From Halomonas alimentaria (GTDB taxonomy: Bacteria > Pseudomonadota > Gammaproteobacteria > Pseudomonadales > Halomonadaceae): DNA of 64,000 bases. The stretch lies in contig NZ_WUTT01000001.1 of NCBI RefSeq assembly GCF_009902005.1, positions 38,762 through 102,761 of the forward strand, read 5' to 3'. The notes beneath the pieces were generated by a model, which worked only from the letters and a program-made list of their open reading frames with translations, did not search any database and had not been told where the DNA came from. Position numbers and translations under genes: made by a program. Positions 1-64,000 of this stretch are shown here, piece after piece (position 1 is the stretch's first letter; every line of letters begins with the position of its first letter).

Positions 1-1612
<1,612 letters not shown>

Positions 1613-1632
1613 AAGATCATAAGTGCTTGAAG

Positions 1633-1708
<76 letters not shown>

Positions 1709-1729
1709 GGCTAAACCACTGGGTCCACG

Positions 1730-1806
1730 ACCCAAACAGTCTTTTGCTCTGGTCGATCAGGTAATTCATTGTGAGCACTTGCCGACAGTCGGTGACATAT
1801 CGGTAA
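1730..1806 (-). repeat. 16S-23S spacer fragment, copy 2
   Basis: Second copy of the 1-77 spacer sequence, one mismatch. Here it is correctly placed upstream of tRNA-Ile on the minus strand, but the 16S gene that should precede it is missing: at 1806/1807 it abuts the 5' end of a 16S gene instead of the 3' end. Confidence 0.85.
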
Positions 1807-1863
1807 CATGTGTTAGGCCTGCCGCCAGCGTTCAATCTGAGCCATGATCAAACTCTTCAGTTT
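1807..1863 (-). pseudogene. 16S rRNA 5' fragment (about 57 nt)
   Basis: The first ~57 nt of a 16S gene, identical to the 5' end of the complete gene at 1612-1556, joined directly to spacer sequence at 1806. The remaining ~1480 nt of the gene are absent. This is either a deletion of the 16S body or, more likely, the start of a sequence segment placed in the wrong order. Confidence 0.8.
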
Positions 1864-1960
1864 AAGATCATAAGTGCTTGAAGCAGCACCAAACTTGGCT
1901 CAAGGTTCAAACGTTCTCAAATAGACCCGAAGATCTATGACGAGTCGCTTGCCTTGATGG
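1864..1960 (-). other. rRNA operon leader (5' of 16S)
   Basis: Minus-strand sequence immediately 5' of a 16S start. The part next to 16S (to 1883) is repeated upstream of the complete gene. I see no confident rrn promoter in it. On the plus strand the sequence changes at about 1961 to a 5S-like tail, so a promoter further upstream may have been lost at another join. Confidence 0.5.
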
Positions 1961-1976
1961 TTCATCGTCAGGCACT
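1961..1976 (+). pseudogene. 5S rRNA 3'-tail-like sequence 1
   Basis: TTCATCGTCAGGC on the plus strand resembles the last bases of gammaproteobacterial 5S rRNA and is followed within 10 bp by an intrinsic terminator, as 5S genes usually are. No 5S body precedes it. The same 18-bp string recurs at about 2057-2075. Recognition rests on a short match. Confidence 0.4.
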
Positions 1977-1983
1977 TATTCAG

Positions 1984-2008
1984 AAACCCCAGCCCATGGC
2001 TGGGGTTT
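1984..2008 (+). terminator. intrinsic-type hairpin after 5S-like tail
   Basis: Perfect 10-bp stem (AAACCCCAGC / GCTGGGGTTT) with loop CCATG. It starts A-rich and ends in TTT, so it could work in both directions. Its position suits the end of an rRNA operon read on the plus strand. Confidence 0.75.
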
Positions 2009-2017
2009 CGTCGTTCC

Positions 2018-2069
2018 AGGGGTCTCCCCATGGAGAGTCCCGGAGTGCCGGCCAGATCATCGTCAGGCA
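2018..2069 (+). pseudogene. degenerate 5S rRNA 3' half
   Basis: Contains GGGGTCTCCCCATG followed by GAGAGT, which matches the helix IV/loop region of 5S rRNA, and ends with CATCGTCAGGC, the 5S 3' end. About 19 bases between GAGAGT and CATCGTCAGGC do not fit a 5S gene. I read it as a decayed or rearranged 5S remnant. The identification comes from memory of the conserved sequence, not from an alignment. Confidence 0.45.
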
Positions 2070-2078
2070 CTTATTAAG

Positions 2079-2115
2079 AAAAGCCCCGAGCATCGTGAGA
2101 TGGTCGGGGCTTTTT
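2079..2115 (+). terminator. intrinsic terminator
   Basis: 11-bp stem (AAAAGCCCCGA / TCGGGGCTTTT) around a 14-nt loop, ending in TTTTT at 2111-2115. It points on the plus strand, away from the rRNA remnants and towards the convergent valS gene. Confidence 0.85.
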
Positions 2116-2164
2116 GCGTTCGGGGCATTCCGTGGCTTGCTCCACCGCACGGTCAGCAGGCAGT

Positions 2165-2189
2165 AAAAAGCCCGGCCATCGGCCGGGCT
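2165..2189 (-). terminator. terminator of the valS operon
   Basis: On the minus strand, 26 bp after the valS stop: stem AGCCCGGCC / GGCCGGGCT, loop GAT, followed by a TTTT tract. It ends the pepA-ilvE-holC-valS transcription unit. Confidence 0.9.
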
Positions 2190-2214
2190 CGGGTCAGACG
2201 GGCGCTGGGCCGGC

Positions 2215-5061
<2,847 letters not shown>

Positions 5062-5163
5062 GGGCGTTCCGGGTCCAGAAATGATCACCGCCGGCCAGAT
5101 GGCCGGACGGCAGGAATGGCGACGAAAAATGGGCTTGATTATAGCCCGGCGGGGTAGCTGGCG

Positions 5164-5610
5164 TCAGCCTGGCTGGCCGCGCAGCTGATGCGCCTTGACC
5201 GGATAGCCGCGCTTCCGGTAGGTCTGCCAGCACTCGCGTTTGGCGGTCAGTACCGCCTGGTGCTGGTTGATGATCTCGGCGACACGCTCGAAGCGCGAGA
5301 ACCACTCGGGGATGCCCGGCGAGAGGTTGAGCAGGGCCTGCACCGCGCGTTCGGGAGGCGGCGGCTCGGCCCAGCCGATGGTGACCGGCACCCGGTCGGC
5401 GAGGTCGTCGCCGGCCAGGGCGTGGGGCACATAGGCGTCGGCCCGGAAGGTCCACAGTGCCGCATCGAGCTCCCTGGCCATGGCCTCGTCCTCGGCGTGC
5501 AGGTGCAGCCGATAGCCCTTGCGCTGGATGGTCTCGGCCAGCCGGCAGGCGAAGTCGAGGCGCGCCTCCAGGGTGGTATCGGGAAGGACGTAAAAGTCGA
5601 TCTGGGTCAC
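5164..5610 (-). CDS. holC: DNA polymerase III subunit chi
   Basis: Chi subunit of the clamp-loader complex, which links the replicative polymerase to single-strand binding protein through psi. The 148-residue protein begins MTQIDFYVL and carries the family's conserved pattern, including the RADAYVPHA and VPVTIGW stretches in the middle. The start codon is GTG. It lies 3 bp after ilvE and before valS; the holC-valS neighbourhood is widely conserved in gammaproteobacteria and supports the call. Confidence 0.93.
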   Translation of the reverse strand: MTQIDFYVLPDTTLEARLDFACRLAETIQRKGYRLHLHAEDEAMARELDAALWTFRADAYVPHALAGDDLADRVPVTIGWAEPPPPERAVQALLNLSPGIPEWFSRFERVAEIINQHQAVLTAKRECWQTYRKRGYPVKAHQLRGQPG

Positions 5611-5613
5611 GCC

Positions 5614-6714
5614 CTACACCAGCCGCGTCAGCCAGCCGTGGGTGTCTTCCGCACGGCCATACTGAAGGTCGAGCAGCTTGGCGCGCAGACGCTTGGCGAT
5701 GGGGTTGCCGTTGTCGCCGGCCAGGCGGATGCGCTCCTGTTCGCTGACCAGCTCGCCCACCGGGGTGATCACCGCGGCGGTGCCGCAGGCGAAGACCTCG
5801 GTGATCTCGCCGCTGGCCGCCCCCTCGCGCCACTCGTCGATGCTGATCGGGCGCTCCTCGGGCGTCAGCCCCTCGTCTCGGGCCAGGGTCAGCACCGAGT
5901 CGCGAGTGACGCCCTCGAGGATGGTGTCGGTCAGGCGCGGGGTGGCGATGCGCCCGTCCTTGAACACGAAGAACAGGTTCATGCCGCCCAGTTCCTCGAT
6001 CCACTTGTTCTCGGCGGCATCCAGGAAGGCGACCTGGCCGCAGCCATTGGCGCTGGCTTCCTTCTGGGCCGCCAGGGAAGCGGCATAGTTGCCGCCGCAC
6101 TTGGCGAAGCCGGTACCGCCCGGTGCCGCCCGCTTGTAGTGCTCCGAGAGCCAGATCGAGACCGGCTCCACGCCACCCTTGAAGTAGGCCGCCGCCGGCG
6201 AGGCGATCACGTAGTAGTCGACCTCCTGGGCCGGGCGCACGCCGAGGAACTTCTCGCTGGCGATCATGAAGGGGCGCAGGTAAAGGCTGCATTCGTCGGC
6301 CTCGCTCTTCGGCGTCGGTACCCAGGCATGGTCCTGGGCGAGCAGCGCCTTGATCGAGCCGATGAAGTCCTCGTCGGAGAGTTCTGGCAGGGCCAGCCGT
6401 CGTGCGCTGCGACGGAAGCGTTCGGCATTCTTCTCGGGACGGAAGGTCCAGATGGAGCCATCGGCGTGGCGGTAGGCCTTGATGCCCTCGAAGATCTCCT
6501 GAGCGTAGTGCAGCACGGCGGCGGCGGGGTCCAGGGTCAGCGGGCCATAGGGACGTACCTCGTGGCCGTGCCAGCCGGCGTCCAGGGTCCAGCGTACGTG
6601 GGCCATGTGGTCGGTGAAGTACTGGCCGAAGCCGGGGCTGGCGAGGATGTCCTCACGGATCGAGTCGGCCGTGGGGGTGGAGTTGGGCAGGAGTTCGAAG
6701 CTGGCATTCGACAC
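5614..6714 (-). CDS. ilvE: branched-chain amino acid aminotransferase
   Basis: PLP-dependent fold-type IV transaminase that interconverts Leu, Ile and Val with their 2-oxo acids. The 366-residue length and the stretches GPLTLDPAAAVLHYAQEIFEG and RPFM belong to the longer 'eukaryote-like' BCAT branch, not the ~310-residue E. coli IlvE type. The PLP lysine is predicted as Lys205 in GFAKCGGNY. The start is GTG with a GGAG 11 bp upstream; no ATG start is available nearby. The gene sits between pepA and holC, which are adjacent in many relatives, so it looks like an insertion into that pair. It probably shares their transcript because the gap to holC is only 3 bp. Confidence 0.93.
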   Translation of the reverse strand: MSNASFELLPNSTPTADSIREDILASPGFGQYFTDHMAHVRWTLDAGWHGHEVRPYGPLTLDPAAAVLHYAQEIFEGIKAYRHADGSIWTFRPEKNAERFRRSARRLALPELSDEDFIGSIKALLAQDHAWVPTPKSEADECSLYLRPFMIASEKFLGVRPAQEVDYYVIASPAAAYFKGGVEPVSIWLSEHYKRAAPGGTGFAKCGGNYAASLAAQKEASANGCGQVAFLDAAENKWIEELGGMNLFFVFKDGRIATPRLTDTILEGVTRDSVLTLARDEGLTPEERPISIDEWREGAASGEITEVFACGTAAVITPVGELVSEQERIRLAGDNGNPIAKRLRAKLLDLQYGRAEDTHGWLTRLV

Positions 6715-6771
6715 GGCAAGGGGTCTCCGCTACGCCCGGGGCGTGCCAGCCCCGGGGTGATACTGGAAGCT

Positions 6772-6793
6772 CGGGCCGGTGAGAGCCGGCCCG
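6772..6793 (-). other. GC-rich hairpin between pepA and ilvE
   Basis: Stem CGGGCCGG / CCGGCCCG around loop TGAGAG, in the 144-bp gap between pepA and ilvE. There is no T-tract on either side, so it could be a weak terminator, an attenuator or an mRNA-processing structure. Confidence 0.4.
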
Positions 6794-6858
6794 GGTCGTG
6801 GATTCATCGTCAGTCCCACATGAGAAAGGCGACGCGAAAAAAACGCAAGAGCGAGGCG

Positions 6859-8379
<1,521 letters not shown>

Positions 8380-8422
8380 GGCGTCTCCACAAGACAAGCG
8401 TTGGGGTTACTGGCAATTGGGG

Positions 8423-8450
8423 TTACAAGCGTAGAGGGATTCTGGATAAT
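8423..8450 (+). promoter_or_regulatory. candidate lptF promoter
   Basis: TTACAA (8423-8428), 16-bp spacer, GATAAT (8445-8450), about 65 bp upstream of the lptF start and in the divergent pepA/lptF gap. Found by eye, so moderate confidence only. Confidence 0.4.
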
Positions 8451-8515
8451 GCCGGCACGTTGCCGTGTCGCTCCAGTGTACCCAAGGCATGGCCCCATTG
8501 CATGGCAGACGCCGC

Positions 8516-9598
8516 ATGATCATCTTCCGCTATCTGACCCGCGAGATCCTGCTGACCATGGCCGCCGTTGCCGGCGTGCTGTTGCTGGTGATCATGGGCA
8601 GTCGCTTCATTCGCTACTTCAGCAACGCCGCCGAAGGCGAGATACCCGCCGACATCCTCGGCACCCTGATGCTGTTGCATCTACCGGGGTTCCTGGAGCT
8701 GATCCTGCCGCTGGCGTTCTTCCTGGGTATCCTGCTCGCCTATGGCCAGCTCTACCTCAACAGCGAGATCACCGTGCTGGTAGCCTGCGGTACCAGCCCC
8801 AATCGACTGCTCCAGGTAAGCCTTGTGCCGGCCGTCCTGGTGTCTGTGCTGGTGGGGCTGTGCAGCCTGTGGCTGACCCCGGCCGGGGCACTCCAGACCG
8901 AGACGTTGCTCGAGGATCAGCGCAGCCGGGTCGACTTCTCCACCCTGGGGCCCGGGCGTTTTCAGGAGTTCGGCAGTGGGCGTACCGCCTATACCGAAGG
9001 CTTCAGCGAGGATGGTGCCGAGATGCGTGGTGTTTTCATCAGCGAGCGGCAGCGGCGCAGCGACGGCACCCCGGAGAGCGTTGTGACCCGCGCCGAGGCC
9101 GGCCACCAGGCGGTGGACGACGATACCGGCAGCCGCTTCCTGGTGCTGACCGACGGCGAACGCTACAGCGTCGAACCGGGCAGGTATCAGGCCGAGCGGC
9201 TCGAGTTCGAGACCTATGCGGTGCGCCTGTCGCGGGCCGAGTCGCTGCGCGAGCTCGACTCTCCCGAGCTCACTCCGACCCGCGAGCTGTTCGGTGACGA
9301 GTCGCCCGAGGCGCGTGCCCAGCTGCAGTGGCGGCTGGGCATGCCGCTGATGGTGTTCATCTTGACCCTGCTGGCGATGCCGCTGTCGCGAGTCAATCCG
9401 CGCCAGGGGCGCTTTGCCAAGCTGCTGCCGGCGATCTTCCTGCATGTGGCCTACCTGAGCCTGCTGCTGGCGGCGCTGGACGCCATCGGTCGCGGCAACC
9501 TGCCGGCCGCAGTGGGCATGTGGCCGATCCATGGCGCCTTCCTGGCGCTGGGGTTATGGATGATGGTGCGCGCCCAGCGCAAGGGGATGAGCGGATGA
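8516..9598 (+). CDS. lptF: LPS export permease LptF
   Basis: One of the two inner-membrane permease subunits of the LptB2FGC ABC transporter, which extracts lipopolysaccharide from the inner membrane and feeds it into the Lpt bridge. The 360-residue protein starts MIIFRYLTREI, has three transmembrane segments near the N-terminus, a periplasmic beta-jellyroll region in the middle and three segments at the C-terminus. The next gene, lptG, overlaps its stop codon by 4 bp (ATGA), so the pair is translationally coupled. Longer starts at 8465 and 8489 are possible, but the chosen ATG gives the family's usual N-terminus. Confidence 0.95.
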   Translation: MIIFRYLTREILLTMAAVAGVLLLVIMGSRFIRYFSNAAEGEIPADILGTLMLLHLPGFLELILPLAFFLGILLAYGQLYLNSEITVLVACGTSPNRLLQVSLVPAVLVSVLVGLCSLWLTPAGALQTETLLEDQRSRVDFSTLGPGRFQEFGSGRTAYTEGFSEDGAEMRGVFISERQRRSDGTPESVVTRAEAGHQAVDDDTGSRFLVLTDGERYSVEPGRYQAERLEFETYAVRLSRAESLRELDSPELTPTRELFGDESPEARAQLQWRLGMPLMVFILTLLAMPLSRVNPRQGRFAKLLPAIFLHVAYLSLLLAALDAIGRGNLPAAVGMWPIHGAFLALGLWMMVRAQRKGMSG

Positions 9599-10659
9599 TT
9601 GCCGATCGCTTCGACCGCTACCTGGCGCGGAACGTGCTGGGTGCCATCATCGTCGTCCAGGTGGTGCTGCTGGGCCTCGACCTGGTGATCACCTACATCA
9701 ACGATCTGGGCGATGTGGAGGGTGACTACGGAGCTTTCCAGGTGCTTCTCTACCTGCTGATGCGCCTGCCCTGGCGGCTCTATCAGTACGCGCCGGTGGC
9801 GGTGCTGATCGGCGCGCTGATCGGCCTGGGCAGCATGGCCTCCAGCAACGAGCTCACCGTGATGCGCGCCGCCGGGCGCTCCCTGGCGCGGATCCTGTGG
9901 GGCGCCATGAAGCCGATCATCCTGGTGGTGGTCGTGGTGCTGTTCATCGCCGAGTACGTCTCCCCGCGCACCGAGCAGTTTGCCAGTGCCTGGCGCGTCG
10001 AAAAGATCCAGGGGGCCGGGGCCCTGGTTACCGAGCGTGGTGGCTGGCAGCGGGAGGGCGACAGCTTCTATCGCTTTGGTGCCATCCGTGCCGACGACAC
10101 CGTGCTCGACCTCACTCGCTACCGCTTCGAGGGCCAGCGCCTGGCCGAGGCGCTGAGCGCCGCGCGTGCTATCTGGCGAGAGGGGCATTGGGTGCTGGAA
10201 GACGTCTCGGTAACGCGGTTCTCCGAGCAGGGCACCGAGGCGCAACACCTCGCGACCCGGGAGTGGGATACCCAGCTGACGCCGGAGCAGCTCTCGCGGC
10301 TGCTGCGCGACGTCGAAAGCCAGTCGCCGAGCGAGCTGTGGGCCTACGCCCGCTACCTGCGCGACCAGGGCCAGCAGGCCACCCAGCCGCTGCTCTACTT
10401 CTGGCAGAAGATGCTGTTGCCGCTGACCATGGGCTCGCTGGTACTGGTGGCCGCCTCCTTCGTGTTCGGCCCGCTGCGCAGCGTGGCCGCCGGCACCCGG
10501 GTGTTCTACGGCGTGGTCACCGGCCTGGCATTCAAGTACTTGCAGGACCTGCTGGCACCGGCCTCCACGGTCTTCGGCTTCTCGCCCGCCTGGGCGGTGC
10601 TGGCGCCCACCCTGATCTGCGCCGCGGTAGGAATCCTCCTGCTGCGCCGTAGCGGCTGA
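9595..10659 (+). CDS. lptG: LPS export permease LptG
   Basis: Partner permease of LptF in the lipopolysaccharide transporter. The 354-residue protein starts MIADRFDRYLARNVL, has transmembrane segments around residues 15-35, 60-80 and 100-120, a central periplasmic jellyroll, and three C-terminal segments including LPLTMGSLVLVAASF. The ATG overlaps the lptF TGA. The coupling fits two subunits needed in equal amounts. Confidence 0.95.
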   Translation: MIADRFDRYLARNVLGAIIVVQVVLLGLDLVITYINDLGDVEGDYGAFQVLLYLLMRLPWRLYQYAPVAVLIGALIGLGSMASSNELTVMRAAGRSLARILWGAMKPIILVVVVVLFIAEYVSPRTEQFASAWRVEKIQGAGALVTERGGWQREGDSFYRFGAIRADDTVLDLTRYRFEGQRLAEALSAARAIWREGHWVLEDVSVTRFSEQGTEAQHLATREWDTQLTPEQLSRLLRDVESQSPSELWAYARYLRDQGQQATQPLLYFWQKMLLPLTMGSLVLVAASFVFGPLRSVAAGTRVFYGVVTGLAFKYLQDLLAPASTVFGFSPAWAVLAPTLICAAVGILLLRRSG

Positions 10660-10673
10660 GACAAGGAGAGCCC

Positions 10674-11150
10674 ATGGCCCGCCGCTTCCCCAACCTCGAC
10701 GATGTCTGGCCCGCCGGCCTCGGCCGCCGGCTGGGCGCCATGCTCTACGATGCCTTTCTGGTGGTCGCGATCTGGCTGCTGACGGCCGGCCTGCACCTGC
10801 TGGCCGTACGCCACCTGGTCGGCCTGCCGGCCGAGCAGGTCGGGGTGGGCTTCCTTCAGGTCGCCTCCCTGCGGCTGATCATGCTGGTGTCGGCCTTCGC
10901 CTTCTTTGCCTTCTTCTGGTGCCGTGGCGGCATGACCCTGGGGATGCAGGCCTGGCGGCTGCGGGTGCAGACCCGGGATGGCCACGCCATCTCCCTGCGC
11001 CAGGCCATGGTGCGCTACCTGGTGGCCTGGCTCTCGGTGGCCGCGCTGGGACTCGGCTACCTGTGGGTGCTGTTCGATGCCGAGCGGCGCAGCTGGCCCG
11101 ATATTGCCTCGGGCACCCGGGTCGTGGTGCTGCCCAAGCCGGCCAGATAG
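10674..11150 (+). CDS. RDD family membrane protein
   Basis: 158-residue integral membrane protein of the RDD family; no function is established for most members. It has RRLGAMLYDAF near the N-terminus (the Arg/Asp pattern that names the family), hydrophobic segments at about residues 22-45, 62-82 and 115-135, and the characteristic GMTLGMQAWRLRVQ in the middle. It begins 14 bp after lptG with AAGGAGAG before the ATG and probably belongs to the lptFG transcript. Confidence 0.88.
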   Translation: MARRFPNLDDVWPAGLGRRLGAMLYDAFLVVAIWLLTAGLHLLAVRHLVGLPAEQVGVGFLQVASLRLIMLVSAFAFFAFFWCRGGMTLGMQAWRLRVQTRDGHAISLRQAMVRYLVAWLSVAALGLGYLWVLFDAERRSWPDIASGTRVVVLPKPAR

Positions 11151-11190
11151 TCCGGGGATTGACCGGGATCAGACATTGGTCGAGTCCCGG

Positions 11191-11219
11191 TTGCAACACC
11201 TTATGCGAATCATTTACAT
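11191..11219 (+). promoter_or_regulatory. bfd promoter overlapped by a Fur-box-like site
   Basis: TTGCAA (11191-11196), 17-bp spacer, TTACAT (11214-11219) form a promoter-like pair. The stretch 11203-11215 (ATGCGAATCATTT) matches 10 of 13 bases at the centre of the Fur consensus (AATGATAATCATT). Iron repression of bfd is known in other bacteria, so the site makes sense. No experiment or matrix score supports it here. Confidence 0.55.
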
Positions 11220-11249
11220 TTGTCTCGCTATCCAACGCGAGGTGTTCGC

Positions 11250-11456
11250 ATGTACGTCTGCATCTGCAAGGGAGTCTCCGATCGCCGTATCCGTCAGGTC
11301 GTCGAGGAGGGCGCGCGCAGCTGGCGCGAGGTCCAGGACGAGACCGGCTGTGGCACCCAGTGCGGCAAGTGTGCCTGCGTGGGCAAGAGCCTGACCCGCG
11401 AGGCGGTGAAGGAGGAGCTGCTGCTCTCCGGCGCGGAGCTCGCCTACGCCGTATAA
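11250..11456 (+). CDS. bfd: bacterioferritin-associated ferredoxin
   Basis: Small [2Fe-2S] protein (68 residues) that donates electrons to bacterioferritin to release stored iron. Four cluster cysteines are at positions 4, 6, 38 and 41 (CIC near the N-terminus, CGKC later), the same spacing as the known Bfd family. I start it at the ATG giving MYVCICKG; the in-frame extension upstream to 11220 covers the presumed promoter. It is followed 94 bp later by bfr, its physiological partner, and preceded by a Fur-like site. Confidence 0.93.
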
Positions 11457-11550
11457 CGGCATCAGCGAATATTCTCGCGTCGGGGTTTGGCAATCGTCAT
11501 CCCGGCATGCCAAGCTTGGGTCGACTCCCCACATCATGAGAGGCAGATCC

Positions 11551-12033
11551 ATGAAAGGCGACAGCAAGGTCATCGAGCATCTCAACCGCGCCCTGGGCAA
11601 CGAACTGGTGGCCATTAACCAGTACTTCCTGCATGCCAAGATGTACAAGGACTGGGGCCTGCAGAAGCTGGCCAAGTGGGAGTACGACGAGTCCATCGAG
11701 GAGATGCAGCACGCCGACAAGCTGATCGAGCGTATCCTCTTCCTCGAGGGCATCCCCAACCTGCAGGACCTCGGCAAGCTGCATATCGGCGAGAACGTGC
11801 GCGAGATGCTCGAGAGCGACCTCAAGATCGAGCATGAGGGACGCAACGACTACATCGAAGCCATCGGCTACTGCGAGCAGGTGAAGGACTATGTGACCCG
11901 CGACCTGTTCCGCGACTTGCTGGCCGACGAGGAAGGTCATATCGACCATATCGAGACCGAGCTAGGCCTGATCGACAAGGTCGGCATCGAGAACTACCTG
12001 CTCAAGCAGATGCAGGAGGCCGGCGAGGAGTGA
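11551..12033 (+). CDS. bfr: bacterioferritin
   Basis: Haem-containing ferritin that oxidises Fe(II) and stores it as a mineral inside a 24-subunit shell. All expected residues are in place: ferroxidase ligands Glu18, Glu51, His54, the later Glu-X2-His in EEGHIDHIE, Tyr25, and the haem ligand Met52. Length is 160 residues. The ATG at 11551 ([12 protein letters not shown]) has GAGAGG upstream; an in-frame start 15 bases earlier would add only five residues. It lies behind bfd, giving an iron storage and release pair. Confidence 0.96.
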
Positions 12034-12057
12034 TCGTCCCCGTCCTTCCGCTCCCGA

Positions 12058-12083
12058 CACCGGCGCCCATCGTGGCGCCGGTG
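12058..12083 (+). terminator. hairpin after bfr
   Basis: Perfect 10-bp stem CACCGGCGCC / GGCGCCGGTG with loop CATCGT between the convergent bfr and DUF1653 genes. The following GTCGTTGT is only weakly T-rich. It probably ends transcripts from both sides. Confidence 0.6.
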
Positions 12084-12099
12084 GTCGTTGTGGCCCCCC

Positions 12100-12324
12100 T
12101 CAGAAGGCCTTCTCCAGGTCGAAGCGCGGCACCGGCTCGCCCTGCACCTCCACCAGCTCGGTGAACATCGCCAGCGGTCGCACCCAGAGGCCATAGTCGC
12201 CATACAGGGCGCGATAGACCACCAGTGGCTCCTCGCTCTCGCTGTGATGGGCCACGCCGAGCACCTCGTAGCGGTTGCCCTTGTAGTGGCAGTAGATTCC
12301 GGGAACCGGTAGCGGGCGGGTCAT
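12100..12324 (-). CDS. DUF1653 domain protein
   Basis: 74-residue small soluble protein of the DUF1653 family; no function is known. The family's motifs are visible: PGIYCHYKGNRYEV near the N-terminus, the HSES/EEPLVVYRALYGD segment and WVRPLAMF. The ATG at 12324 has AGGAGAG upstream. It precedes no obvious partner; tcdA ends 83 bp upstream on the same strand. Confidence 0.85.
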   Translation of the reverse strand: MTRPLPVPGIYCHYKGNRYEVLGVAHHSESEEPLVVYRALYGDYGLWVRPLAMFTELVEVQGEPVPRFDLEKAF

Positions 12325-12407
12325 GGCACTCTCCTGAAGAAGAAGGGAATCCTGATCGAGACGGGAAAACCCGGGGTTGACGGCATGCTGGTGCACGGGC
12401 GGGATCA

Positions 12408-13247
12408 TCAAGGGGGAGTCTGCTCGCTGGCGGCCTGCCTGGCCAGCCGGGCCAGGGTGCGCGAGGCGGCCACGAAGCCGAAGCTGCCGGTAACGAAGGT
12501 GGCGGCGCCGAAGCCGGAGGCACAGTCCAGGCGGGTGGCCTCGCCGCTGCCCGGCTTCTGGAAGCACACCTCGCCGTCGCTGCCCGGGTAGACCAGCTGC
12601 TCGTCGGAATAGACGCACTCCACCGCGAAGCGCCGTTTCGGATTGCGCGAGAAGCCGAAGTCGCGGCGCAGCCGCGAGCGCACCTTGGCCAGCAGCGGGT
12701 CGTGCTCGGTGCGCGTCAGGTCGGCCACCCGGATACGGGTGGGGTCGGTCTGGCCGCCCGCCGCGCCGGTCACTGTGATCGGCAGCTTGCGCCGCTTGCA
12801 CCAGGCGATCAGCGCCGCCTTGGCGACCACGCTGTCGATGGCGTCGATCACGTGGTCGGCGTCCTCGGGAATGCGCTCGGCCAGGTTGGTGGGCGTGACG
12901 AATGCGGCGTCGGCCATCACCTCGATCCCCGGCTGGATCGCCCGACAACGCTCTGCCAGCACCTCCACCTTGGGGCGCCCCACGCTGCCGTCCAGGGCGT
13001 GGAGCTGGCGGTTGACGTTGGAGACGCAGACATCGTCCAGGTCAATCAGCGTCAGCCTGCCGATGCCGGAGCGAGCCAGGGCCTCCACGGCCCAACTGCC
13101 TACGCCTCCCACGCCGACGACCACCACATGGGCGGTACGAAAGCGGGCGAAGGCGCGCGCGCCGTAGAGACGGCGAATGCCGCCGAAGCGCAGCGCGTGG
13201 TCGTCCTCGGCGAAGGCGGCGGGGGAGGCGGTAATGGGATCGCTCAT
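12408..13247 (-). CDS. tcdA: tRNA threonylcarbamoyladenosine dehydratase
   Basis: E1-like enzyme that uses ATP to convert t6A37 of ANN-decoding tRNAs to cyclic ct6A. The 279-residue protein has the adenylation nucleotide-binding loop GVGGVGSWAVEALARSG around residues 45-60, DLDDVCVSNVNRQ, and the conserved catalytic-region cysteine in ECVYSDEQ. The length fits TcdA (YgdL/CsdL) better than MoeB or ThiF. The related t6A enzyme gene tsaC is about 18 kb away, at 30683. Confidence 0.92.
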   Translation of the reverse strand: MSDPITASPAAFAEDDHALRFGGIRRLYGARAFARFRTAHVVVVGVGGVGSWAVEALARSGIGRLTLIDLDDVCVSNVNRQLHALDGSVGRPKVEVLAERCRAIQPGIEVMADAAFVTPTNLAERIPEDADHVIDAIDSVVAKAALIAWCKRRKLPITVTGAAGGQTDPTRIRVADLTRTEHDPLLAKVRSRLRRDFGFSRNPKRRFAVECVYSDEQLVYPGSDGEVCFQKPGSGEATRLDCASGFGAATFVTGSFGFVAASRTLARLARQAASEQTPP

Positions 13248-13251
13248 GGTC

Positions 13252-14058
13252 TCATGGGGTCGTGAGTGGGTCAGTGGGTGGCGTCGCGACGGCGGGCCAG
13301 GGGGTATCGCCAGGCGCGATCAGCTGCACGCCGTCCCTCGGCAGGTGGCCGGCCCAGCCGAAGCGTTCGAGCAGCGCGGTCATGGCGCCATCCGGGGCGC
13401 ACTCGACGTGAAGCCGCTGGCCCGAGGCCGGGTGATCGAAGGCCACTCCCACCGCGGCCAGCAGCAGCCGGGGGGTGCCCAGGCGCTCGGCGAAGAAACG
13501 GTTGTGGTTGCCCTTGCCGTGCTTGGCGTCGCCGATGATCGGATAGCCGCGTCGGGAGAGGTGGCGGCGGATCTGGTGGCGCCGCCCGGTCAGGGGGCAG
13601 GCCTCCATCAGCGAATAGCGGCTGTGGGGGTAGCGGTCCACCTGCACCGGCAGCTCCACGCTGTCCAGGCGGCGGATATCGGTGACGGCCTCCATGGCCG
13701 GCATCTCCGCCTTGGGACGGCTGCCATCCTCCTCGCGCAGCGCATAGTCGAGGCGTTCGGTCGCGGGCCCGATACCGCGCACTACCGCCAGGTAGCGCTT
13801 GGCCACCTCGCGCCCGGTGAAGGCCTCGCCCAGGGATGCCGCGATCTCGGGCGACAGGGCGAACACCATGGCCCCCGACGTGGGGCGGTCGAGGCGGTGG
13901 GCCGGATAGACCCGCCGGCCCAGCCGGTCGCGCAGGCGCTGCAGCAGGAACTCGCGCTCGCCCCGCGCCAGGGCGGTGCGATGCACCAGCAGCCCGGCGG
14001 GCTTGTGCACGACCACCAGGTGCTCGTCGCGATAGAGAATGCGAAGCTCGTCCGCCAT
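13252..14058 (-). CDS. truC: tRNA pseudouridine(65) synthase
   Basis: RluA-family pseudouridine synthase. The catalytic aspartate lies in HRLDRPTSG about 50-60 residues in, and the TruC-like features KPAGLLVHR, PLTGRRHQIRRHL and GDAKHG follow. TruC modifies U65 of tRNA-Ile and tRNA-Asp in E. coli; the substrate here is inferred from similarity. I chose the ATG giving MADELRILYRDE (268 residues), which does not overlap the upstream dehydrogenase. Starts at 14088 or 14115 would overlap it. It lies 4 bp after tcdA, so two tRNA modification genes are adjacent. Confidence 0.88.
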   Translation of the reverse strand: MADELRILYRDEHLVVVHKPAGLLVHRTALARGEREFLLQRLRDRLGRRVYPAHRLDRPTSGAMVFALSPEIAASLGEAFTGREVAKRYLAVVRGIGPATERLDYALREEDGSRPKAEMPAMEAVTDIRRLDSVELPVQVDRYPHSRYSLMEACPLTGRRHQIRRHLSRRGYPIIGDAKHGKGNHNRFFAERLGTPRLLLAAVGVAFDHPASGQRLHVECAPDGAMTALLERFGWAGHLPRDGVQLIAPGDTPWPAVATPPTDPLTTP

Positions 14059-14071
14059 GGCCGGGTCCGGT

Positions 14072-15331
14072 TCAGGAAGGGCGGCCATTGTCGCCCTCAG
14101 TCGCGGCGATGTCATCCCCGGCCGAGGCGGGCTGGGCCATCAGCCCGTACAGCAGGCTCTCGAGCTCCGCCTGGCCAAGGTAGCGCGGGACGGCATAGGT
14201 GAAGCGCACCTCGGCGCGGGCCGCCCTGGCCAGCGCCGGGATATCCTCGCCGCGCAGCGCCGCCACCCGTTCGGGGATGCCAAAGTCGGTATTGAGCCGG
14301 CGCACGCGGGCGATGAACGCCTCGGCCGCGACGCCGTCGTCGGTGCTGGTGGTGACCTGGCAGTGGCGGGCCAGCGCTGCCAGTCGCGGCGCGATGGTCG
14401 GCAGCGATGCTTCCAGCAGGTGCGGCATCACCATGGCATTGGCCAGGCCGTAGGGCAGGTGGTACCAGGCACCCAGCTGGTGGGCGATGGCATGGATATA
14501 GCCGACACCGGCCTGGGTAAAGGCGTAGCCTGCCTGGTGGGCGGCCCTGGCCATGTGCAGGCGGGCCTCGAGGTCGTGGCCGGCGGCAACACAGCGTGGC
14601 AGCTGTGTCAGGGTCTCGCGAGCGGCCTGGAGCGCGGCGCGATCGGTGCGCGGCAGGGCGTTGCGCGACAGGAAGGCCTCCACGGCGTGGGTCAGGGCAT
14701 CCATGCCGGTGGCAGCGGTGATATGGGGCGGCAACCCGACCATCAGCTCGGGGTCCAGGGCGGTGGCCCGGGGCAGCAGGCGGGGGTCCACCGCGGCGAG
14801 CTTGCGGCGCCGGGCGGGGTCGGAGACCACCGCGGCGAGGGTGGTCTCCGACCCGGTCCCGGCGGTGGTGGGGATGGCATAGAGGGGCGGCATGCCGCGG
14901 TGGATGCGGAACAGCCCCGCCAGGCGCCGTACCGGGCGACGGTTGCGGGCGCGGGCGCCGATCAGCTTGGCGGCGTCGATGGGCGAGCCGCCGCCGATGG
15001 CCAGCAGCGCCTCGGCCCGGTGGGCGCTCAGGCAGGCCAGGCCGGCCTCTACCTGGCCGATATCGGGATCGGGTGTCACGCCATCGAACAGGGCCCAGGC
15101 CACGCCATGGCGTTCCAGCTCCTCGAGCAGAGGGGCCACCAGGCCGAGACGCACCAGCTCGGCGTCGCTGACCACCAGCACCCGGCGGTGACCCGCCTCT
15201 GCCAGGAGGCGCACCAGGTCGCGTGCGCTGCCGGGACCCTCGAGGCAGTGCGGCCAGCGCCGGGGGAGCAGGGCGGTAATGGCCTTGAGGATGAGCAAAT
15301 AGACGCGCAGCGGAAGGTGTTGCCACATCAT
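14072..15331 (-). CDS. iron-containing alcohol dehydrogenase
   Basis: Group III (iron-dependent) alcohol dehydrogenase of about 419 residues. It has the NAD(P)-binding GGGSPIDAAK segment, the PTTAGTGSE motif and the family signature around GMDALTHAVEAFLS, with metal-binding histidines in the HAIAHQLGAWYHLPYG stretch. The substrate cannot be told from sequence. The N-terminus (MMWQHLPLRVYLL) is a short hydrophobic lead longer than in the best-known members. Two adjacent ATG codons compete for the start, with GGGAGGC upstream. It sits between truC and the cation efflux gene with small gaps (13 and 34 bp), suggesting one transcript. Confidence 0.88.
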   Translation of the reverse strand: MMWQHLPLRVYLLILKAITALLPRRWPHCLEGPGSARDLVRLLAEAGHRRVLVVSDAELVRLGLVAPLLEELERHGVAWALFDGVTPDPDIGQVEAGLACLSAHRAEALLAIGGGSPIDAAKLIGARARNRRPVRRLAGLFRIHRGMPPLYAIPTTAGTGSETTLAAVVSDPARRRKLAAVDPRLLPRATALDPELMVGLPPHITAATGMDALTHAVEAFLSRNALPRTDRAALQAARETLTQLPRCVAAGHDLEARLHMARAAHQAGYAFTQAGVGYIHAIAHQLGAWYHLPYGLANAMVMPHLLEASLPTIAPRLAALARHCQVTTSTDDGVAAEAFIARVRRLNTDFGIPERVAALRGEDIPALARAARAEVRFTYAVPRYLGQAELESLLYGLMAQPASAGDDIAATEGDNGRPS

Positions 15332-15365
15332 CACCACGCCTCCCTTGCCCAGCTCCGGGCGTGCA

Positions 15366-16535
15366 TCAGGCGGTGGTCGGCAGGTAGGGAGTGCCGGACA
15401 GGCGGCGCACCTCGACGTGGGAGAGCCAGTCGATGTCGTCGGCGCGCATTTCCAGCTCCCTCGCCACCGCCTGGCTCTCCCGTGGACACGCCTCGTCCAG
15501 GCAGATGACCACGGTGACCTTGTCCTCCAGGTAGTGCAGCTCCATCTCGCGGATCTCCGACCAGACCGCAAGCGAGGCCCAGCGCCTGGCCAGCGCAGTC
15601 TCCACCTCGGGGCGCAGCGGCAGCCCCGGGAAGCGGCTGGGGTCGCCCTCGCCGGCGTCGTCCTCGGGATCGATATGGAAGGTCAGGTCGGTGAGGGCGG
15701 GGAAGCCGTTGCGTAGTCGGCGACTCACCTCGTTGCCGATCTCGTGGCCCTCGGAGACGCTGATCCGTGGCGGCACCACCACGTGCAGGTCGAGCATGGT
15801 GCGTCCCGCCGACTGGCGGGTGCGCAGGTCGTGGATACCGTGCACCCCGGGCACGCTCATGGCCATCCGGCGCATCTCCTCCTGGGTGGCCACGGGCAGG
15901 GCGGTATCCACCAGCTCGCGGCCCGACTCCCACAGCAGGTCCCAGCCGACCTTGCCGACCAGCAGGCCGACGATCACCGCCGCCACGGTATCGATCCAGG
16001 CGGCACCGAACTGGCTGCCGATCAGGGCCACCATCACCACCCCGGTGGAGAGCACGTCGCTGCGGTGGTGCCAGGCGTTGGCCTCGAGCATCTTCGAGCC
16101 GATGCGTCGCGCCACCCGGCGGGTGATATGGAACAGCCACTCCTTGGCGAGCAGCGCCAGGGCGGTGAGCAGAATCGCCCAGAGTCCGGGGGGCGGGATC
16201 TCGGCGGTGGAGAACAGCCGTTCCACGCTCGACCAGGCGATGGCACCGGCGACGAAGATCAGCACACTGCCCAGGAACAGCGTGGCCAGGGTCTCGATTC
16301 GTCCATGGCCGTAGTGGTGGTCGTGGTCGGGGCCCTGGTGGCCATAGTGGGAGGCGGCGAGCACGAAGCCGTCGGTCACCAGGTCGGAGAAGGAGTGCAC
16401 GCCATCCGCCACCAGCGCGGCCGAGCCGACAATCCAGCCCACGATGATCTTGGCCACGCCCAGCACGCAGTTCACCGCGACCGACAGGAGGGTGACACGA
16501 AAGGTGGCCTGATGTTTCTCGGGATTGGTCTGCAT
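15366..16535 (-). CDS. cation efflux (CDF) transporter
   Basis: Cation diffusion facilitator that exports divalent metals (Zn, Fe, Co or similar) by proton antiport. It has six predicted transmembrane segments, the metal-site pairs HSFSD in TM2 and HHRSD in TM5, a His-rich loop (GPDHDHHYGHGR), and a cytoplasmic C-terminal domain starting near residue 210. Length is 389 residues; the ~100-residue extra C-terminal part (about 290-389) is longer than FieF/YiiP and has no motif I can name. The ATG at 16535 has CCAGGATCG upstream. Which metal it moves is unknown. Confidence 0.88.
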   Translation of the reverse strand: MQTNPEKHQATFRVTLLSVAVNCVLGVAKIIVGWIVGSAALVADGVHSFSDLVTDGFVLAASHYGHQGPDHDHHYGHGRIETLATLFLGSVLIFVAGAIAWSSVERLFSTAEIPPPGLWAILLTALALLAKEWLFHITRRVARRIGSKMLEANAWHHRSDVLSTGVVMVALIGSQFGAAWIDTVAAVIVGLLVGKVGWDLLWESGRELVDTALPVATQEEMRRMAMSVPGVHGIHDLRTRQSAGRTMLDLHVVVPPRISVSEGHEIGNEVSRRLRNGFPALTDLTFHIDPEDDAGEGDPSRFPGLPLRPEVETALARRWASLAVWSEIREMELHYLEDKVTVVICLDEACPRESQAVARELEMRADDIDWLSHVEVRRLSGTPYLPTTA

Positions 16536-16650
16536 GGTCGATCCTGGGACGCTTCCCTGGAGGAGCCGCATCGGCGGTATCGCTCAAATGGTACCGAATA
16601 GGTCCTGATTTGCGCAAGGCGCCGGCTGCCAGGGCCATCGCAGATGGCGG

Positions 16651-16702
16651 CACCGTTCAAGGCTTCCCCGGTGGCTTTCGCTATCGAAGCATAGCTAACT
16701 GT
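16651..16702. repeat. flank-only remnant of the dispersed palindromic element (copy D)
   Basis: CACCGTTCAAGGCTTCCCCGG followed directly by TGGCTTTCGCTAT...GCATAGCTAACTGT. These two blocks match the left and right flanks of copy B (46994-47134) while the ~95-bp palindromic core between them is missing. It lies between the divergent CDF and aceK genes. Confidence 0.55.
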
Positions 16703-16796
16703 GATTGGCCTGGGGTGGCTGCCACCATGGTCGGCTCGTCGTGGTCGCGAGTCCTGTTCATGCTGTAGGCTCGCCCGATGCCCTCCGGAGCCGATC

Positions 16797-18542
16797 ATGC
16801 CACTCTCGCCCAGCTACCGACTCGCCGCCACCATTCTGCATGGTTTCGACGAATACCGTTCGCGCTTCAAGGCGATCACCGCGGATGCCAGCCGGCGTTT
16901 CGCCGAGGCGGCATGGCGTGAGGCGCAGCAGGCGTCGGCGGAGCGCATCAACCTCTACGAGGAGAAGGTCCAGGCGACCCTGCACCGACTGCGTCGCAGC
17001 TTCGCGGATGATGTTCTCACCGACTTCGAGTGCTGGCGCGAGGCACGCACCCACTACGCCGAGCTGATCAACCAGCGGCTCGACTACGAGCTGGCCGAGA
17101 CCTACTTCAACTCGATGTTCTGCTCGCTCTTCCACCATCGCCATATCCGCAACGACTGGATGTTCGTCTACAGCTCCCGCGAGCAGGCGGCCCACCATTC
17201 CGGCCTGACCCTGTGTCGGCACCTCCGGGTGGCGGGCGACTGGGTGGCCGGGCTGCGTTGGGCGCTGGGCGAGGCGCGCTTCGTGACGCCCTTCATCGAC
17301 CTGGAGCGGGATGCCGGACAAGGGGGGGAAGCCCTCCGGCGGCTGTTGCCGGAGGCCGTTCGCGATGATCCCGAGGCCGAGATCGAGCTGATCAAGAGTG
17401 TCTTCTATCGCAACAAGGGCGCCTACCTGGTCGGCCGGGTGCGGGGTGGTGGCCAGCAGGTGCCACTGGTGCTGCCGGTGCTCCACGAGGAGGGCAAGGG
17501 GCTCTACCTGGATACGGTGCTGATCGAGCCCGACGAGGTGTCGATCATCTTCTCCTTCACCCGCGCCTACTTCCAGGTCAAGGTCGTGGTGCCCAGCGAG
17601 TTCGTGCACTACCTCCAGGAGCTGATGCCCGACAAGCCCCAGGGTGAACTGTATGCCGCCATCGGCTTCTTCAAGCACGGCAAGACCGAGTTCTTCCGGG
17701 CCCTCAACCGCCAGGTGGCGCGGCGCGAGGACAGGTTCATCATTGCCCCGGGGGTGCGCGGCATGGTCATGGCGGTGTTCGTGCTGCCTTCGTTCCGCAC
17801 GGTGTTCAAGATCATCAAGGATCGCTTCGACCCCGGCAAGGCGATGAGTCGGGATAACGTCCGTGACAAGTACCGCCTGGTGAAGCGCCACGACCGGGTG
17901 GGGCGCATGGCCGATACCCAGGAGTTCTCCAACTTCATCGCCCGCCAGGACCACTTCGATCCCGACTGCCTGGCGCATCTGCTGGAGGTGGCACCTTCCA
18001 CCGTCTATCTGCGCGGCGACAAGGTGATCATCAAGCACTGCTACACCGAGCGCATGATGACCCCGCTCAACCTCTACCTCGAGCAGTGCGATGAGGAGGA
18101 GACCCGGGCAGTGCTCAAGGACTACGGCAACGCCATCAAGCAGATGGCTGCCGCCAATATCTTCCCTGGCGACATGCTGCTCAAGAACTTCGGGGTGACC
18201 CGCCATGGTCGGGTGGTGTTCTACGACTACGACGAGGTCTGCTACCTCACCGAGTGCAATTTCCGGCATATCCCCGAGCCGCTCTACCCCGAGCAGGAGC
18301 TGGCCGACGAGCCCTGGTACTCGGTGGGGCCCAACGATATCTTCCCCGAGGAGTTCGGCCCCTTCCTGTTTGCCGACATTCGCCTGCGCAAGCTCTTCTA
18401 TCAGCTCCACCCCGAGCTGTTCGATGCCGACTACTGGAAGGGGTTGCAGCAGGCGATCCTCGATGGCCGGGTCATCGACGTCTACCCCTACCGCAACAAG
18501 CAGCGCTTCAGTGGCGACGAGGATAACGGCCTGATCCACTAG
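16797..18542 (+). CDS. aceK: isocitrate dehydrogenase kinase/phosphatase
   Basis: Bifunctional enzyme that phosphorylates and dephosphorylates isocitrate dehydrogenase, steering carbon between the TCA cycle and the glyoxylate bypass. The 581-residue protein matches AceK along its length: an N-terminal regulatory domain (RRFAEAAWREAQQASAERINLYEEKV...), then the kinase domain with APGVRGMVMAVF (ATP loop), VYLRGDKVIIKHCYTERMMTPLN and the VFYDYDEVCYLTECNFR metal-site region. The ATG has CGGAG eight bases upstream; the in-frame extension to 16701 is rejected. No aceA or aceB is adjacent, unlike in E. coli. Confidence 0.96.
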   Translation: MPLSPSYRLAATILHGFDEYRSRFKAITADASRRFAEAAWREAQQASAERINLYEEKVQATLHRLRRSFADDVLTDFECWREARTHYAELINQRLDYELAETYFNSMFCSLFHHRHIRNDWMFVYSSREQAAHHSGLTLCRHLRVAGDWVAGLRWALGEARFVTPFIDLERDAGQGGEALRRLLPEAVRDDPEAEIELIKSVFYRNKGAYLVGRVRGGGQQVPLVLPVLHEEGKGLYLDTVLIEPDEVSIIFSFTRAYFQVKVVVPSEFVHYLQELMPDKPQGELYAAIGFFKHGKTEFFRALNRQVARREDRFIIAPGVRGMVMAVFVLPSFRTVFKIIKDRFDPGKAMSRDNVRDKYRLVKRHDRVGRMADTQEFSNFIARQDHFDPDCLAHLLEVAPSTVYLRGDKVIIKHCYTERMMTPLNLYLEQCDEEETRAVLKDYGNAIKQMAAANIFPGDMLLKNFGVTRHGRVVFYDYDEVCYLTECNFRHIPEPLYPEQELADEPWYSVGPNDIFPEEFGPFLFADIRLRKLFYQLHPELFDADYWKGLQQAILDGRVIDVYPYRNKQRFSGDEDNGLIH

Positions 18543-18622
18543 CCGAAGCGCGGCACGCTATGCTGAAGGCGAGTGAAGTCCCTGATGACTGCATGCAGGG
18601 CTCTCGACCCAAGGAGAACATC

Positions 18623-19042
18623 ATGTTGGACCTGATTACCCATTCGGCGGGGCATGTCGTGGCGATGAAGGCGGGTGGCATGGTGACCGGACAGGAGCTA
18701 CAGCGTGCCATCGATGCCATCGAGGCCGCCAAGCGAAGCCACCCCCTGGTCAGCCTGGTGATCATCATCGATGACCTGCGCTGGATGACCCTCGGCGCGC
18801 TGCTCAAGGATGTCGGTTACGGCCTGACCCAACTCGGCGACCTGGAGCGCTATCACCGTGCCGCCGTGGTCACCGACCAGGCGTGGCTCAAGCACGTTGC
18901 CCATCTGGAGGAGCGCCTCTTCAGGGCGGTGGAGATCCAGACCTTTGCCAGGCGCGACCATGCTGCCGCCATGGCCTGGGCAGCCGAACTCCCCAGAGGC
19001 GCCCACGAGAGTCCCGAAGAGGACGGCTATCACGGGGCCTGA
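18623..19042 (+). CDS. SpoIIAA/STAS-like protein
   Basis: 139-residue soluble protein resembling the SpoIIAA-like (DUF3478) family: an alternating beta/alpha pattern with ISHSAGHVV-type first strand, an early alpha segment (GQELQRAIDAIEAAKRSHP) and a second strand LVSLVIIIDD. Such domains bind partner proteins or lipids; nothing here shows which. The ATG at 18623 has AAGGAG upstream. It follows aceK by 80 bp and precedes the sirtuin by 74 bp. Confidence 0.7.
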   Translation: MLDLITHSAGHVVAMKAGGMVTGQELQRAIDAIEAAKRSHPLVSLVIIIDDLRWMTLGALLKDVGYGLTQLGDLERYHRAAVVTDQAWLKHVAHLEERLFRAVEIQTFARRDHAAAMAWAAELPRGAHESPEEDGYHGA

Positions 19043-19116
19043 GCCGGCTCGCTGCTGGCCGGTCCGAACAACAGGTGATAGCTTCGGTCGAGGCAGTCAG
19101 TGGCGAGAGGTGACGC

Positions 19117-19851
19117 ATGGTGGAGCAGCGAGTGCCGCATCTGGTGGTGTTGAGCGGGGCGGGCATCAGCGCCGAGAGCGGTATCCAGACCTTCCGCGCG
19201 ACGGATGGCCTGTGGGCCGACCATCCCGTCGAGGAGGTGGCTACCCCCGGCGCCTGGCGGCGTGACCCGGCGCGGGTGCTGGCGTTCTACAACGCGCGTC
19301 GCGACCAGGTTCGTCGGGCGCGCCCCAACGCCGCGCACAAGGCCCTGGCGGCGCTGGAGGAGCAGGGCTTTCGGGTCAGCATCATCACCCAGAATATCGA
19401 CGACCTGCATGAGCGGGCCGGTTCCCGCCATGTGCTTCATCTGCACGGTGAGATCCTCAAGGCGCGCTCCTCGGTGGACCGCCGCATGCACTATCCACTG
19501 CCCCGCGGCGGCATCGAACTGGGTGACATCTGTGACAAGGGCAGCCAGCTGCGCCCCGATGTAGTGTGGTTCGGCGAGGAGGTGCCCCACTTCGGGGAGG
19601 CCTGCGAGATCGTCGCCGATGCCGATCTGGTGCTGGTGGTGGGCACCTCGCTGGCCGTGATGCCGGCGGCCTCCCTGCTGCAGCACGCCCCCTTAGAGGC
19701 GCCCTGCATGCTCGTCGATCCCGAGGCCGAGTCGCTGGCGCCTCCCGGCGTCACCCGACTCAGCCAGCCCGCCGGCAAGGGGGTGCCGGCGCTGGTGCGC
19801 CACTGGCGACGCGAGGGGCGGCTCTGGGTCCCGGAGACACTATTGGGCTGA
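19117..19851 (+). CDS. cobB: NAD-dependent protein deacylase (sirtuin), zinc cysteines mostly absent
   Basis: Sir2-family enzyme that removes acyl groups from lysines using NAD+. The 244-residue protein has GAGISAESGIQTFR (15-27), TQNIDDLHE (91-99) and the catalytic His110 in HLHG. Tyr58 and Arg61 in FYNARR match the pair that in E. coli CobB selects succinyl and malonyl lysine, so desuccinylase activity is likely. The zinc-ribbon region (about 115-145) has a single cysteine (Cys139), whereas zinc-binding sirtuins have four. The residues near 113-150 align in length, so this is loss of ligands, not a truncation. It may fold without zinc, as some short bacterial sirtuins are thought to do. Confidence 0.88.
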   Translation: MVEQRVPHLVVLSGAGISAESGIQTFRATDGLWADHPVEEVATPGAWRRDPARVLAFYNARRDQVRRARPNAAHKALAALEEQGFRVSIITQNIDDLHERAGSRHVLHLHGEILKARSSVDRRMHYPLPRGGIELGDICDKGSQLRPDVVWFGEEVPHFGEACEIVADADLVLVVGTSLAVMPAASLLQHAPLEAPCMLVDPEAESLAPPGVTRLSQPAGKGVPALVRHWRREGRLWVPETLLG

Positions 19852-19874
19852 GGCGGGGCAGGGCGTGAGTCGCA

Positions 19875-19883
19875 TGCTAGAAT
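19875..19883 (+). promoter_or_regulatory. extended -10 element upstream of tapT
   Basis: TGCTAGAAT at 19875-19883 is an extended -10 (TGn plus TAGAAT), about 35 bp before the tapT start. No clear -35 is visible. The same pattern occurs before tsaC, selD, suhB and the AEC transporter gene. Confidence 0.5.
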
Positions 19884-19917
19884 GCGCCCCCGCTTTTGCC
19901 CCCGGACACAGGCCACC

Positions 19918-20772
19918 ATGCAGGACGACTCCTTCCACGACCCCGAGCCCCGTCAGCGGCGCGACCTCTCAACCGGCTCTTCGCGTGACCCAGGGACCGG
20001 GCTTAGTGACCCCCGGACCGGGCTTGCGAGTGACCCCGGGACCGGGCTTGCGAGTGACCCCGGGACCGGTCATCCACGGCCGCCGCGCCGGGAGTTCAAG
20101 GCCCGCGGCAGCTTCGTCGAGCGCTGTCCGGGCTGCAACCTGCCGCAACTCAACTGCCTCTGTCCCTATGCGGTTGGCGCCGAGAGCGAGGCGCGGGTGT
20201 GGCTGCTGACCCACTCCATGGAACACCTCAAGCCCACCAATACCGGGCGGCTGATCCGCGACGTGCTGCCCGACACCGAGGTCTTCACCTGGTACCGCAC
20301 CGCACCCGACGAGCGCCTGCTGACGCTGCTGGAGGATGCGCGCTTCGCCCCCTTCGTGGTCTTTCCCGATGACCAGCCCGACTACGCCGAGCGTGTGGTG
20401 GGCATCGACGCCGTGGCCGAGGCGAAGGCGGCGGGTCGCATTCCGGTCTACCTGCTGCTCGACGGTACCTGGCGCCAGGCACGGCGCATCTTCCGCAAGA
20501 GCCCCTATCTGGATGCCCTGCCGGTGCTGCCGCTGCGCACCGAGCGGTTGACCCGCTATCGGCTGCGCAAGCCTGCCTCCAGCGCCCACCTGTGCACCGC
20601 CGAGGTGGCCGCCGAACTGCTGCGCCAGGGCGGCGACGAGGATGCCGCCCAGGCCCTGGACGATTACTTCGATGCCTTCAACGACAGCTACGCCGCCAGC
20701 CGGCGCTTCGAGAAGATCGAGGCGCCGACGGCGGCGATGCGTCGCCTGCTGGCGCGGAAGCAGAGAGGCTAG
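19918..20772 (+). CDS. tapT: DTW-domain tRNA-uridine aminocarboxypropyltransferase
   Basis: Member of the DTW domain family (TapT/YfiP), which adds the 3-amino-3-carboxypropyl group to U47 of tRNA using S-adenosylmethionine. The zinc-type cysteines CPGC...NCLCP lie near residue 60-73, and LLLDGTWRQARR carries the family's D-x-T-W signature; KPASSAHLCTAE follows. The ATG at 19918 gives 284 residues. Residues about 22-47 are an in-frame tandem repeat (DPGTGL units) not expected in the family. The core domain begins near RREFKARG. Its stop overlaps the convergent TraB gene by 4 bp. Confidence 0.85.
   Translation: MQDDSFHDPEPRQRRDLSTGSSRDPGTGLSDPRTGLASDPGTGLASDPGTGHPRPPRREFKARGSFVERCPGCNLPQLNCLCPYAVGAESEARVWLLTHSMEHLKPTNTGRLIRDVLPDTEVFTWYRTAPDERLLTLLEDARFAPFVVFPDDQPDYAERVVGIDAVAEAKAAGRIPVYLLLDGTWRQARRIFRKSPYLDALPVLPLRTERLTRYRLRKPASSAHLCTAEVAAELLRQGGDEDAAQALDDYFDAFNDSYAASRRFEKIEAPTAAMRRLLARKQRG
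19985..20071 (+). repeat. in-frame minisatellite inside tapT
   Basis: Four units starting at 19985, 20006, 20030 and 20054 (spacings 21, 24 and 24 bp), each containing GTGACCC-x-GGACCGG. The two complete 24-bp units are almost identical. All spacings are multiples of three, so unit-number changes would keep the reading frame. They encode DPGTGL-type peptides before the DTW domain. Confidence 0.92.
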
Positions 20773-22001
20773 GCGGTGCCGAAGAGAGTCCCGGCGATGC
20801 GGAAACCGGCGATCCAGGTGCCGGCGGCGGAGCCCAGGGTGGCCGTCAGGAAAACCAGCAGGGTGCGAGAGACCCGGTTGCGCCACCACCCCTTGAGGTG
20901 GGTGACATCGTGGCGCAGCGTGGAGAAGTCGCGCACCTTGGGCTTGCGCAGGTAGAGCTCCACCCCGGCGGCCACGAAGCCGGCACCGATGGTGGGGTTG
21001 AGCGAGGTGAGCGGCGCGGCGAAGAAGGTGGCGATCACCGTGAACGGGTGGGCCAGGGCCGCCAGCGTCGCGCCCGCCGAGAGCACGCCGTTGATCAGGA
21101 ACCACTCCACTACCAGCTGCCAGCCCAGGTCGGTGTTGCGCGAGAAGCCGATGGCGAAGCCGGTCAGCACCAGGGCGGTGATCACCCAGGGCAGCGCCTT
21201 CCAGATCTTCGACGGTGGCGGCGTGGCCTCGAGGGCCTCGCGCTCCGGACGCGGGGCCTCGGGCAGCGGAGCGGCGAAGTGTTCGGCCATGCCTTTCATA
21301 TGGCCGGCGCCGATCACCACCAGCACGTTCCGGTAGCGCCCGGGCGGCGCCTCCTCGGCCAGGCGCAGCACCATGTAGCGGTCGCGCTCGCTGATCAGCG
21401 GGGTGTAGAGACTCTCCGACTCGGCAGCGAACTCGCTGAAGGTGGACTCCAGCACGTCGCCCTCCTTGAGCCGCTCGATCTCCGCGGCGGAGACCTCCTG
21501 GCGTGACAGTACGCTGCCCAGCAGTCCCGAGAACAGCGAGAAACGCTGCCACCAGGGGACATTGTGGTAGATACGCTTGAGGGTGATCCCCACGTCGCGG
21601 TCGATCAGCAGCAGCGGCAGCTTCGCCTGCCGAGACTCCTCCAGGGCGGCGCGCATCTCGGCGCCGGGCTCGATGCCGGACTGCTCCGCCAGGCGCTGCT
21701 GGAAGGCGCCCAGCGCCAGGCTGGCCGCCACCACCCCGGCCTTGCCCTGGCGGAAGATCTGGAACAGGTCCTGCTCCCCCAGGGCGTCGGGGTTGGTGAG
21801 ACTGTGGTGGCGCGAGTCGCACAGCTCGATGGCCACGGCGTCGAACTCGCTGGAGCGGATCAGCCGACGCACGTCCTCGGCGCTCTCGGCGGAGACGTGG
21901 GCGGTGCCGAGCAGGGTGTAGCGGGTCTCGCCGACCTGCAGGACCCGCTGCGGGCCGCTGGTGGCGTCATCCGGGCGGGTCGGGGCCTGGGTCTCGGTCA
22001 T
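20769..22001 (-). CDS. TraB/GumN-type membrane protein
   Basis: 410-residue protein of the TraB family (PrgY/TIKI-like, predicted membrane-bound metalloprotease-like fold). It has GTAHVSAESAEDV near residue 30-45 (the family's N-terminal GTxH motif), IELCDSR, IDRDVG and the second signature VIGAGHMKGM near residue 240, then four predicted transmembrane segments in the last ~150 residues (for example WVITALVLTGFAIGF). Biological role in gammaproteobacteria is unknown. I chose the ATG at 22001 (MTETQAP); a GTG at 22040 would add 13 residues. The gene converges with tapT. Confidence 0.82.
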   Translation of the reverse strand: MTETQAPTRPDDATSGPQRVLQVGETRYTLLGTAHVSAESAEDVRRLIRSSEFDAVAIELCDSRHHSLTNPDALGEQDLFQIFRQGKAGVVAASLALGAFQQRLAEQSGIEPGAEMRAALEESRQAKLPLLLIDRDVGITLKRIYHNVPWWQRFSLFSGLLGSVLSRQEVSAAEIERLKEGDVLESTFSEFAAESESLYTPLISERDRYMVLRLAEEAPPGRYRNVLVVIGAGHMKGMAEHFAAPLPEAPRPEREALEATPPPSKIWKALPWVITALVLTGFAIGFSRNTDLGWQLVVEWFLINGVLSAGATLAALAHPFTVIATFFAAPLTSLNPTIGAGFVAAGVELYLRKPKVRDFSTLRHDVTHLKGWWRNRVSRTLLVFLTATLGSAAGTWIAGFRIAGTLFGTA

Positions 22002-22074
22002 GGAGGCTCGCTTCGAGGGAGTGAAGCGTCGATTATCCACGAACGTCAGCGCTCGGCCAAACCCGGGGGAGGTG

Positions 22075-23523
22075 TCAGCGCCGCCAGAAGGCCGGGGTGA
22101 ACAGCACCAGTACGGTGAAGATCTCCAGGCGGCCCAGCAGCATGGCCATCACCAGGATCCACTTGGCCAGGTCGGGCAGGTCGCCGTAGTGGGCGGAGGC
22201 CTCGCCCAGGGCCGGGCCCAGGTTGTTGAGCGCCGAGCCCACCGTCGACCAGGCGGTGACCTGGTCGACCCCGGTGGCCATCACCCCCACCAGCATCAGG
22301 AAGAACAGCATCACGTAGGCGGAGAAGAAGCCCCACACCGCCTGGGCGATGCCGTCCGGCACGCTCACCTTGCCGATCTTCACCGTGATCACCGCGCTGG
22401 GATGGATCAGGCGCATCACCTCGCGCATGCCCTGCTTGAGGATCAGGATGATGCGGATCACCTTCATGCCGCCGCCGGTGGAGCCGGAGCAGCCGCCCAC
22501 GAAGGCGGCCATGAACAGCAGGAAGGGCAGGGCGCCGGGCCACAGCGAGAAGTCGGCCACGGCGAAGCCGGCGGTGGTGGCCACCGAGACCACCTCGAAC
22601 AGGGCATGGCGCAGCCCCAGCTGGGTCTCGTAGGTGCCGGTCAGCCACAGCGAGATCGCGGTGATGGTGGTCAGCCCGGCCAGGAACAGCAGCAGGAAGC
22701 GCGCCTCGGGGTCCTCGAAGTAGTGCAGCACGCTGCGCTGGCGCCAGGCGGTGAAGTGCAGGCTGAAGCTGACCGCCGAGACCAGCAGGAAGAACACACA
22801 GATCAGCTCGATGGCGGCGCTGTCGAAGTGACCGATGCTGGCGTCGTAGGTGGAGAAGCCGCCGATCGCCACGGTGGAGAAGCTGTGGCCCAGGGCGTCG
22901 AACCAGTCCATGCCGGCGGCCATGTAGGCGAGCATGCAGGCGATGGTCAGCGAGGCGTAGATGTACCACAGCGCCTTGGCGGTCTCGGTGATGCGCGGGG
23001 TGAGCTTGGAGTCCTTGAGCGGCCCCGGGATCTCGGTGCGGTAGAGGGCCATGCCGCCGACGCCCAGCGTCGGCAGGATGGCCACGGCTAGCACCACGAT
23101 CCCCATGCCGCCGAGCCACTGCAACTGCTGTCGGTAGTAGAGGATCGACTCGGGCAGGTGCTCGATGCCGGTGATCACTGTGGCGCCGGTGGTGGTCAGC
23201 CCCGAGAAGGACTCGAACACCGCATCGGTCAGGGAGAGCGGCGTCACGTCGGTGAGCATCAGCGGCAGCGAGCCGAACAGCGCCAGCACGCTCCAGAACA
23301 GCGCGGCGATCAGGAAGCCGTCCCGGGTGCGCAGCTCCTTGCGGGCGCGGCGGTTGGGCAGGAACATCGCCAGGCCGGTCAGTACGGTGATGCCGATGGC
23401 CACGGCGAAGGCGTCCCACTGGCCGTCGGCGAACAGCAGCGAGATCAGGATCGGCGGCATCATGGTCAGGCTGAAGAGCATCAGCAGCAGCCCCAGGATG
23501 CGCAGGATCATGCGCAGGCTCAT
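22075..23523 (-). CDS. trkH: Trk potassium uptake channel TrkH
   Basis: Membrane subunit of the low-affinity K+ uptake system Trk, important for osmotic adjustment. The 482-residue protein carries repeated M1-P-M2 units with selectivity-filter-type glycines, seen in LTTTGATV (near residue 95-105), GFST, TTAGFA and GCSGSTGGG. It starts at ATG 23523, 13 bp downstream of the trkA stop, so trkA-trkH form a unit. Confidence 0.95.
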   Translation of the reverse strand: MSLRMILRILGLLLMLFSLTMMPPILISLLFADGQWDAFAVAIGITVLTGLAMFLPNRRARKELRTRDGFLIAALFWSVLALFGSLPLMLTDVTPLSLTDAVFESFSGLTTTGATVITGIEHLPESILYYRQQLQWLGGMGIVVLAVAILPTLGVGGMALYRTEIPGPLKDSKLTPRITETAKALWYIYASLTIACMLAYMAAGMDWFDALGHSFSTVAIGGFSTYDASIGHFDSAAIELICVFFLLVSAVSFSLHFTAWRQRSVLHYFEDPEARFLLLFLAGLTTITAISLWLTGTYETQLGLRHALFEVVSVATTAGFAVADFSLWPGALPFLLFMAAFVGGCSGSTGGGMKVIRIILILKQGMREVMRLIHPSAVITVKIGKVSVPDGIAQAVWGFFSAYVMLFFLMLVGVMATGVDQVTAWSTVGSALNNLGPALGEASAHYGDLPDLAKWILVMAMLLGRLEIFTVLVLFTPAFWRR

Positions 23524-23536
23524 CGATGACTCCCCG

Positions 23537-24910
23537 TCAGAAGAAGGTCAGCCCGACCTGGAACAGCCGCTCCACGTCGCGGATGCGGCGCTTGTCGATC
23601 ACGAACAGGATGACGTGGTCGCCGGACTCCACCACCACGTCGTCATGGGCGATCATCACCTCCTTGCCGCGCACGATGGCGCCGATGGTGGTGCCCCGGG
23701 GGAGGTCGATCTCGCCGATGGCGCGCCCCACCACCTTGGAGGACTGGGTGTCGCCGTGGGCGATCGCCTCGATGGCCTCGGCGGCACCGCGACGCAAGGA
23801 GTGCACGTTGACGATGTCGCCTCGGCGCACGTGGGTAAGCAGGCTGCCGATGGTGGCCTGCTGCGGCGAGATGGCGATGTCGATCTCGCCGCCCTGCACC
23901 AGGTCGACGTAGGCGGCGTTGTTGATCAGCGTCAGCACCTTCTTGGCTCCCATGCGCTTGGCCAGCATCGACGACATGATATTGACCTCGTCGTCGTTGG
24001 TCAGGGCGCAGAAGATGTCGCACTCCTCGATGTTCTCCTCCTCCAGCAGCCGCTTGCTGGTGGCGCTGCCATGCAGCACCACGGTGCGGTCGAGGCGCTC
24101 GGAGAGCACCGTGCAGCGCTCCAGGCTGTGCTCGATGATCTTCACCTGGTGGCTGTGCTCGAGGTGCTCGGCGAGGCGCTCGCCGATGTTGCCGCCGCCG
24201 GCGATCATCACCCGGCGGAAGTCGCGATCGAGGCGCCGAAGCTCGCTCATCACCGCGCGGATATCGCGACGGGCGGCGATGAAGAACACCTCGTCGTCGG
24301 CCTCGATGACGGTGTCGCCGCGCGGGATGATGGGCCGGTTGCGGCGGTAGATGGCCGCCACACGGGTATCCACGCTGGGCATGTGGCGGCGCAGGAAGGC
24401 CAGGTCCTGGCCCACCAGGGGGCCGCCGTAGATCGCCTTCACCGCCACCAGCTGCACCAGGCCGCCGGCGAACTCCAGCACCTGCAGGGCGCCGGGGTGC
24501 TCGATCAGGCGGCGGATATGGTCGGTGACCACCTGCTCGGGGCTGATCAGCACGTCGATGGGCACCGCCTCGTGGGCGAACAGGCCGCGGCGGGTGAGGT
24601 AGGCGGTGGCGCGCACCCGGGCGATCTTGGTGGGGGTGCGGAACAGGGTATGGGCGACCTGGCAGGCGATCATGTTGACCTCGTCCTGGCTGGTCACCGC
24701 GATCAGCATGTCGGCGTCCTCGCAGCCCGCCTGGCGCAGCACCATGGGGTAGGAGCCGGGCCCCACCACGGTGCGGATGTCGAGCTTGGTATGCAGCTCG
24801 CGCAGCTTGTTGCCGTCGGTGTCGACGACGGTGATGTCGTTCTCCTCGCGGGCCAGGTGTTCGGCCAGGGTGCCGCCGACCTGGCCGGCGCCGAGAATGA
24901 TGATCTTCAT
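23537..24910 (-). CDS. trkA: Trk system NAD-binding subunit TrkA
   Basis: Peripheral gating protein of the Trk K+ channel. Two RCK-type Rossmann folds are visible: [14 protein letters not shown] at residues 7-20 and [14 protein letters not shown] near 238-251, each followed by a TrkA_C domain. Length is 457 residues. I use the ATG giving [10 protein letters not shown]; the in-frame extension to 24964 is not conserved-looking. Together with trkH it provides K+ import, expected to matter for a salt-tolerant organism. Confidence 0.95.
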
Positions 24911-25013
24911 CGCGTGGGGGTTCCGCTGGGTCGAGGGGCGGCGCCTGCTGGTGCGCCGCAGCACGTGACGGCTAGCCTAAACCAGCCGCCACGGGAAGGA
25001 CAGGCCGCGAGAG

Positions 25014-25220
25014 TCAGTCCAGGGTGAAACCGACCTTGATCGTGACTTGCCAATGCAATACCCGGCCATGCTCGACATGGCCGCGGGTGTCGATGACCTC
25101 GAACCAGCGCATGCCGTGCAGGCTATCACTGGCCTTGGTGATGGCGCTCTCGATGGCCTGCTGGATGCCCTCCTCGGAGGAGCCGGTGAGTTCGATATGC
25201 TTGTAGACGTGGTTGCTCAT
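25014..25220 (-). CDS. dodecin (flavin-binding storage protein)
   Basis: 68-residue protein that assembles into a hollow dodecamer and binds flavin dimers, probably for flavin storage and protection. The family pattern is complete: [23 protein letters not shown] near the start, then [27 protein letters not shown], with the flavin-stacking Trp in MRWFEV. It lies alone in a gap between trkA and rsmB. Confidence 0.93.
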
Positions 25221-25289
25221 GATGCCTCCGGCGTGTGTGGATAAGCGGTCATGCGGTGCAGCCTGGCGGGACGGCGGCCCCTTCCCGCG

Positions 25290-26651
25290 TCAGGCGTTGG
25301 CCTTCCTGAGTCTGGCATAGAAGAAGCCGTCTTGGCTGTCGACCTCCGGCAGCAACTGGCGCCCGGCACCGGCGGGGCGCCCCCAGGCCACGTCTGGCGG
25401 GGTGGTCGCCTCGGCATCCGGGGTGCGCGCCAGGAAGGCGGCGATCTGCTCGCTGTTCTCCTGGGGGAGCACCGAGCAGGTGGCGTACAGCAGGGTGCCG
25501 CCCGGACGCAGCAGCGGCCACAGGTTGTCGAGCAGGCGTGCCTGCAGCGCGGCCAGCGCCTTGATATCCGAGGGGCGGCGCAGGCGCTTGATGTCCGGGT
25601 GGCGACGGATCACGCCGCTGCCCGAGCAGGGGGCGTCGAGCAGGATCGCCTCGAAGGGGGTGCCGTCCCACCAGTCGCGGGCGGTGGCGTCGCCATGGGC
25701 CAGGCGCGCCCCGATGCCCAGGCGCTCCAGGGCGCCCTCGACCCGGGCCAGGCGCTCGGCGTCGCTGTCCACCGCATGCATCTCGATGTCGAACACCTCC
25801 AGCAAGTGGGCAGTCTTGCCCCCCGGGGCGCAGCAGGCATCGAGCACCCGTGCGCCGGGGCGGGGTGCCAGGGCCGGGCCGAGCAGCACGGTGGCGAGCT
25901 GGGCGGCCTCGTCCTGGACGCTGACGTGGCCGTCGGCGAAGCCCGGCAGATCATGCACGTCGCAGGGTGTCTCCAAGGTGATGCCGTCCGGGGCGTGGGC
26001 GCACAGGCGCGCCTCCAGGCCGGCGGCGGCGAGGCGGTCGAGGTAGGCCTCGCGATCGCCATGGCGACGGTTGACCCGCAGCGTCATCGGCCCCGGCACG
26101 TTGTTGGCCTCGGCCACCGCACGCCAGTCGTCGGGCCAGGCCTGGCGCAGCGCCTTGAGCAGCCATGTCGGGTGCAGCAGGGCAACGGCGGGGTCGCGAT
26201 CCATCTCCGCCTGCAGGGCGGCAGACTCACGCTGCAGGCGGCGCAGGCAGCCGTTGAGTACCCGGGTGGCCCACTCCTTGCCGAGCAGGCGGGCGGCCCC
26301 GGCGGTCTCGCCCACCGCGGCATGGGCGGGCACCCGCAGGTAGAGCAGCTGGTGGATGCCCAGCAGCAGCAGCGCCTGGACGTCGGCGTCGCGGGCCTTG
26401 AAGGGCTTGACCAGCAGCTTCGCGGCCAGGGCCTCGAGGCGCGGCAGGGTGCGGCAGACGCCAAAGCAGAGCGCCTTGAACAGGGCACGGTCGCGGGCCA
26501 CTACCTGGTGGTCATCGAGGCCGGTGAGGGAGCCCTTGCCGGTGATTACCGGCACCAGGGCGCGGGCGGCGGCGGCGCGCACCGCCAACCCGCCGTCGTT
26601 CTCGATGCCCCGGGAGGCGGGGCGGCGGGGCTTGCCGGGAGCGTCGCTCAT
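25290..26651 (-). CDS. rsmB: 16S rRNA m5C967 methyltransferase
   Basis: SAM-dependent RNA cytosine-5 methyltransferase that modifies C967 of 16S rRNA. The N-terminal NusB-like region (about 20-160) is followed by the methyltransferase core with [17 protein letters not shown] near residue 270 (SAM site), DAPCSG near 335 and [15 protein letters not shown], whose cysteines are the catalytic and release residues. Length is 453 residues. Its ATG overlaps the fmt stop by 4 bp, so the two are coupled. Confidence 0.95.
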
Positions 26652-27652
26652 GCCGGGGTCTCCTCGTCGTGGCGGCCCAGCTGCAGGCCGGCGGGGAAGC
26701 GGTCGGCCCGGGCACGCAGCAGCTCGGCGACGGGCAATGCCTTGCCGCCGGGCAACTGGGCACGGGTCACCCGCAGTACCTCACGGCCCTCGGGGCCGCA
26801 GGCGATGCGCAGCGCATCATCGTCATGGGCAAGCAGAGTGCCCGGGGCGGTGGGGGCTTCACCCTCGCCGAGGTCGTGTGTCTCAGCCAGCAGCAGGCGC
26901 AGACGGTCGCCGTCGAACGCACACCAGGCCACCGGCCAGGGGTTGAAGGCGCGCACCCGGGCGGCAAGCTCCGCGGCGGGGCAGCGGAAGTCCAGTTCGG
27001 CCTCTGCCTTGGAGAGCTTGGCGGCGTAGGTGACGCCCTCCTCGGGCTGAGGCGTAGCCGATAGGCCCGCCTCGGCCAGGGCGTCCAGGGCCTCGACGAT
27101 CGCTTCGCCGCCCAGCGTGGCCAGGGTGTCGTGGAGTTCGCCGCCGGTGGTCGAGGCGGTGATCGGCGTGGGCCGCACCAGCAGCATGTCGCCGGTGTCG
27201 AGCCCCTCGTCCATCTGCATGATGGTCACCCCACTCTCGGCGTCGCCGGCCTCGATGGCCCGCTGGATGGGCGCGGCACCACGCCAGCGCGGCAACAGCG
27301 AGGCGTGGACGTTGAGGCAGCCCAGTCGTGGCGCCTCCAGCACCGCCCCGGGCAGGATCAGGCCGTAGGCCACCACCACCATGATGTCGGCGTCGAGGGC
27401 GGCGAGCTCCGCCTGGGTCTCGGGGTCCTTGAGGCTCTCGGGCTGGTACACCGGCAGGTCGTGCTCGAGGGCCAGCGCCTTGACCGGGCTCGGCGTCAGC
27501 TTGCGGCCACGACCGGATGGGCGGTCGGGCTGGGTATAGACGGCGATCACGCGGTGGCGGCTGGCCAGCAGCGCCGCGAGGCTCTCGGCAGCGAAGTCGG
27601 GCGTGCCGGCGAAGATGACGCTGAGTGAGCGAGAGTCGTGGGGTCGGGACAT
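26648..27652 (-). CDS. fmt: methionyl-tRNA formyltransferase
   Basis: Transfers formyl from 10-formyl-tetrahydrofolate to initiator Met-tRNA. The 334-residue protein has [10 protein letters not shown] near the N-terminus, [13 protein letters not shown] around residue 115-127 and the [13 protein letters not shown] signature, with a C-terminal OB-fold-like domain that binds tRNA. I start at ATG 27652 ([12 protein letters not shown]). def lies upstream on the same strand, 107 bp away, and rsmB overlaps its end. The three genes form the widely conserved def-fmt-rsmB series. Confidence 0.95.
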
Positions 27653-27710
27653 GGTGGGAGCCTGGCCGTGAGTGAATGCCCCTAATGATAACGGAGCGGA
27701 CCGCAAACGA

Positions 27711-27741
27711 CGAAGGCCGACGCATGTTGCGTCGGCCTTCG
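27711..27741 (-). terminator. perfect hairpin between def and fmt
   Basis: 13-bp perfect stem (CGAAGGCCGACGC / GCGTCGGCCTTCG) around a 5-nt loop, 18 bp after the def stop and 58 bp before fmt. There is no T-tract on the minus strand (TCGTTTGCGG follows). It could be a weak terminator, an attenuator or an mRNA stabiliser that separates def from fmt expression. Confidence 0.6.
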
Positions 27742-27759
27742 CGGTGAGGCGGGACGGGG

Positions 27760-28272
27760 TCAGGCGTCGTGCATCAGCTTGTGGCGCTTCTGCATCTTCT
27801 TCATTACCCGGTCACGCTTGAGCGGTGAGAGGTAGTCGACGAACAGCACCCCCTCGAGGTGGTCGTGCTCGTGCTGGATGCAGTGGGCAAGCAAACCGTC
27901 GGCCTCCAGCTCGTAGGGCTGGCCGTCGCGATCCAGGGCCTTGAGGTGGACACGCAGGGCGCGCGGCACATCGGCATAGTACTCGGGGATCGACAGGCAG
28001 CCCTCCTGCATCGGTTCGCGCTCCTCGCCGATGGGCGCAACCTCGGGGTTGATCAGCACCAGGGGGCTGGTGCGGTCGTCGCTGACATCCATGACGATCA
28101 CGCGGCGATGGACGTCCACCTGGGTAGCGGCCAGGCCGATGCCCCTGGCGTCGTACATGGTCTCCAGCATATCGTCGACCAGCCGGCGCACCTCGTCGTC
28201 GACGGTCTCCACCGGCGCCGCCCGGTTGCGCAGGCGCTCGTCGGGGTATTCGAGGATAGGTAATTTGGCCAT
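27760..28272 (-). CDS. def: peptide deformylase
   Basis: Removes the formyl group from nascent N-formylmethionine. The three motifs are present: GIGLAATQ (near residue 45), EGCLSIPEY (with metal-ligand Cys) and the HEHDHLEG metal site. Length is 170 residues, normal. It starts ATG with the divergent LysM gene 164 bp away on the plus strand. This is the classic gammaproteobacterial def/lysM-dprA boundary. Confidence 0.97.
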
Positions 28273-28294
28273 GGCGTTGGTTTCACCGTTATGC

Positions 28295-28313
28295 TGTCAT
28301 TTACACAATGACA
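28295..28313. promoter_or_regulatory. 19-bp palindrome in the def/lysM divergent gap
   Basis: Perfect inverted repeat TGTCATT-TACAC-AATGACA. It lies between two divergent genes, 22 bp from the def start and 123 bp from the lysM start, in an AT-rich island compared with the flanking GC-rich coding DNA. This is the geometry of a dimeric regulator's operator. I cannot name the regulator. Confidence 0.5.
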
Positions 28314-28436
28314 CTATTCTATGTGTGATGCGCACGGCAACGACAGGGCCGAAGTCGCAACACGTCGATAACCTCAGACTATAACACGCCGGTAGCGTTC
28401 CATGGCATCGGCCGGTGACACGCGGGGAGAGCAGGG

Positions 28437-29528
28437 ATGAGGCAGATAAGTGACGGCAAGGTGCGGCGCGGCTGGCTGGGCCTGGTGGCGGCGCTGGGCA
28501 TGGCCCTGGCTGCCGGTGTCCAGGGCCAGGGGCTGAGCTGGGAAGATGGCCTGCGCGGCGACGCCCCGGACCGTTATACCGTGGTGCGCGGCGACACCCT
28601 GTGGGATATCTCGGGGCGCTTCCTGCGCCATCCCTGGCAGTGGCCCGAGGTGTGGCAGGTCAACCCGCAGATCCGCAACCCGCACCTGATTTATCCGGGC
28701 GATGTCATCTACCTCTACGACTGCGGCGGCCGTCCCTGCCTGGGGCTGGAGCGGGGTCAGGGGCAGGTGAGGCTGTCGCCCGAGATGCGCACCATTCCGC
28801 ATCGCGAGGCGATCACGCCGATCCCGCTTGAAGATATTCGCCACTTCCTGCGCGAGCACCGTATCGTCGATGACCCCGAGGCCCTGGAAGAGCTGGCCTA
28901 TGTGGTGGGCGGCGACGATCGTCGGCTGATGAGCGGTGTGGGCGATCGTCTCTACGCCCGGGGCGAGGTTCCGGCGGGTGGTCGCGTGGGCTTCTATCGC
29001 GTGGGCGAGCGCTTCCTCGACCCGGCCAGCGGTGAGCTGCTGGGCCTGGAGCTGGAGAGCGTCGGCCAGGCCCGCCGCGAACGCCAGGAGGAGGACATGG
29101 CGGTGCTGGAGGTGAGCTCGTCACGTCAGGAGGTGCGCAACGGCGACATCGTGCTGCCCCTGGAGGATCGCGGCCTGGTGACCGAGTTTATTCCGCGTGC
29201 CCCCGAGCGCGAGGTCGAGGGCACCATCCTGTCGGTGCCCGGTGGGGTGCAGTTCATCGGCCGCCTGCAGGTGGTGGCGCTGGACCGCGGCCAACGCGAC
29301 GGGCTCGAGCCCGGCCATGTGCTGATGGTCGAGCAGCGCGGCGAGCTGGTCAGCGATCCGCGCACCGGTGAGCAGTTACGCCTGCCGGGGGAGGATGCCG
29401 GCCTGGTGATGGTCTTCAAGACCTACCAGAAGATGAGCTATGGCCTGGTCATGGAGGCCAGCCGCACCCTGGGCGTGGGAGATCGCGTGCACAACCCGCG
29501 GCGGGCGGTCAGCGCCGCCCTGCGCTGA
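28437..29528 (+). CDS. LysM-domain protein
   Basis: 363-residue secreted protein with a predicted signal peptide (hydrophobic segment about residues 13-30, ending near VQGQG) and one LysM domain at about residues 46-97 (YTVVRGDTLWDISGRFLRHP...NPHLIYPGDVIYLY). LysM binds peptidoglycan. The rest, rich in acidic residues, has no motif I recognise. In this position, next to dprA and def, LysM proteins are conserved in gammaproteobacteria; role unknown. dprA follows 7 bp later. Confidence 0.9.
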   Translation: MRQISDGKVRRGWLGLVAALGMALAAGVQGQGLSWEDGLRGDAPDRYTVVRGDTLWDISGRFLRHPWQWPEVWQVNPQIRNPHLIYPGDVIYLYDCGGRPCLGLERGQGQVRLSPEMRTIPHREAITPIPLEDIRHFLREHRIVDDPEALEELAYVVGGDDRRLMSGVGDRLYARGEVPAGGRVGFYRVGERFLDPASGELLGLELESVGQARRERQEEDMAVLEVSSSRQEVRNGDIVLPLEDRGLVTEFIPRAPEREVEGTILSVPGGVQFIGRLQVVALDRGQRDGLEPGHVLMVEQRGELVSDPRTGEQLRLPGEDAGLVMVFKTYQKMSYGLVMEASRTLGVGDRVHNPRRAVSAALR

Positions 29529-29535
29529 GGCCGGC

Positions 29536-30636
29536 ATGCCGTCGCCGGCCCTCGGTGCCCGGGAGTGGCTGGCACTCGCGGGCCTGCCGGGTCTCGGGGC
29601 GGGCTCGCTGGCCGAGCTGGCCGCCCGCCGACCCGAATGGCCCGGCGGCTGGCTGGCGGTGCTGCCGCGCGAGGCCGCTACCGCGCTGCGGCTTTGGCTC
29701 GATCACCCCGCTCGCAGCCCGCTTTCCCCGGCGGTAGAGGCGGCCCTCGCCTGGGTCGAGGGTTCCGCCGACCGCCACCTGCTGCATGCCGGGCATCCCG
29801 CCTGGCCCGAGCTACTCTCCGAGACTCCCGATCCACCGCCGCTGCTGTGGGCCTGGGGTGACCTCGCCGCCCTGGCGCCCCCCAAGCTGGCCATGGTGGG
29901 GTCGCGTCGCGCCACCCGCGAGGGACTGACCAACGCCGCCGCCTTCGCCCGCGAACTCGCCGAGCGGGGCTGGTGCGTGGTCAGCGGCATGGCGCTGGGC
30001 ATCGATGCCGCCGCCCAGCAGGCGGCCCTGGACGCCGGCGGGACCAGCGTGGCGGTGCTCGGCTGTGGTGTCGATGTGGTCTATCCGGCGCGCCACCATC
30101 GCCTGCACGCCCGCCTGCGTGAACCGGATGGCCTGCTGCTCTCCGAGCACCCGCCCGGCACCCCGGCCCGGGCCGGCTTCTTCCCGCGGCGCAACCGTAT
30201 CGTCACCGGGCTCAGCTGCGGGGTGCTGGTGGTAGAGGCCGCAGAACAGAGCGGCTCCCTGGTCAGCGCGCGGCTGGCCGGGGAGCAGGGGCGCGAGGTG
30301 TTCGCCCTGCCCGGCTCGCTGCATAACCCCCAGGTGCGGGGCTGCCTGCGGTTGATCCGCGAGGGTGCCGTGCTGGTGCGTGGGGTCGATGACATCCTCG
30401 CCGAGCTCACCCAGTGGCAGGCCCCGGCGATGCCCGTCGCGCCCCGCGACGAAGCTTCGGGCCGGAATGATGACCCGCTGCTGCGCTGGCTGAGCGGCAG
30501 CCCGACCCCCGCGGACGCGCTGGTAGGGCTGACCGGTCTCGATATCGCCGAGTGCCAGCGGCGTCTGCTGGCGCTGGAGCTGGAGGGCCAGGCGGCGCGG
30601 GTCGCCGGCGGCTGGGTGCGCCTCTCGGCGCCGTGA
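29536..30636 (+). CDS. dprA: DNA processing protein DprA
   Basis: Binds incoming single-stranded DNA and loads RecA during natural transformation. The Rossmann-fold core has MVGSRRATREGL (near residue 120), ALGIDAAAQQAALD, VAVLGCGVDVVYPARH and FPRRNRIVTGLS, followed by the C-terminal winged-helix domain (about 295-366). Length is 366 residues. I chose ATG 29536 (MPSPALGAREW); the in-frame extension to 29440 overlaps the previous gene. The cell need not be competent, as dprA is widely retained. Confidence 0.95.
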   Translation: MPSPALGAREWLALAGLPGLGAGSLAELAARRPEWPGGWLAVLPREAATALRLWLDHPARSPLSPAVEAALAWVEGSADRHLLHAGHPAWPELLSETPDPPPLLWAWGDLAALAPPKLAMVGSRRATREGLTNAAAFARELAERGWCVVSGMALGIDAAAQQAALDAGGTSVAVLGCGVDVVYPARHHRLHARLREPDGLLLSEHPPGTPARAGFFPRRNRIVTGLSCGVLVVEAAEQSGSLVSARLAGEQGREVFALPGSLHNPQVRGCLRLIREGAVLVRGVDDILAELTQWQAPAMPVAPRDEASGRNDDPLLRWLSGSPTPADALVGLTGLDIAECQRRLLALELEGQAARVAGGWVRLSAP

Positions 30637-30642
30637 TAGAAT
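30634..30642 (+). promoter_or_regulatory. extended -10 element upstream of tsaC
   Basis: TGATAGAAT (TGn plus TAGAAT), overlapping the end of dprA (30636) and 41 bp upstream of the tsaC start. No -35 seen. It suggests tsaC has its own promoter. Confidence 0.45.
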
Positions 30643-30682
30643 CCTGCGCTGTTTCACCGCACCGAGCCAGGGGAGCTATCCA

Positions 30683-31240
30683 ATGAGCCAGGCCCGCCAG
30701 ATCGACCATGCCGTCGCCGCCCTGCGCCGGGGCGGCGTGATCGCCTATCCCACCGAGGCGGTCTGGGGCCTGGGCTGCGACCCCGACAACGATGCAGCAG
30801 TGACGAAACTGCTGCGCCTCAAGCGTCGCGATCCCGCCAAGGGAGTGATCCTGGTGGCGGGGCGCATCGAGCAGTTCGCCGCCTGGCTCGAGGGGCTGCC
30901 CGTCGAGCTGCAGGCGCCGCTGGCGGCCAGCTGGCCGGGGCCCAATACCTGGCTGGTGCCCGACAACGGCCGCAGCCATGCCCTGGTGCATGGCGAGCAT
31001 GACCGGGTGGCCCTGCGGGTCAGCGCCCATCCGCTGGTGGCCACGCTGTGCGAGGCCTTCGGCGGCCCCATCGTCTCCACCTCGGCGAATGTGGCCAGCG
31101 AGCCGCCGGCCATGAGCGCCGAGGAGGTACGCAGCATCTTCGGCGATGGGCTCGATGCCATCGTCGAGGGTGAGCTCGGCGGCCTCGAGCGCCCCAGCAC
31201 CATTCGCGACCTGGTCAGTGGCCGGGTGCTGCGCGACTGA
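30683..31240 (+). CDS. tsaC: threonylcarbamoyl-AMP synthase
   Basis: Sua5/YciO/YrdC-type enzyme that makes threonylcarbamoyl-AMP for t6A37 of tRNA. The 185-residue single-domain form has YPTEAVWGLGCDPDN near residue 20-35, LLRLKRRDPAKGVILV, WPGPNTW and the STSANVASEPPA substrate-binding segment near 135. It is the shorter TsaC type, without the Sua5 C-terminal domain. It stands between dprA and hemF, a common arrangement. Confidence 0.94.
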   Translation: MSQARQIDHAVAALRRGGVIAYPTEAVWGLGCDPDNDAAVTKLLRLKRRDPAKGVILVAGRIEQFAAWLEGLPVELQAPLAASWPGPNTWLVPDNGRSHALVHGEHDRVALRVSAHPLVATLCEAFGGPIVSTSANVASEPPAMSAEEVRSIFGDGLDAIVEGELGGLERPSTIRDLVSGRVLRD

Positions 31241-33021
<1,781 letters not shown>

Positions 33022-33036
33022 TCTCGGCGGCGCCCT

Positions 33037-33294
33037 TCAGCGCCGCTTGGTATAGAGCCCCACCATGCACAGCACCAGCCCGACCAGCGACAGCAGCATC
33101 CCGCCGTTGACCAGCCAGGGGTAGCGCTGCAGCCAGGAGACGAAGGGCTGTGGCGTGTCGCGGCACACTCCCTCCAGATAATCCCAGTGGCCACCGGAGA
33201 GCGTGCACTCGCGCACGCTCGAGTACTCCCAGAAGTAGACCCCCATCAGCACCAGCATGGGGGCGATCAGCAGCAGCAGTCCCAGTCTCAGCAT
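33037..33294 (-). CDS. small two-helix membrane protein, unknown function
   Basis: 85-residue protein with two hydrophobic segments: about residues 4-22 (LGLLLLIAPMLVLMGVYFW) and 60-80 (GGMLLSLVGLVLCMVGLY). The ~35-residue loop between them contains two cysteines (Cys29 and about Cys43) in a Gly/Asp/Trp-rich context and, with both termini in the cytoplasm, would be periplasmic. I do not recognise the family. Its ATG lies 1 bp after the stop of the M48 lipoprotein gene, so the two are surely co-transcribed and may work together. Confidence 0.75.
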   Translation of the reverse strand: MLRLGLLLLIAPMLVLMGVYFWEYSSVRECTLSGGHWDYLEGVCRDTPQPFVSWLQRYPWLVNGGMLLSLVGLVLCMVGLYTKRR

Positions 33295-33295
33295 C

Positions 33296-34099
33296 TTACG
33301 GCCTCGGACAGTCGGGGGTGCGGCCGGCCTGGCGAGCACGCTCGTAGCGGCCCAGGGCCTCGTGCATGCGCGCCTGCAGGTCCTGGGTGCGCTGGCCGTG
33401 GCTGGGGTGACTTGAGAGCCAGGCCGGCGGACGGGCCCCGCCCTGGGCGCTCATGTTCTCCCACAGCGCCAGGCTGGCCCGGGGGTCGAAGCCGGCGTCG
33501 GCCATCAGGTAGAGGCCCAGTTCATCGGCCTCGCTCTCGTGGCGCCGCGAGAAGGGCATCAGGATGCCGTACTGGGCGCCCATGCCCAGGGCGCCCATGA
33601 TCTGCTGGCCGCCTGCGCCCTCCAGGCCCGCTGCCGAGGAGAGCACCGAGAGTCCCAGTTGGGTGGCGGTCTGGGTGGAGACCCGCTCGTTGGCATGGCG
33701 GGCCAGCACATGGGTGATCTCGTGGCCGATCACCGCGGCCAGTTGATCCTGGTTCCTGGCCACCTTCAGCAGGCCGGTGTTGACCCCCATGTAGCCCCCG
33801 GGCAGGGCGAAGGCGTTGGCATCCTCGGCCTCGAAGACGCGGATCTGCCAGTTCTGCGACTCTCGTTGCCGGGGCGGCAGGGCGCTTACCAGCGCACTGG
33901 CCACACACTGCACATAGCGGTGGGTAGCGCCGCCCACGGTGGGGCGCTCCTGTTGATATTGCTCGAAGGCCTGGGCGCCCATCTGGTCGAGTTGGGCGTC
34001 CGACACCAGGGTCAGCTGCTGGCGGCCGGTGGGCGAGGTGGTACAGGCGGCCAGGGCGAGGCTGAGGGCACCGATGGCGAAAGGTTTGATCCAGCGCAT
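33296..34099 (-). CDS. M48-family lipoprotein metalloprotease
   Basis: 267-residue predicted outer-membrane or periplasmic lipoprotein, LoiP/YggG-like. It has a signal sequence ending in the lipobox LAAC (Cys18), the zinc site HEITH near residue 128, and HESEADELG supplying the third ligand. M48 proteases of this type help control envelope proteins under osmotic or other stress; the substrate here is unknown. I chose ATG 34099 (MRWIKPF). The longer reading frame to 34207 would place the signal peptide after ~36 unlikely residues. Confidence 0.9.
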   Translation of the reverse strand: MRWIKPFAIGALSLALAACTTSPTGRQQLTLVSDAQLDQMGAQAFEQYQQERPTVGGATHRYVQCVASALVSALPPRQRESQNWQIRVFEAEDANAFALPGGYMGVNTGLLKVARNQDQLAAVIGHEITHVLARHANERVSTQTATQLGLSVLSSAAGLEGAGGQQIMGALGMGAQYGILMPFSRRHESEADELGLYLMADAGFDPRASLALWENMSAQGGARPPAWLSSHPSHGQRTQDLQARMHEALGRYERARQAGRTPDCPRP

Positions 34100-34232
34100 G
34101 GCGGGTCTCCTTGGTGGGGTGTGGCATCCAGCCAACGTAAGACGCTGGACGGGCGTCCGGGTTCGCCACAAGATACCCTGAACGCCTGCAAGGTCAACCA
34201 CTGACACGGTGTGCCCGATGGCATGAGGCTTA

Positions 34233-34332
34233 CCCGGCGACAGGCCTTCGAGGGGGCGCTGTGAACCCCTCCCTGGGCGCTACCGACGCCATCCCTGGCG
34301 TAGGCCCCCCTCTTCGACCTGTCCCCGGCGCC
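34233..34332. repeat. dispersed palindromic element, copy A
   Basis: ~100-bp imperfect palindrome between the divergent M48 and ATPase genes. Outer arms (CCGGCGACAGGCC...ACCTGTCCCCGG), inner arms (GAGGGGGCG...GCCCCCCTC), and a central inverted repeat ACGCCA/TGGCGT. Same architecture as copies B and C. Confidence 0.9.
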
Positions 34333-34377
34333 TCATGCGGTGTGTGCGCCGCCATCGACATGGAGAAGGAGAGGAAC

Positions 34378-35244
34378 ATGGATCCCGAGCTGACGCGTCG
34401 CCTGCTGCATCTGCTGGATCACGTCGAGCACTGGCTGCCCCCGGCCCCGGTGGAGGTGGACTGGTCGCGGGACGTGGCCGCCCTGTGGCAGCGCCACGCC
34501 CTGGGTGGGCGCCTGCTGCCGGTGCCACCGCGCGACGCCCTGAGCCTGGATGACCTGCTGGGCATCGAGCGCCAGAAGCTGGCGCTGGTCGACAACACCC
34601 GGGCCTTCCTGCAGGGCCTGCCGGCCAACCACGCCCTGCTGTGGGGCTCTCGGGGCAGCGGCAAGTCGTCGCTGATCCGCGCCCTGCTCAACAGCCTGGC
34701 CAGTGAGGGGCTGCGCTTGGTGCAGGTGGATCGCCACGACCTCGCCAGCCTGCCGATGCTGGTAGAGCAGCTGCGCCACCACGGTCAGCGCTTCGTCGTC
34801 TACTGCGACGACCTCTCCTTCGAGGGCCACGACGATGCCTACAAGGCGCTGAAGAGCGTGCTCGACGGCGCCCTGACCGGCCCGCCGCCCAACGTGCTGC
34901 TCTACGCCACCTCCAACCGCCGCCACCTGCTGCCGGAGTCGATGAACGACAACGAGGGCTCGCGGCTGGTGGGTGATGAACTCCATCACGGCGATGCCGT
35001 GGAGGAGAAGATCTCGCTCTCCGACCGTTTCGGGCTATGGCTGGGTTTCCACCCCTTCAACCAGGACGTCTACCTGGAGGCGTGCTGCCACTGGGTCACC
35101 CAACTGGGGCGCCGCGAGGACTGGAACGCCGAGGCGCGCGCCGAGGCGATCCGCTTCGCCACCCTGCGCGGCGGGCGCAGCGGTCGCGGCGCCTGGCAGT
35201 TCGCCACCCAGTGGGTGGGCCGCCGGCGCCTGCACGGGCGCTAG
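34378..35244 (+). CDS. AAA-type ATPase (DUF815 family)
   Basis: 288-residue P-loop ATPase of the DUF815 group. Walker A is GSRGSGKS near residue 92-99 and Walker B is VVYCDDLSF near 137-145; LPESMNDN and the C-terminal LFGLWLGFHPFNQ/YL segment are family-typical. No function is established. The ATG at 34378 has AGGAGAGGAAC upstream; an in-frame extension to 34261 would read through the palindromic element and is rejected. Confidence 0.87.
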   Translation: MDPELTRRLLHLLDHVEHWLPPAPVEVDWSRDVAALWQRHALGGRLLPVPPRDALSLDDLLGIERQKLALVDNTRAFLQGLPANHALLWGSRGSGKSSLIRALLNSLASEGLRLVQVDRHDLASLPMLVEQLRHHGQRFVVYCDDLSFEGHDDAYKALKSVLDGALTGPPPNVLLYATSNRRHLLPESMNDNEGSRLVGDELHHGDAVEEKISLSDRFGLWLGFHPFNQDVYLEACCHWVTQLGRREDWNAEARAEAIRFATLRGGRSGRGAWQFATQWVGRRRLHGR

Positions 35245-35318
35245 GAGAGCCGAAACGACGCCGCCCCGGGGATACCGAGGCGGGTCGGGCGCTGTGGGCC
35301 GTGCCGGGCGCAGCAGGG

Positions 35319-36722
35319 TCAGCGGCGGCTCTTGCGCGCCTCCTTGGTGCGACCCAGTTCGCGTTTCTTGGCCTTCTCTCGATCGCTGGCGTTGGCCATG
35401 GGGTCGAAGGGGTTGCTGCCGGAGCGGAACTCGAAGCGCATCGGCGTGCCACGCACCTTGAGCACCTTGCGGAAGGTGTTGGTCAGGTAGCGGCGATAGG
35501 CCTCGGGCAGGGAGCCGGTCTGATTGCCGTGGACCACGATGATCGGTGGGTTGCTGCCGCCCTGGTGGGCCATGCGCAGCTTGATACGGCGACCACGAAC
35601 CAGGGGTGGCTGGTGGGATTCCACCGCGTCCTGCAGGATGCTGGTCAGACGATTGGTGGACCAGTGGGCGTTGGCCGAGGCGAAGGCGCGCTCCAGCGAT
35701 GGATAGAGGTCGCCCACGCCGGTGCCGTGCAGCGCCGAGATGAAGTGCAGGTCGGCGTAGTCGGCGAAGCCCAGGCGGCGCTTGATCTCGGCGCGCATCT
35801 TCTCCTTGGCCTCGCTCTCCAGGCCATCCCACTTGTTCACGGCCAGCACCAGCGCGCGGCCGGTGGTCAGCACGTAGTCGAGCAGGTGCAGGTCCTGCTC
35901 CACCAGCCCGGAGCGGGCGTCGAGCACCATGATCGCGACATGGCACTCCTTGATCGCCTCCAGGGTCTTGATGATCGAGAACTTCTCGGCGATCTCGTGA
36001 ACGTTCTTGCGGCGCCTCACGCCAGCGGTATCCACCAGCACATAGGGCTTGCCGCGGCGCTCGAAGGGGATCTCGATGGCATCGCGGGTGGTGCCCGCCT
36101 CGTCGAAGACCACCACGCGCTCCTCGCCGAGCAGGCGGTTGACCAGGGTCGACTTGCCCACGTTGGGGCGGCCGATGACACCGATGCGGATGCCCTTGGT
36201 GCCGGTATCCGCCGGGATGCTCTCGTCGCGCTCCGGGAAGGGGGCGAGCACTTCGTCGATCAGCGTGGTGACGTTGCGGCCATGGGCGGCGGCGATGGGC
36301 CGCGGCTCGCCCAGGCCCAGTTCCCAGAACTCGGCGGTGGCGCTGTCCTCGTCGAGGCCATCGGTCTTGTTGACGACGAGCCAGGTCTTCTTCTGGTTGA
36401 CCCGCAGGTGGTTGGCGATGGCCTGGTCGGCGACGTTGAGACCGGCCCGGGCGTCGACCAGGAACAGCACGATGTCGGCCTCGTCGATGGCGGCCAGCGA
36501 CTGCTCGGCCATGGCGGCATCGATGCCATCCTCGTCACCGCTGATGCCGCCGGTGTCGATGACCGTGTAGGCCTTGCCGCCGAGCATGCCGTTGCCGTAC
36601 TTGCGGTCCCGGGTCAGGCCCGGGAAGTCGGCCACCAGGGCGTCGCGGGTGCGAGTCAGGCGGTTGAACAGGGTCGACTTGCCCACATTGGGCCGGCCGA
36701 CCAGGGCGATCACGGGTGTCAT
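35319..36722 (-). CDS. der: ribosome-associated GTPase Der (EngA)
   Basis: Essential GTPase for 50S subunit assembly. It has two consecutive G-domains: G1 loops [14 protein letters not shown] at residue 8 and [14 protein letters not shown] near 185, with DTGG and DTAG G3 motifs and NKTD/NKWD G4 motifs, then a KH-like C-terminal domain. Length is 467 residues, normal. It is at the end of hisS-yfgM-bamB-der, and its ATG overlaps the bamB TGA. Confidence 0.97.
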
Positions 36723-37867
36723 CGGATATCCAGGGTCTCGAGGGTGCCGTCATTGGCCAGCACATGAATGCGGTTGCCTTCGGTGACCGGGCGCACGCCG
36801 ATCCCGGAGCCGTCGATTCGCTCACGACCGACCATATCGCCGCTGCGCGCGTCGATCAGGTGCAGGTAGCCTTCGTAATCGCCGAACACCAGCTTGCCGT
36901 CGGCGAAGGCCGGTGAGGTAGGCTTGCGGCCCTCCAGGTCGGTGTTGCGCCACACCTCCTCACCGTTGGCTGCGGCCAGGGCCAGGATGCGCCCCGACTC
37001 CTCCACCACGAACAGGAAGTCGCCCACCACGATGGGCGTGTGGTAGCTGGAGAGGTCGCGGGCCCACAGCGGATCGCCGCGGGACGCTTCCAGGGCCACC
37101 AGGCGGCCGTTGTAGCTGGTCACGAAGAGGCGGCCATCGGGAGTCAGTACCGGCTGGGCGGCGAGGTCCACCAGGCGCTCGATGTCGCTGCGCCCCTGGG
37201 CCACGGCGATGCGTCGCTCCCACAGTGGCTGGCCGCTGCGGTTGTCCAGGGCCACCAGGCGGCCGTTGGCGAAGCCGGCAAAGGTCAGCGGGTCGATGGT
37301 GGTGGGGGTACCGGTGCCGCGCAGTGTCAGCGAGGGCAGGCTGGCCTGGTAGCTCCAGCGCTCGTCGCCGCTGCTGCGGTCCAGGGCGGTGATGGTGCCG
37401 TCGACGCTCTGCACGATCAGCAGCTGCTGGTTGGGCTGCGGGGCGGCCAGTACCTCGCTGGGCACGCGGGCGCGCCAGCGCACGCTGCCATCGCGCTGGC
37501 TCACCGCCAGCACCTCGCCGTTGCGGGTGCCCAGGTAGAGGTCCCCGGCCACCGCGGTCAGCGCGCTGGAGACCGGCACCTCGAGGTCGACTTCCCAGCG
37601 GGTGTCGCCGTCATCGGCGTCGAAGGCGAACAGCTCGCCGCGATAGTCGGCGGCGAACAGGGCGTCGCCGTCGCGGGCCGGGGCGATGGGGTAGGCGGCG
37701 CGCCCCAGGCCGTCACCAGCGCCCTCGCGCCAGGCGCTGGAGAGCTCTGCGCTCGCCGCGAAGTCGCTGAGCTCGGTGGGCGGATACTGCGGTTCCACCT
37801 TGTTGCCGGCGCAGCCCGCCAGCAGGGTCAGGCCCGCGAGGGTGGCGATCAGGAAGGTCGGTTTCAT
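36719..37867 (-). CDS. bamB: outer membrane assembly lipoprotein BamB
   Basis: Beta-propeller lipoprotein of the BAM complex, which inserts outer-membrane proteins. The 382-residue protein has signal peptide plus lipobox LLAGC (about residues 15-19) and repeated propeller blades rich in GxxxALD and WxxD patterns (for example [31 protein letters not shown]). The reading frame extends upstream into yfgM, but the ATG at 37867, which overlaps the yfgM stop by 4 bp, is the right start. Confidence 0.96.
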
Positions 37868-38541
37868 GAGTCCAGTCCCTGGTTGTCGGGACCCGCTGCC
37901 AGGCCCAGGTTGTCGAGCTTGAGTTGCACGCCGTAGAGCGGCTGGTCGTTGGTCTCGGCGAGATCCAGCGCCTCGCGCCAGGCCACGGCGGCATCGGCCT
38001 CGCGGCCCAGGGCATGCAGCGCATCGCCGCGCACCTCGGCGCGCTGGGCGGCCAGCGCTTCGGGAACGCCGCTCTCCAGGGCGTCGAGTGCCGCCTCCGC
38101 GTCGCCGTCGGCAACCAGCAGGCGTCCGAGGCGCAGGCGCGCCAGGCCGCCCACATAGCCGCGAGAGTCGGCATCCGCCAGGGCCTGCAGCCGCTCGCGG
38201 GCCCCCGCGAGGTCGCCCTGAGCGACCGCCAGGCGGGCATCTACCAGGCGTGCCAGATCGGCATAGAGGGTCTTGCCGTGCTCCTCGACGATCTCCTCCA
38301 CCAGGGCGCGGGCCTCGGGCAGTTGGGCCTCGTCGAGGGCGTTGCCGGCGGTCAGGTTGACCAGCTGCTGGTAGCGCATCGAGGCGGCGGTGGCCTGGTT
38401 CTCCTGGTAGCCCTGCCAGGCGTTCCAGCCCAGCACGCCGGCCCCGGCGATGACCACGCCGGCGATCAGCGAGAGGCCGTTCTCCTTCCACCAGCGCTTG
38501 AGCGCCTCGACCTGTTCTTCCTCGGTTCTCAGCTCCGCCAC
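37864..38541 (-). CDS. yfgM: YfgM-like membrane-anchored TPR protein
   Basis: 225-residue inner-membrane protein with one transmembrane segment (about residues 23-42, LSLIAGVVIAGAGVLGWNAW) and a periplasmic TPR-like region. In E. coli YfgM associates with SecYEG and the chaperone PpiD and affects the Rcs response. The start is GTG with ACAAGGAGAC upstream. Located between hisS and bamB, the family's typical position. Confidence 0.9.
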   Translation of the reverse strand: MAELRTEEEQVEALKRWWKENGLSLIAGVVIAGAGVLGWNAWQGYQENQATAASMRYQQLVNLTAGNALDEAQLPEARALVEEIVEEHGKTLYADLARLVDARLAVAQGDLAGARERLQALADADSRGYVGGLARLRLGRLLVADGDAEAALDALESGVPEALAAQRAEVRGDALHALGREADAAVAWREALDLAETNDQPLYGVQLKLDNLGLAAGPDNQGLDS

Positions 38542-38573
38542 GGGCGGTCTCCTTGTATGTCTCGTGTGGGCCT

Positions 38574-39887
38574 TCAGGCCAGCAGTTGGCGCAGCTCGTC
38601 GACCAGGGCGTCCCGCGCCAGGCTGCGCTGCTCACGCTCCTCGCGCAGGAACTTCAGGGTCGCGGTGCCGTGTGCGAGTTCGTCCTCGCCGAGCAGCAGG
38701 GCCAGGCGGGCGCCGCTGCGGTCGGCCTTCTTGATGCGACTCTTGAAGCTGCCGCCGCCGCAGTGCAACTGGGCACGCAGCTCGGGCAGTTCGCCACGCA
38801 GGCGTTCGACCAGCTGCAGGGCGGTACCGGCAGCGGCGTCATCCATGGGCAGCACATAGAGGTCGAGCTCGCCGCGGGCGGCGTCGGGAATCAGCTCCAG
38901 GGTCTCGAGCAGCAGCACCAGGCGCTCGATGCCCATGGCGAAGCCCACCGCCGGGGTCGGCTTGCCGCCCAGCTGCTCCACCAGACCGTCGTAGCGGCCG
39001 CCGGCGCATACCGTGCCCTGGCTGCCCAGGGCGGTGGTGGTCCACTCGAAGACGGTGCGGCCGTAGTAGTCCAGGCCGCGCACCAGCCGCGGGTTGATCA
39101 CGTAGTCGATGCCGGCATCGTCGAGCAGCGCGCAGAGCGCCTCGAAGTGCTCCCGGGAGTCAGCGTCCAGATGGTCGAGGAGCCGCGGGGCGCCGGCCAG
39201 CATCTCGGCCATCTCCGGGTTCTTGGAGTCGAGGATGCGCAGCGGGTTGCTGGTCAGCCGCCGGCGCGAGTCCTCGTCGAGCACATCGAGATGCTGCTCG
39301 AAGTAGGCCACCAGGGTGTCGCGATAGGCGGTCCTAGCCTCGGAGGAGCCCAGGGAGTTGAGCTCCAGGGTGACGTGCTCCATCAGGCCCAGCTCGCGCC
39401 ACAGGCGGGCCGAGAGCAGGATCACCTCGGCGTCGATATCCGGACCCTCGAGGCCGAAACTCTCCACGCCCACCTGGTGGAACTGGCGATAGCGCCCCTT
39501 CTGGGGGCGCTCGTGGCGGAACATCGGACCCTGGTACCACAGACGCTGGGTCTGGTTGTGCAGCAGGCCGTGCTCCATGGCGGCGCGCACGCAGCTCGCC
39601 GTGCCCTCGGGGCGCAGGGCGAGGCTGTCACCGTTGCGATCCTCGAAGGTATACATCTCCTTCTCGACGATATCGGTGACCTCGCCGATGGAGCGCGCGA
39701 ACAGCGCGGTCTGTTCGACGATGGGGGTGCGGATCTCGGCGTAGCCGTAGCGGGCCATCAGGTCACGGACCTTGCCCTCGAAGTACTGCCACAGCGGCGA
39801 CTGCTCCGGCAGCAGGTCGTTCATGCCGCGAATGGCCTGGATCTTCTTCTTGCTGGGTGCCTTGTGACTTGCTTGGGACTTGCTCAA
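38574..39887 (-). CDS. hisS: histidine--tRNA ligase
   Basis: Class II synthetase for tRNA-His. Motifs: IRGMNDLLP near the N-terminus, motif 2 PRPEGT-like LRPEGTASC with RHERPQKGR following, the histidine-A motif [15 protein letters not shown], and motif 3 [11 protein letters not shown]. The anticodon-binding domain occupies about 330-437. Length is 437 residues. The start is TTG at 39887, with AAGGAG six bases upstream; no ATG or GTG is in a better place. Confidence 0.95.
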
Positions 39888-39915
39888 CGGTGGCTCCTTG
39901 ATGGGTGCCGGCGAC

Positions 39916-41031
39916 TCAGGCGTCGCGGGCGATCACGTCCTGTTCGGCCTGCTCCTTCTCGCGCACCTTGTCGCGGATCAGCCGCTCGAGGTCATCGACC
40001 AGGTGGTCGTTGCGCAGCTTGGAGGCCGGCTTGCCATCGATATAGACGAGGTTGGCCGGTGAACCGCCGGTGAGGCCGACATCGGTCTCCTTGGCCTCGC
40101 CGGGACCGTTGACCACGCAGCCGATCACCGAGACATCGAGGGGAGTCATGACGTCCTCGAGACGTTCCTCCAGGGCGTTCATGGTGCCGATGACGTCGAA
40201 GTTCTGGCGCGAGCAGCTGGGGCAGGCGATGAAGTTGATGCCCTTGGAGCGCAGGCGCAGGCTCTTGAGCATGTCGAAGCCGACCTTGATCTCCTCTACC
40301 GGGTCGGCGGCGAGCGACACGCGGATGGTGTCGCCGATGCCGTCCATCAGCAGCATGCCCAGCCCGATGGAGGACTTGACGGTGCCCGAGCGCAGCCCGC
40401 CGGCCTCGGTGATGCCGAGATGCAGCGGCTGCTCGATGCGCGTGGCCAGGTCGCGATAGGCGGCCACCGCCATGAACACGTCGGAGGCCTTGACACTGAC
40501 CTTGAAGTCGGGGAAGTCGAGGCGGTCGAGGTGGTCGATATGGCGCATGGCCGACTCCACCAGAGCCGCGGGGGTGGGCTCGCCATACTTCTTCTGCAGG
40601 TCCTTCTCCAGCGAGCCGGCGTTGACGCCGATGCGGATCGGGATGCCGTTGTCACGGGCGGCGGAGACCACGGCGCGTACGCGCTCTTCCTTGCCGATGT
40701 TGCCGGGGTTGATACGCAGACAGTCGACGCCGAGCTCGGCGACGCGCAGGGCGATCTTGTAGTCGAAGTGGATATCGGCGACCAGCGGCACCTCGACCTC
40801 GCGCTTGATACGGCCGAAGGCCTCGGCGGCATCCATGTCCGGTACCGAGACACGAACGATATCGGCGCCGGCGGCCTCGAGCTGGCGGATCTGCGCCACG
40901 GTGGCGGCCACGTCGAGGGTGTTGGTGTTGGTCATGCTCTGCACCGAGATCGGGGCATCGCCCCCGACGGCTACCCTGCCGACGTGGATCTGGCGCGACT
41001 TGCGACGGACGATAGGGGATTGTGCGTGCAT
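39916..41031 (-). CDS. ispG: 4-hydroxy-3-methylbut-2-enyl diphosphate synthase
   Basis: [4Fe-4S] enzyme of the MEP isoprenoid pathway. It has the N-terminal TIM barrel with [12 protein letters not shown] and the C-terminal Fe-S domain with CPSC near residue 270 and CVVNGPGEA near 305 (third Cys). Length is 371 residues. The ATG at 41031 is chosen ([18 protein letters not shown]); the frame is open to 41259 inside rodZ. It lies between hisS and rodZ, the conserved order. Confidence 0.95.
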
Positions 41032-41041
41032 GATGGTGGAA

Positions 41042-42055
41042 TCATTCTCCCAGGGTGAAGCGGGCGACGTTGTTGGCGCCGGCGCGCTCGACGAGGTCCA
41101 CAGGTTCACCCTGCCAGACCAGCTCGACGCCGGTGGCGTTGCCCACGGTGAGGCGGAAGGGCGGCTCGCCTTCGACGCTGGCCGTGGTGCCGGGTTCCTG
41201 CAGGCCGACGAAGACACGCTGGTTGTTGGCGTCGAAGACCTCGGTCCATGACTGTTCATTGAAGGTGAAGGCCAGGCGACCGGTATCGTCCTGCGGCTCG
41301 GCGGTGGCAGCGTCGGCCTGCTCGGCCTCCGCCGTAGTCTGTTGCTGCTCCTCGTCGGCTGCGGCCTCGCTATCCTGCTCCTCGCGGGCGGCGTCCGATG
41401 CGTCGACGCTCGCGGCGAGCTCGGCGTCCACCGATGCGTCGTCGGCGAGGGTGTCGTCGGTCTCCTCGCCGAGTGCCTGGGCGGTGGACTCTGCCTCGGC
41501 TACCTCCTCGGGCAGCGGCGGCAGGCTATCCGGCCCGGTGCCGTCGGCTGAGGTGTCGGGCTCGGTCACGCTGGCGGAGCCATCCAGGCGGTCGACGGAG
41601 ACCGGATCGCTCTCGCCGATGCTGGGTGGCTCGCCGCCGCCGCGGCTCTGCCACCACATCAGGGTCAGACCGATCAGGCCGGCCAGCACCAGCAGCGACA
41701 CCAGGCGGAACAGCCAGGCGCCCAGGCGCGAGGGAGGCTTGCTGATCTGGACCGGGGTGACCTTGCGCTGGGCGGCATCCTGGCTGCCGAAGCGGGCGTG
41801 ATAGGCAGCCAGCACCGGGGCGTCGTCGATGCCCAGCAGGTGCGCGTAGGCGCGCAGGTAGCCACGCCGGTAGGTGGCGATCGGCACCTCCTCGTAGCTG
41901 TCCTCCTCCAGGCCGCGGACCACCGCCGGCCGCAGGTTGAGCGCGCCGGCCACCTCGGAGACGGAGAGGCCCTGGTTCTCGCGTTCAAGCCTCAGCTGCT
42001 CGCCGGGCGAGGCCGTGGCATCAGCGTGCAGGTCCGGTTCGTGGGTGTCGCTCAT
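41042..42055 (-). CDS. rodZ: cytoskeleton protein RodZ
   Basis: Bitopic protein that couples MreB to the rod-shape machinery. The N-terminal helix-turn-helix ([21 protein letters not shown]...) is at about residues 20-85, one transmembrane segment at about 110-135 ([20 protein letters not shown]), then a long acidic Ala/Glu/Asp linker of ~120 residues and a C-terminal DUF4115 domain ([22 protein letters not shown]). The linker is longer and more acidic than in E. coli. It begins 30 bp after the pilW gene and precedes ispG. Confidence 0.94.
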
Positions 42056-42085
42056 GGCGGCGCATCCTTCGGTGGTGTTCTCGGA

Positions 42086-42835
42086 TCAGGGCGTGGTGCC
42101 ACGCCCCTCCAGCTGTTGGGTATAGAAGGCGGCAGTGGCGCTGTCGCCCTGGGCGCGGGCGATGTCACCGGCCAGCCTCAGGGCCTCCGGGCGCGGCCCG
42201 GCCAGGCGCATGAAAGCCTCGATCTGCGCTCGTGCCTGGGCCAGGTTGTTGTCGGCGTACTCCAGCTCGGCCAGGGTGAAGTAGCTGCGCGGCGCACGCG
42301 GATCGATCTCCTGGGCGCGCTGCAGATTGCGGCGTGCCTCCTGCACCTCCCCCAGCTCGCGATGGCACTGCCCGAGGTTGGCGAACAGCTGGGCGCGATT
42401 GGGATATTGGGCATCAGTCGAGGCCCGTTCGAGCTGCTCGCAGGCTTCGCGTACGCGGCCCCGGGCGTAGAGAAAGGCCGCGTAGTTGTTGCGCGCGCGG
42501 GTGAAGTTGGCGTCCGCCGCCAATGCCCGACGGAAGGTCTCGTCGGCCAGCGCCTCCTCCCCCTGGCGCTGGTAGACCATGGCCATGGCCTGCAGTGCCT
42601 CGGGGTCGTCGGGGGCGATCTCCAGGGCGCGGTCCAGGGCGCTCATGGCGCGGCGCAGGTTGTTGCGCTCCAGATAGGCGACGCCGAGCTGGGTGTAGGC
42701 GTCGGCCGGGCTGGCCTCGCGGTCGGCGCCGCTGATGCCCTGGGACTGTGTGGCACAACCGGTCAGCCACAGGCCGCCCAGCAGGGCGGCCAAGGGCAGC
42801 AGCGAGCGTCCGGGCAGTCGTGAGCGGCGGGTCAT
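42086..42835 (-). CDS. pilW: TPR lipoprotein, PilF/PilW type
   Basis: 249-residue lipoprotein with TPR repeats, homologous to the pilotin PilF/PilW that localises and assembles the type IV pilus secretin PilQ. The lipobox LTGC is near residue 31, and at least four TPRs follow (AYTQLGVAYLERNNLRRAMSALDRALEI...). No pilus gene is nearby; the rlmN-pilW-rodZ-ispG order is conserved whether or not pili are made. The ATG at 42835 is chosen. Confidence 0.85.
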   Translation of the reverse strand: MTRRSRLPGRSLLPLAALLGGLWLTGCATQSQGISGADREASPADAYTQLGVAYLERNNLRRAMSALDRALEIAPDDPEALQAMAMVYQRQGEEALADETFRRALAADANFTRARNNYAAFLYARGRVREACEQLERASTDAQYPNRAQLFANLGQCHRELGEVQEARRNLQRAQEIDPRAPRSYFTLAELEYADNNLAQARAQIEAFMRLAGPRPEALRLAGDIARAQGDSATAAFYTQQLEGRGTTP

Positions 42836-42957
42836 GAACTCCTCCCGAGGGTCGGCGGGCTCCCTCCGGCGGCGTGCCGCGGGCAAACGGAAGCCGGGGG
42901 GAGGCAGGGCCTGCCCATCAAAGCGCTGTGCCCGGTTGAAGTCAAGGCAGGCTCCCT

Positions 42958-44085
42958 TCAGTCGGCGTCGATCTGGATCGACTTGATATAGCGCTCGTGC
43001 CGACGGGTGCGGTCCTTCACCCGGCCCACCAGCTGGCCGCAGGCGGCGTCGATATCGTCACCGCGAGTGGAGCGGATCGGTGCCGTGTAGCCCAGTTCGT
43101 AGAGCCACTGCTGGAAGCGCATCACCTGGTTGCGTGACGGCTTCTCGTAGCCCGAATGGGGGAAGGGGTTGAAGGGAATCAGGTTGATCTTGCATGGCAG
43201 CTCGCGCAGCAGTTCGGCGAGCTGCTCGGCGTGCTCCTGCTGGTCGTTGACGTCCTTGATCACCGTGTACTCGATGGTGACCATGCGCGTGTCGTCGCAC
43301 TTGGCGAGATAGCGCTGGCAGGCATCCAGCAGGCTGCGGATATTGTACTTGCGGTTGAGCGGCACCAGCTCGTTGCGCAACTCGTCGTTGGCGGCGTGCA
43401 GCGAGATGGCCAGGCTCACGTCGAGCTCGTCGCCGAGCTTGTCGAGCATCGGCACGACCCCGGAGGTGGAGAGCGTGACGCGGCGCTTGGAGAGGCCGTA
43501 GCCGTCGTCGTCGAGCATCAGCTTCATGGCCGGCACGACGTTGTCGTAGTTCATCAGCGGCTCGCCCATGCCCATCATCACCACATTGGTGACCGGGCGA
43601 TTGGCGGTGTCCTTGCGCGGGCCCACGCTGCGCTGGGCCACCCACACCTGGCCGATGATCTCGGCGGCGGTGAGGTTGCGCTGGAAGCCCTGCTTGCCGG
43701 TGGAGCAGAAGCTGCAGTCCAGCGAGCAGCCCACCTGGGAGGAGACGCACAGGGTGCGGCGCTTGCCGTTGTCGGCGGGGATCAGCACCGTCTCGACATA
43801 GCTGCCGTCCTCGACCTCCAGCACCCACTTGCGGGTGCCGTCGCTGGAGGTGCCCTCGTAGACCACGCCGGGGCCGCGGATCTCGGCCACCTCGGCGAGC
43901 CTGGCGCGAAGCGCCTTGGCGAGGTTGGTCATGGCCGCGAAGTCGTCACAGCCCTCGTGGTGGATCCACTTCATCACCTGGGCGGCACGGAACTTCTTCT
44001 CGCCGATGGAGAGGAAGAAGGCTTCCATCTCCTGGCGGGACATGCCGAGCAGGTTGGTCTTCTGGGGTGCGGTATCAGCGGTCAT
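42958..44085 (-). CDS. rlmN: dual-specificity 23S rRNA/tRNA m2A methyltransferase
   Basis: Radical-SAM enzyme that makes 2-methyladenosine at A2503 of 23S rRNA and A37 of some tRNAs. The CxxxCxxC cluster motif is CSLDCSFC near residue 117; the catalytic second cysteine lies in DIDAACGQL near 350. [15 protein letters not shown] is a further signature. Length is 375 residues, normal. Confidence 0.96.
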
Positions 44086-44171
44086 GGCGATCAGCGGGTC
44101 GGGGAAGGGAAGGCGGCAGGGGAGGCGGGGACAGGGCCCCGCCCGGAGCCTGGATCAACGCGGGCCGAAAA

Positions 44172-44597
44172 TCAGCGCGGGCAAAGTTCGCTGCTCTCGA
44201 AGAAGTAGGCGATCTCGCGCTCGGCGGACTCGGGAGAATCGGAACCGTGCACGGCGTTGGCGTCGATGGTCTCGGCGAAGTCGGCGCGGATGGTGCCCGG
44301 CGCGGCTTCCTTGGGGTTGGTGGCGCCCATCAGGTCACGGTTCTTGGCGATGGCGTCGTCGCCCTCGAGCACCTGCACGACCACCGGGCCGGAGGTCATG
44401 AAGCCGACCAGATCCTTGAAGAAGGGGCGCTCCTTGTGCTCGGCGTAGAAGCCGCCGGCCTTGTCGTCGTCCAGCTTGAGCATCTTGGCGGCGACGACCT
44501 TGAGGCCGGCCTTCTCGAAGCGGGCGATGATCTCGCCGATGGCGTTCTTGGCGACGGCATCGGGCTTGATGATGGACAGGGTGCGCTGGGTAGCCAT
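44172..44597 (-). CDS. ndk: nucleoside diphosphate kinase
   Basis: Phosphorylates nucleoside diphosphates to triphosphates. Active-site His is in NAVHGSDS near residue 117; [10 protein letters not shown] at the start and [12 protein letters not shown] are family sequences. Length is 141 residues. The ATG at 44597 (MATQRTL) is chosen. It is preceded by a hairpin after iscA, and rlmN follows, the usual order in relatives. Confidence 0.96.
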
Positions 44598-44640
44598 GGG
44601 CATGTCTCCAGTAGGGGGTGATGGGGTGTCGAAAGAGTGC

Positions 44641-44682
44641 GCCGCGCCACCCTCGGGCTTGGGAAAGCGAGGGCGGCGCGGC
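44641..44682 (-). terminator. hairpin after iscA
   Basis: 15-bp stem (GCCGCGCCACCCTCG / CGAGGGCGGCGCGGC, one mismatch) in the gap between the iscA stop and ndk. On the minus strand CACTCTTTCG follows, only slightly T-rich. It probably ends or attenuates the iscRSA transcript before ndk. Confidence 0.6.
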
Positions 44683-44807
44683 GAATCGGGTAATGCGGCT
44701 CGGCGATGCGCCGACTGGGCCGGGATTATAGCGCCCCGCGGTGGCGTTGAACAATCGTCGCTGATCGCGAGGCGCGGCGCGCCTCGGGTCGCGGGAATTC
44801 TGTGAAC

Positions 44808-45134
44808 CTAGACCGAAAAGCTCTCGCCGCAGCCGCACTGGTCCTTGACGTTGGGGTTGTTGAAGCGGAAGTAGCGGTTGAGCCCCTCGTTGACGTAGTC
44901 GACCTCGCTGCCGTCGAGCATTTCCAGGGCATCGGGGGCGACGAAGACCTTGACCCCGTGCTCCTCGAAGCAGGTGTCGTCGTTGGCCGCCTCGTCGGCG
45001 AAGTCGAGCACGTAGCTGTAGCCGGAGCAGCCGCTGGGCTTGACCGAGACGCGCAGGCCAAGGCCCTGGCCGCGCTCGTCGAGCACCCGGCGGATCTGCT
45101 CGGCGGCGGCGTCGGTGATGGTGAGATGCGCCAT
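44808..45134 (-). CDS. iscA: A-type iron-sulfur carrier IscA
   Basis: 108-residue A-type Fe-S carrier with the three conserved cysteines at positions 36, 100 and 102 (GCSG, QCGCGES), matching E. coli IscA numbering closely. It delivers clusters or iron to targets. The ATG at 45134 (MAHLTITDAAA) has GGAGAGAGA upstream. It lies 56 bp after iscS with no iscU between them, unlike the standard isc operon. Given context I call it IscA; ErpA or SufA are alternative names. Confidence 0.88.
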   Translation of the reverse strand: MAHLTITDAAAEQIRRVLDERGQGLGLRVSVKPSGCSGYSYVLDFADEAANDDTCFEEHGVKVFVAPDALEMLDGSEVDYVNEGLNRYFRFNNPNVKDQCGCGESFSV

Positions 45135-45190
45135 GGTCTCTCTCCTGTGGGTAGCTGCCTGTTGCAGGGGTTGCGCCTGTCGCGAAGGCG

Positions 45191-46348
45191 TCATTGGGCC
45201 TGACGGCGCAGGCCGGACAGGGCGTGACGCAGGGCGTCGACGGCCCGGTCGATGTCGGCCTCGGTGGTGAAGCGTCCGAAGCTGAAACGCAGCGAGGCGA
45301 GCGCCAGCGCCCGCGGCAGGCCGATGCTCTTCAGTACATAGGATGGCTCGACGCTGGCCGAGTTGCAGGCCGAGCCGGTGGAGAGGGCGATATCGCGCAG
45401 TGCCATCAACAGCGACTCGCCCTCCACGCCGGCGAAGGCCAGGTTGAGGATATTGGGCACGGCGGCCTCCAGCGCAGTATTGCGATGGATGCCGTCGAGG
45501 TCGGCCAGGCCCTCGAGCAGGCGGTCGCGCAGTGAGGTGATGCGGGCCTGGTCGGCCTCGCCCTCGGCGGCGGCGATGGCGAAGGCCTCGCCCATGCCGA
45601 CGATCTGGTGAGTGGGCAGGGTGCCGGAGCGCATGCCGCGCTCGTGGCCGCCGCCGTGGATCAGCGCCTCGACGCGGATATCGGGGTGGCGCCTGACGTA
45701 GAGGGCGCCAACGCCCTTGGGTCCATAGGCCTTGTGCCCGGAGAGCGACATCAGGTCGATCCCCAACTGGTTCACATCGAGGTCGATGCGGCCCACCGCC
45801 TGGGCGGCGTCGACATGGAAGGCGGCGCCGCCGGCATGGGCCACCTCGGCCAGTGCCGCCAGGTCGTGGATCACGCCGAGTTCATTGTTGACCGCCATCA
45901 GCGACACCAGCACGGTGTCTTCGCGCAGTGCCTCGCGCAGCTGTGCCGGGCTGATCCGCCCGTCGCCTGCCGGTGTCAGCCAGGTCACCTTGAAGCCCTC
46001 GTCCTCCAGCGCCCGGGCGGTATCCACCACTGCCTTGTGCTCGACGACGGAGGTGATCAGGTGGCGGCCACGGTGGCGATTGGCGCGCAGGAAGCCGGTC
46101 AGGGCCAGGTTGTCGGCCTCGGTGGCACCGCTGGTCCAGACGATCTCGCGCGGATCGGCAGCGATCAGGTCGGCCACCTGGCGGCGGGCATTCTCCACCG
46201 CCTGCTCGGCCTGCCAGCCCAGCATGTGGCTGCGCGAGGCGGGGTTGGCGAAGATGCCGTCGAGGGTCAGGTGGCGCGCCATCAGCTCGGCGACCCGGGG
46301 GTCGACGGGGGTGGTGGCAGCGTAGTCGAGATAGACGGGTGTGGTCAT
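45191..46348 (-). CDS. iscS: cysteine desulfurase IscS-like, short C-terminus
   Basis: PLP enzyme that takes sulfur from cysteine and delivers it for Fe-S clusters and tRNA thiolation. Lys206 ([10 protein letters not shown]) and the sulfur-carrying Cys328 ([17 protein letters not shown]) have the same numbers as in E. coli IscS, so the alignment is almost gap-free. The protein stops at residue 385 (GLRRQAQ), about 19 residues before the 404-residue E. coli end, and thus lacks the C-terminal tail known to contact the scaffold IscU. iscU, hscB, hscA and fdx are also absent next to it. It is 31 bp downstream of iscR. Confidence 0.92.
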
Positions 46349-46379
46349 GGCCTCGGGAAGTCTCGGTTTGGCCTGGCGG

Positions 46380-46853
46380 TCAGGGCGCTGAGGCGAGGAT
46401 GCTGTCGTCGCCATCGAGGCGACGCCGCTGACGGCTGGCGATCTGCTGGATCTCCTGGCGGTCGGCCAGCTGACCCAGGGTGACGCCGTCGAGGAAGCCG
46501 TGGATATGCGCCGACAGCTCGATCCACAGGTGGTGGGTGAGGCAGGTATCGCCCTGCTGGCAGTCGGAGAGGCCACCGCAGCGCGTGGCGTCCACGGACT
46601 CATCCACGGCGTCGATCACCCGCGCCACCGAGATTGTCTCCGGCGCCTGGGCCAGCAGGTAGCCGCCCCCCGGGCCGCGCACGCTGTCGACCAGCCCGGC
46701 ACGGCGCAGGCGGGCGAACAGCTGTTCGAGGTAGGAGAGCGAGATCTCCTGGCGTCGCGAGATGTCGGCCAGGCAGATCGGCCCGCTGCGGGCGTTCATC
46801 GCCAGGTCGAGCATGGCGGTGACGGCGTAGCGTCCCTTGGTGGTCAGGCGCAT
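46380..46853 (-). CDS. iscR: Fe-S cluster regulator IscR
   Basis: Rrf2-family repressor that controls Fe-S assembly genes with a [2Fe-2S] cluster. The N-terminal winged helix ([18 protein letters not shown]) includes the [20 protein letters not shown] recognition region. The three cluster cysteines are in [20 protein letters not shown], with the His following as in E. coli. Length is 157 residues; the ATG at 46853 is chosen. A promoter lies ~70 bp upstream. Confidence 0.95.
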
Positions 46854-46924
46854 GGCGTCCTCGGCGCCGCCGGGGCGGCGTTGGGTAAGCGTCGGCTCCG
46901 GGGGAGCGGTCGAACTGGCCATGC

Positions 46925-46954
46925 ATTATGGGAAAGACCGAGTGTCGCGGTCAA
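46925..46954 (-). promoter_or_regulatory. iscR promoter
   Basis: On the minus strand: TTGACC (46954-46949), an 18-bp spacer, CATAAT (46930-46925). Transcription would begin near 46918, leaving a leader of about 65 nt before iscR. No IscR-binding site could be confirmed by eye. Confidence 0.6.
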
Positions 46955-46993
46955 CCTTTTGGAGGGTTGCCTCAGGGCAATCGCAGGTGAAGT

Positions 46994-47134
46994 ACCGCTC
47001 AAGGCTTTCCCGGCGACAGGCCTGCGAGGGGGCGCTGTGAACCCGTCCCTGGGCGCTACCGATGCCATCCCTGGCATAGGACCCCCTCTGCGGCCTGTCC
47101 CCGACGCCTTTCGCTATTGCCGCATGGCTAACTG
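46994..47134. repeat. dispersed palindromic element, copy B with flanks
   Basis: Core 47009-47108 (about 100 bp) between cysE and iscR. Arms GGCGACAGGCC / GGCCTGTCCCC and GAGGGGG / CCCCCTC pair, with a central ATGCCA / TGGCAT inverted repeat. The flanks (ACCGCTCAAGGCTTT on the left, CCTTTCGCTATTG...GCTAACTGT on the right) recur at copy D, so the whole element may be ~140 bp. The rest of the 301-bp iscR-cysE gap holds the iscR promoter and nothing else I can support. Confidence 0.9.
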
Positions 47135-47154
47135 TTTATAGCCCTTGGGTTGCC

Positions 47155-48006
47155 CTAGTCGCGTCGCTCCCCTTCGCCGGCCTTCTCGGTCGCTTCGGTG
47201 GCCGGCGCCTTTTCCGGCATCTTGCAGGCGTCGTCGAGCACCTCGGCGAAGTCCTCGTCACGCAGCTCCGGCAGCTCGCCCTCGCGGTAGCTGGCGTCCA
47301 CCTTGCGCAGGGTCTGGCACATGCGCTCGAGGCGCTCGTCCACGGCGTGCATATGATCGAGCATCGCCTGGATGGAGCGGGCCACCGGGTCGGGCATGTC
47401 CTCGCTGACCCCGTAGGCGTCGAAGCCGAACTTGCGGCGAATCGCCTCGCGGCGCTCGGGGTCGACGTCCAGGGTGTCGGCGGTATCCGGCTCCTCGCGC
47501 TTGACGATCTTGCCGGGGATGCCCACCACGGTGGCGCCGGCGGGGACCTCCTTGGTCACCACGGCGTTGGAGCCGATCTTGGCTCCGGTCCCGACGCTGA
47601 AGGGGCCGAGGATCTTGGCGCCGGCGCCGACGATCACGCCATCCTCCAGGGTGGGGTGGCGCTTGCCCTTGTTCCAGCTGGTGCCGCCCAGGGTCACGCC
47701 CTGGTAGAGGGTCACGTCGTCGCCCACCTCGGCGGTCTCGCCGATCACCACGCCCATGCCGTGGTCAATGAAGAAGCGTCGGCCGATGGTGGCCCCCGGG
47801 TGGATCTCGATGCCGGTCAGCCAGCGCGAGAAGGTGGAGAGGCTGCGTGCCAGCCAGCGCAGGTTGGCACGCCACAGGCGGTGGCTCAGGCGGTGGAGCA
47901 GCAGGGCGTGCAGGCCCGGGTAGTTGGTCAGCACTTCGAGGAAGTTGCGTGCCGCCGGGTCGCGGTCGAAAACGCTGTTGATGTCCTCACGCAGGCGTTG
48001 AAACAT
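47155..48006 (-). CDS. cysE: serine O-acetyltransferase
   Basis: First step of cysteine synthesis from serine. The left-handed parallel beta-helix with hexapeptide repeats spans about residues 60-170 ([39 protein letters not shown]). The C-terminal ~100 residues ([21 protein letters not shown]...) are charged and longer than in E. coli CysE, the 'EpsC/long' variant; I know no function for them. The ATG at 48006 is chosen; 283 residues. It precedes iscR/iscS, the sulfur-using genes, a biologically sensible neighbourhood. Confidence 0.93.
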
Positions 48007-48125
48007 GCAGCGGTCCTTGGGCTTGGATGGGCAGGGCGGCAACCGCCGCGGATGATCATCTCAGTGTGGGGGCGGCGGTGGGGAGCTTCAAGGCGAGCCT
48101 GCCCCTTTCCGCCGGGCGTTGGCCA

Positions 48126-48866
48126 TCACTCATCCCGCGGCGGGGCGAGCTTCTCGGTATCCGAGAGGATGCCGCGCAGGATATTGAGCTCCATGCGCTC
48201 GGGGCGGGCGCGCAGGGTGAAGCGACGCAGCCGGGCCATCAGCTGGCGAGGGGTGGCCGGGTCATGGAAGCCGATGGCGACCAGGGTGCGCTCCAGGTGG
48301 GCGAAGTAGTGCTCGAGCTCGGCGTGGGTGGCCAGGGCCTGGTCAGGCTCCACCGGGGCGGCCGGCTCTCCCGCCAGCCAGGCCTGGCGGCACTCGTAGG
48401 CCAGTACCTGCACCGCCGCGGCCAGGTTCAGCGAGCTGAAGTCCGGGTTGGTGGGGATGTGCACGTGGGCATGGCAGCGCTGCAGTTCGGCATTGGTCAG
48501 GCCGCTGTCCTCGCGGCCGAACACCAGCGCCACCCGGGCGTCGGGGTCTGCCAGCTCCTGGGGCAGGCGGTCGCCCAGCTCGCGCGGCGAGAGCATCGGC
48601 CAGGGCAGGGTCCGCGAGCGGGCGCTGGCGCCCACCACCAGGGTGCAGTCGGCCACGGCCTCCTCCAGGGTGTCGACCACCCGGGCGCCGTGCACCAGGT
48701 GGTCGGCACCGGAGGCCCGTGACACGCTATCGGCGGTGATCGGCTCGCAGCGCGGTGCCACCAGGGCCAGGTCGCTCAGGGCCATGTTGTGCATGGCGCG
48801 GGCGGTGGCGCCGATATTGCCGGGGTGGCTGGTGCCGATCAGGACGATACGGATGCGCTCGAGCAT
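48126..48866 (-). CDS. trmJ: tRNA Cm32/Um32 2'-O-methyltransferase
   Basis: SPOUT methyltransferase acting at position 32 of several tRNAs. The 246-residue protein has IVLIGTSHPGNIGATARAM at the N-terminus, VFGREDSGLTN (SPOUT knot loop) near residue 115-125 and IPTNPDFSSLNLAAAVQV near 135-150. It is divergent from suhB, a neighbourhood conserved in gammaproteobacteria (trmJ next to iscR and suhB). Confidence 0.94.
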   Translation of the reverse strand: MLERIRIVLIGTSHPGNIGATARAMHNMALSDLALVAPRCEPITADSVSRASGADHLVHGARVVDTLEEAVADCTLVVGASARSRTLPWPMLSPRELGDRLPQELADPDARVALVFGREDSGLTNAELQRCHAHVHIPTNPDFSSLNLAAAVQVLAYECRQAWLAGEPAAPVEPDQALATHAELEHYFAHLERTLVAIGFHDPATPRQLMARLRRFTLRARPERMELNILRGILSDTEKLAPPRDE

Positions 48867-48950
48867 GGGTCAGGGTCCGGTGCTGCAGGAAGTTGAGGGG
48901 CGCAGTCTAGCATGCGAGCGTCGGGGTGGATGGCGCGTCACGAGCGCTTC

Positions 48951-48959
48951 TGCTAGGAT
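48951..48959 (+). promoter_or_regulatory. extended -10 element upstream of suhB
   Basis: TGCTAGGAT at 48951-48959 (TGn plus TAGGAT), about 64 bp before the suhB ATG. No clear -35. Same pattern as four other genes in the window. Confidence 0.45.
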
Positions 48960-49022
48960 TCGCGCCAGCGTTTCGAGTGAACGCCCCGTTCTTTAACACC
49001 ACCGACTCCCCAAGGCCCGATC

Positions 49023-49817
49023 ATGCATCCGATGGTCCAATACGCGCTGCGCGCCGCCCGCAGCGCCGGCGAGCAGTTCCTGCGCATTCGCGAGCGCATC
49101 GAGAACTCCCACCAAGAGCACAACCTCGACCGCCTGCTGGAAGACGCCGCGCGCAACGCCGAGACACTGATCGTGCGTCAGCTCTCCCGCGGCTACCCCC
49201 AGCACGGCGTCGTCGGCCGTTTCACCCCCCATCGCGAGGGGGAAGGCGAGGGGCGCGATGTGCTGTGGCGCATCGAACCCTTCCACGGCTACTCGAACCT
49301 CGAGGTGGCCGCTCCCGGCTTCGCGCTGTCACTGGTATGCCTGGTCAAGGGCCGTGCGGAGCATGCGGTGGTGATCTGCCCCTTCAGCGACGACGAGTAC
49401 CTGGCCAGCCGTGGCCGTGGTGCCCAGCACAACGGCAAGCGCATCCGTGTCCCCGGCAAGCATGCCGTGGCCGGCACGCGCGTCGCCATGGGGCTGCCCG
49501 ACAGCTCGCTGCGCAATCGCTACCTGCCCTCCTACCTGACCCTGGTGCAGCAGCTCGGTCCGCTCATTGAGGTGCAGCGCGCCAGCGGCAGCGGCCTGCT
49601 CGACCTCGCCGAGCTGGCCTCCGGGCGTGCCGATGCCGCCTTCGTGTTGGGCCTGGAGGAGCAGGACCTCCACGTCGGCGGCCTGCTGCTCAAGGAGTCC
49701 GGCGCGCTGATGGGGACCCCGGACGGCCAGCCCAGGGTGGATGCGGATGGTCCGCTGATGGCCGCCGGCCCACGCCTCTACAAGGCGCTGGTGCAGCAGC
49801 TCAAGCCGCACTTCTGA
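49023..49817 (+). CDS. suhB: SuhB homologue, catalytic residues lost
   Basis: Inositol-monophosphatase family protein of 264 residues that begins MHPMVQYALRAARSAG and aligns with E. coli SuhB over its length. Expected metal ligands are changed: the EE pair after PQH is replaced (GRF, Phe at the E67 position), D-P-L-D-G-T reads E-P-F-H-G-Y (Glu85, His88, Tyr90), while the later Asp in QDLHVGG remains. Catalysis is therefore unlikely. E. coli SuhB also takes part in rRNA antitermination by binding NusA and RNA polymerase, and that role does not need phosphatase activity. I infer the same for this protein. It is divergent from trmJ, the normal context. Confidence 0.9.
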   Translation: MHPMVQYALRAARSAGEQFLRIRERIENSHQEHNLDRLLEDAARNAETLIVRQLSRGYPQHGVVGRFTPHREGEGEGRDVLWRIEPFHGYSNLEVAAPGFALSLVCLVKGRAEHAVVICPFSDDEYLASRGRGAQHNGKRIRVPGKHAVAGTRVAMGLPDSSLRNRYLPSYLTLVQQLGPLIEVQRASGSGLLDLAELASGRADAAFVLGLEEQDLHVGGLLLKESGALMGTPDGQPRVDADGPLMAAGPRLYKALVQQLKPHF

Positions 49818-49848
49818 CGCTGCGGCGAGCCTGACCCGGGCCCGAGTG

Positions 49849-49882
49849 AAAGCCCCGCGGCGCGCAAGTGCCGCGGGGCTTT
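49849..49882. terminator. bidirectional terminator between suhB and hisC
   Basis: Stem AAAGCCCCGCGGC / GCCGCGGGGCTTT around an 8-nt loop, between convergent suhB (plus) and hisC (minus). The A-run and T-run on opposite sides suggest it works in both directions. Confidence 0.85.
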
Positions 49883-49908
49883 CGTGTGTTTGGGGGGGAG
49901 GCTGGGGC

Positions 49909-50973
49909 TCAGGTCGGCGCCTGGCAGAGCAGCGTCAGCGTCTCGATGAGGCTCTCCATCTCGTCATCGGTGCCGATGCTGATGCGCAGGTGGTCGCGCA
50001 GCGCCTCGGTGTTGAAGTGGCGCACCAGCACGCCCCGCTCGCGCAGCCCCACGAAGAGCTGGGCGGCATCCTGGTCGGGGTGGCGGACCAGCAGGAAGTT
50101 GGCCTGGGAGGGCAGTACCTCGAAGCCCAGTCGCTCGAGCGCGCTGCGGGTTTGCTCGCGGGTGGTGATCACCCGTTCACGGCACGCCGCGAAGTGCTCC
50201 TCATCGGCCAGGGAGGCGATGGCCACGGCGCTGGCCAGGCTGTCCACCGGGTAGGAGTTGAAGGAGTCCTTGACCCGCTCCAGCCCCTCGATCAGTTCCC
50301 TGGAGCCCACCGCATAGCCCAGCCGCAGGCCGGCCAGGCTGCGTGACTTGGAGAAGGTGCCGGTGACCAGCAGGTTGGGGAAGCGCTCCACCAGCGGTAC
50401 CGCGCTCTCGCCGCCGAAGTCCACGTAGGCTTCGTCGATCAGCACCACCGACTCGGTGATCCTCTCGAGCAGGGTGGCGATCGCCGCGCGATCGTGGCCG
50501 TGGCCGGTGGGGGCGTTGGGGTTGGCGAAGACCACCCCGCCCGCCGAGGGGGCGAATGCCGCGAGATCCACCGACCAGTCGGCGGCCAGCGGCAGGGCCT
50601 GGCGCTCGATGTCGTAGAGCCGGCAGTAGACCGGGTAGAAGCTGTAGGTGATCGCCGGCATCTGCAGCGCCGCTGCCTGGCGGAAGAAGGCCTGGAAGGC
50701 CAGTGCCAGTACCTCGTCGGAGCCATTGCCCACGAACACCTGCCCGACCTCGACGCCGAACTCCGCGGCCAGCGCTTCGCGCAGCGCCCGGGACTCGGGG
50801 TCCGGATAGCGGCGCAGGTGGTCGCTGGGGAAGTCGCGCAGCACGGCGCCGACTCCCGGGGCCGGGGGGTAGGGGTTCTCGTTGGTGTTCAGCTTGATCA
50901 GGCGCTCGCGGGGCTGCTCGCCGGGAACATAGGGCGTCAGCTCGCGGACCTCGGGGCTCCAGAACTTGCTCAT
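49909..50973 (-). CDS. hisC: histidinol-phosphate aminotransferase
   Basis: PLP transaminase of histidine synthesis. It has LNTNENPYPPAPGV near the start, PNAPTGH near residue 152, DEAYVDF, and the PLP lysine in TFSKSRSLAGLRLGYAVG near 210. Length is 354 residues. The other his genes of the window (hisB, H, A, F) are ~8 kb away; hisC stands alone, convergent with suhB and divergent from the AEC gene. Confidence 0.94.
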   Translation of the reverse strand: MSKFWSPEVRELTPYVPGEQPRERLIKLNTNENPYPPAPGVGAVLRDFPSDHLRRYPDPESRALREALAAEFGVEVGQVFVGNGSDEVLALAFQAFFRQAAALQMPAITYSFYPVYCRLYDIERQALPLAADWSVDLAAFAPSAGGVVFANPNAPTGHGHDRAAIATLLERITESVVLIDEAYVDFGGESAVPLVERFPNLLVTGTFSKSRSLAGLRLGYAVGSRELIEGLERVKDSFNSYPVDSLASAVAIASLADEEHFAACRERVITTREQTRSALERLGFEVLPSQANFLLVRHPDQDAAQLFVGLRERGVLVRHFNTEALRDHLRISIGTDDEMESLIETLTLLCQAPT

Positions 50974-51039
50974 GGCTCTCGCTCGGGACAGTGAGGGATA
51001 GCAGGCATGGTGACCCGCGCGGCCGAGCCGCGCAAGCCG

Positions 51040-51048
51040 TGCTAGGCT
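51040..51048 (+). promoter_or_regulatory. extended -10 element upstream of the AEC transporter gene
   Basis: TGCTAGGCT at 51040-51048, 36 bp before the ATG, no -35 seen. Weaker match (TAGGCT) than the others. Confidence 0.35.
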
Positions 51049-51083
51049 GGTGCCCCCTGACCTCTGAACACAACGACATCGCG

Positions 51084-51983
51084 ATGACCGCCCAGATCCT
51101 TGCCACCCTGCTGCCGGTATTCCTGATTGCCGGATGCGGCACCCTCTATGGCCGCCTGCGCAACCCCGATATCGCCACCCTCAACACGCTCAACATGGAG
51201 CTCTTCGTGCCCATGCTGGTGTTTGCCGTGCTGGCCGACGGCCAGGCCCCGCTGGAGGAGTATGCGGGGCTGGCGCTGGGTGGCACGGTGGTGGTGCTGG
51301 GCTCGGGGCTGGTGCTGTGGCCGCTGGTGAAGTGGCTGGGGCTGGAGGTGAAGACCTTCCTGCCGCCGATGATGTTCAACAACTCCGGCAACATGGGCAT
51401 CCCGCTGCTGCTGCTGGCCTTCGGCGATGCGGCGCTGCCCGCCGCGGTGGTGCTGTTCATCGTCGAGATGCTGCTGCACTTCACGGTGGGGTTGTGGATG
51501 TTGAGTCCCGGCTCCTCGCTGCTGCGCATCCTGCGTCTGCCCATCGTGCTGGCCACCTTCGCCGGCCTGGCGGTCAACCTGCTGGGCGTGCCGCTGCCCG
51601 GCTGGCTGCTGGAGGCGCTGCATATGCTGGGCGGGGTGTGTATCCCGCTGCTGCTCTTCGCCCTCGGCGTGCGCATGCTCGATATCGATTTCTCGGACTG
51701 GAAGACCGGCCTGCTGGGCGCCGTGCTCTGCCCGCTCTCGGGGCTGGTACTGGCCGCGCCGCTGGTCTGGCTGCTGGGGCTCTCCGGGCTGCAGGCCGCG
51801 GCGCTGTGGGTGTTCGCCGCCCTGCCGCCGGCGGTGCTCAACTATCTGGTTGCCGAGCAGTACCGCCAGGAGCCTCACAAGGTCGCCTCGCTGGTGCTGA
51901 TCGGCAACCTCGGCTCGCTGGTGGTGATGCCGGTGGTGCTGGCGCTGGTCTTCGCCCACGTGCATGCCGGTATCGGCGGATGA
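51084..51983 (+). CDS. AEC family transporter
   Basis: 299-residue integral membrane protein of the auxin efflux carrier (AEC) family, about ten transmembrane segments in two halves. NNSGNMGIPLLLLAFG near residue 100-115 is the family's broken-helix motif. Bacterial members export or import small organic acids such as malonate or malate; the substrate here is unknown. The ATG at 51084 (MTAQILATLL) is chosen. It is divergent from hisC. Confidence 0.88.
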   Translation: MTAQILATLLPVFLIAGCGTLYGRLRNPDIATLNTLNMELFVPMLVFAVLADGQAPLEEYAGLALGGTVVVLGSGLVLWPLVKWLGLEVKTFLPPMMFNNSGNMGIPLLLLAFGDAALPAAVVLFIVEMLLHFTVGLWMLSPGSSLLRILRLPIVLATFAGLAVNLLGVPLPGWLLEALHMLGGVCIPLLLFALGVRMLDIDFSDWKTGLLGAVLCPLSGLVLAAPLVWLLGLSGLQAAALWVFAALPPAVLNYLVAEQYRQEPHKVASLVLIGNLGSLVVMPVVLALVFAHVHAGIGG

Positions 51984-52083
51984 GGGGAAACTGTGCGTCG
52001 GCCGTATCAACGGTTATGCTGTGACTCAGGCCGTCAGGCCGCCGTGCATTACGGTGCAACGCCCACTGCCCAGGAGGACACAT

Positions 52084-52533
52084 ATGCAAATCAGGACCTT
52101 GCTTGCCGGATCGGCGATGCTTGCGCTGCTGGCCGGCTGCGCCGCCGGCCCCACCGATGGCCCTGCGGGTGCCGCCGTGGAGCCCGACGAGGAGCGCTAC
52201 CAGGGCACTCTGCCCTGCCGCAACTGCGATGGTATCGACCTCGATGTGCTGATGCGTGGCGACGAACAGGCCGCCGCCGAGGATCGCACCTTCGAGCTCA
52301 ACGCCTCCTATCGTGGCCATCCGCAGAGCCCCCCGGACGAGACCTACGCTGGCAACTGGGAGGTGCTGGAAGGTACCGCCAATGAGCCAGATGCCACCGT
52401 CTACGAGCTCACGCCGGACGGCGAGGGGCAGATCTACTACTTCCTGCGCCTCGATCCGCAGACTCTGGAGCTGATCGACCCCGAGCGGCGGCGCTTCCAG
52501 AACAGCGAGATGCTGCAGCTCAAGCGTCAGTGA
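52084..52533 (+). CDS. NlpE-like lipoprotein, N-terminal domain only
   Basis: 149-residue predicted lipoprotein with signal peptide and lipobox LLAGC (about residues 15-19). It has the NlpE N-terminal domain signature: YQGTLPCRNCDGIDLDV with CxxC. E. coli NlpE also has a C-terminal OB domain that is absent here. NlpE activates the Cpx envelope stress response and is linked to copper; that role is inferred. The ATG at 52084 has CAGGAGGACAC upstream. Confidence 0.82.
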   Translation: MQIRTLLAGSAMLALLAGCAAGPTDGPAGAAVEPDEERYQGTLPCRNCDGIDLDVLMRGDEQAAAEDRTFELNASYRGHPQSPPDETYAGNWEVLEGTANEPDATVYELTPDGEGQIYYFLRLDPQTLELIDPERRRFQNSEMLQLKRQ

Positions 52534-52563
52534 TCGCTCGCGGATGACCCCGGGTGATCCGGT

Positions 52564-52587
52564 GGGGGCGGCCTTCGGGCCGCCCCC
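52564..52587 (+). terminator. UUCG hairpin after the NlpE-like gene
   Basis: 10-bp stem GGGGGCGGCC / GGCCGCCCCC closed by a TTCG tetraloop, 30 bp after the stop. No T-tract follows (TGCCGTTGT). Probably a terminator or a 3' end stabiliser. Confidence 0.6.
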
Positions 52588-52664
52588 TGCCGTTGTGGCC
52601 GTTGCCACTGACGCCACGGCCTGACCAGCGACACTTAACGACCCATCCACCGACGAGACACGCC

Positions 52665-54041
52665 ATGGCCAAGGCAAAGAGCGCCTACGTCTGCACCGAG
52701 TGCGGCGCCGAATACCGCAAGTGGCAGGGGCAGTGCACGAGCTGCCGAGAATGGAACACCCTCAGCGAGGTGCGTCTCGCCGCGGCTCGACCGGGAGCCG
52801 CAGCCGCATCGCCGGCGGCGCGCGGTGGCTATGCCGGTGCCCTGACCCGCGAGGTGGTCGACCTGGCCAATGTCGATCTCAGCGAGGTACCCAGGCTCTC
52901 CTCCACCTTCGCCGAGTTCGACCGGGTGCTGGGCGGCGGCCTGGTGCCCGGCTCGGCGGTGCTGCTGGGCGGCCACCCCGGGGCGGGCAAGTCGACGCTG
53001 CTGCTGCAGACCGCCTGCAAGCTCGCCCAGGGGCGCGGCGTGCTCTACGTCACCGGCGAGGAGTCGCTCTCCCAGGTGGCGATGCGTGCCCACCGCCTGC
53101 AGCTGCCCACCCAGGGGCTGAAGATGCTGGCCGAGACCAGCGTCGAGACGATCCTCGCCGTGGCCGAGCGTGAGCAACCGGAGATCCTGATCATCGACTC
53201 CATCCAGACCATGCATCTGGAGGATATCGCCTCGGCCCCGGGCGGCGTGGCCCAGGTGCGCGAGTCCGCCGCGGCCCTGACCCGCTTCGCCAAGCAGAGC
53301 AACACCGTGCTGCTGCTGGTGGGCCATGTGACCAAGGATGGCAGTCTCGCCGGCCCCAAGGTGCTGGAGCACATGATCGATGCCTCGCTGCTGCTGGAGG
53401 GTGGCGCCGACTCGCGCTTCCGCACCCTGCGCGGCCAGAAGAACCGCTTCGGCGCGGTCAACGAGCTGGGGGTCTTCGCCATGCTCGAGCACGGCCTCAA
53501 GGAGGTGAAGAATCCCAGTGCCATCTTCCTGTCGCGCACCGAGGAGCAGGCGCCGGGCAGCCTGGTGATGGTGGTGTGGGAGGGCACCCGGCCGATCCTG
53601 GTGGAGGTGCAGGCGCTGCTCGATGACTCGCCGCTGGGCAACCCGAGGCGCGTGGCGGTGGGCCTCGATGCCAACCGCCTGGCCATGCTGCTCGCCGTGC
53701 TGCACCGTCACGGCGGACTATTCACCGGTGATCAGGATGTCTTCCTCAACGTGGTGGGCGGGGTCAAGGTGCTGGAGACGAGTGCCGACCTGGCGGTACT
53801 GCTGGCGGTGGTTTCCAGCCTGCAGAGTCGCCCGCTGCCGCGCGAGCTGGTGGTGTTCGGCGAGGTGGGGCTCTCCGGCGAGATCCGCCCGGTGCCCAGC
53901 GGCCAGGAACGTATCCTCGAGGCCGCCAAGCACGGCTTCACCCGCGCCATCGTGCCGCGGGCCAACGCCCCCAAGCGGGCCCCCGAGGGGATGGAGGTGG
54001 TGGCGGTGGACAAGCTCGCCGACGCCCTCGAGGCCCTGTGA
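52665..54041 (+). CDS. radA: DNA repair protein RadA
   Basis: RecA-like helicase that processes recombination intermediates. The 458-residue protein has the N-terminal zinc finger CTECG...CTSC (residues 10-31), Walker A GGHPGAGKST near 105, the RadA-specific KNRFG in RGQKNRFGAVNELG near 255, and a C-terminal Lon-protease-like domain. The ATG at 52665 (MAKAKSAYVC) is chosen. Confidence 0.96.
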   Translation: MAKAKSAYVCTECGAEYRKWQGQCTSCREWNTLSEVRLAAARPGAAAASPAARGGYAGALTREVVDLANVDLSEVPRLSSTFAEFDRVLGGGLVPGSAVLLGGHPGAGKSTLLLQTACKLAQGRGVLYVTGEESLSQVAMRAHRLQLPTQGLKMLAETSVETILAVAEREQPEILIIDSIQTMHLEDIASAPGGVAQVRESAAALTRFAKQSNTVLLLVGHVTKDGSLAGPKVLEHMIDASLLLEGGADSRFRTLRGQKNRFGAVNELGVFAMLEHGLKEVKNPSAIFLSRTEEQAPGSLVMVVWEGTRPILVEVQALLDDSPLGNPRRVAVGLDANRLAMLLAVLHRHGGLFTGDQDVFLNVVGGVKVLETSADLAVLLAVVSSLQSRPLPRELVVFGEVGLSGEIRPVPSGQERILEAAKHGFTRAIVPRANAPKRAPEGMEVVAVDKLADALEAL

Positions 54042-54054
54042 GTTGGGGCCTTGA

Positions 54055-54063
54055 TGTTAGAAT
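54055..54063 (+). promoter_or_regulatory. extended -10 element upstream of selD
   Basis: TGTTAGAAT at 54055-54063 (TGn plus TAGAAT), 28 bp before the selD start and just after radA, so selD-selU may have their own promoter. No -35 seen. Confidence 0.45.
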
Positions 54064-54091
54064 ACCCGTAACCGATTCCGAGGAGATTCCG

Positions 54092-55129
54092 ATGAGCGCC
54101 ATCCGTCTGACCCAGTACAGCCACGGAGCCGGCTGCGGCTGCAAGATCGCCCCCGACGTACTCGACGGCATCCTGGCCCAGGCCGGTCCGGGGGCCACCC
54201 ATTCGCGACTGATAGTCGGCAACCAGGGCCGCGAGGATGCCGCTGTCTACGACCTGGGTGACGGCCGCGGGATGATCGCCACCACCGACTTCTTCATGCC
54301 CATCGTCGATGACCCCTTCGACTTCGGGCGCATCGCCGCCACCAACGCGATCAGCGATATCTACGCCATGGGCGGCACCCCGGTGATGGCGCTGGGCATC
54401 CTCGGCTGGCCGCTGGACAAGCTGCCCGCCGAGGTCGCCGGCGATGTGATGGCCGGCGCCCAGGCGGTGTGCCGTGAACTGGGCCTGGCGCTTGCCGGCG
54501 GCCACTCCATCGATGCCCCGGAGCCGATCTTCGGCCTGGCGGTGAACGGCCTGGTGGACCTGGAGCATCTCAAGCTCAACAAGGGGGCGAAGCCAGGAGA
54601 CCTGCTGTTCCTGACCAAGCCGCTGGGGGTGGGCATGCTGACCACCGCCGAGAAGAAGGGACTGCTCGAGCCCGGCCATCAGGGCCTGGCCCGGGAGACC
54701 ATGCTGCGCTCCAACCGCATCGGCGTGGACCTGGCGAAGGTCTCGGGCGTGCACGCCATGACCGATGTCACCGGTTTCGGGCTCGGTGGCCATCTGGCCG
54801 AGGTGTGCGCGGCCAGCGAGGTGGCGTCGCGCATCGACTTCCGGCGCCTGCCCCGCCTGGCCGAGGCCGAGGCCTATCGTCGCCAGGGGGCGGTGCCGGG
54901 AGGCACCCTGCGCAATCGTCAGGCCCTGGGTACAAGCCTGCCCGAGATGGACGAGGCCCACTGGCAGTGGTTGTGCGATCCCCAGACCTCCGGCGGCCTG
55001 CTGCTGGCCGTGGATCCGGCCTGGGAGGATGACGTCGAGCGGATCGGCCGCGAGCATGGCCTGACCCTCGAGCCCTTCGGCGAGATCATCGAGGCCAGCG
55101 GCCCGGCGCGCATCGAGGTGCATGGATGA
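54092..55129 (+). CDS. selD: selenide, water dikinase
   Basis: Makes selenophosphate from selenide and ATP, the selenium donor for 2-selenouridine and selenocysteine. It has GAGCGCK near residue 14 with Cys rather than selenocysteine at the catalytic position, TTDFFMPIVDDPFDFG, and LAGGHSIDAPEPIFGL. Length is 345 residues. The ATG at 54092 has GAGGAG upstream. selU overlaps by 4 bp, so selenophosphate is made for tRNA modification; no selA, selB or selC is in this window. Confidence 0.95.
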   Translation: MSAIRLTQYSHGAGCGCKIAPDVLDGILAQAGPGATHSRLIVGNQGREDAAVYDLGDGRGMIATTDFFMPIVDDPFDFGRIAATNAISDIYAMGGTPVMALGILGWPLDKLPAEVAGDVMAGAQAVCRELGLALAGGHSIDAPEPIFGLAVNGLVDLEHLKLNKGAKPGDLLFLTKPLGVGMLTTAEKKGLLEPGHQGLARETMLRSNRIGVDLAKVSGVHAMTDVTGFGLGGHLAEVCAASEVASRIDFRRLPRLAEAEAYRRQGAVPGGTLRNRQALGTSLPEMDEAHWQWLCDPQTSGGLLLAVDPAWEDDVERIGREHGLTLEPFGEIIEASGPARIEVHG

Positions 55130-56277
55130 GTGACCTGCCGCTGGTCGACCCCGACCTGGCGCTGCTGAGCGAGGGGCGGCACCTCATCGATGTGCGCGCT
55201 CCCGTGGAGTTCGCCCAGGGGGCGCTGCCCGGGGCGGTGAACCTGCCGCTGATGGATAACGAGGAGCGCCGCCTGGTCGGCATCGAGTACAAGCAGCGCG
55301 GCCAGGCCGCGGCGATCGCCCTGGGCGAGCGTCTGGTCAGTGGCGAGGTCAAGGCGGCGCGGGTGGCGGCCTGGATGGCGGAGCTCGAACGTTACCCCGA
55401 TGCCATCGTCTACTGCTTCCGCGGTGGGCTGCGTTCGCAGATCGCCCAGCAGTGGATCCGCGAGGCGGGCATCACCCGGCCGCGTATCCGCGGCGGCTGG
55501 AAGGCGATGCGCCAGGCGCTCTGCGCACGCATCGATGCCGCCGCCGAGCAGCCGCTGCTGGTGGTGGGCGGGCTCACCGGCTGTGCCAAGACTGATCTCG
55601 TGCTGGCCCTGGACAATGGCCTGGACCTGGAGGGGTGTGCCCGTCACAAGGGCTCCGCCTTCGGCCGCCACCCGCTGCAGGCCCCCGGCCAGATCGACTT
55701 CGAGCACGCCATGGGCCTGCGCCTGCTGGAGTTGCCGGGCCCCGTGGTAGTGGAGGACGAGTCACGCCATATCGGCGGCGCCAACCTGCCCCAGGCCTTC
55801 TGGGAGGCGATGCAGCGCGCCCCGCGACTGCGCGTGGAGATGCCCCTGGACTGGCGCCTGGCACAGATCCATCGTGACTATATCGAGGAGCTGTGGGCGG
55901 TCTATCGTCGGCAGTTCGGCGAGTGGCTGGGCTGGGCCCTGATGCGCAAGCAGCTGGAGGAGTCCCTGGCCAAGCTGCGCAAGCGCCTGGGCAGCGCACG
56001 CCTGGCCCGGCTGCAGCGGCTCCAGGCGCTGGCCTTTCGCGAGCATGAGCGCGGCAACCCCCAGGCCCATGAGGCGTGGCTGGCGCCGCTGCTGACCGAG
56101 TACTACGACCCCATGTATCGCCACCAGCTGGAGAAGCGCGCCCCGGGCCACTTCCTCCACGTGGGCGACTGGGAGAGCTGCCTGACGGTGGCCCGGGAGT
56201 GGTCGAATGAACAGAAGGCAAGGTTGAAAGTGATGTGTGGTCACTCTGTGGCTGAGACCGGCATCGCTCGGGGCTGA
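55126..56277 (+). CDS. selU: tRNA 2-selenouridine synthase
   Basis: Replaces sulfur by selenium in mnm5s2U34 of tRNAs for Lys, Glu and Gln. The N-terminal rhodanese domain (about 1-130) carries the active-site Cys in VYCFRGGLRSQ near residue 93; a P-loop follows in GLTGCAKTDLV near 148, then EGCARHKGSAFG. Length is 383 residues. Also named mnmH or ybbB. It is translationally coupled to selD (ATGA). Confidence 0.95.
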   Translation: MSDLPLVDPDLALLSEGRHLIDVRAPVEFAQGALPGAVNLPLMDNEERRLVGIEYKQRGQAAAIALGERLVSGEVKAARVAAWMAELERYPDAIVYCFRGGLRSQIAQQWIREAGITRPRIRGGWKAMRQALCARIDAAAEQPLLVVGGLTGCAKTDLVLALDNGLDLEGCARHKGSAFGRHPLQAPGQIDFEHAMGLRLLELPGPVVVEDESRHIGGANLPQAFWEAMQRAPRLRVEMPLDWRLAQIHRDYIEELWAVYRRQFGEWLGWALMRKQLEESLAKLRKRLGSARLARLQRLQALAFREHERGNPQAHEAWLAPLLTEYYDPMYRHQLEKRAPGHFLHVGDWESCLTVAREWSNEQKARLKVMCGHSVAETGIARG

Positions 56278-56378
56278 CCCGGCAACAAGCCTGCGAGGAG
56301 GCGCTGTGAATACGTCCCTGTACGCTACCTCGGCCATCCCTGGTCCTCGGACCTCCTCTTCGGCTTGTTCCCGGCGCC
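56278..56378. repeat. dispersed palindromic element, copy C
   Basis: 101 bp in the convergent gap between selU and the amidotransferase-like gene. Compared with copies A and B both arms change together: ACAAGCC / GGCTTGT instead of ACAGGCC / GGCCTGT, and GAGGAGG / CCTCCTC instead of GAGGGGG / CCCCCTC. Base pairing is kept. Confidence 0.9.
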
Positions 56379-56394
56379 CTCGCTAATCGCAGGG

Positions 56395-57090
56395 TCAGGC
56401 TGCTGCCTGGCGCAGCCACTGGCTGAGCAGGCGGTCGAGCAGCGGGGCGAGGCGGTCGAAGCGCCGCGGGTCCCCGAGCATCGCCGCGGTATCCTGGGCG
56501 TGGGGGCTGGCCTCGCTGCCCTCGGGCAGTGGCTCGTTGGCGAGCAGCGCCCCGACGCTCTCGGCGGTGGCCTCCAGGTGGCAGAGCAGCCCCAGCACGC
56601 GGCCGTCGTCCCAGCTGAAGCCCTGCAGCGGGCTCGCCTCGCTGCCACCCAGAGGCAGGGCGTTGTCGGGCAGGGCGAAAACCTCGCGATGCCACATGAA
56701 GGCCTCGAAGCGCTCGGGCAGGTCCAGGCCGCTCTCCGCGGCAAGTGTGACGGGGTGCCATCCGGTTTCCGCGAAGGTGCCGCGGGCAACCACCGCACCC
56801 AGCGCCGTGGCGATCAGGCGAGCGCCGTAGCCGATGCCCAGCAGCGGCCTGTGGCCGTCCAGGGCGCGCTCGACCAGCTTGCGCTCGCGCCTGAGCCAGG
56901 GCTGGCGAGTCTCGTCCAGGGGACCTTCGGGGCCATCGAGCAGCACCAGGGCATCGCCGTCGCCGGGTTTCGGCGGCAGCTCGCCGGCGTCGAGGTGGAA
57001 TACCGTGTGGCTGTGGCCCATGCTGGTCAACCAGTCGGCCAGGCGTGCCGGCCCCTGGTGGGGGGCGTGCTGGAGCAGATGAACGTGCAT
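56395..57090 (-). CDS. class I glutamine-amidotransferase-like protein without the nucleophilic Cys
   Basis: 231-residue protein of the class I glutamine amidotransferase fold (GMP synthase/YbiK-like stand-alone type). The elbow that should read G-[I/V]-C-x-G is PLLGIGYGARL, with Gly87 (codon GGC) where the catalytic Cys belongs. His and Glu-type residues remain at GLLCHLEA, but the first cannot act alone. I infer that it does not hydrolyse glutamine, and that it may be a structural or regulatory relative. The ATG at 57090 (MHVHLLQHAP) is chosen. It is divergent from the ATL gene, with a 46-bp gap. Confidence 0.8.
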   Translation of the reverse strand: MHVHLLQHAPHQGPARLADWLTSMGHSHTVFHLDAGELPPKPGDGDALVLLDGPEGPLDETRQPWLRRERKLVERALDGHRPLLGIGYGARLIATALGAVVARGTFAETGWHPVTLAAESGLDLPERFEAFMWHREVFALPDNALPLGGSEASPLQGFSWDDGRVLGLLCHLEATAESVGALLANEPLPEGSEASPHAQDTAAMLGDPRRFDRLAPLLDRLLSQWLRQAAA

Positions 57091-57136
57091 GGGTAACCTC
57101 GCCAGCGTATGCAACGGACAGGGGGCGCAAGGGTAC

Positions 57137-57430
57137 ATGAAGGCCGGCTGGAGGGAACAGGTCCTGACCGTCATCGCCGAGATCCCGCCCGGGCGGGTGA
57201 CCACCTATGGTCGCATCGCCGCCATGGCCGAGGGCGCCACGCCGCGGTTGGTGGCCCGTGCCCTGCGCGAACTGCCCACCGGCCACGACCAGCCGTGGTT
57301 TCGCATCATCACCGCCTCGCGCAAGCTGGCCGACCACCCCGGCGCCGCCGAGCAGCGCCAGCACCTGGCCGCCGAGGGGGTGCTGCTGGATGCCCGCGGC
57401 CGGGCACCAGTGGAGCGGATGTGGCCGTGA
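57137..57430 (+). CDS. alkyltransferase-like protein (ATL)
   Basis: 97-residue relative of O6-alkylguanine-DNA alkyltransferase. The active-site PCHR motif is replaced by PWFR (QPWFRIITAS), with Trp for the methyl-accepting Cys as in E. coli YbaZ and yeast Atl1, so it cannot repair directly. ATLs bind O6-alkylguanine lesions and direct them to nucleotide excision repair. GRVTTYGRIA is the conserved helix. The ATG at 57137 (MKAGWREQVL) is chosen. Confidence 0.88.
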   Translation: MKAGWREQVLTVIAEIPPGRVTTYGRIAAMAEGATPRLVARALRELPTGHDQPWFRIITASRKLADHPGAAEQRQHLAAEGVLLDARGRAPVERMWP

Positions 57431-57569
57431 ACAGACCATAGACACTGAACCTGCCCGAGGAGCGCCGGGGTCAGGTCGTATAGGATGTGAAGGCCTGTCG
57501 CCGGGTCAGCTCCGATTACTGCCATGGTCGAAGGGGGCAGCCGACATAACCAACAGCCAAGGAGAGTCC

Positions 57570-58169
57570 ATGAGCGGTTTCTTTCAGCGCCTGCAGGGCC
57601 TCGAGCCTCATCGCCAGCAGGCCTTCATGGCGGCGCTGTGCGAGCGCCTTCTGCCCAACTATCTCTTTTACTGTCAGGCGCACTACGCCCAGACCGCCGG
57701 CCAAGGCAACCCGGCGGGGCTGCGCGCCATCCTCGACCTGGTGTGGGAGCGGCTGGCGATTGCGGGGGCTCGCATCGACTTCGAGCGCCAGGCCGAGAAG
57801 CTCGCCGAGCTGGCACCGCCGGAGGATGACGACAGCTTCGGTGCGCGGCGCGCCACCGAGGTGGTGGCGGCACTCTCGGCGCTCCTCGACACCCTGCAGG
57901 ACGAGGCGCCCGAGGCGGTGCTGGAGGTGAGTCGCGCCTCGCGAGGCGGGGTGCGGGCCTTCATCGAGCTGACCGAGGGCGAGGAGGACGGCGCGCGCCT
58001 GGCCGTCCTGGTGCGCGAGCATCCGCTGATGGCGGACGAGAACGACTTCCAGGACGCAGTGCTGGAGGCGGTGGAGGCAGGCCCGCTGGATCGCGATGCC
58101 CTCAAGGCGCTGCGCCGGCTGGGGCGCAACGAGGGCGTCAGCAACCTGGGGCTCTCCGCCGACGAATAG
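57570..58169 (+). CDS. DUF416 (YjaG-type) protein
   Basis: 199-residue soluble protein of the DUF416 family, similar along its length to E. coli YjaG: FMAALCERLLPNYLFYCQ near residue 19-36, ILDLVWERL and the C-terminal GVSNLGL motif. No function is known. The ATG at 57570 has AAGGAGAG upstream. It converges with hisF, with a 3-bp gap. Confidence 0.85.
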   Translation: MSGFFQRLQGLEPHRQQAFMAALCERLLPNYLFYCQAHYAQTAGQGNPAGLRAILDLVWERLAIAGARIDFERQAEKLAELAPPEDDDSFGARRATEVVAALSALLDTLQDEAPEAVLEVSRASRGGVRAFIELTEGEEDGARLAVLVREHPLMADENDFQDAVLEAVEAGPLDRDALKALRRLGRNEGVSNLGLSADE

Positions 58170-58172
58170 TGC

Positions 58173-58946
58173 CTACAGGCGCATCTCGATGCCGCGCTCG
58201 GCCATATAGCGCTTGGCCTCGGGGATGGTGTACTCGCCGAAGTGGAAGATGCTGGCGGCGAGCACCGCGTCGGCACCGCCCTCGACCACGCCCTCCACCA
58301 GGTGATCGAGGTTGCCGACCCCGCCGGAGGCGATCACCGGTACGCTCACCGCCTCGCTGATGGCGTGGGTCACGCCGAGATCGAAGCCGGCCTTGGTACC
58401 GTCGCGGTCCATGCTGGTAAGCAGCAGCTCGCCTGCGCCGTAGTCCACCATCTTCTTCGCCCACTCCACGGCATCGAGGCCGGTGGGGCGGCGCCCGCCG
58501 TGGGTGAAGATCTCCCAGCGCGGGGCCTCGCCCTCGGCGGAGACCTTCTTGGCGTCGATGGCCACCACGATGCACTGGCTGCCGAAACGCTCGCTGGCCT
58601 CGCGTACGAACTCCGGGTTGGTGACCGCGGCGGTGTTGATGGAGACCTTGTCGGCGCCGGCGTTGAGCATGGTGCGGATGTCATCGCAGGTGCGGATGCC
58701 GCCGCCCACGGTCAGCGGGATGAAGACCTCGCCGGCGATGCGCTCGACCATCTCCACCGTGGTATCCCGGTCCTCGTGGCTGGCAGTGATGTCGAGGAAG
58801 GTAATTTCGTCGGCGCCCTGCTGGTTGTAGCGCTGGGCGATCTCCACCGGGTCTCCGGCGTCGCGGATGCCGATGAAGTTGACGCCCTTGACCACGCGGC
58901 CGGCGTCGACGTCGAGGCAGGGGATGATGCGCTTGGCGAGTCCCAT
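58173..58946 (-). CDS. hisF: imidazole glycerol phosphate synthase subunit HisF
   Basis: Cyclase subunit that receives ammonia from HisH and makes IGP and AICAR. A (beta/alpha)8 barrel of 257 residues with catalytic Asp in [11 protein letters not shown] near residue 11, SINTAAV, and [12 protein letters not shown] near 130. It lies 2 bp downstream of hisA, and hisH is upstream. Confidence 0.97.
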
Positions 58947-58948
58947 GG

Positions 58949-59695
<747 letters not shown>

Positions 59696-59738
59696 GTCAG
59701 TGTCCTGTTGATCCATGGTCGGGCGGCGCGGGATGGGC

Positions 59739-59836
59739 CCCCGGTTGACCGGGCGCGGCTCGGGGCGCCCAGTTGACCCGGGCGCGGTTCAGGGCGCCCA
59801 GTTGACCCGGGCGCGGCTTAGGGCGCCCAGTTGACA
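59739..59836 (-). repeat. 29-bp tandem repeat at the end of hisH
   Basis: Units of period 29 bp (GCGCCC starts at 59765, 59794, 59823), plus a partial unit on the left (from about 59739). The last unit contains the final codons and TAA stop of hisH (59818-59820); the repeats downstream are copies of that end and of the first bases of the spacer. They look like a local tandem duplication of the gene end. Confidence 0.93.
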
Positions 59837-60459
59837 AAGTTCTCGAGCAGCTTGAGACCGGCCCGCGAGCTTTTCTCGGGGTGGAACTGCACGGCGAAGG
59901 TGGCGTCGCGGCCGATCGCCACATGGGCCTGCACCCGGCCGTAGTCGGTGGTGCCGAACACCGTGGCATCATCGCTGGCCGCCACGTAGTAGCTGTGCAC
60001 GAAGTAGAAGTGCTCGTCCTGGTCGATGCCCTCCCACAGCGGGTGCTCGCGCTGCTGGTGCACCAGGTTCCAGCCCATATGGGGTACCTTCAGTCGCTGG
60101 TTCAGGTCGTCGCGCATGTTGGCGGGGAAGCGCTTCACTTCGCCGCCGAGGAAGCCCAGGCAGTCGACCCCGCCGTTTTCCTCGCTGTGGTCGAGCAGCA
60201 TCTGCTGGCCTACGCAGATGCCCAGCAGGGGCTTCTCCTGGCTGGCCAGCAGCTCTTCCACCAGGCCGCGCAGCTCGGTCTTCTCCAGCTCGCCGATGCA
60301 GTCTCGAATGGCGCCCTGGCCGGGCAGCACCAGGCGGGTAGCGCCGAGGATACGGCGCGGGTCACGGGTGATCACCACGTTCTCGTGGGTGACGTGCTCC
60401 AGTGCCTTGGCGACGGAATGCAGGTTGCCCATCCCGTAATCGATGACGGCAATCGTCAT
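59818..60459 (-). CDS. hisH: imidazole glycerol phosphate synthase subunit HisH
   Basis: Glutaminase subunit that feeds ammonia to HisF. Catalytic Cys is in GICVGQQML near residue 81, with His-Glu in VQFHPEKSS near 190. Length is 213 residues; ATG 60459 is chosen. Its stop codon lies inside a 29-bp tandem repeat that continues into the spacer. Confidence 0.95.
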   Translation of the reverse strand: MTIAVIDYGMGNLHSVAKALEHVTHENVVITRDPRRILGATRLVLPGQGAIRDCIGELEKTELRGLVEELLASQEKPLLGICVGQQMLLDHSEENGGVDCLGFLGGEVKRFPANMRDDLNQRLKVPHMGWNLVHQQREHPLWEGIDQDEHFYFVHSYYVAASDDATVFGTTDYGRVQAHVAIGRDATFAVQFHPEKSSRAGLKLLENFVNWAP

Positions 60460-60490
60460 GGGGCGCTCCTCGTGGGGTGGTACGTGGGTC

Positions 60491-61084
60491 TCACAGGCTG
60501 CCCTTGGTGGAGGGCATCTGGCCGGCCATGCGGGGATCTTCCTCCAGGGCCATGCGCAGGGCACGACCGAAGGCCTTGAAGATGGTCTCCGCCTGATGAT
60601 GGGCGTTGAAGCCCTTCAGGTTGTCGATATGCAGGGTGACCATGGCGTGGTTGACGAAGCCCTGGAAGAACTCCCAGAACAGCTGGGTATCCAGGCGGCC
60701 CACGGCGGCGCGGGTGAACTCCACGTCCATGAACAGGCCGGCGCGGCCGGAGAAGTCGACCACCACCCGGGAGAGGGCCTCGTCGAGGGGCACATAGGCG
60801 TGGCCGTAGCGACGGATGCCGCGCTTGTCGCCGATGGCCCTGGCGAAGGCCTGGCCGAGGGTGATGCCGAGGTCCTCGACAGTGTGGTGGTCGTCGATGT
60901 GCAGATCGCCCTCGGCCTTGATGTCGAGGTCGATCAGGCCGTGGCGGGCCACCTGGTCGAGCATGTGGTCGAGGAAGGGTACGCCGGTCTCGCAATTCAG
61001 CTTGCCGCTGCCATCGAGGTTGACGGTGACGCTGATCCGGGTCTCCTGGGTGTCGCGACTGACCGTGGCGATACGCTCGGACAT
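60491..61084 (-). CDS. hisB: imidazoleglycerol-phosphate dehydratase
   Basis: Monofunctional IGPD of histidine synthesis, 197 residues. Manganese-site sequences [13 protein letters not shown] near residue 38 and [11 protein letters not shown] near 65, repeated by NHAMVTLH and NAHHQAET. It lacks the N-terminal phosphatase domain found in E. coli HisB. It is the first gene of the series hisB-hisH-hisA-hisF. The ATG at 61084 is chosen. Confidence 0.96.
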
Positions 61085-61187
61085 TGAGGCTTCTCCAGCG
61101 CCTGGGCGCATGTCGAGGCGGATCGCTGGAGCAACGATCCGCAGAAACGAGGGGACGGCGGGGCTCACCCGCGGTCGTAAAACTGCC

Positions 61188-61193
61188 ATTATA
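61188..61193 (-). promoter_or_regulatory. hisB operon -10 element
   Basis: TATAAT on the minus strand, 104 bp upstream of hisB, implying a ~98-nt leader. The matching -35 is not clear. I saw no His-codon leader peptide or attenuator in the leader. Confidence 0.55.
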
Positions 61194-61215
61194 GAGAATC
61201 GCCGACCCCATCCGC

Positions 61216-61221
61216 TACAAT
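61216..61221 (+). promoter_or_regulatory. panM-like gene -10 element
   Basis: TACAAT on the plus strand, 67 bp before the start, divergent from the hisB -10 element by about 25 bp. No clear -35. Confidence 0.4.
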
Positions 61222-61287
61222 GCCTCCATTCACTACGCCCGTCGCGCGGCGGCGATACCTGCCGTCCCGGCCCAAGGAGGTTCTTTT

Positions 61288-61749
61288 ATGCCGGTGACTC
61301 TGCACCCCGTCGATCGGGGCGCCTGGGAAGCGGATGCCCAGGCCCGAACCGACCTCGCCCGAATCTATGCCGACGCTCCTGCAGAGCGCCTGCCCGCCCC
61401 TGCTGATACCTTTATCGAGGACCACCTGACGGCGGGGGGCGCCTTCCTCTGTGCGCGCTTCAATGATCGTCTGATCGGTGCCGTGGCGCTGCGCGACGAT
61501 GGCAAGGCGTGGTGGCTGTCGCACTTCTGTGTGCGCAAGCCGACCCGTCGCCGGGGCGTCGGCTCACGCTTGCTGGCGCTGGTCGGCGAGGCCGCCAGCG
61601 CCGAGGAGAAGCCTCTGCGTGCGGAGCTGGCCCAGCTGCAGATGGCCGACCAGCTGATGCTCTCGCGGCTCGGCTATCGGCTCGACCGCAGCGGCGACCA
61701 TTATGAGCTCGTCCTGCCCGGCTGCCACACCAAGGAGTCACCGCGATGA
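61288..61749 (+). CDS. GNAT protein related to PanM/PanZ
   Basis: 153-residue GNAT-fold protein. CARFNDRLIGAVALRDD, WWLSHFCVRKPTRRRGVGSRLL (acetyl-CoA loop R-x-x-G-x-G) and the short length resemble PanM/PanZ, which promotes maturation of aspartate decarboxylase PanD in enterobacteria. Without a nearby panD I call it only PanM-like; a generic N-acetyltransferase is the alternative. AAGGAGG lies upstream. It overlaps the AsmA-like gene by 4 bp. Confidence 0.75.
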   Translation: MPVTLHPVDRGAWEADAQARTDLARIYADAPAERLPAPADTFIEDHLTAGGAFLCARFNDRLIGAVALRDDGKAWWLSHFCVRKPTRRRGVGSRLLALVGEAASAEEKPLRAELAQLQMADQLMLSRLGYRLDRSGDHYELVLPGCHTKESPR

Positions 61750-64000
61750 AGCGCCTGCTGAGCACCCTGCTGGCCGCTATCGGTATCCTCGCCGTGCTGG
61801 CGGTGGGGGCGGTGGTCTATGTCACCACCTTCCTCGACCCCGAAGACCTCAAGCCGCGGCTGGAGGAGGTGGTGCAGGAGCGGGTCGGCCTGACCCTCTC
61901 CCTCGAAGGCCCCATCTCGTGGTCGTTCTACCCGCGGCTGGGGGTCGGCGTGGAGCAGGCCGAGGCCTGGCTGCCCGAGCAGTCGGCCGGCGAGGATCCG
62001 GCCTTCATGGCCTTTCGCCGCGCCGAGGTCAGCCTGGCCTTCGCTTCGCTGCTCCGCGGTGAGGTGGCCATCGATGGCATGACCCTGGATGGCCTGCGCC
62101 TCAACCTGGCCCGCGACGAGGACGGTCGCGGCAACTGGGAATCCCTGATGGAGCGCTTCGCCGGCGGAGATGACCCGTCGACACCGGCCAGCGCCTCCTC
62201 TGCCCCGGTCCCCGGCGGTGGCAATGGGCCCTCCGTGGCCTTCAATATCGCCAGCGTGGAGGTCAAGGACGGCGAGGTGAGCTATACCGATCGAGCTGCC
62301 GGGCACTCGCTGCGCCTCAAGGGACTCTCCGTTACCGGGCGCAACGTCAATCCCCGGCGCTCCTTCCCCTTCACGGCGGGCTTCCAGCTGCTTGGCCATG
62401 ACACCCCGGCGGGCGTGGACGACACCGTGCCGCGGCTGGCCAGCGAGGTCACCATGAAGGGGCGTCTTGCCCTGGCCCTCGCCGAACGCCGCTATACCCT
62501 CGAGGACCTGTCCCTCGCCACCCGCAACCGGCTGGCCGGTGTCGAGAGCCCGCAGCAGCTGGAGCTGAGCGGCCAGCGGCTGGTGGTCGACATGGCCGCG
62601 CGCCAGCTGCGCCTGGAGCCCGGCACCCTGAAGGCCACGCTGGCGCATTCCGCGCTGGGTGACACGCCTCTCTCACTGGCCATGGAGTTCGCCCTGGAGT
62701 CCGACCTGGCCGCCGGCAGTGCCCGGCTGCGCGACCTGACGCTGAGTGGTGACCATGGACTGCGCCTCAGCGGCAACCTCAACCTCGCCAACCTTCACGA
62801 GGCACCCCGCTACGATGGTCAGCTGCGTCTGGCTCCGCTCTCGCTGCGGCCCTGGCTCGAGCGCTTCGACAGCCTGCCGGCCACGGCCGATCCCGAGGCG
62901 CTCAGCGACGTGGCGTTGACCACTCCCCTGGAGGGTGACCTCGAGCGGGTGGACCTTACCGGCATGACCCTGGTGCTCGACGGCAGCACCTTCACCGGGC
63001 GCCTGGCGGCGGGCCTCGACGGCCACCGCCTGGAGACGGAGCTGCAGGGGGACCGCCTGGACCTGGATGCCTACCTGCCGGCATCCACGGGGCAGGCGCC
63101 GGACGCCGCCGGCCTGTGGCTGCCCGGTGTCGGTCGTGCCCACGCCCAGGACGAAGAGGCACTCCTGCCCGTCGAGTGGCTGCGCGAGCTGGCGCTGGAT
63201 GCGCGGCTGAGCCTGAGCAGCCTGCGGCTGGGCGGGCTGGATTTCCGCGACGTGGCGTTGCGACTCGAGGGGCGTGACGGCCGGCAGCGGCTGGTGTCGC
63301 TCGAGTCGGCCTTCTACGAGGGCAGTCTGGCCGCCGATGGCGAACTGGACCTGAGCCGTGAACCCATCGCCTGGCGGCTGGCACCGCGCCTTGAGCGGGT
63401 GCGCATCGATGCGCTGCTGGAGGCGCTGGGCGAAGGCGAGGAGCCGGCGCCGCTGCGTGGCCGTGCCTTCGTCGAGGGGGAACTGACCACCCAGGGCAAT
63501 GCCTGGCCGGTGATGAAGCGTGGCCTCGATGGCCGCCTGGCCGCGCGCCTGGATGACGGAGCCATCCTCGACGTCAATGTCTCCCGGGAGCTTTGCAGTG
63601 CGGTGGCGAGCCTGCAGGGGGAGCAGACCAAGCGCGAGTGGGAGGCGGATACCCGCTTCGAGCGCGCCGAGGCGACCCTCAGTGTGCGCGATGGCGTGGT
63701 GGAGAGCGATGACATCATTGTCACCCTGCCGGGCATCGATGTGGGCGGCGAGGGCACCCTCGACCTGACCAGCGAACGCTTCGATCTGCGTGCCGCGGCG
63801 CGGGTGGTGGATACCGCCGATGTGGCCTGCGAGGTCAATCCTCGCCTCGAACGCCTGCCCCTGCCGGTTCGTTGTGAGGGCAGCCTCAGCGGCGACAGCG
63901 CCGAGTGGTGCCGCTTCGATCGTGAGGGCTTCACTGCCGCCATCGGTGAGGCACTGCGTGAAGAGTTGGGCAGCCGCGCCGGTGACGAGGTGGAGCAGCG
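61746..64000 (+). CDS. AsmA-family protein, 3' end outside the window
   Basis: Open for at least 751 codons to the right edge. It has an N-terminal transmembrane segment (about residues 5-30, LLSTLLAAIGILAVLAVGAVVYVTTF) and the AsmA N-terminal sequence LEEVVQERVGLTLSLEGPISWSFYPRLGV, followed by repetitive beta-strand-rich sequence. AsmA-like proteins form lipid-conducting bridges across the periplasm and affect outer-membrane lipids. The family usually has 600-1200 residues, so the end is probably close. Its ATG overlaps the panM-like stop. Confidence 0.87.
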   Translation, partial: MKRLLSTLLAAIGILAVLAVGAVVYVTTFLDPEDLKPRLEEVVQERVGLTLSLEGPISWSFYPRLGVGVEQAEAWLPEQSAGEDPAFMAFRRAEVSLAFASLLRGEVAIDGMTLDGLRLNLARDEDGRGNWESLMERFAGGDDPSTPASASSAPVPGGGNGPSVAFNIASVEVKDGEVSYTDRAAGHSLRLKGLSVTGRNVNPRRSFPFTAGFQLLGHDTPAGVDDTVPRLASEVTMKGRLALALAERRYTLEDLSLATRNRLAGVESPQQLELSGQRLVVDMAARQLRLEPGTLKATLAHSALGDTPLSLAMEFALESDLAAGSARLRDLTLSGDHGLRLSGNLNLANLHEAPRYDGQLRLAPLSLRPWLERFDSLPATADPEALSDVALTTPLEGDLERVDLTGMTLVLDGSTFTGRLAAGLDGHRLETELQGDRLDLDAYLPASTGQAPDAAGLWLPGVGRAHAQDEEALLPVEWLRELALDARLSLSSLRLGGLDFRDVALRLEGRDGRQRLVSLESAFYEGSLAADGELDLSREPIAWRLAPRLERVRIDALLEALGEGEEPAPLRGRAFVEGELTTQGNAWPVMKRGLDGRLAARLDDGAILDVNVSRELCSAVASLQGEQTKREWEADTRFERAEATLSVRDGVVESDDIIVTLPGIDVGGEGTLDLTSERFDLRAAARVVDTADVACEVNPRLERLPLPVRCEGSLSGDSAEWCRFDREGFTAAIGEALREELGSRAGDEVEQ

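Follow-up and report, generated by a model that had tools for sequence, protein, structure and literature searches.

The window analysed here, a stretch of 64,000 nucleotides from Halomonas alimentaria, carries three copies (A, B and C) of a palindromic element. Copy A lies between divergent genes for an M48 peptidase and a DUF815 protein, copy B between tandem genes for a serine acetyltransferase-type protein and an Rrf2 regulator, and copy C between convergent genes for a rhodanese-domain protein and a GATase. The DUF815 frame as called starts inside copy A; an ATG at about 34378 was taken instead. A preliminary description had located the three copies, pointed out their differing contexts and quoted four base changes in one arm that are matched by changes in the other; the positions, the contexts and all four paired changes were found in the sequence. 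The unit is slightly longer than first given (34221-34338, 46997-47114 and 56266-56384) and is best read on the minus strand. The features are as follows.

16630-16712, no strand assigned: core-less derivative with TIR-like ends and outer arms, hairpin core absent (right end by eye).
34221-34338, minus strand: copy A (core and outer arms), covariance model match G000:C1:72982-73099 minus, 136.8 bits; between divergent genes.
34283-34304, minus strand: copy A hairpin 1, hexaloop AGGGAU at 34291-34296.
34256-34280, minus strand: copy A hairpin 2 with 3' bulge UUCACAG, hexaloop AGGGAG at 34269-34274.
46997-47114, minus strand: copy B (core and outer arms), covariance model match G000:C1:85758-85875 minus, 139 bits; sense to both neighbours.
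47059-47080, minus strand: copy B hairpin 1, hexaloop AGGGAU at 47067-47072.
47032-47056, minus strand: copy B hairpin 2, hexaloop AGGGAC at 47045-47050.
46973-47146, minus strand: copy B, whole MITE, with a TIR at 46973-46986 and a decayed TIR ending at about 47146 (by eye).
46964-46971, no strand assigned: likely target-site duplication of copy B, left (GGGTTGCC), 8-bp direct repeat.
47147-47154, no strand assigned: likely target-site duplication of copy B, right (GGGTTGCC), 8-bp direct repeat.
56266-56384, minus strand: copy C (core and outer arms), covariance model match G000:C1:95027-95144 minus, 115.8 bits; between convergent genes.
56328-56350, minus strand: copy C hairpin 1, hexaloop AGGGAU at 56336-56341.
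56301-56325, minus strand: copy C hairpin 2, stem UAC/GUA covaried from CCC/GGG, hexaloop AGGGAC at 56314-56319.

A second core-less derivative, similar and 82 bp long, was seen at locus L006 (2245-2326); judging from these derivatives, the core may be lost cleanly. A plain terminator was rejected, as the contexts vary and no conserved T run was seen by eye downstream of the aligned copies. At the start of the window (75-1708) the gene order is unusual, with a tRNA gene (1635-1708, minus) 22 nt 5' of the 16S rRNA gene (75-1612, minus).

Genome-wide collection of copies revealed a family far beyond chance. A covariance model built from 28 copies found 64 full copies in the genome of the window (E ≤ 2e-13) rather than three, and 7 further matches up to E 0.01 were short, weak or on the opposite strand; blastn gave at least 40 copies in the same genome (40 of the 40 candidates scored, out of 92). 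The model matched 24 of 25 genomes of the genus, this one included, 77 of 121 genomes in the bacterial family, spread over 15 of 24 genera (no more than 30 candidates were scored in each genome), and, from other families of the order, 3 of 13 genomes. Among the 80 matches listed, records with the exact core belonged to Halomonas, Billgrantia and Onishia. Length variants of 133-134 nt made up 20 of 233 copies (e.g. L008, L010 and L011); in the aligned examples the extra 15-16 nt are confined to one arm, and they form a separate subfamily. A stem-blind pattern for the core of hairpin 2 was found in 46 of 369 sampled Gammaproteobacteria genomes, a count that genomes with other loops escape because the pattern includes A-N-G-G-A. 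The highest number was 474 matches in one 5.1-Mb genome, and the reversed pattern gave 1 match among those listed for the class sample. Neither this reach of the core far beyond Halomonas nor the conservation of its loops had figured in the preliminary description.

On the minus strand, the unit of about 118 nt forms a long stem that is capped by two hairpins. Hairpin 2 consists of GCG/CGC, the 3' bulge UUCACAG, a 3-bp stem (CCC/GGG or UAC/GUA) and a hexaloop. Covariation was assessed in an alignment (A4) of 130 non-orthologous copies, one per ortholog group (148 groups), which excludes copies with extra inserts and includes one badly pairing row (L185). The 39-pair structure was paired in 94.0% of cells, compared with 35.8-46.3% in a control in which the partners were slid by 1-3 columns. 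Double changes occurred at 29 of the 39 pairs and in 445 cells, against 124 (sd 16) in shuffles, which bears out the paired arm changes first seen in three copies. On the loop strand, G-U exceeded A-C by 75 to 23 without the two outermost pairs and by 103 to 39 with them, a difference that shrinks to 27 to 18 when each column and type is counted once. The same tendency was seen in arms of other families, which are unrelated: among 52 copies whose arms have 15 or more Watson-Crick pairs, 39 G-U stood against 16 A-C (p = 0.003), with 60 other mismatches, and this excess suggests that the loop strand is the one that folds. Among 80 distinct copies outside Halomonadaceae, some of them fetched with a loop-containing pattern, the 3-bp stem was paired in 76 and the hairpin-2 loop fitted in 77.

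The loops were nearly invariant. In hairpin 2 of the A4 alignment, the fixed positions of ANGGAN were A in 130, G in 130, G in 129 and A in 130 of 130 copies, both N positions varied, and the closing pair was C-G in 130 of 130 copies in each hairpin. We recounted the loops in 118 copies, excluding L116-L223, which had been fetched with a pattern that contained the loops, and dropping 7 copies that could not be parsed; of the 111 copies left, 110 had ANGGAN as the loop of hairpin 2 and 109 as that of hairpin 1, and the two loops were 22 nt apart in all of them. With a loop-blind pattern, A-N-G-G-A occurred in 1041 of 1129 matches (reversed control, 17), summed over 18 genomes, all of which had already been matched, and with G027 and G029 excluded. 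Passages of PMC7652899 give ANGGAN as the RsmE hexaloop and RUACARGGAUGU as the CsrA SELEX consensus, and report that CsrA bridges sites 10-63 nt apart, best above 18. The loops of the element match the RsmE/CsrA consensus quoted there, and their 22-nt spacing lies within that bridging range. By eye, the frequent hairpin 2 GUACAGGGAUGU agrees with 12 of the 12 SELEX positions in those passages and its variant CUACAGGGAUGU with 11 of 12. Since both loops are ANGGAN, the N positions vary and the spacing allows bridging, we read them as a candidate CsrA/RsmA site.

Several observations count against this reading. Outside Halomonadaceae, the loop of hairpin 1 is often not six nucleotides long, with GGA in the loop in 60 of 80 copies under a best-hairpin rule; the outer stem is long and very stable, unlike the short hairpins favoured in SELEX in the same passages of PMC7652899; and the unpaired GGUAG and UUCACAGCG are conserved, which CsrA does not explain. 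The narrow G-U margin by distinct column and type, and the 60 other mismatches in the arms of other families, weigh on the same side. The gene csrA is common in Gammaproteobacteria, so that finding it discriminates little: 26 of the 28 genomes with the element have it, and the remaining two are 85% and 88% complete.

The position of the copies relative to genes, called with a home-made hexamer model, was also biased. For 58 non-overlapping copies in the genome of the window, 33 were tandem sense and 7 tandem antisense, with 13 convergent and 5 divergent; 6 of 64 copies overlapped a called gene, including copy A through the over-long start of its neighbour. With one copy per ortholog group (n = 130), 71 were sense, 28 antisense, 20 convergent and 11 divergent. 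The bias was weaker outside the genome of the window (169 copies without de-duplication: 72 sense, ++, against 48 antisense, --, and 11 +- against 16 -+) and absent from G029 (++9, --12, -+6, +-1), where many copies stand in inverted pairs, and this too counts against the CsrA reading. Such pairs in G029 (L242, L279, L287, L288, L289, L290) are 60-116 bp apart, each copy having its own arm sequence, and inverted pairs also occur in G027. Copies with a co-directional upstream gene lie at a median of 31 nt after its end. The suggestion that the repeat is an RNA element is supported by the covariation, by G-U over A-C on one strand and by the sense-strand bias.

The element also bears the marks of mobility. 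Full-length copies (27) were 158-189 bp long, with 14-bp TIRs like CAGGGCTATCGCAG. Target duplications of 10 bp were identical at 8 or more of 10 positions in 18 of these 27 copies, two of which are orthologs of a single insertion (L215 and L152), and at 10 of 10 in 9 of 27. Across 233 copies, flanking direct repeats of at least 10 bp were found at 14, against 2.0 expected. ISAs1-family transposases were found in 22 of 121 Halomonadaceae genomes. At 13 ISAs1 loci, both ends were identical to the TIR at 11-13 of 14 positions in 4 and one side in 1, and the remaining 8 had different ends or none detected. Two TIR-ended loci, L336 and L352, showed 10/10 duplications (flanks by eye). In the genome of the window, the longest ISAs1 match is divided between two frames. 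Loci examined from other families had no match to the Halomonas TIR at up to 1 mismatch. The proposed MITE-like nature is borne out by these TIRs, by the duplications and by the like ends of some ISAs1-family transposons. Its alternative, a REP-like repeat in the strict, RAYT-associated sense, found no support: the genome of the window has 3 PF01797 (Y1-transposase) matches, and no element copy was found within about 1.5 kb of any of them. GTAG, the tetranucleotide expected at the foot of such REP hairpins, stands there in 130 of 130 copies of A4, and CGAG, CAAG and others are seen by eye in other families. Locus L032 has a Y1-transposase gene near a different short repeat of the TGTGGGAGC type (by eye), which is perhaps a true REP of this genome.

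Taken together, these palindromes are best explained as a mobile RNA element, a MITE, with a paired CsrA site (probability roughly 0.58). Its status as a mobile structured element of RNA type is very likely; binding by CsrA, judged from the loops, is likely, and a regulatory effect would have nearly an even chance. In Halomonadaceae, ISAs1-family transposases probably spread it: they would act on the TIR CAGGGCTATCGCAG and give the 10-bp target duplication. As the majority of copies lie downstream of a gene in the same direction, the conserved strand, if transcribed, would be part of an mRNA 3'UTR or intercistronic region. The RNA would then fold into a long stem bearing at its tip the two ANGGAN hairpins 22 nt apart, and the hexaloops could serve as one bridged site for a CsrA/RsmA dimer. 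CsrA tethered in this way to the transcript may alter how stable its upstream portion is or how well the following gene is translated, and large numbers of copies could jointly draw on the CsrA pool. We extend this only tentatively, with slightly less confidence than in a regulatory effect of the element itself, to the proposal that mobile RNA elements of gamma-proteobacteria insert paired CsrA/RsmA sites into mRNA 3'UTRs, rewiring and buffering the Csr network, with the core set between unrelated ends in different lineages and with stems that renew their sequence and stay complementary.

The paired changes themselves had been ascribed to selection for the folded form or to joint copying of the two arms. 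Copies were taken as orthologous when both their flanks were similar; in the six largest groups, such copies stand out from surroundings that align poorly. Between the two most distant members, at least one double compensatory change was found in 27 of 39 groups; in total, 120 changes were double and paired, 45 gave a wobble, 48 were broken and 5 were double and unpaired. The nearest relative was an ortholog for 60.7 of 115 copies (1.8 by chance), with about half nearest to a copy elsewhere, indicating that copies are not as a rule replaced wholesale by others. The arms therefore change together in situ, beyond whole-copy transfer. Template switching between the arms (quasipalindrome correction) is compatible with this and with any of the other readings: it would keep drifting arms complementary without selection. 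The excess of double over single changes at orthologous sites (120 against 48 broken and 45 wobble) fits it, as do the arms of other families, which are near perfect yet copy-specific: 53 of 80 copies outside Halomonadaceae have an outer stem of at least 20 pairs, none being found when arms from different copies are combined, and the 24 copies of G029 have a core identity of 0.85 and an arm identity of 0.33. The asymmetry of G-U and A-C (39 against 16) would be unexpected if correction treats both DNA strands alike, and we consider unselected pairing rather unlikely.

The other readings concern what the loops are for. A purely selfish or structural MITE, in which palindrome and loops serve DNA mobility or a DNA-binding protein instead of an RNA regulator, accords with the TIRs, target duplications and ISAs1 partners, with the inverted pairs in G027 and G029, and with the conservation of GGUAG and UUCACAGCG, which have no clear pairing role. 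It sits poorly with a core common to lineages without the Halomonas TIR, including, by eye, the Yersinia repeat RU-2 as its source excerpt gives it, with the G-U and sense-strand biases, and with variation that falls at the two N of ANGGAN; we judge it unlikely. A generic hairpin at mRNA 3' ends, acting as a stabiliser, an attenuator or an RNase III substrate in the way suggested for YPAL and ERIC, would need no specific loop partner. The place of the copies shortly after gene ends and their very stable fold agree with this, but such a hairpin has no need for two loops fixed at A-N-G-G-A-N while the stems vary, which makes it quite unlikely. Finally, the GGA loops may be read by an RNA-binding protein or RNA other than CsrA, in line with which GGUAG and the bulge are conserved about as strongly as the loops. 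Because both loops fit the CsrA/RsmA consensus, with C-G closing in 130 of 130 copies each and a spacing within the bridging range, this is distinctly improbable.

If the CsrA reading is true, CsrA targets do not arise gene by gene alone: transposition also brings them in, by the tens to hundreds, and a large class of sites is missing from the CsrA target lists and sponge models of many gamma-proteobacteria. A single widespread element would also link the Yersinia YPAL repeats with Rfam Ysr224, and the persistence of bacterial palindromic repeats would become testable via one protein and one loop mutation.

CsrB/RsmZ-type sponge RNAs and the TwoAYGGAY RNA carry GGA in hairpin loops, a feature they share with the element, which differs from them in being dispersed and mobile. 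Neither the window element nor any of 18 other loci scored above threshold with an Rfam family; RsmY reached 10.6 bits (E 2.8) on the minus strand of copy A, which is chance level, and the TwoAYGGAY model had no match at E ≤ 10 in the two stretches scanned (window 34100-34460 and L316 1400-1600). ISAs1 insertion sequences have ends like CAGGGCWATCGCAY on both sides at 4 of 13 Halomonadaceae loci; unlike the non-autonomous element, they carry a transposase and lack the hairpin core, and their other copies have other ends. The TAACTGA repeats of PMC4679880, for which CsrA was called unlikely in the authors' passage, and two CsrA-related Alcanivorax sRNAs (PMC9788540) are, as described in those passages, not this element. 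Among the open-licence passages searched, De Gregorio 2006 apart, we found no CsrA link to such repeats. REP/BIME and ERIC (the latter likened by description) are dispersed intergenic palindromes that form inverted pairs in some genomes, as the element does; it differs from REP/BIME in having no copies beside the Y1-transposase matches of its own genome.

The closest relative is YPAL, reportedly first described by De Gregorio 2006. In the part of PMC2759123 (Delihas 2007, with its Table 1b) used here, RU-2 (= YPAL) of Y. pestis is 168 nt long, similar in length to the element, and has the same core (AGCC-UAC/GUA-UUUAC-GGCG) with the loops AAGGAU and AUGGAU. Other genomes supplied the hairpin-2 pattern AGCSNNNANGGANNNNTTYACRGCG, which this RU-2 sequence matches exactly, and both hairpins are present in the RU-2 fold. 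Its ends lack the Halomonas TIR CAGGGCTATCGCAG (by eye), so that the core is shared and the ends differ. YPAL has target duplications of 3-26 bp at targets at or next to dyad symmetry, has empty and filled sites and is 'co-translated' with upstream genes, according to passages of PMC2229807; the duplication of the Halomonas element is 10 bp. The repeat is named for Yersinia and Erwinia in these passages of PMC2759123 and PMC2229807, which do not mention CsrA.

Rfam RF02770 (Ysr224), a reported Yersinia sRNA, is modelled on the strand opposite the conserved loops, which counts against the CsrA reading. A 58-nt stretch of its consensus, reverse-complemented, is identical at 57 of 58 positions to the RU-2 core in the excerpt above. 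The Ysr224 model gave no match above its gathering score in 15 genomes and none at E ≤ 0.001 in the genome of the window; matches at E ≤ 0.001 were found in 12 of the 15. Ysr224 is listed among the most present sRNAs in a passage of PMC9029176, and such genome-wide sRNA counts may in fact be counts of a dispersed repeat.
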